Of a DNA stretch of 20,502 bases, positions 1 through 20,502 are shown one piece after another. A model generated the notes under the pieces. That model worked only from the letters and a program-made list of their open reading frames with translations. It was not told the DNA's origin and searched no databases. Position 1 is the first letter of the stretch, and the number at the start of each line of letters is the position of its first letter. The stretch is from a virus: the IMG/VR virus record IMGVR_UViG_3300036780_000407, positions 1 through 20,502 of that record. One strand, 5' to 3'. The position numbers were made by a program, and so were the translations under genes.

Positions 1-243
1 TTACTGCACAACCAGACCGCGAGCCGTAAAAGCGACCGCGCCGCCGCCAACAGCTACGCGGAACTGCGATGAGGTGGCGATAAGGCATCCAGTGCCGGCA
101 ACGATGCCGCCGACACTGTAATTAGCGTCCACGGTGACTTGATGGTTGACTGTCGCCGTGTCGGCGATTCCCGGCACAACGCCGCCCGTCCATGTTGAGC
201 CGGTGCCCCAATTGCCGGCGGCGGCAGATGAAATAGCAGCCAT
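1..243 (-). CDS. Short beta-rich structural protein, probable tail/fibre cap
   Basis: An 80-residue protein, complete in the window because its TAA stop is the first three bases. The start is the ATG at 243, chosen because a G-run ribosome site (GGGGG at 251-255) lies eight bases upstream. A longer reading frame would overlap the preceding gene. The N-terminus reads GNWGTGSTWTGGVVPG followed by DTATVNHQVTVD. This pattern (Gly-Asn-Trp, Trp-x-Gly-Gly, Pro-Gly, Asp-x-Ala, Val-x-Val-Asp) is seen at the entry of beta-solenoid and G8-like surface domains and phage fibres. No membrane segment or catalytic motif is visible. It is the last gene after the tape measure, so a tail or fibre role is inferred from position and style only. 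Confidence 0.6.
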   Translation of the reverse strand: MAAISSAAAGNWGTGSTWTGGVVPGIADTATVNHQVTVDANYSVGGIVAGTGCLIATSSQFRVAVGGGAVAFTARGLVVQ

Positions 244-255
244 TGAGTATCCCCC

Positions 256-263
256 GTTTAAAC
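256..263. repeat. GTTTAAAC palindrome, copy 1
   Basis: An exact copy of the 8-bp palindrome that recurs nine times in the window. It overlaps the TAA stop codon of the 308-residue tail protein gene and sits just upstream of the ribosome site of the last gene. Its function is unknown; the set is discussed in the findings. Confidence 0.9.
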
Positions 264-1184
264 GATGCTTTCGAGCAATCCCGTGAAGTCCTCGCCGCCG
301 TGCATGTCGAACGTTAGTACGTCCGCAGTCGCCACCACGCCGATGGCCGGCAACGTCTTTTGCTTGCCCTGATGAAGTAAGACAGGCTGCGCAACCGGCA
401 CGCCATAGCTCGTACACGGAATTTGCTTTGGCGGCGTTGACCCGTCCAGTTGCAGCATTCCCCGATCCGCGACTTGATCGACCCACCCATCTTCGCGATA
501 GCGAAACCAGTACGAATTTTTCCAGTCGTAGGGCGGCGAGCCTACGCGAATAGTTTCATAGGACGGGGCCATGAATAGCAGCGTCCCGGCAACGAATGTC
601 CGCGAAAGGCCGTTAATCGTCATGGTCGCGGCGGAAACATTGTATTTGCCCTTGCATAGGGCAATGTTTGCCATGTCCACGCCGGACGAATCAAAATCGA
701 TGCGAATGTCATCGTCAAAGTAGGTGCGCTTTAGCGTTGGATTCATGAACTCAAAAGCCGTGCTGACTACCGGCTTATTGTTTACGTCCACATATTCATC
801 CTGCTCATAAAGTGACGGCGAAACCTTGACATTGATATTCCATTTGGTCGATGAAGTCGGCGGCGGCGGGATTATGTTTTTCCACTCAATCGCGACTTGA
901 ACGATAGCCGGCCACTGCGGCAGGCGAACAGGATTATTTTTAACGCATATCAATTGCGAGCCGATGGAATCGCTCGCAAGGTATTGCTGCCCGATCTGTG
1001 GCACAGATACGCCACCATGGCTTGCTGTCCTCGCCTGCAATAGCGTGCCCGTGTTGTCTGAAAACGTTACCGAATAAGTGTCATTCGCCACATATGTAAT
1101 CGAATAATCCTTTTCGTTTAACGTCTCTTGCAGCTTGTCGCCGACTTTCGGGTCGCGACCCACGTCTATTACCGTTGCTGGCAT
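258..1184 (-). CDS. Tail-associated protein of unknown function
   Basis: A 308-residue protein directly after the tape measure gene, where long-tailed phages usually encode distal tail or baseplate components. The ATG at 1184 is preceded by AAAGGGGACATT, a good ribosome site that overlaps the tape measure stop codon, so translation is probably coupled. The sequence is mixed alpha/beta, with no signal peptide, no transmembrane segment and no catalytic motif I recognise. A proline run (IIPPPP, around residues 104-109) separates an N-terminal part from a central part rich in Tyr and Asp. Assignment to the tail is by position; the family is not recognised. Confidence 0.6.
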   Translation of the reverse strand: MPATVIDVGRDPKVGDKLQETLNEKDYSITYVANDTYSVTFSDNTGTLLQARTASHGGVSVPQIGQQYLASDSIGSQLICVKNNPVRLPQWPAIVQVAIEWKNIIPPPPTSSTKWNINVKVSPSLYEQDEYVDVNNKPVVSTAFEFMNPTLKRTYFDDDIRIDFDSSGVDMANIALCKGKYNVSAATMTINGLSRTFVAGTLLFMAPSYETIRVGSPPYDWKNSYWFRYREDGWVDQVADRGMLQLDGSTPPKQIPCTSYGVPVAQPVLLHQGKQKTLPAIGVVATADVLTFDMHGGEDFTGLLESIV

Positions 1185-1194
1185 AATGTCCCCT

Positions 1195-3006
1195 TTAACC
1201 GAAGTCGGCTACCATCGCCTTTTCATTCGCGGTCTTGGCTGTTGATGTGTCGACGCGGCGCATAATCGGGACCACAAGCTCCATCATTTCGGATGTTTTC
1301 TTTTGATACTGCAAATCATTCTTTTGCTGACTCGGAAGCTTAAAGTTAAATCGTCGTTCCAGGGCGGCGGTTTCCCTTTCGTGATCTCCGCTCGATTTCC
1401 GCAATTCCTCGTCAACCCGCTTTTTCGCCCGGTCAAATTCATCCTGCGTTATCTTGCGGTCGCTGAGCAATTGATTCATCTTCTCAATTTCTTCCGTCCA
1501 TTTCTGAAACGGCGACAGCCCCTCTTCGGCAAGACGCTTGATGTCTTCAACGTCATGCTTTTGCTTCTCGGCAAACCTGGCGGCGTCTTCTGCCTGCTTA
1601 TGCAGATCGGCGAGCCGCGATAGCTGCTCATCGGAGAACCCGGATTTATCGAACTGCGCAAGCCACTTCTTGGTTTCATCCGCGACGCCAGCGATATCAG
1701 CGTTAAGCTTCGCGACTTCATCCGAGAACTTTTGCAATCGCTCAGACTCATTGATCGCGCGTTGCATTTCCTGCATCTTCGCGACGGCCGGCTGTAGATC
1801 GGCGGGGAGTCCGCGGAACCTTTCGCCGATTTCGGCAACCTTTTTATCCGCTTCGCTCATGCCAATTTCGGCAAGCTGTTTATCGATATCAACGAAACCA
1901 TCGTGAAGCTTTTTCATCCCGTCCGCATGCGCCTTCATGGCGTCAAGCATCTTGGTAAGCTTTTCGATTTGGCTCAATCCATATTGCAAATGCGGTGAAA
2001 GGTTTTGGAACTCGTCGCGAAGCTTGGCAATTTTCTTGTCCGGGTCGCTCATACCGAACGTGTTATACTGGTCGTTCAAGTCCTTGAAGACTTTGACGAT
2101 TTCCTTCTCCGCCTTCATTGACTCTTGTGACAAGGCCTTTGCGGCATTCTCCGCGCGGACGTGTTCCGCAAGCTTTTGATTCGCGGCGTCAACATCGCCA
2201 AAGACGGATATCAGATTAGAAAGGGTGCCGAGTACAGTTTCAATCGCCGGCGCGAGTGAGGCGACAATTTGATTGCCGATCCCCTTAAGCTGCTGTCCAA
2301 TGTTTTCCCATTGCTCATCCGCAGCGGTGATGTTTCCAATATCGACTTCGGACATTGCGACGCCGAATCGACGAGCCTTAGCCTCGGCCTCGTCCAGGGC
2401 CTTGCCGAACATGGGCAAATCTGCCACGCCGGCTTTACCGAATATCTCTTTAGCTGCCGCCGCCTTCTCCGCAGCCGTCCCAAGATTGCCGATGGCATGG
2501 GCGATATCACGGAAGGCCTGATCGGCTCCCTCTTCGCTGAGTTTCTTGGCGTCGAGGCCGATGCGTTTAAACGTGTCGTCAATCTCGCCGCCTTGCTCGA
2601 CGGCCTCGCCAATGTTGGCGAGCATCTTTTCAAATGAAGAATTGAAGGTATCGGCGTCGATGTGGCCGGCAAGTTTTGCCGCGCCCTGCAATGATTGCAG
2701 AGAAGACGTGCTGATATCAAAAGACTTGGCAAGCCTGTCGGCGGCCGCGACCTCCTCCATCGTCTTTTCGATAACCTCGACCAGTTTGTGCGCGAGCTCG
2801 GCGGCAAAATCGGCGGCCTTCTCGATGCCGGCCGCCAGTAGATTAGCGCCGGCAACTTTGCCGAAAATGCCATCGGTCGCACCTTCCGCCGATTTCGCTT
2901 TCGCGGCGAATTTATCAATAGCGCCGTTCGCCTGATCTGTCTTGTTGACAAACTTTGCAACGCTGGCGTCAAAGTCGATTGAGATTGTGCCGATGCCAGA
3001 ACCCAT
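1195..3006 (-). CDS. Tail tape measure protein
   Basis: A 603-residue protein that sets tail length in siphoviruses and is ejected with the DNA. It starts with a short beta segment (GTISIDFDASVAKF) typical of tape measures. An Ala/Lys/Glu-rich helical region follows, then a hydrophobic stretch near residues 240-270 (GIGNQIVASLAPAIETVLG), then long charged coiled coil. Residues 301-428 contain two copies of a 64-residue repeat marked by FGMSDPDKK and IGMSEADKK. It follows the G/GT chaperone genes, the canonical order. By the usual rule of about 1.5 angstrom per residue the tail would be roughly 90 nm (inference). No clear ribosome site precedes the ATG at 3006, which lies three bases past the chaperone stop, so coupling is likely. 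Confidence 0.9.
   Translation of the reverse strand: MGSGIGTISIDFDASVAKFVNKTDQANGAIDKFAAKAKSAEGATDGIFGKVAGANLLAAGIEKAADFAAELAHKLVEVIEKTMEEVAAADRLAKSFDISTSSLQSLQGAAKLAGHIDADTFNSSFEKMLANIGEAVEQGGEIDDTFKRIGLDAKKLSEEGADQAFRDIAHAIGNLGTAAEKAAAAKEIFGKAGVADLPMFGKALDEAEAKARRFGVAMSEVDIGNITAADEQWENIGQQLKGIGNQIVASLAPAIETVLGTLSNLISVFGDVDAANQKLAEHVRAENAAKALSQESMKAEKEIVKVFKDLNDQYNTFGMSDPDKKIAKLRDEFQNLSPHLQYGLSQIEKLTKMLDAMKAHADGMKKLHDGFVDIDKQLAEIGMSEADKKVAEIGERFRGLPADLQPAVAKMQEMQRAINESERLQKFSDEVAKLNADIAGVADETKKWLAQFDKSGFSDEQLSRLADLHKQAEDAARFAEKQKHDVEDIKRLAEEGLSPFQKWTEEIEKMNQLLSDRKITQDEFDRAKKRVDEELRKSSGDHERETAALERRFNFKLPSQQKNDLQYQKKTSEMMELVVPIMRRVDTSTAKTANEKAMVADFG
1723..2106 (-). repeat. Two-copy 64-residue repeat inside the tape measure gene
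   Basis: Residues 301-364 and 365-428 of the tape measure align with an offset of 64: FGMSDPDKKIAKLRDEF against IGMSEADKKVAEIGERF, then LSPHLQYGLSQIEKL against LPADLQPAVAKMQEM. A weaker third copy may follow. The copies are diverged, so this is an old duplication, of the kind by which tape measures change length. Confidence 0.7.
2565..2572. repeat. GTTTAAAC palindrome, copy 2
   Basis: An exact copy inside the tape measure coding sequence, with flanks GC and GT. It is the only one of the nine inside the tail module proper. Confidence 0.9.
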
Positions 3007-3009
3007 GAT

Positions 3010-3668
3010 TTAATCGACCGCTCGACTATTGGAGTTGACCGCGCCCGCCCATTTCAAAAGCTTGCCAGTTAGCTCGTCTTGATCCGGCTCGGAATCATCT
3101 TCTAATGTCGCGACGGGAACCATGAAATCGGACGGCTTGAAATCCGAATCAACGCAAGCGAAATTTGCGACAGTGGCCGCGACGATCCCCGCCCGCAGAT
3201 CGGCAGGGCGTTCCCCAAATGGCTCAACGCCGTAGTAGGCTCGCCAGTAATCCAATTCGCCGTCGCCAAGCTCGCAAGCCAGTTGTTTGACCGTCTTGCC
3301 TAGCTCTTTTGCGAGGCGAAAGACGAACAACAGTGCTTGCGAGCCTAGGAGTTTTTTCGCAGTTCATCCGGCGATTCAAACAGCGAAGTGGCGGCATTGG
3401 CGAGACGGCAGATTGCCCCAGCGTTCTTCTCGGCAATGGCCGGGATATCTTCCGGTTGGAAAACTAAATTGCCGTCCGCGTCTTCAATGCAAAACGCGAC
3501 GAGAACCGCAGACGATGGATTGTCGCCACGGGCCGCATGCGCAGCGTGAAACGCAATCTGTTGCTTCGCGTTCATCGGCCGCGCGTATAGCGTTTCATTC
3601 CATTCCGGAACAGGAACAGTGACCCGCTTCCGGTCATCTGTCCCCAATATTTTTTCACGTAACGTCAT
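3010..3668 (-). CDS. Tail assembly chaperone GT-like fusion made by -1 frameshift
   Basis: Two overlapping frames form the lambda G/GT pair. The upstream frame (G-like) ends at 3345. The downstream frame runs to 3010 and lies exactly one base back. At 3357-3351 (minus strand) the codons read CGA AAA AAC, giving the classic slippery heptamer A AAA AAC. After slipping, translation continues as LLGSQALLFVFRLAKELG, giving about 219 residues (joined at 3351). The downstream part (AKELGKTVKQL, YWRAYYGVEPFGERPADLR) has the look of the T-like or DUF4035-type domain. The fusion binds the tape measure and recruits tail tube subunits during assembly (family knowledge). An independent start for the T part would have to be a TTG without a visible ribosome site, which supports the frameshift. 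Confidence 0.88.
3345..3668 (-). CDS. Tail assembly chaperone G-like
   Basis: A 107-residue protein made when no frameshift occurs. The ATG at 3668 is preferred over the GTG at 3674 because the ribosome site GGGG (3678-3681) is nine bases from the ATG but only three from the GTG. Features such as VPEWNETLYARPMNAKQQIAF resemble gpG-type chaperones, which have a VPEW-like segment and an 'arming' helix. The gene sits between tail tube and tape measure, the universal position for these chaperones. The slippery heptamer is four codons before the stop and gives the longer GT form. Confidence 0.85.
   Translation of the reverse strand: MTLREKILGTDDRKRVTVPVPEWNETLYARPMNAKQQIAFHAAHAARGDNPSSAVLVAFCIEDADGNLVFQPEDIPAIAEKNAGAICRLANAATSLFESPDELRKNS
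3351..3357 (-). promoter_or_regulatory. Programmed -1 ribosomal frameshift site AAAAAAC
   Basis: On the minus strand the zero frame is CGA AAA AAC TCC TAG. The heptamer A AAA AAC fits the X XXY YYZ rule, and the zero-frame stop follows two codons later. The -1 frame is open through to the T-like domain. No obvious pseudoknot was identified downstream by eye; the CCTAGG palindrome immediately after is too short to count as one. Confidence 0.88.
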
Positions 3669-3713
3669 TGCCACTGTCCCCGTTTAAGCGGTCCGCGTTG
3701 CCGGGCCGGTTTA

Positions 3714-4148
3714 TTATGTTGCCGCAGTAATCGTAATCACGCTTTGCAGCTTGATTTTGATCATGGTTTTGATCGCCTGTTTCTGCGGAGTCTCAGGCCC
3801 AAACTCATTAATGTAGCCTTGGAAAACAAGCGTTGTTCCGGTTGTCGGACTACTGCCGTCTGGCAACTGGATTTTCCAAAACTGTTTCGACACGCCGCGA
3901 AGCGCGTAGAGTGCCGCAGACGATGATTCCTGAAAGTTGATTACAAAGCTGGCCTCGCCCGCATTTTCCCATCCAGGAATAAAATCTTCGATGGTCGAAT
4001 CGTAGCCGGTGACTTCAACGTCGCCGATCTTGGACTGTGCCGGCTTGATGTCAACGAGCTTCGCATACGGGACGTAAGTAGTCCCTCCGTCCGAACTGCT
4101 CGAAAACGTTGTGCCCTTGCCGATAAACGGGCCATTTGGCGCGGTCAT
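3714..4148 (-). CDS. Major tail tube protein
   Basis: A 144-residue protein with the composition and layout of lambda gpV-like or TTP tail tube proteins. An N-terminal glycine-rich segment (GKGTTFSSSSDGG) is followed by VEVTGYDS, then FQGYINEFGPETP, and a closing beta strand (MIKIKLQSVITIT). It lies between tail terminator and chaperones, as expected. The ATG at 4148 follows AGGGGGA with a short four-base spacer; the ribosome site overlaps the stop of the tail terminator gene. It should be one of the two most abundant virion proteins. Confidence 0.85.
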   Translation of the reverse strand: MTAPNGPFIGKGTTFSSSSDGGTTYVPYAKLVDIKPAQSKIGDVEVTGYDSTIEDFIPGWENAGEASFVINFQESSSAALYALRGVSKQFWKIQLPDGSSPTTGTTLVFQGYINEFGPETPQKQAIKTMIKIKLQSVITITAAT

Positions 4149-4156
4149 GATTCCCC

Positions 4157-4579
4157 CTAGGAATTGTAAACTATGGTATACGCCTGCTCAATCAAATAGA
4201 CGACGCTCGTTTCCCCGGCGTCTTCATTCGCTTCGTTGTTCTCGTCTTCGCTCTCAAAGAACACGCCTTGCACCCGAATCCCTGCAACTGTTCCAGGCAT
4301 GGCAACCATGGCAGACTTTACCAAGGCCGCAAGATTTGCACAGTTGCCATATTGCGTCGCGTCGCCAGCGGTCAACGTTGTTATGCGAACCTTTTGCGTC
4401 ACAAGGCCGCTCGGTCCATCAAAACATTCGTCGTCTTCTTCATCGTCGCCAGCATATACAATCTGCGGATACAGCTTGCCGATTTCCGACGATCGCTCGG
4501 GTACTATTCCGCCGACTGCGGCAGATGAGACGGGCGAATTGCCGGCCAGAGTCGCATAGATTGCCTTGCCGATTATCAT
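4157..4579 (-). CDS. Tail terminator/tail completion protein (gp17/DUF3168-like)
   Basis: A 140-residue protein that starts IGKAIYATLAGNSPV and contains KLYPQIVY, a layout typical of tail completion proteins that cap the tube and join it to the head. An acidic loop (DDEEDDE, about residues 45-51) and a second one (ESEDENNE) are unusual insertions. The start overlaps the stop of the gp10-like gene as ATGA (4579-4576), and the ribosome site is AAGGGG at 4586-4591. Its position before the tail tube supports the role. Confidence 0.78.
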   Translation of the reverse strand: MIIGKAIYATLAGNSPVSSAAVGGIVPERSSEIGKLYPQIVYAGDDEEDDECFDGPSGLVTQKVRITTLTAGDATQYGNCANLAALVKSAMVAMPGTVAGIRVQGVFFESEDENNEANEDAGETSVVYLIEQAYTIVYNS

Positions 4580-5058
4580 CCGCCGCCCCTTATCTGCGCG
4601 TCCAGGCTTTCCGTGAACTTTGCAACCGCACCCTCTTTTCGACTATCGAACGCGTGAAGCATGAAATGTTTGCCGGGCACAAACCTGCGACCCTTCAAAA
4701 TGCTGATCGCGTGATATGCGGCCTTCGCGTCGAGTCCCTTGAGATTCTTTAAGCTCGCCGGCCGCTTACCGGTAAAATGTCCCTGCTCAACAAATGCCCC
4801 GTAGTACGATTTTCCTACAAAATTCTTAATACCCAAAACGATTCGCAGTACTATGGAACCCTTGCGACCCTTGCCGCCGGCAATGCGAAGCGACTTTCGG
4901 ACGAGTCCCGTCTTTGCCGGGGCGTTAGCTTTCGCCTGCTGTAGAATGAGTTTCATCCCGTCGCGGCCGGCCTTGCGAACATACTTTTTTTGAACCTTCT
5001 CTGAAAGCGATTTAAGTTTATCGCCAACTTCTCGCAGCCCATGCACAGTAACGCTCAT
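4576..5058 (-). CDS. HK97 gp10-like head-tail/neck protein
   Basis: A 160-residue basic protein. The family acts at the head-tail interface or in tail completion. The sequence has VHGLREVGDKLKSL, then KAGRDGMKLILQQAKANAP and TGLVRKSLR, the usual pattern of the HK97 gp10 family, and near its end GKHFMLHAFDSRKE. The ATG at 5058 is preferred to an upstream TTG at 5079 because it makes an ATGA overlap with the preceding head closure gene, a coupling also used by its neighbours. Confidence 0.85.
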   Translation of the reverse strand: MSVTVHGLREVGDKLKSLSEKVQKKYVRKAGRDGMKLILQQAKANAPAKTGLVRKSLRIAGGKGRKGSIVLRIVLGIKNFVGKSYYGAFVEQGHFTGKRPASLKNLKGLDAKAAYHAISILKGRRFVPGKHFMLHAFDSRKEGAVAKFTESLDAQIRGGG

Positions 5059-5381
5059 GTCTTCACTATTTCCGTGCAATAGAAATCAAGTTCGCGGTTG
5101 CGTTCCAGTTCATTGACGACGGCTTTAATCGTGAACGTCCGGCCTTTATAGTTAATCTCAAAAGTCGGCAGGACGCCAGCAATGTATCGCGTCGTTATTT
5201 TGTGGGTAACACTCGCGGCGAATGTGCGGGCGTATTCCAGTTGCCGCCCCGTCTGCGGCTCGATCATCGCCCAAACCTTAGCAAACGCCGGATATGTGAC
5301 CGGCTTCCCACCGAATGCGTCTGGCGTTCCAGGCGTCGGCTTGTTGATCGTCACGTAATGCCGAAGCTTGCCGCCATTCAT
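5055..5381 (-). CDS. Head closure/head-tail joining protein
   Basis: A 108-residue beta-rich protein. It begins GGKLRHYVTINKPTPGTPDAFGG and continues with VWAMIEPQTGRQLEYA, a close fit to the phage head-tail joining family (SPP1 gp16-like). These proteins seal the portal channel after packaging. A canonical GGAGG lies ten bases before the ATG at 5381, and the start overlaps the adaptor gene stop as ATGA. Confidence 0.88.
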   Translation of the reverse strand: MNGGKLRHYVTINKPTPGTPDAFGGKPVTYPAFAKVWAMIEPQTGRQLEYARTFAASVTHKITTRYIAGVLPTFEINYKGRTFTIKAVVNELERNRELDFYCTEIVKT

Positions 5382-6034
5382 GCCGCAAATGCCTCCCGGA
5401 ACATAAGCGATTCCAACAGCGTGCGAAGCCCGTACGGCAGTTCGGTTTGATTCCGACCGACCCCCAAATCCCGGTTCTCATAGTAGTGAGCTACAAGCCA
5501 GCGAATCGCACGGCCAAAGCGAAGCGGTACAGCCGTCGCGGAAGCGTAGCCGCACGTAAAATCGATATAGACGCTGCCCGGCTCATTGTCCGCAGTCGGC
5601 CATTGCTGCCCATCATTCAACACAACCCTTCCCGGCATGCTGTTTACGTCAACCGTATAGAGCGACGGCGAAAGAACCGTTGGCGTGCCATCAAGTAGAT
5701 ACGTGACAGCCGACACGGATTGCAGGGGCGGCGTGCGGATCGGGATGTAACGCGATGGAATCGGCGCATCCAAGTTCGGCGCGAGATTGATAACCGACGA
5801 CTGATTAAAGATAACCGGATCGTTGGCCGGGAAGCCGTCCAGGTACATCCGCTTAACCGCCGTCATCATCTGTTGGCCGGTTTCGGTTTCGATGAAGTCG
5901 CATGCGTCGTACATGATATCATCGATAACATCATCTTCGCTGTCATCGGTGATACGCAGATAGCCTTTAACTTGATCCAAGGTGATTGGACAAGAATTGG
6001 CCGGCGGCTGCGTTGTGACAACACTACTTCGCAT
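5378..6034 (-). CDS. Head-tail connector adaptor (gp6-like)
   Basis: A 218-residue protein. The first half, with ITLDQVKGYLRITDDSEDDV followed by acidic helices (IMYDACDFIETETGQQ), is the signature of gp6/phiE125 gp8-type adaptor proteins that dock under the portal as a dodecameric ring. The second half is beta-rich. A second candidate start, TTG at 6046, lies four codons earlier. The ATG at 6034 overlaps the end of the small capsid-adjacent gene by 11 bases. The start therefore remains slightly uncertain. Confidence 0.87.
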   Translation of the reverse strand: MRSSVVTTQPPANSCPITLDQVKGYLRITDDSEDDVIDDIMYDACDFIETETGQQMMTAVKRMYLDGFPANDPVIFNQSSVINLAPNLDAPIPSRYIPIRTPPLQSVSAVTYLLDGTPTVLSPSLYTVDVNSMPGRVVLNDGQQWPTADNEPGSVYIDFTCGYASATAVPLRFGRAIRWLVAHYYENRDLGVGRNQTELPYGLRTLLESLMFREAFAA

Positions 6035-6212
6035 TGCGCGTTTCAAGCCTCGTTTTCACTGTGGCCGTCTCGGCAACCTTGCCCGTGTACCGAATCGCTC
6101 CGCCGTCTGTAATCTTCTTTTTCGCGACGGCGTCGGAGACGTCGATGACGTCCCCTTTATTTTGGTTCACGTTCCCCACTAATTGGGGCCGCGTCAAAAC
6201 AATTTTAATCAT
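6024..6212 (-). CDS. Small capsid-adjacent protein
   Basis: A 62-residue protein with VGNVNQNKGDVIDVSDAVAKKKI followed by GGAIRYTG. Small SH3-like proteins of this form (KGDxIDV-SDxxAxxxIxxGxA) commonly sit immediately after the major capsid gene and may decorate or stabilise the head; the role is inferred. No ribosome site is visible before the ATG at 6212. A strong inverted repeat fills the gap to the capsid gene. Confidence 0.7.
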   Translation of the reverse strand: MIKIVLTRPQLVGNVNQNKGDVIDVSDAVAKKKITDGGAIRYTGKVAETATVKTRLETRNAK

Positions 6213-6223
6213 GGTGTATAGAC

Positions 6224-6257
6224 GGACGGCCGGCGTCCCCCACTACGCCGGCCGTCC
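6224..6257. other. 12-bp perfect inverted repeat after the capsid gene
   Basis: GGACGGCCGGCG at 6224-6235 pairs with CGCCGGCCGTCC at 6246-6257 around a 10-base loop. It lies between the major capsid stop and the next start. There is no T-run on the exit side, so it may be a factor-assisted terminator or an mRNA 3'-end stabiliser that lets the capsid message outnumber downstream messages. The structure is seen directly; the role is inferred. Confidence 0.75.
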
Positions 6258-6280
6258 AATTCCCTTTGAAATAAACCGGA

Positions 6281-7690
6281 TTATCCGGCAAGCATATCAG
6301 TGATGGCCGCGAAGCTGGCGGCGTGCCGAAGTTGGAAATCGGCATCCTGCAACGCCACGATGCGAACGCTGCCGGTATTGGAATTGCTGTAGGGGTCAAC
6401 CAGGATATCCAGGCCGCCCCACATGGCATACACGGCGTCATTGAAGTTGCCGAAGATGCACGCGGAGCAATCGCCGGAGCTTGTCCCCTTTGTCAAGGTC
6501 CACGGCACGTTGTTGGAAGTCAGCGCCCGATAGCCGTTCATTTCGCCAACGGCCATTCCATCGGGCTGCACGGGGCCGGTTTCCCAAATGTAGGTGGCGT
6601 TGGCGACGCTGTTTTTCAGAGTCGTCTTGAGCAACCCGCGAACCTTGGAATTGCTGATATAGGCGAGCGTGCCAACGTCGGCATTGGCGACGGCGACGGC
6701 GGTTTCAAGTGCCACGACATTGGCAAAGGTGACAGTCGCGCTGCCGTTGGTGCCCAGGGCAACCGAACCGATTCCCGACTGTTGCAGGATGCCGGTAGGC
6801 TGATTGCTGGAACCGCTGCCGTTGATGCCGGCCCGGTCCAATTCAATCGCCAGAATACGGGTAAGATCGTCGCGGACAAGTCCTTCCGCCGACAGGCTCG
6901 ATTGCAACATCAGCTTGCGGCTGATATCGGTGTACGCGCCCAGCGTATTCGGATTGAACGTAACCTGTCCGACTGCCTGAGCCGACGCGGTAGGCGCAGC
7001 TTCATCGGCCACCCAATAAGCCGTACCGCCGCCGGTTTGCTTCGGCAGTGCGAGACTGCCGACGATTTCGGTAAGGTAACGCGTGCCCGCCTGTGACATG
7101 CACATCCGGTTACGCAGCAACTCAATAAAGTTGCTCACGTCCAGAATCGTCGGGATTCCGCCCGCGCCGGTGGACGTGTTGAACGTCCGGCGTTCCATGC
7201 GGGTGAAGTCAATGCCGGTGGGCAGGTGCGAAGGGAAGTAAAAACCCTTGGCCGGCTCGCCGGATCGCTTTTCCAGTTCCTTGCTTACTTCACCTTCGAT
7301 GCCGTCCAACGGGCGCTTGTCGGCCAGCGTGCGGATGGCGCGGAGAAGGGAATACCGCCGAAGGTCTTTCGTCGCGAAGCCGTCAACCTTGTTGCGTTCG
7401 GTGATCGGCTTTTCCGGGTCCTCATTCTCACTGCCCAAGCCTTCACCCAGGGCCGGGCGTCCGGGCAAGGCGCGATTTTCCCCGCCGGGAAGCTTCGCGG
7501 CCTCAGCGGCCTGATTCAACCGCTCGATGTGCTTTTCCAGGGCCGTGCATTCGACGCGAAGTTGCTCAAAAAGAGTGATTTCTTCGGCGGTATTGTCCCG
7601 CTTTTCCGTCGCGGCCTTGTCCAAAATGGTGGCCATGCTGGCGGCCTTAGCGGCGCGTTCCTCATTTGCAGCCTTGATCTTCTTCCACAT
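6281..7690 (-). CDS. Major capsid protein, HK97 fold
   Basis: A 469-residue protein. Residues 1-110 or so are charged and helical (WKKIKAANEERAAKAASM, LEKHIERLNQAAEAAK) and match the delta/scaffold domain that the protease removes. The mature part carries family hallmarks: YWVADEAAPTASAQAVGQVT, LGAYTDISRKLMLQSS, and ELDRAGINGSGSSNQPTGIL. The ATG at 7690 has AAAGGGG ten bases upstream, inside the last codons of the protease gene. This should be the most abundant protein in the virion. Confidence 0.97.
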   Translation of the reverse strand: MWKKIKAANEERAAKAASMATILDKAATEKRDNTAEEITLFEQLRVECTALEKHIERLNQAAEAAKLPGGENRALPGRPALGEGLGSENEDPEKPITERNKVDGFATKDLRRYSLLRAIRTLADKRPLDGIEGEVSKELEKRSGEPAKGFYFPSHLPTGIDFTRMERRTFNTSTGAGGIPTILDVSNFIELLRNRMCMSQAGTRYLTEIVGSLALPKQTGGGTAYWVADEAAPTASAQAVGQVTFNPNTLGAYTDISRKLMLQSSLSAEGLVRDDLTRILAIELDRAGINGSGSSNQPTGILQQSGIGSVALGTNGSATVTFANVVALETAVAVANADVGTLAYISNSKVRGLLKTTLKNSVANATYIWETGPVQPDGMAVGEMNGYRALTSNNVPWTLTKGTSSGDCSACIFGNFNDAVYAMWGGLDILVDPYSNSNTGSVRIVALQDADFQLRHAASFAAITDMLAG

Positions 7691-7691
7691 G

Positions 7692-8396
7692 TTAAACTGT
7701 CCCCTTTGGAATGAGAAAACGCATCGCGATATTGCGGCGTTCGTTGAATTTCGGTTCTGGTTTGTTTAAACGCTGGACTGTGGCAATAACCGCCGGGTCA
7801 ACCCGAATACTCAGGTCTGTTCCGCGATACGCCGGATTGGAAACGATTGAAACTTCGCCGATTTGTGCAGTTTTGACGGTACGGGTAAGAACCCCGGCCG
7901 AATTGTCCCACGATTCCCCGCCGGAAGGCACATTGAAGCCAAACGACATCTTTTTGATGTCGCCACGGCCAATCAGGGCCATCATATCGCGAGCGTACGA
8001 CGTATCGGGAACGTCGCACTCAAAAGCAAGGCCCTTGTCATCTTCGTGAAGCCGCAAAGTGCCGTTTGAAGTCCGACCCAGAAGCTTATCGGGGTCGTGA
8101 GAAAATAGCGCCCGGATGTCCGCGCCGCCTGAAAGCGTTTCGCGGAATGCACCCGGCGCAAGAATCTCGCGGAACCCGCCTAAATCTTCGGATGGGGAAT
8201 TAAAAACGGCCGCATACCCACCAATTTTGGCGGATTTACCATCCGCGCCAGCAATGGAGCGTAGGTCAATCGCGGTAATCGTTCTTAGTTCAATTCCCCC
8301 CACAATCCTATTTTCGCCATCATTTAGCGAAATATGAAATAATTCCGGGAATTTTCTGAAAAAGCCTCCGAATAGCCTATTGACTAACCTAGGCAA
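7692..8396 (-). CDS. Prohead maturation protease (HK97 gp4/S78 family)
   Basis: A serine protease that cleaves scaffold and capsid delta domains during head maturation. With the TTG start at 8396 it has 234 residues. The family core is clear: GYAAVFNSPSEDLGGF, then catalytic His100 in LFSHDPDKLLGR, and Ser151 in KKMSFGF, with Glu181 in IGEVSIVSNPAYRG. The start is doubtful. The TTG lies within the plus-strand promoter region, and a GTG at 8303 just before GGIELRT would give a 203-residue protein that still holds the whole domain. A G-run (GGGGGGA) directly before codon 35 has no usable start after it. It is separated from its expected upstream neighbour, the portal gene, by the plus-strand cassette. 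Confidence 0.93.
   Translation of the reverse strand: MPRLVNRLFGGFFRKFPELFHISLNDGENRIVGGIELRTITAIDLRSIAGADGKSAKIGGYAAVFNSPSEDLGGFREILAPGAFRETLSGGADIRALFSHDPDKLLGRTSNGTLRLHEDDKGLAFECDVPDTSYARDMMALIGRGDIKKMSFGFNVPSGGESWDNSAGVLTRTVKTAQIGEVSIVSNPAYRGTDLSIRVDPAVIATVQRLNKPEPKFNERRNIAMRFLIPKGTV
7764..7771. repeat. GTTTAAAC palindrome, copy 3
   Basis: An exact copy in the 3' part of the protease coding sequence. The flank on the right is GC, the most common one. Confidence 0.9.
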
Positions 8397-8407
8397 TACG
8401 CTAGTAT
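8380..8407 (+). promoter_or_regulatory. Sigma70-like promoter for the plus-strand cassette
   Basis: TTGACT (8380-8385) and TAGTAT (8402-8407) are separated by 16 bases. The -35 box matches five of six consensus bases and the -10 box four of six. The predicted start near 8414 leaves only a few bases before the AAAGGAG ribosome site of the 31-residue peptide. It is the best promoter-like element seen in the window and overlaps the annotated 5' end of the divergent protease gene. Confidence 0.6.
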
Positions 8408-8429
8408 GTGTCTCAACGAAAGGAGCAAC

Positions 8430-8525
8430 ATGTTTAACGCAACGCTGGATGTGATCGGAACGGTGGCCGCGATTGTGATTGGGTCGCTGGTTATCGCATC
8501 GGTTTGTTACACGCTGTTCTTCTAA
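8430..8525 (+). CDS. 31-residue single-pass membrane peptide
   Basis: A very small gene with strong signals. AAAGGAG at 8419-8425 is followed by ATG at 8430 and TAA at 8523. The product begins MFNATLDVIGTVAAIVIG, continues with SLVIASVCYTLFF, and is almost entirely hydrophobic between residues 6 and 31: one transmembrane helix, or a membrane-active peptide. It is first in the cassette, directly after the promoter. It could be a membrane anchor or toxin-like effector for the cassette, or a leader peptide coupled to the hairpins that follow. No family is recognised. Confidence 0.65.
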   Translation: MFNATLDVIGTVAAIVIGSLVIASVCYTLFF

Positions 8526-8532
8526 CCCACTG

Positions 8533-8573
8533 GATCGGGCCGTAACCGGCTCGATTCGGTTTACTCAAACCGA
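8533..8573 (+). promoter_or_regulatory. Two tandem hairpins in front of the J-domain gene
   Basis: Hairpin one pairs GATCGGGCCG (8533-8542) with CGGCTCGATT (8547-8556) around TAAC, giving ten pairs including two G-T wobbles. Hairpin two pairs TCGGTTT (8556-8562) with AAACCGA (8567-8573) around ACTC, seven perfect pairs. The second hairpin covers the start of the GAGG ribosome site at 8572-8575 for the gene starting at 8583. They share one base, so they can compete. Attenuation or translational control is an inference. Confidence 0.6.
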
Positions 8574-8582
8574 GGATCAAAC

Positions 8583-9320
8583 ATGACTCGCACCCAAGCA
8601 ATCAACGAACTGAATCTGCCGGCCAATTGGGCGGGCGATATGGCGGAACTGAAAAAAGCCTATCGGGCGGCATGCTTGAAAAGCCATCCGGACAAGGGCG
8701 GATCGGCCATAGCGTTTAAACGCACGTCGGACGCCTACGCGATCCTGTCCGGCAATCAAGCCGCGACGGCGACGGCGCAACCCGCGCCCAAGCCGCAACC
8801 GGCCCCGAAGGTGAAAGCCTACGGCAATCCGAAAATCAGCCGGGAGGATTGGCTTCATACCGCCTATGCCCATGTTGAGGCTCATGCGAAGTTGGCCGGC
8901 ATTGATATTCCATCGATTCGCCTGAGCGTCGGCTATGGCTTTGCGGGCCGGCGGAATACCAAAGGATGGGAAGTCGTCAAGAAAACCCGCGACAACGTCC
9001 CCCAAGCTTTCGTATCGCCCACGCTGGACGATGCCGCCGACGTTCTGCCGGCCTTGATTGCCGCGACGGGGAAGATTGCGGGCAAAGATGTTGCCGCCGG
9101 CCTGGAAGCGATTTGGACGATTGCCGGAAGCGAAGTCGCAAAGGCGATGGGCAAATATCCCCACGCCGCCGCCAATGACCTGAAAACCAATAAGCCACAG
9201 ACCACGCGACTGCTAAAAGTCGTTTGCCCGGCTTGCGGATACGTCGTACGCGTATCCGCGAAGTGGGCACAAGTCGGCATGCCGAAGTGCTGCTGTGGCA
9301 CGAAAATGAAATTAGCCTAA
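8583..9320 (+). CDS. J-domain protein fused to SprT-like region and zinc ribbon
   Basis: A 245-residue protein. Residues 1-58 form a J-domain with the HPD triad at 35-37 (KSHPDKGG), which in this family stimulates Hsp70/DnaK. A Pro/Ala linker (about 60-80) follows. Residues 85-205 (RLSVGYGFAGRR, VPQAFVSPTLDDAADVLPAL, KYPHAA, QTTRLLKVVCPACGY) resemble phage and plasmid SprT-like proteins. Residues 214-245 form a zinc ribbon with Cys215, Cys218 and the 236-238 Cys cluster. The HExxH metalloprotease motif expected after 'DVLPALI' is absent and the segment looks shortened, so the peptidase should be inactive. The product may recruit DnaK to a bound target. The family assignment of the middle region is from memory of the pattern. 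Confidence 0.78.
   Translation: MTRTQAINELNLPANWAGDMAELKKAYRAACLKSHPDKGGSAIAFKRTSDAYAILSGNQAATATAQPAPKPQPAPKVKAYGNPKISREDWLHTAYAHVEAHAKLAGIDIPSIRLSVGYGFAGRRNTKGWEVVKKTRDNVPQAFVSPTLDDAADVLPALIAATGKIAGKDVAAGLEAIWTIAGSEVAKAMGKYPHAAANDLKTNKPQTTRLLKVVCPACGYVVRVSAKWAQVGMPKCCCGTKMKLA
8714..8721. repeat. GTTTAAAC palindrome, copy 4 (full 12-bp form)
   Basis: This copy lies inside the J-domain coding region and has the full symmetric form GCGTTTAAACGC, the best match to the extended consensus of the set. Confidence 0.9.
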
Positions 9321-9355
9321 ACCCTAAACCCCTCACTCGAAAGGAAAGAATTCCA

Positions 9356-9943
9356 ATGTCGAACCTATCCAAACATGCCGGGACAGAGCTATCCGCCGCC
9401 GCAAAGGCTCTTGCGGCTTATCAAGCCGCTCGCGGACTTGCCCCGGCTGTATCGAATCTTGCAACGCATGCGCCCGGCCTCGCGATCCTGGCTGATTGCA
9501 GTGGGAGCATGAGAGAAATTGCCGTGAAGCGACAGACGCGGGAAGGAATGCTGCGGCAAGCCTTGTCAGACCTGTGGCCGGTATTGACCGGCGCGAAGCT
9601 GATCGGATTCAATGGACAATGCGAAGTCGTCGCAAGCCCGGCGTCGTTGCCGCAATCGTACGGGACGACGGACCTGGCGCAAGCCATTCGCACCGCCAAG
9701 GGCGCTACGGCGATTCTCGTTATCTCGGACGGGCAACCGAATGATATGCATGAAGCTTACGCCGCCGCGAAGGAATGCGGTTGCCCGATCTCAGTTCTAT
9801 TCGTCGGCAATCCAGACGACGACATGGCGATACAGTTTATGAAAGAACTGGCGAAGCGAACTGGCGGGAAGTGCGAAGCGAAAGACTTGCGAAAGCTCGC
9901 ATCGCCGCTGAAAGAGACGATTAAGGGACTACTGCCGGGATGA
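9356..9943 (+). CDS. VWA domain protein with complete MIDAS site
   Basis: A 195-residue protein. The start is the ATG at 9356, preceded by AAAGGAAAG; a longer frame would run back over the J-domain gene. An N-terminal helical segment (1-40) leads into a von Willebrand A fold. The metal site is intact: D47-x-S49-x-S51 in LADCSGSM, Thr104/105 in YGTTDLAQAI, and Asp125 in VISDGQPND. Such domains bind a protein partner through Mg2+ and usually work with an ATPase or chaperone. Here the natural partner is the J-domain protein 35 bases upstream. There is no signal peptide or membrane segment, so it is cytoplasmic. The exact family is unknown. Confidence 0.85.
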   Translation: MSNLSKHAGTELSAAAKALAAYQAARGLAPAVSNLATHAPGLAILADCSGSMREIAVKRQTREGMLRQALSDLWPVLTGAKLIGFNGQCEVVASPASLPQSYGTTDLAQAIRTAKGATAILVISDGQPNDMHEAYAAAKECGCPISVLFVGNPDDDMAIQFMKELAKRTGGKCEAKDLRKLASPLKETIKGLLPG

Positions 9944-9945
9944 GC

Positions 9946-9953
9946 GTTTAAAC
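9946..9953. repeat. GTTTAAAC palindrome, copy 5
   Basis: Located two bases after the VWA stop codon and three bases before the strong hairpin at 9957. The left flank is GC and the right flank AG. Confidence 0.9.
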
Positions 9954-9956
9954 AGT

Positions 9957-9983
9957 CGGGCGGCAAGAATCTCTTGCCGCCCG
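9957..9983. terminator. 12-bp perfect hairpin after the VWA gene
   Basis: CGGGCGGCAAGA (9957-9968) pairs perfectly with TCTTGCCGCCCG (9972-9983) around ATC. It is very stable and lies between the VWA and XRE-type genes. No T-run follows on either strand, so it is not a standard intrinsic terminator; a factor-assisted terminator, processing site or RNA stabiliser acting in both directions is possible. Structural-operon transcription running antisense through the cassette would meet it as well. Confidence 0.6.
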
Positions 9984-10008
9984 GCTTGCCCGAAAGTGAG
10001 ATATCGCC

Positions 10009-10221
10009 ATGATCGACGCAATGATTCTTGAGGCAATCAAAAAGGAAATCGGCCGCCGAAACTGGAACGCCTACAAACTCGCCGAGGCGGTAGGGGGGTT
10101 GGACGGAAGCAAAGATTCCGTCTATCGATTCCTTCGCGGCGAACGCGACATAAGATCATCAACCCTTGAACTGATTTTCAAGGTGCTGGAACTGGAAATC
10201 AAGCCGACAAAAAAAGCTTAA
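10009..10221 (+). CDS. Small XRE-type helix-turn-helix protein
   Basis: A 70-residue protein. IKKEIGRRNWNAYKLAEAVG followed by GSKDSVYRFLRGERDIRSST is a compact Cro/XRE helix-turn-helix: the second and third helices are KLAEAVG and KDSVYRFLRGE. There is no extra domain. AAAGTGAG lies about ten bases before the ATG at 10009; a second ATG at 10021 is possible. It is the last cassette gene and ends tail-to-tail with the portal gene, the stop codons sharing TTAA at 10218-10221. It could regulate the cassette promoter or the structural operon (inference). Confidence 0.8.
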   Translation: MIDAMILEAIKKEIGRRNWNAYKLAEAVGGLDGSKDSVYRFLRGERDIRSSTLELIFKVLELEIKPTKKA

Positions 10222-11504
10222 TCCTTATCGTCCTCTTCATCCGCCGGCGTCTTCTGAGATGCCGGCGGTTTCGTTGGCGGCTGATTTTCCGGCGGCTCTT
10301 TCGTCGCGTCTGGATTGCCGCCGGGGTTGCCCATATTCAACGGCTGTAACGGTTGATCCCCGCCCTCCATCGGCGGCATGTTCTCGCGGGCGCGAATCTC
10401 GTTGCGCGTCTGCCATCCGGCTTGTAGCGCCTGATTGTACGCCGCGTACCGCGTTTGCGTGTCGGCAGAATACAGTTCCGTCAAGTCGTGAACGATGGCA
10501 AGCCGTTTCTTTTCCGACTCACTGAGAAGCTTTCGCGCGTACTCTTGATTGTGCTTCACCGCCCAGGGCCGGATGCAGTTTTGGACGAAATCAATCCCCT
10601 GTTGCTCAATATTCGAGAATGTCGCGTGTTCCAAGTCGCAAACCATATGCGGCGGGACGCGATAGATTCGGCAGATTTCGCGGACTTGAAAGAGCCGGCC
10701 ATCAATCATTTGCGCATTGCGGGGGTCTGTCCCCGTTTTTGTGTACGTCATGCCATCGGTCAACAGCCCCGTCTTAAAGCTGTTGTCCAGGCCGACATAC
10801 TCGCGACGCCACGATTGCACGAACGCATCGACGGCGTCTTTTTTCATGCCCGGCGGAAGCTGCAAAAACCCGCCAAGATTCCCGCCGTTGGCAAAGAACC
10901 GCGACGCGAACGACTCAAGGGCCAACGCAAGGCCGATGGAATTCGACGCGTACCGCGTTCGCGGAAGCCCGGATACGCCTTCGTAGGTGATATCGGGGAC
11001 ATGTAGCACCTGCGACGGGTCGAACGTGTAATTGTTGTTTCCGGTGATTGCTTTGTAATACAGCGGGCCGCTCGCCCAACGCTGCGGCGAACAGGTTGAC
11101 GCGCGAAGGGGATATAGCCCGGCGTCCGGGCCGTCCGGCTGAATGAACGCGTAGCCGTTGCCCCAAAGGCAAAGATTCATCGCGAACGTCTGGCGAAACT
11201 GAGCCGCCGTCATGTCAGCATTCGGTTCATCGTTGAGCCATTCGCTGGCTTGGTGCGGAACTTCTTTTTTCGTTTGCTTGTCGATTACTTTAATGGGGAC
11301 AGTTGCCAGAGACGACGAAATAACATCGACGCACGCGAACACTGCTGCCGCCGCCATGGCGGTTTCTGGCGTGACGGTAACGCCCGTCGCCGATACCGCG
11401 CCGGCCTGCAACCATGAAGTGATGATCGGATAGGACGGCGGGGACTGCGGGTTAGCCCCAAACAGCCCGCCCAGGATTTGCCCCGCCCGTTTAAACAGTC
11501 CCAT
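10218..11504 (-). CDS. Portal protein, HK97 family
   Basis: A 428-residue protein forming the dodecameric ring at the capsid vertex through which DNA is packaged and ejected. Typical elements include AVFACVDVISSSLATVPIKV, PNADMTAAQFRQTFAMNLCL, VLHVPDITYEGVSGLPRTRY and FSNIEQQGIDFVQNCIRPW. The C-terminus is a proline- and charge-rich tail ending EEDDKD. The start is set at ATG 11504 rather than an upstream GTG at 11528 because GGGGAATCA precedes it. A GTTTAAAC palindrome lies in codons 3-6. It follows the large terminase directly. Confidence 0.95.
   Translation of the reverse strand: MGLFKRAGQILGGLFGANPQSPPSYPIITSWLQAGAVSATGVTVTPETAMAAAAVFACVDVISSSLATVPIKVIDKQTKKEVPHQASEWLNDEPNADMTAAQFRQTFAMNLCLWGNGYAFIQPDGPDAGLYPLRASTCSPQRWASGPLYYKAITGNNNYTFDPSQVLHVPDITYEGVSGLPRTRYASNSIGLALALESFASRFFANGGNLGGFLQLPPGMKKDAVDAFVQSWRREYVGLDNSFKTGLLTDGMTYTKTGTDPRNAQMIDGRLFQVREICRIYRVPPHMVCDLEHATFSNIEQQGIDFVQNCIRPWAVKHNQEYARKLLSESEKKRLAIVHDLTELYSADTQTRYAAYNQALQAGWQTRNEIRARENMPPMEGGDQPLQPLNMGNPGGNPDATKEPPENQPPTKPPASQKTPADEEDDKD
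11489..11496. repeat. GTTTAAAC palindrome, copy 6
   Basis: Within the first codons of the portal gene (Leu-Phe-Lys-Arg), with right flank AG as in copy 5. Confidence 0.9.
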
Positions 11505-11524
11505 TGATTCCCCACCCTTCAAGC

Positions 11525-13132
11525 TCACAAAACAATCAGATTCGGATTGCTATTAACGTACAACTCGCCATTCCCGCCGCCCTGCATATGACAATAAATC
11601 GCCATCAATAACGCCGCGATGCCGTCTATCTTTGACCGGCTACGTTTCTTGTTGATGCTGTAATTATTTGCCTTGTCAATATCGACAACAACATTCGACG
11701 CATGCCATCTAAGTATCGGATGGCCGCTGTGACGAATCCGCGACGCCTTTAGCAGCTTTTCCAGTTCTTTCGCCGGCAAATCCTGCGAAGCCCACCCTTG
11801 GCCGGCCGGGAAGACGTTGAAACCGTCTTCAATCAAATCCAATTCAAGTTGCTGGCCTTGAAATTTTCGATCTATCGATAGTTGCCGAATCGGCGTTTCG
11901 CCGTGGATCTCCCTGGCACGCTTGCGAATGACGGCATAATCGACCACGTTCCCCGGCGTTAAAGTTAACAGTCCCTTTTTTGCCCATGCTCGATAGGGTA
12001 CTTTGTGCTTTCGCTCCAACGCATCAATGTTCAATTCCGGCAAAAAGAAATGCGGCACAATATCCACGCCGCCCAACTCATTGCCGAAAGTCTGTACCAG
12101 TGCCGTCGTGTCGTCTGTCGCGGACAAATCCAAGCCAACATCGCACGTTTTGCCGGCGTATGGCAACGGCTCTGCGGCGCAGCTATCCCAATGATCCATC
12201 GATAACCACGCGTCGGCGGCTTGCACCCATTGATTCAAGCGATACCGCCGAAAAGAATTCTCTTTGGCCGGCGAATCCCTCGCCTCTTCATACGCCTTGC
12301 GAAATGCCTCCAAGGGAATCGTCACGCCGAGCGACGGATTGGCCTTGTGCCACGTTTCTTCTTTCGCCCAATCGTCTTTGTTGCTCGCCTCTGCGATGTA
12401 CACAAAGAAATCTGTGGCGATACGCTCGCCACTCAATATCTGCTTTGCGTACTGGTACTGTTCCCCGCAAATCGTTTCCAGGTCGCCGCCGGCCGTCGTG
12501 ATTGACAGCAACAACGGTTGCTCGCGTGCCGCGCCAGCGTAGCGCAGGCAGTCCCAAAGCTCGCGGCCCTTCTGCGCGTGCAGCTCATCGAACAAAATGC
12601 CGTGAGCGTTCAACCCCTCTTTGGTATTCACTTCCGCAGACAACGCTTTGATGAACGCGCCCCGCGGGCCGAAGATGGTTTTTACCGAATCTTTCGGCGT
12701 CAATGCCGACTCTAACGCTCTACTCTTTCGCACCATCTTCGCGGCTTCTCGATAGATGATGCTGGCTTGATCCCGATCCGCCGCCGCAATGAACACTTCC
12801 GCCGACTCTTCGCGATCCGCCAGAGCCAAATAGATGCCAATGCCGGCCAATAGCGTTGATTTGCCGTTCTTTTTGGCGACTTCAATAAAGCCGACGCTGA
12901 ATCGCCGCATGCCATCGGCGCGTTTCCAGCCGAACAGCGGGGCGATGATGTATTCCCACTGCCAAGCTAGAAGAATGAACGGCTTGCCGGAAAATTTCCC
13001 CGTTGTGTGCCGGATGAACTTTCCAAAGAACTCGCGGACCCTTTCCGCTGCCGCCAAATCGAAATAACAGCCGTCTTTAACCGCCTGCTCATCTGATTTG
13101 GTGCGAATCCATCGCGGGTCTACTTGATTCAC
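11525..13132 (-). CDS. terL: Terminase large subunit (HK97-type)
   Basis: The packaging motor and nuclease, 535 residues from the GTG at 13132. This start is chosen because AAAGGGGACGGGGAAG precedes it directly; the longest frame begins 30 codons earlier but would overlap the 62-residue gene much more. Walker A is VAKKNGKST (about 85-93) and Walker B ILFDELHA with Asp-Glu at 182-183. The coupling motif ITTAGGD follows. The RNase H-like nuclease begins at DVGLDLSATDDT (from 331) and includes IDRKFQGQQ and, near the end, KIDGIAALLMA. It packages DNA into the prohead through the portal encoded next. Confidence 0.96.
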   Translation of the reverse strand: MNQVDPRWIRTKSDEQAVKDGCYFDLAAAERVREFFGKFIRHTTGKFSGKPFILLAWQWEYIIAPLFGWKRADGMRRFSVGFIEVAKKNGKSTLLAGIGIYLALADREESAEVFIAAADRDQASIIYREAAKMVRKSRALESALTPKDSVKTIFGPRGAFIKALSAEVNTKEGLNAHGILFDELHAQKGRELWDCLRYAGAAREQPLLLSITTAGGDLETICGEQYQYAKQILSGERIATDFFVYIAEASNKDDWAKEETWHKANPSLGVTIPLEAFRKAYEEARDSPAKENSFRRYRLNQWVQAADAWLSMDHWDSCAAEPLPYAGKTCDVGLDLSATDDTTALVQTFGNELGGVDIVPHFFLPELNIDALERKHKVPYRAWAKKGLLTLTPGNVVDYAVIRKRAREIHGETPIRQLSIDRKFQGQQLELDLIEDGFNVFPAGQGWASQDLPAKELEKLLKASRIRHSGHPILRWHASNVVVDIDKANNYSINKKRSRSKIDGIAALLMAIYCHMQGGGNGELYVNSNPNLIVL

Positions 13133-13277
13133 CTTCCCCGTCCCCTTTTGCGATGAATCGTAGGTATCGAACGCCGTCCCGCTCGATAATATCGACCCGC
13201 TCGATAGCCGATCCGGGGTCAAGTCGGACGATGGAAACGACGAGCGTTTCCTTTATCTCGCGGATTTCTCCCGACAT
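13089..13277 (-). CDS. Small protein between the terminase genes
   Basis: A 62-residue protein starting at ATG 13277, two bases after the small terminase stop, and overlapping the start of the large terminase by 44 bases. It begins SGEIREIKETLVVSIVRLD and continues with IERVDIIERDGVRYLRFIA, a plausible two-strand fold. It has no recognised family. The tight placement suggests translational coupling and a role linked to packaging, but this is inference. Confidence 0.6.
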   Translation of the reverse strand: MSGEIREIKETLVVSIVRLDPGSAIERVDIIERDGVRYLRFIAKGDGEGESSRPAMDSHQIR

Positions 13278-13279
13278 AC

Positions 13280-13747
13280 TCAGGTTTTCCCGTTGTCGAG
13301 AAATTCATTCAACTCATCGGCCGGCGACGCAGGCGGCTTGGCCGACAGTCGCACGCGATCCGCCGGAGTCAATCCAAACACCGCAGCAAGCTTGCGGATA
13401 TTTTCACTCGCCTTGTTGGCGATATTGATCCACACGGAAGGAATTTCGATTCCTTGCGGCGTAACCTGCGTCTCGCCTTTGACCGCAATCATGCTAACGG
13501 CTTTGTCGTACAGGGCGCATGCTTGGCAGTATCGCACCATGGCGTCAAGGTCTATTCCAGTCATGAGGCCCAGGCGGTCAAGCTCTGGAACAACGCGACG
13601 CCAAACCGCCTTCGCCTCTTTCGATAGATGCTTCGGGCACTTCGGCGCGCCAGTCTGCGGCTTCGGCTCGCTGGCGTTCAATGGCCGATGGCCGGGGTTG
13701 CCCTGAGCAATCTTAAGTGCGGTCGGTTTCGGTTTTCTCCCCTTCAC
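13280..13747 (-). CDS. terS: Terminase small subunit, P27 family
   Basis: A 155-residue DNA-recognition subunit of the packaging enzyme. The N-terminus (GRKPKPTALKIAQGNPGHRP, then LNASEPKP) is the diagnostic P27-family signature, followed by the helical region with LSKEAKAVWRRVVPELDRLG. The start is a GTG at 13747. The G-run ribosome site (AGAGGGG) lies further upstream than usual because a GTTTAAAC palindrome sits between it and the start. Confidence 0.94.
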   Translation of the reverse strand: MKGRKPKPTALKIAQGNPGHRPLNASEPKPQTGAPKCPKHLSKEAKAVWRRVVPELDRLGLMTGIDLDAMVRYCQACALYDKAVSMIAVKGETQVTPQGIEIPSVWINIANKASENIRKLAAVFGLTPADRVRLSAKPPASPADELNEFLDNGKT

Positions 13748-13748
13748 T

Positions 13749-13756
13749 GTTTAAAC
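13749..13756. repeat. GTTTAAAC palindrome, copy 7
   Basis: Placed exactly between the ribosome site and the GTG start of the small terminase gene. It has the GC flank on its right side. Binding of a protein here would directly affect terminase translation or transcription (inference). Confidence 0.9.
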
Positions 13757-13775
13757 GCTCCCCTCTGATTTGCTT

Positions 13776-14333
13776 TCAATCCACCGTCGCTTCAAAGATA
13801 TTGCCCTCATCTTCCGGGCATGACTCCCAGCGAGGCGCATCATCGTGCGGATGGCCGCCGTCAAGGTCCATGAATTCGGCGATATCGTTTTTGCCTGTCG
13901 CACGATCCGGCACGCACCATACAGACGCATGGAAATGGTAGACGCCAGGAACGTGCAGTTTGATATGGCCGGGATTGCAGCTTAGCAGCACAATCACCCG
14001 ACCCGGATACAACGCGCGATACTTCGCGGCGATATCATCGGCAGTTTGCAAATGCTTGCCGTCTGCCTGAATGATCCATCGGCCTTGTTCCAGGTCGCCG
14101 CCATGTGCGAGTATCGCAACAGCGGACGGAAACCGCCTCGCGACTTCGCGTTGCCATGCAACGGCGTACGGCTCAAGGGAAGGGTCCAGCACTTCCATGA
14201 TGACGCCGGGGCCGGCGACGTAATCGCTATGAACTGGCGCGGGCACGGAATCGCGTTCCGCCATAATTCCGATGAAACAGCAAAATCCAAGAATGCCGAG
14301 AATGAAAGCGAAGGCTAAAATATAATCTTTCAT
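13776..14333 (-). CDS. Membrane-anchored protein with HGG and SCNPG motifs, possibly caspase-like
   Basis: A 185-residue protein. The ATG at 14333 is favoured: it overlaps the fibre gene stop as ATGA and has GGGG seven bases upstream. Residues 5-24 form an N-terminal membrane anchor (ILAFAFILGILGFCCFIGIM). The rest has a hydrophobic strand ending in His77-Gly-Gly (AVAILAHGG), then RYP-type spacing and a second strand ending in Cys119 (VIVLLSCNPG), then GVYHFHASVWCVPD, and a conserved-looking end (RWESCPEDEGNIFE). Strand-His-Gly followed by strand-Cys is the layout of caspase-fold (CHAT, gingipain-like) peptidases. I recall similar proteins of unknown function but cannot name the family. The tail operon context may be accidental. 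Confidence 0.6.
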   Translation of the reverse strand: MKDYILAFAFILGILGFCCFIGIMAERDSVPAPVHSDYVAGPGVIMEVLDPSLEPYAVAWQREVARRFPSAVAILAHGGDLEQGRWIIQADGKHLQTADDIAAKYRALYPGRVIVLLSCNPGHIKLHVPGVYHFHASVWCVPDRATGKNDIAEFMDLDGGHPHDDAPRWESCPEDEGNIFEATVD

Positions 14334-15517
14334 ACCCATTCCCCGATAAGGTTTCCAAGGTTCAACGTCGTTGCCGTCGTTGTCGAGAAATAATTGCTTG
14401 AGCCGGTAGGCGTCGCCCAGGAATAATTTGCCGACTGTAGCAACGCGATACTGAATGATCCGCTGCCGTCACTCGTCACAGATACATCCGTCAACTGATA
14501 CTTCACGCGAAACGTGACGACAGCATTTGGAACGGCCACGCCTTGCTGATTGATCGTCTTGCCCGATACAACCGTCTGCCCGGCCGCCGGGATGATCGGC
14601 GATGACGCCGCCGGGCCGGTTATCGTTTGTGCAGTTGTCCCGCTTACGGTTACTGCCGTCACGGGGAAGACAACTCCGGCCGTTGCCTGAGCCGTCAAGG
14701 TGTACATACCATTCGGCAGTCCGAACGTCGCCACGCCGCTGCTATTCGCCTGTCCGCTCCCTTGGCCGGCCACGGTGTACGGGACGTTGGCGACGGGATT
14801 GTTGTTTGAATCGACAAAGGTAATGGTGACAGGTGACGGGCCGGTGATTCCCGAAACCAATCGGCCATACGCATCGCCGGTTTGATTCACGTCCGCGCTC
14901 GTCCACGCCGAAGAAACCACATTCCAGGCTTTTGACCACGCCGCCGCGATTGTTGCCGCCGTGCCAGTGATTGCCGATCCGAGGATGTACTTCCAATCGA
15001 CCAACGGCACGCCCGTTACGTTTGGCGCGGGAATCGTTCCGCCCGCCCATTTCGTAGTATTCACGCCGCTCGCCACAGTGCCGACGATGGGTTGGTTATT
15101 CCCATCGACAGTGACCGCCTGTCCGTCCCACGCCGCCACACTTACGGCGGGAAGATTATCTTGCGTCGATAGCTGCCACTGGTTGACCGAAGCGGGTACG
15201 TTGCCGTTGCCGTTGATGACATTCGCCCAGCGCTTTGAGTCCAGCACCCACGGCCCGAAGGTAACGCCTGTCGCAACCCCGCCGACTGTCGCGGCGATGG
15301 ATAGTCCGACCGAATCGCCAGCGACATAACCGACCGGAATGGTGAAGACGGCTTTGTATCGCCCGGTCCCTGTATTGGTAACGGTGACAGTCACGGTTCC
15401 GTCATCCGTTCCGTTGTGCGTGCAAATGCCCGTCGTGCTGTCGGCATTCGCGAGCGCGCCGGTGATGCTTACCACGTCAAAGGTCTGAATCAGACTGTCG
15501 CCGGGAATGTAACTCAT
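14330..15517 (-). CDS. Tail fibre/appendage protein with Ig-like domain
   Basis: A 395-residue protein rich in Gly, Ser, Thr and Val with very few charged residues. Residues 1-110 or so form a beta-rich head-like module. A Trp-rich middle segment follows (WSKAWNVVSSAWTSADVNQTGDAYGRL). The C-terminal half holds Ig or carboxypeptidase-regulatory-like repeats: ITFVDSNNNPVANVPYTV with ATFGLPNGMYTLTAQAT, then INQQGVAVPNAVVTFRVKY. Such domains are frequent on virion surfaces and bind carbohydrate. The start (15517) overlaps the LamG gene stop as TAATG. It is likely part of a receptor-binding or decoration structure. Confidence 0.72.
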   Translation of the reverse strand: MSYIPGDSLIQTFDVVSITGALANADSTTGICTHNGTDDGTVTVTVTNTGTGRYKAVFTIPVGYVAGDSVGLSIAATVGGVATGVTFGPWVLDSKRWANVINGNGNVPASVNQWQLSTQDNLPAVSVAAWDGQAVTVDGNNQPIVGTVASGVNTTKWAGGTIPAPNVTGVPLVDWKYILGSAITGTAATIAAAWSKAWNVVSSAWTSADVNQTGDAYGRLVSGITGPSPVTITFVDSNNNPVANVPYTVAGQGSGQANSSGVATFGLPNGMYTLTAQATAGVVFPVTAVTVSGTTAQTITGPAASSPIIPAAGQTVVSGKTINQQGVAVPNAVVTFRVKYQLTDVSVTSDGSGSFSIALLQSANYSWATPTGSSNYFSTTTATTLNLGNLIGEWV

Positions 15518-16188
15518 TATCTGCCCCCGCGAATGAATGGCGACTTGCCGACACCGCAGCCGAGGAATCCTTGCGCTATGCCGGCGTTGTAGTGGGCAAG
15601 GATGCGGGCTGCGGAAAGCACGGCAGGATAAATCGCCACTTCGTCAATCGAGCCGTGGAAACTCCAATCCGAGTTCGGGCCGATATCGGGCCGTCCGCCT
15701 ATCCTTGCTTGGCCCGCGGTGTATGCGAAGGTGGCTGTAAATTGCCGCCTCAAAACGCCGTTGGCGTAGCCGAATAAATTGACACCGTCCGAGACGAGCG
15801 CCACATGCGTCCATGTCGAAAATGTTGGGAAATAACCGGTCGATGCGCCGCCGGTGCCGATGCAAAGAGCGCCGGTATTGTCCAGAACAAATCCACTTCC
15901 GATGATCGGTGCCTCAACCGCGCCGACCGAAGTCGGGTAAATCCACGCCTCAAGCGAGAATGAGCCTGAGACGGCGACAGAGTTATCGACGTACGTAAGC
16001 CCATCGAACCCGACGGCGGCATTGTTCTCCCCGGCTATGGCCCCGACCAGCCCGAGTGAGAATCCGCCATTGTATGTTCCGGTGTTCGAGTTCCCGCTGC
16101 TGTCGGCGGCAGATGTGCCAGACAGGTCGCCCAAACGGTAATATGCCGCCGGGGAATCGGCGAGGATGGTTGCAGAGTAGATGGTCAT
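15517..16188 (-). CDS. LamG/concanavalin-like domain protein
   Basis: A 223-residue protein that is essentially one LamG-type jelly roll. Diagnostic parts are AAYYRLGDLSGTSAADSSGN, FSLEAWIYPTSVG, WTHVALVSDGVNLFGYANGV and SIDEVAIYPAVLSAARILAHY. These folds bind glycans and are common on phage fibres. It is in a chain of genes joined by TAATG overlaps, so the products are probably made in fixed proportions. The C-terminal tail (GCGVGKSPFIRGGR) is basic and Gly-rich. Confidence 0.85.
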   Translation of the reverse strand: MTIYSATILADSPAAYYRLGDLSGTSAADSSGNSNTGTYNGGFSLGLVGAIAGENNAAVGFDGLTYVDNSVAVSGSFSLEAWIYPTSVGAVEAPIIGSGFVLDNTGALCIGTGGASTGYFPTFSTWTHVALVSDGVNLFGYANGVLRRQFTATFAYTAGQARIGGRPDIGPNSDWSFHGSIDEVAIYPAVLSAARILAHYNAGIAQGFLGCGVGKSPFIRGGR

Positions 16189-16748
16189 TAGACAAACAAC
16201 GCCTGCAACTGAGATTTCGTCGGGAGCGTGCCGGAAACTTGCCCGGCGTCACACGTCGCAATCGCCTCTTGATATTGAGTCGCCAGCCAAGCGAGTAACG
16301 ATGTTTTCGCGTTGACCAGAGATAACGCCGCCCGCGCCGCCGTCACGTCGGAAGCTGCGACTACATCGCCGCATCGGTAACTTTGCGTCAAAGCGATGAT
16401 CGCGGCTTGATCGGCGGTCGAAAGGATTCCCGCTGTCACAAGCCCCTGAATGTTCGCCAGCACAAGCGACGATATTTCCGGGTCGCTCATCTTAATCAGC
16501 GGATACGCCGCGTTTATGACGCCCAGGGCCGCGATAGCCAAGCCGGAAAACTGAGCGTTCGCATTCGACTGCGCGGCAACCAACGGCACGCGAAGCTGCC
16601 GCGTGTCGATTACCTGCGCCACCGCAGACGGTGCAACGTCGGTATAAATGGGGACGGATAGCGCCGTCGCGGCTGCCGCGTCAGATAGCGTCGAAATCGC
16701 GGGGTCGGGCAAAGCCGCCGCCAGAAGTTGTTGATTGAGATTTGACAT
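16188..16748 (-). CDS. Unknown helical protein of the fibre operon
   Basis: A 186-residue Ala-rich helical protein starting SNLNQQLLAAALPDPAISTL and containing VIDTRQLRVPLVAAQSNANA and LLAWLATQYQEAIATC. There is no signal peptide, membrane segment or motif I recognise. It is bracketed by TAATG overlaps with the beta-helix gene upstream and the LamG gene downstream, which argues for a linked role, perhaps as fibre chaperone or adaptor (inference). Confidence 0.65.
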   Translation of the reverse strand: MSNLNQQLLAAALPDPAISTLSDAAAATALSVPIYTDVAPSAVAQVIDTRQLRVPLVAAQSNANAQFSGLAIAALGVINAAYPLIKMSDPEISSLVLANIQGLVTAGILSTADQAAIIALTQSYRCGDVVAASDVTAARAALSLVNAKTSLLAWLATQYQEAIATCDAGQVSGTLPTKSQLQALFV

Positions 16749-17827
16749 TACTTAGCCGCCGGAACTGTCACCATTTTATCCCCGCCCGTCGCAGCATACT
16801 TCCCCTTGGAAGACGTAGCGAAAAACTCCCACGCCTTCGCCCCGGCGTACGCCTGTTCGGTATTCGTCCCGCCAGTGATTTGCGAAAGCGTATCGGCAGA
16901 GACAGGCGGCGCAAGCGGGTTGGTGAAAGTGTTGTTGTTTAAACGCAGACTCACGCCCTGATAGACTTCAACCAAACTTATCGCCATGCCGTTGCTGGTG
17001 AAATGATTCCCGGTGACGGTGCCACTGGCGAACTGTCCGACTGATTTCGTCGCGGGAGTTCCAGCCCCAGGCACTTGCCCCCATCGAACATCGCCGGTGA
17101 AGGTATTCCCCTCCATCGTCACATTGAAAAACTGGCGAACGCCGCCGGCATCCTTGCAACCGTTATTGTTCGATACAGTGTTCCCGCTGAATGTCGCGCC
17201 CGATTGCGTGATGCCGCTGGCGGGAACGTCAAAGCGGAACGCGTACTCATTGATTGAGCCGGCCAAGGTGTTGTCGGTACACCATACGCCCGATTCGTCA
17301 AAGTAAATCGAGACGGTCGTAGTGACGCCAACGGAATTGCCGGTGAAGAATGAATTTGTCCCGCCCGGCAAAGTCTTGAACGCCTGCCCAACGCTTCCCG
17401 ATGGCGAGCCGACGCCAATTTTACAATTCTCCACGCCACAGTGATTCGCCGCAGATTCAAAGAATAGCCCGGCTTTCGGTGCGACAAATCGGGCAATCGT
17501 CACATCGGGAGCAATCGCCTTAAAATCGGTCTGGTTGGTCGGCAGATCGATCGTACTTCCGTTGCCGTCCAGCGAATATTTAAGATTCGCGGTTGCCGAC
17601 AAAACATAAAGGCTGTTCGCCTGCAAGACGATTGGCCCCTTGGCCGCTGCAATAATTGAGTCAAGCGCAATCGGCGGATGCGCGGGCTGCGCATGACAAA
17701 GCGAAGAACTCGCCAGCACTGCGAACATTGCGACCGCAAGAGCATAGTACGCAACGAACGCGACAACTTCGCGAGCAATCGAACGAACGTTTAAACGCGG
17801 AGAGATTTTAAACAGGTCGTGAATCAT
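16748..17827 (-). CDS. Secreted right-handed beta-helix protein
   Basis: A 359-residue protein. Residues 1-20 are basic and 21-46 hydrophobic, ending SSSLCHA before QPAHP: a signal peptide with probable cleavage after Ala46, or a signal anchor. The remainder shows the repeating pattern of a parallel beta-helix (VENCKIGVGSP, NSFFTGNSVGV, ATFSGNTVSNN, VTMEGNTFTGD, GTVTGNHFTSNG, LRLNNNTFTNP), with N-x-F or N-x-V stacking as in pectate-lyase-like folds and tail spikes. A virion spike should not need export, so the signal peptide is odd. Its start has only a weak ribosome site (AGGG). Copy 9 of the palindrome lies 31 bases into the gene. Confidence 0.8.
   Translation of the reverse strand: MIHDLFKISPRLNVRSIAREVVAFVAYYALAVAMFAVLASSSLCHAQPAHPPIALDSIIAAAKGPIVLQANSLYVLSATANLKYSLDGNGSTIDLPTNQTDFKAIAPDVTIARFVAPKAGLFFESAANHCGVENCKIGVGSPSGSVGQAFKTLPGGTNSFFTGNSVGVTTTVSIYFDESGVWCTDNTLAGSINEYAFRFDVPASGITQSGATFSGNTVSNNNGCKDAGGVRQFFNVTMEGNTFTGDVRWGQVPGAGTPATKSVGQFASGTVTGNHFTSNGMAISLVEVYQGVSLRLNNNTFTNPLAPPVSADTLSQITGGTNTEQAYAGAKAWEFFATSSKGKYAATGGDKMVTVPAAK
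16937..16944. repeat. GTTTAAAC palindrome, copy 8
   Basis: An exact copy inside the beta-helix gene with the GC right flank. Confidence 0.9.
17789..17796. repeat. GTTTAAAC palindrome, copy 9, with nearby TTTTAAAC
   Basis: An exact copy in the 5' part of the beta-helix gene with the GC right flank. A one-mismatch neighbour, TTTTAAAC, lies at 17806-17813, 17 bases away, giving the only closely spaced pair. Confidence 0.88.
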
Positions 17828-18000
17828 AAAAAGTAAACCCTAAAGCCAAAATCGCGGGCGCGTGCGTGTGGCGGTGGACCGGTCAGGTGCGGAGTCCCTA
17901 ATCAGACTTTTTGACCCCATACCCACGACATTTCACGCCACATTGTCACGGTGCGACAGTCAAACAAAATTGTGACGCAAGGATGAGAACCCAAAACAAT
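17828..18000. other. 173-bp non-coding interval between HNH and beta-helix genes
   Basis: No gene, tRNA or clear promoter is seen here. It contains the 8-bp palindrome GACCGGTC and two near-identical nonamers, ATTGTCACG (17942-17950) and ATTGTGACG (17969-17977), 27 bp apart. Because HNH genes often lie next to the packaging start in HK97-like phages, a cos or pac element here is possible but unproven. Confidence 0.4.
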
Positions 18001-18327
18001 TTATTGAACGCTTCGGCGAATCTCGGCGAGTTGTTCCATGGTAAGCTCATTGATTCCCTTTACTTTCAAGTTCGCCGATAGCAGATCATGGCATCGCCTG
18101 CACACTGGACGCCGGTTAGATGGTTCGTATGGTTCCCCGCCGTCTTGAATCGGAATCTTATGATCTATGATGGAAGCGGGTCGGTCGCAGAACGCACACT
18201 CGGGATGTTGTTGCAGTTCTATTTCCCGCTGCCTTTGATGCCGCCGGCCATAGTGGCGTTTGTCAGTGTTCGGCCTCGCCTCTGACAATGGCACGCGTTG
18301 CTTGTGAGACTTCGCTTTGATGGGCAT
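18001..18327 (-). CDS. HNH endonuclease
   Basis: A 108-residue nuclease. The order of elements is Cys44-x2-Cys47 (CAFC), Asp55-His56 in IIDHKIPIQDGG, Asn71, and Cys76-x2-Cys79-His80 (CRRCHD): a complete zinc-stabilised beta-beta-alpha metal site. In HK97-like phages such stand-alone HNH proteins help the terminase cut DNA at the packaging site. Here four fibre-type genes and the caspase-like gene separate it from the terminase genes. AAGG precedes the ATG at 18327. The gene overlaps its upstream neighbour by 65 bases. Confidence 0.9.
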   Translation of the reverse strand: MPIKAKSHKQRVPLSEARPNTDKRHYGRRHQRQREIELQQHPECAFCDRPASIIDHKIPIQDGGEPYEPSNRRPVCRRCHDLLSANLKVKGINELTMEQLAEIRRSVQ

Positions 18328-18568
18328 GTTCTGCCTTCATGTCGTTAAGCTTTTCGTCGATGGAAACAATCTTGTCATGATCGGCGGCGACAGTGGCAAT
18401 CAGCGAATCGATTTGCTTTGTCTGCTGATCTTGAGTGATCTTGAGTTGCTGATATGCGGAATTTACGGTGAGCATTACACTGCAAACCGTCAAGGCAAGG
18501 GTAATGATATTATCGACGCCAATAACGCCAAAAATCTTTTTCTCATTACGCGCCGACTTCATTACCAT
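18263..18568 (-). CDS. Membrane protein with coiled coil, holin- or spanin-like
   Basis: A 101-residue protein. A short basic N-terminus precedes one transmembrane helix (about 17-38, VDNIITLALTVCSVMLTV). A charged coiled coil follows (QLKITQDQQTKQIDSL, KIVSIDEKLNDMKAEH). This topology fits XhlA-like lysis accessory proteins or inner-membrane spanins, but there is no endolysin in the window to confirm a lysis cassette. The ATG at 18568 has AAGGGGG four bases away. Confidence 0.55.
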   Translation of the reverse strand: MVMKSARNEKKIFGVIGVDNIITLALTVCSVMLTVNSAYQQLKITQDQQTKQIDSLIATVAADHDKIVSIDEKLNDMKAEHAHQSEVSQATRAIVRGEAEH

Positions 18569-18582
18569 TGATCCCCCTTAAA

Positions 18583-18617
18583 AGCAGCCGGGAAGTATCG
18601 GAAACTTCCCGGCTGCT
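18583..18617 (-). terminator. 14-bp perfect hairpin with short T-run
   Basis: AGCAGCCGGGAAGT (18583-18596) pairs with ACTTCCCGGCTGCT (18604-18617) around a 7-base loop. On the minus strand the stem is followed by TTTTAA, so it qualifies as an intrinsic terminator with a short U-tract. It lies between the secreted protein gene and the holin-like gene and ends just before the latter's AAGGGGG ribosome site, so partial read-through or attenuation is likely. Confidence 0.72.
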
Positions 18618-18645
18618 CTCGCACCCACCCAACCCTCAGAAATGA

Positions 18646-19248
18646 TTACGCTTTGCCGGAAACGAATGCCGGCGTAGGAGTCGGCGGCGAATCCAGGATG
18701 ACATGTTCCGTTGCGGGAGTCACGGTAGTGTTCGCCGGCGTCGCGGTCGCACTGGTTGCGGCGACTGCGGCCGGATGATTCAGTAATGCGACGATTGACG
18801 GCGCGAGTGAAGTTGCAGCCCCGGCAATGGCTCCGACAGTCGCGTTATTTCCGCTGACCTGATTTGCGAGTTTCACGATATCCGGTGCGGCGGTGGCGAT
18901 TGCAGTCTCAGCGGTTGCAGCTTTTTGGCCGCTGGCGGATGCCTGAATTTTCAGATAGACGCTCGCGGCAAGTCCGAGGCCGGCCAATACGGCACTTCCC
19001 CAGGGTATCGCGGCAACGGCGAATTGAGCGATGGGGCTTGTGGAGACATTGGCGACAGTGACGGCGGCGGCAACAGGTGCGGACGCATTCGCCGGCATGG
19101 TGGTAGGCGTCGGCGTGATTGCGGCACTGTCGGCGGCAACGGTACTCATCGCGGCACATCCGCCGGAAGGTGACGCGGTCGCAGCCATTGCGAAGACACA
19201 TGCGACAGCGACAAGAGCGATTGACAGGATGCGTTTCGGAAATTTCAT
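18646..19248 (-). CDS. Secreted or membrane Ala/Thr-rich protein
   Basis: A 200-residue low-complexity protein. The N-terminus is a signal peptide (KRILSIALVAVACVFAMAATAS); cleavage near Ala25, or lipid attachment at Cys31 (PSGGC), is possible. A Pro/Thr/Ala linker leads to a second hydrophobic helix (about 75-99, IAQFAVAAIPWGSAVLAGLG). The C-terminus is again Ala/Thr/Pro-rich. The ATG at 19248 has AAGGGG nine bases upstream. A role at the cell envelope, in lysis or superinfection exclusion, is a guess from topology and from the neighbouring membrane protein. Confidence 0.6.
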   Translation of the reverse strand: MKFPKRILSIALVAVACVFAMAATASPSGGCAAMSTVAADSAAITPTPTTMPANASAPVAAAVTVANVSTSPIAQFAVAAIPWGSAVLAGLGLAASVYLKIQASASGQKAATAETAIATAAPDIVKLANQVSGNNATVGAIAGAATSLAPSIVALLNHPAAVAATSATATPANTTVTPATEHVILDSPPTPTPAFVSGKA

Positions 19249-19319
19249 AGCGATTGCCCCTTGGATGGAATGTGAAGTCGTACCACTCTTGTATCGCCAT
19301 CAATTTCCCAAAACTGTAA

Positions 19320-19784
19320 CTAAGTTTGAATTTTCATAGAAGAAACTGCAAAATCTAGCAACCATTTCGCATCGCACTCGTTGTCGTCTGCGTTTCGGTC
19401 CATATCCGGCCATTTGCGAAGCGCTGATTCAACCATGTCGGCTTTTTTTGCGTTACCTTTTCCTGTGGCGTGTTTCTTGATTTCCGTAGGGCTGTAGCCG
19501 CGATATTCAACCTTGTTATCCTCGCACCATACTTTGATTACGCTCTGAATCTCCGATTGAACGACCAAAGCGCCTTGCATGGATGAGGCGCAGTTGCGTG
19601 CGGCCTCAAATACCAACAGTTCGACGCCCAGGGCGGCAAGAATCTCTTGCAGCTTGCCGCGAAGCCGTATTAGCCTCATTCCAGCCGATTCGTCGCGACG
19701 TATGGATAGGTCCCATGTTCCGGAAATTCCCGTTGAGTGAGCAAATCCGCATTTAGTTGCCGGGTCGATTGACAGAATGTTCAT
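19320..19784 (-). CDS. RuvC-like Holliday junction resolvase
   Basis: A 154-residue nuclease of the RNase H-like fold. Asp7 in LSIDPATKCGFAH, Glu60 in LLVFEAAR, the helix YSPTEIKKHATGKGNAKKADM and the acidic pair in DNECDAKWLL (Asp134/Asp138 region) make up the four-acid site and DNA-contact lysines of RuvC. Phage versions clear branched DNA before packaging and act in recombination. The ATG at 19784 is preceded by AAAGGG. Downstream is an empty 70-bp gap. Confidence 0.88.
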   Translation of the reverse strand: MNILSIDPATKCGFAHSTGISGTWDLSIRRDESAGMRLIRLRGKLQEILAALGVELLVFEAARNCASSMQGALVVQSEIQSVIKVWCEDNKVEYRGYSPTEIKKHATGKGNAKKADMVESALRKWPDMDRNADDNECDAKWLLDFAVSSMKIQT

Positions 19785-19866
19785 TGTGATACCCTTTGTT
19801 ACTTAGTTGTGAGTTAGGAAAAGACACTAATGGTTGAACGTAAGTCCAGGAGAGACAAGGTAGTAT

Positions 19867-19902
19867 ATATAATATATAATAATAATATATTATATATTAT
19901 AT
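19867..19902. repeat. 15-bp perfect inverted repeat made only of A and T
   Basis: ATATAATATATAATA (19867-19881) pairs with TATTATATATTATAT (19888-19902) around six bases. It sits in about 40 bp of uninterrupted A/T in an otherwise GC-rich genome. It could be a DNA-unwinding element, a cruciform or a binding site. Confidence 0.8.
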
Positions 19903-20012
19903 TACATCTCTTCTCCTCCCTGTTTCCTGTGGCCGTTTGCGTGTTCTATGGTGGCGTTTCTGAATTTATTAAGTTTTTTCATCGTAAGCATTGATGTCAA
20001 AATAAGTTGCAT

Positions 20013-20043
20013 TCGCGACTTCGTGAAATTCACTAAGTCGCGA
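20013..20043 (-). terminator. 31-bp dyad after the replication gene
   Basis: TCGCGACTT (20013-20021) pairs with AAGTCGCGA (20035-20043). Inside, after one mismatch, GTGA pairs with TCAC around AAT. It directly abuts the TAG stop of the replication gene, the position of a terminator, but the exit side lacks a T-run, so factor-dependent termination or RNA processing is as likely. Confidence 0.6.
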
Positions 20044-20502
20044 CTAACGCAAAGTCGTCAAAACCGGGAAATACGTGGTCGCTGGCCGTCCAGTTCCACC
20101 AGTTACTTCCGCCAGTATGCGCCCTTGCGTTAGAAGCTCGTCCAAAGCCTCCCGCCGAGTCTTAGCGGTCATTCCTTCGCCGGCCAATGCTTTGGATAGG
20201 GCTTTCATGCGAATCCCCTTAGCGTTCGATTTGATGACTCGGAGAATCTTTAGCATTGCCTTGCCAAACTCAGTCGATGAAACACTATCTTTTACTGAGT
20301 CAACAAAAGATCGAATGCACCATTCCACCAAATTACATGACCACGCTGCAATGTCGCCGGTGACAATCGGGGATTGATATTCGCAACCACAAGCGACAAT
20401 GATAGAAATTTTGCGAGCATGTTCGGCCGCACGACTCCACAAAACATCAATATTGCTTCCGTCTCTTGCCGCCGATTGCTCTTTTCTACAGTTGAACGCA
20501 AA
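20044..20502 (-). CDS. C-terminal part of a probable replication protein (cut by window edge)
   Basis: The reading frame is open to the right edge, so only the last 152 residues are seen and the true start lies outside. Residues such as VLWSRAAEHARKISIIVACG and a later helix with AAWSCNLVEWCIRSFVDSV resemble the C-terminal lid of DUF3987-type or primase-helicase proteins. The end forms a winged-helix-like segment (KILRVIKSNAKGIRMKALSK, TAKTRREALDELLTQGRI, GRPATTYFPV). The AT-rich interval and the resolvase next to it support a replication role. Assignment is tentative. Confidence 0.5.
   Translation of the reverse strand, partial: FAFNCRKEQSAARDGSNIDVLWSRAAEHARKISIIVACGCEYQSPIVTGDIAAWSCNLVEWCIRSFVDSVKDSVSSTEFGKAMLKILRVIKSNAKGIRMKALSKALAGEGMTAKTRREALDELLTQGRILAEVTGGTGRPATTYFPVLTTLR

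Follow-up and report, generated by a model that had tools for sequence, protein, structure and literature searches.

We identified a 185-residue protein, encoded in a virus record of 20,502 bases (the whole stretch analysed, hereafter the window), which on balance we read as a trimmed, exported, membrane-anchored CHAT-like cysteine peptidase that is made late and acts on an envelope protein. The gene is real, more than a chance reading frame, and its His/Cys pair is kept by four relatives. We infer the fold, the peptidase activity, a topology of N-in/C-out, expression late in infection, what is cut and what the phage gains from it. Sequence comparison makes CHAT the best lead, at a level of support that is moderate and falls short of proof. 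The main rivals are a metal-binding or unrelated α/β protein and a catalytically dead CHAT-fold binder.

A conserved gene among virion and packaging genes

The open reading frame runs on the minus strand from an ATG at 14333 to a stop at 13778-13776 (Table 1), bearing out the frame called by the first-pass annotation, which had given no strand. A second in-frame ATG lies two codons before it, at 14339, and the plus strand across 13776-14333 is interrupted by stops. Numbered from ATG 14333, His77 falls in AVAILAHGGD and Cys119 in VIVLLSCNPGH, the motifs that had originally been claimed. The window gene and its L001 relative differ at positions 1/2/3 in 25/16/59% of codons, with dN of 0.26 and dS of 2.7, which together indicate a protein under purifying selection.

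Four relatives were found, all on IMG/VR contigs of uncultured phages and 37-68% identical. Later scans with other patterns yielded no additional family members, and there were no relatives in INPHARED, PLSDB or GTDB species genomes, with the limit that both GTDB scans used patterns, drawn from the window alone or together with L001, and could miss distant cellular copies. Matches to the pattern HGGD...CNPG in L005, L006, L008 and L009 were due to chance, as were GNIFEF matches in L019-L027, except for L021, which is the L004 contig again.

The ATG of the candidate overlaps the TGA stop of the preceding fibre-like gene (ATGA, in the context GTATGA), and because of this overlap the two genes are probably translationally coupled. 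Its reported location between fibre and terminase genes holds, with the fibre identity a putative one, and the remaining window is an HK97-type tailed-phage virion block comprising portal, head maturation protease, major head protein, head-tail connectors, major tail protein and tape measure. All five copies lie within virion or packaging gene blocks, in a slot that varies: 3' of the fibre-like gene and 5' of the terminase small subunit in the window; about 2.4 kb past a related fibre-like gene, behind a tail protein, on L001; with the terminase large subunit on one side and portal-like genes on the other on both L004 and L014; and amid repeated virion-like genes, beside an integrase, on L012. 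As in the window, the L014 copy has a start that overlaps the stop of the preceding gene. This pattern would fit a late-expressed accessory (moron-like) gene.

Other features of these contigs are recorded here in their own right. Within the minus-strand virion cluster of the window, between portal and head maturation protease, lies a short plus-strand gene block (8583-10221) encoding a DnaJ-domain protein (E = 4e-7) and proteins with weak von Willebrand A-like and Cro/C1-type HTH matches. The fibre-like genes of the window (14330-15517) and of L001 (199-2556) have a common segment (VT.TFVDSN..PVANVPYTVAGQGSGQA...) followed by differing C termini, as if their tips had been swapped. The minus strand at 18263-18568, possibly the lysis region of the phage, encodes a 101-residue protein that has a single hydrophobic segment and weakly matches an Rz-like spanin (phrog_7686, E = 0.003). 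Adjoining the L001 relative is a gene for a 146-residue protein (5580-6020) that matches a PHROG labelled 'enoyl-CoA hydratase/carnithine racemase-like' (E = 7e-16), possibly a mislabelling, as the motifs GGYCHAAIRF and FCSECA resemble a small cysteine hydrolase. On L004, three separate HNH/endonuclease VII-type homing-nuclease-like reading frames (4170-4568, 6604-7290 and 7226-7984) lie amid the packaging genes over 4170-7984.

Table 1 Coordinates of the candidate gene, its parts, its neighbours and its relatives (window positions unless a contig is named).
Feature	Position	Strand	Basis or remark
Candidate gene for a CHAT-like protein of 185 aa with N-terminal anchor	13776..14333	-	ORF, relatives and selection
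N-terminal hydrophobic segment, residues 5-27, signal anchor or signal sequence	14253..14321	-	Hydropathy; helix in low-confidence model
Predicted strand with HGGD, residues 72-80	14094..14120	-	Strand in model; H77, G78 and D80 invariant
Proposed catalytic His77	14103-14105	-	On CHAT His at lowered alignment threshold
Predicted strand and CNPGH, residues 113-125	13959..13997	-	C119, N120, P121, G122 and H123 invariant
Proposed nucleophile Cys119	13977-13979	-	Aligned to CHAT catalytic Cys
ASVWCVPDRA segment, residues 136-145	13899..13928	-	W139 and D143 invariant; matches CHAT SLWxVxD
Fibre-like virion gene	14330..15517	-	Putative identity; CarboxypepD_reg match just below Pfam cut-off
Terminase small subunit (TerS), next gene downstream of candidate	13280..13747	-	Terminase_4, E = 2e-22; phrog_83
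Terminase large subunit (TerL)	11525..13222	-	Downstream of candidate
Relative L001	4998-5564		68% identical to window protein
Relative L012	5001-5579		43% identical to window protein
Relative L004	3628-4164		39% identical to window protein
Relative L014	5001-5480		37% identical to window protein

Protein architecture and invariant residues

Hydropathy analysis agreed with the N-terminal anchor of the first-pass annotation insofar as the N terminus is strongly hydrophobic in all five members, each of which has its hydropathy maximum there. In the window protein, the best 19-residue Kyte-Doolittle window scored 2.76, from residue 5, with nothing comparable after residue 45; the segment of L014 is the weakest of the five and more like a cleavable signal peptide. 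Beyond this segment, the members have a common order, consisting of a strand, a helix with WxxExARRF, a strand ending in HG and two short strands, followed by a helix, a strand ending in C119-N-P-G-H and the W139/D143 segment. A stretch that varies between members then leads to a conserved tail with GxIxE. In every member, HG follows one hydrophobic strand and CxxG follows another.

Conservation of His77 and Cys119 in homologues had been proposed as a check, and both proved invariant in all five known members. No other Cys than Cys119 is invariant, and no other His than H77 and H123, within a set that includes W60, E63, A65, R66, R67, F68, A71, H77, G78, D80, G84, P110, R112, V115, L116, C119, N120, P121, G122, H123, V131, W139, D143, P173, G177, I179 and E181.

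The invariant H123, D80 and D143 could instead form a metal site. The protein would then be a metal-binding or other non-peptidase exported α/β protein, with His77, Asp80, Cys119 and His123 as ligands (HxxD and CxxxH) and a likeness to clan CD that is convergent or due to chance, and to this we give a minor though appreciable probability. D80 and H123 are indeed as invariant as H77 and C119, no significant fold match was found and clan CD enzymes are not known to need a His at position +4 of the Cys. However, a metal site would not be expected to show the HG and CxxG contexts, the His-Cys spacing or a segment that matches CHAT SxWxVxD in register.

Profile resemblance to CHAT domains

Searches with single members, alignments and consensus gave no significant Pfam, PHROG, NCBIfam, PADLOC or PDB sequence match. 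In particular, no member scored above the Pfam curated cut-off for CHAT (PF12770), which had no match in the phage records, and Pfam scans gave no match to Peptidase C14 (PF00656), gingipain C25, clostripain C11 or C13 (PF01650). As yardsticks, we took from PLSDB records 16 CHAT domains and 7 domains of the bacterial caspase family; these were located with consensus queries, and the comparisons were made with the database sequences alone.

Using hhalign, the phage family scored 27.6 against the 16 CHAT domains (E = 0.0021 for one comparison, probability 13%), above the peak of 22.5 among 150 column-shuffled versions and the maximum of 24.7 among 400 unrelated ORFs. Scored individually among those 400, the ORFs of the five family genes, some of which were represented by repeat copies of one stretch, took ranks 2, 3, 4, 12, 14, 16 and 133 of 407; the top rank went to an unrelated ORF that no single member outscored. 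HMMER with a CHAT model of 8 sequences did not separate the family from noise. The suggested comparison with metacaspases stayed at noise level, the score against the 7 bacterial caspase-family (C14) domains (15.5) lying within that of shuffled versions. CHAT was the only compared family with a detectable profile resemblance, which speaks for the original proposal, but the resemblance is weak and PF12770 itself is unmatched.

The alignment to CHAT places RVIVLLSCNPGHIKL on ELVVLSACNTGRGKI, which holds the catalytic Cys, and GVYHFHASVWCVPDRAT on GVPSTVVSLWSVPDAPT, the SxWxVxD segment, such that SVWCVPD of the phage protein falls on SLWxVxD in register with Cys119 on the catalytic Cys. His77 also falls on the CHAT His once the alignment threshold is lowered. 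When members were aligned singly, the Cys register was kept by all five and the His register also by L004.

His and Cys are 42 residues apart in the window protein and 42-45 across the five members. Published spacings are 42 in caspase-7 (His144/Cys186; PMC4357240), 42 in the CRISPR TPR-CHAT protease (H585/C627; PMC9729208), 43 in Csx29 (PMC10028731) and 46 in YabG (PMC12445089), and most of the fetched CHAT domains have 40-49. The phage proteins show the CHAT pattern, in which some 40-49 residues separate strand-HG from strand-[AS]CxxG, with S, C, S, A or M preceding the Cys; for the [A/S]-Cys motif, L012 has A-C exactly at the site. The SxWxVxD feature after the catalytic Cys is present too, with W139 and D143 invariant, but the Trp follows the Cys by 20 residues compared with 32-34 in CHAT domains, as if the stretch between the Cys and Trp strands had been deleted.

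With CHAT proteins (PF12770, for example TPR-CHAT/Csx29 of type III-E CRISPR), the phage protein has in common the HG strand, the CxxG strand and their spacing, a TAxEI-like segment before the Cys strand and an SxWxVPD segment after it. It differs in its shorter Cys-to-Trp distance, in a core of about 145 residues versus 289 Pfam positions, in having an N-terminal membrane anchor and no TPR, and in escaping detection by the Pfam model.

Predicted fold

In the clan CD fold, His ends β3 and Cys ends β4, a small sheet lies between β3 and α3, and the peptidases reviewed all have at least six strands (PMC4357240). We modelled residues 40-185 with AlphaFold from the five sequences (mean pLDDT 64, pTM 0.63), leaving out of our conclusions a first model from two sequences (pLDDT 52). 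The predicted order in this medium-confidence model is β1-α1-β(H77)-two short strands-α-β(C119)-β, which agrees with caspases around the dyad, apart from β2/α2. Residues after about 139 fall below pLDDT 50, and the C-terminal third is unreliable. One β-α unit precedes the His strand, compared with the minimal 2-1-3-4 sheet and α1-α3 of clan CD; fewer than six strands are confident and the β2-α2 unit is not seen.

Foldseek with this model returned no match at E ≤ 0.001. Caspase-7 and CED-3 were in the PDB list at a non-significant E of about 1, and the best BFVD row was an entomopoxvirus caspase-like protein (E = 0.39, likewise not significant); for a caspase fold these rows are a hint and no more. 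The caspase-like reading first proposed is partly supported, by the invariant His/Cys pair, its spacing of 42-45 and the weak CHAT resemblance.

Comparison with MEROPS clan CD (caspase C14, clostripain C11, legumain C13, gingipain C25 and the proposed YabG) reveals the same His-then-Cys order, a His-Gly-(X)n-[A/S]-Cys style motif and, as modelled at medium confidence, a similar strand order around the proposed dyad, the differences being the structural gaps above and the noise-level C14 score. PIG-K/GPI8-type C13 peptidases probably share with the phage protein an HGGD after the His strand, but they are eukaryotic, of other size and setting, and PF01650 is unmatched.

Against the peptidase reading stand the lack of a significant family or structure match and the missing β2-α2 unit and Cys-to-SxW stretch. 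We do not file the protein as a member of CHAT or clan CD, because it falls below the curated score, has less than the full minimal sheet and gives no significant fold match. On the peptidase reading, it would nevertheless act in the manner of a clan CD peptidase.

A second rival is a catalytically inactive CHAT-fold binder or scaffold (for example, a membrane-anchored receptor or channel blocker) acting without proteolysis, which we rate slightly below a metal-binding protein. Pseudo-enzymes do occur among caspase-like families (pseudo-orthocaspases, PMC6426788), and the phage core is smaller than the reviewed clan CD peptidases with their six or more strands (PMC4357240). Yet even the relative with 37% identity keeps the two proposed catalytic residues, which are invariant across the family, unlike pseudo-variants, in which the His-Cys pair is replaced (PMC6426788).

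Exported late phage proteins are often lysis proteins, and the next gene in L001 encodes a small cysteine-hydrolase-like protein, but a signal-anchored hydrolase outside clan CD that serves lysis or acts on peptidoglycan is improbable given that there is no lysis-family match and that the five copies lie outside any recognisable lysis cassette.

Possible role and significance

As a CHAT-like peptidase, the protein would be made together with the late (virion) genes and held at the membrane, with His77 activating Cys119 at the ends of two neighbouring strands. Its substrate would be a specific protein, of either host or phage origin, in the periplasm or on the outer face of the inner membrane, and cleavage might, for example, alter the envelope before lysis or block competing phages. 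The first-pass annotation had named envelope or defence proteins as targets, which is speculation; the anchor favours an envelope target.

CHAT and caspase-type peptidases in bacteria have been discussed largely as components of systems for anti-phage defence and cell death. Phage records very rarely contain recognisable copies, with one CHAT-like and one C14-like match in 50,697 records searched with consensus queries. It is conceivable, though we hold it as the doubtful case, that the five proteins represent a previously undescribed family of caspase-fold peptidases in minimal form, encoded by phages, exported and derived from a stripped CHAT domain, a bacterial defence-type enzyme turned into a phage tool in the host envelope. 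If true, such a pared-down, secreted form would show the fold to be usable by a phage against its host and not just in the host's favour, in a small enzyme whose activity would rest on two testable residues.
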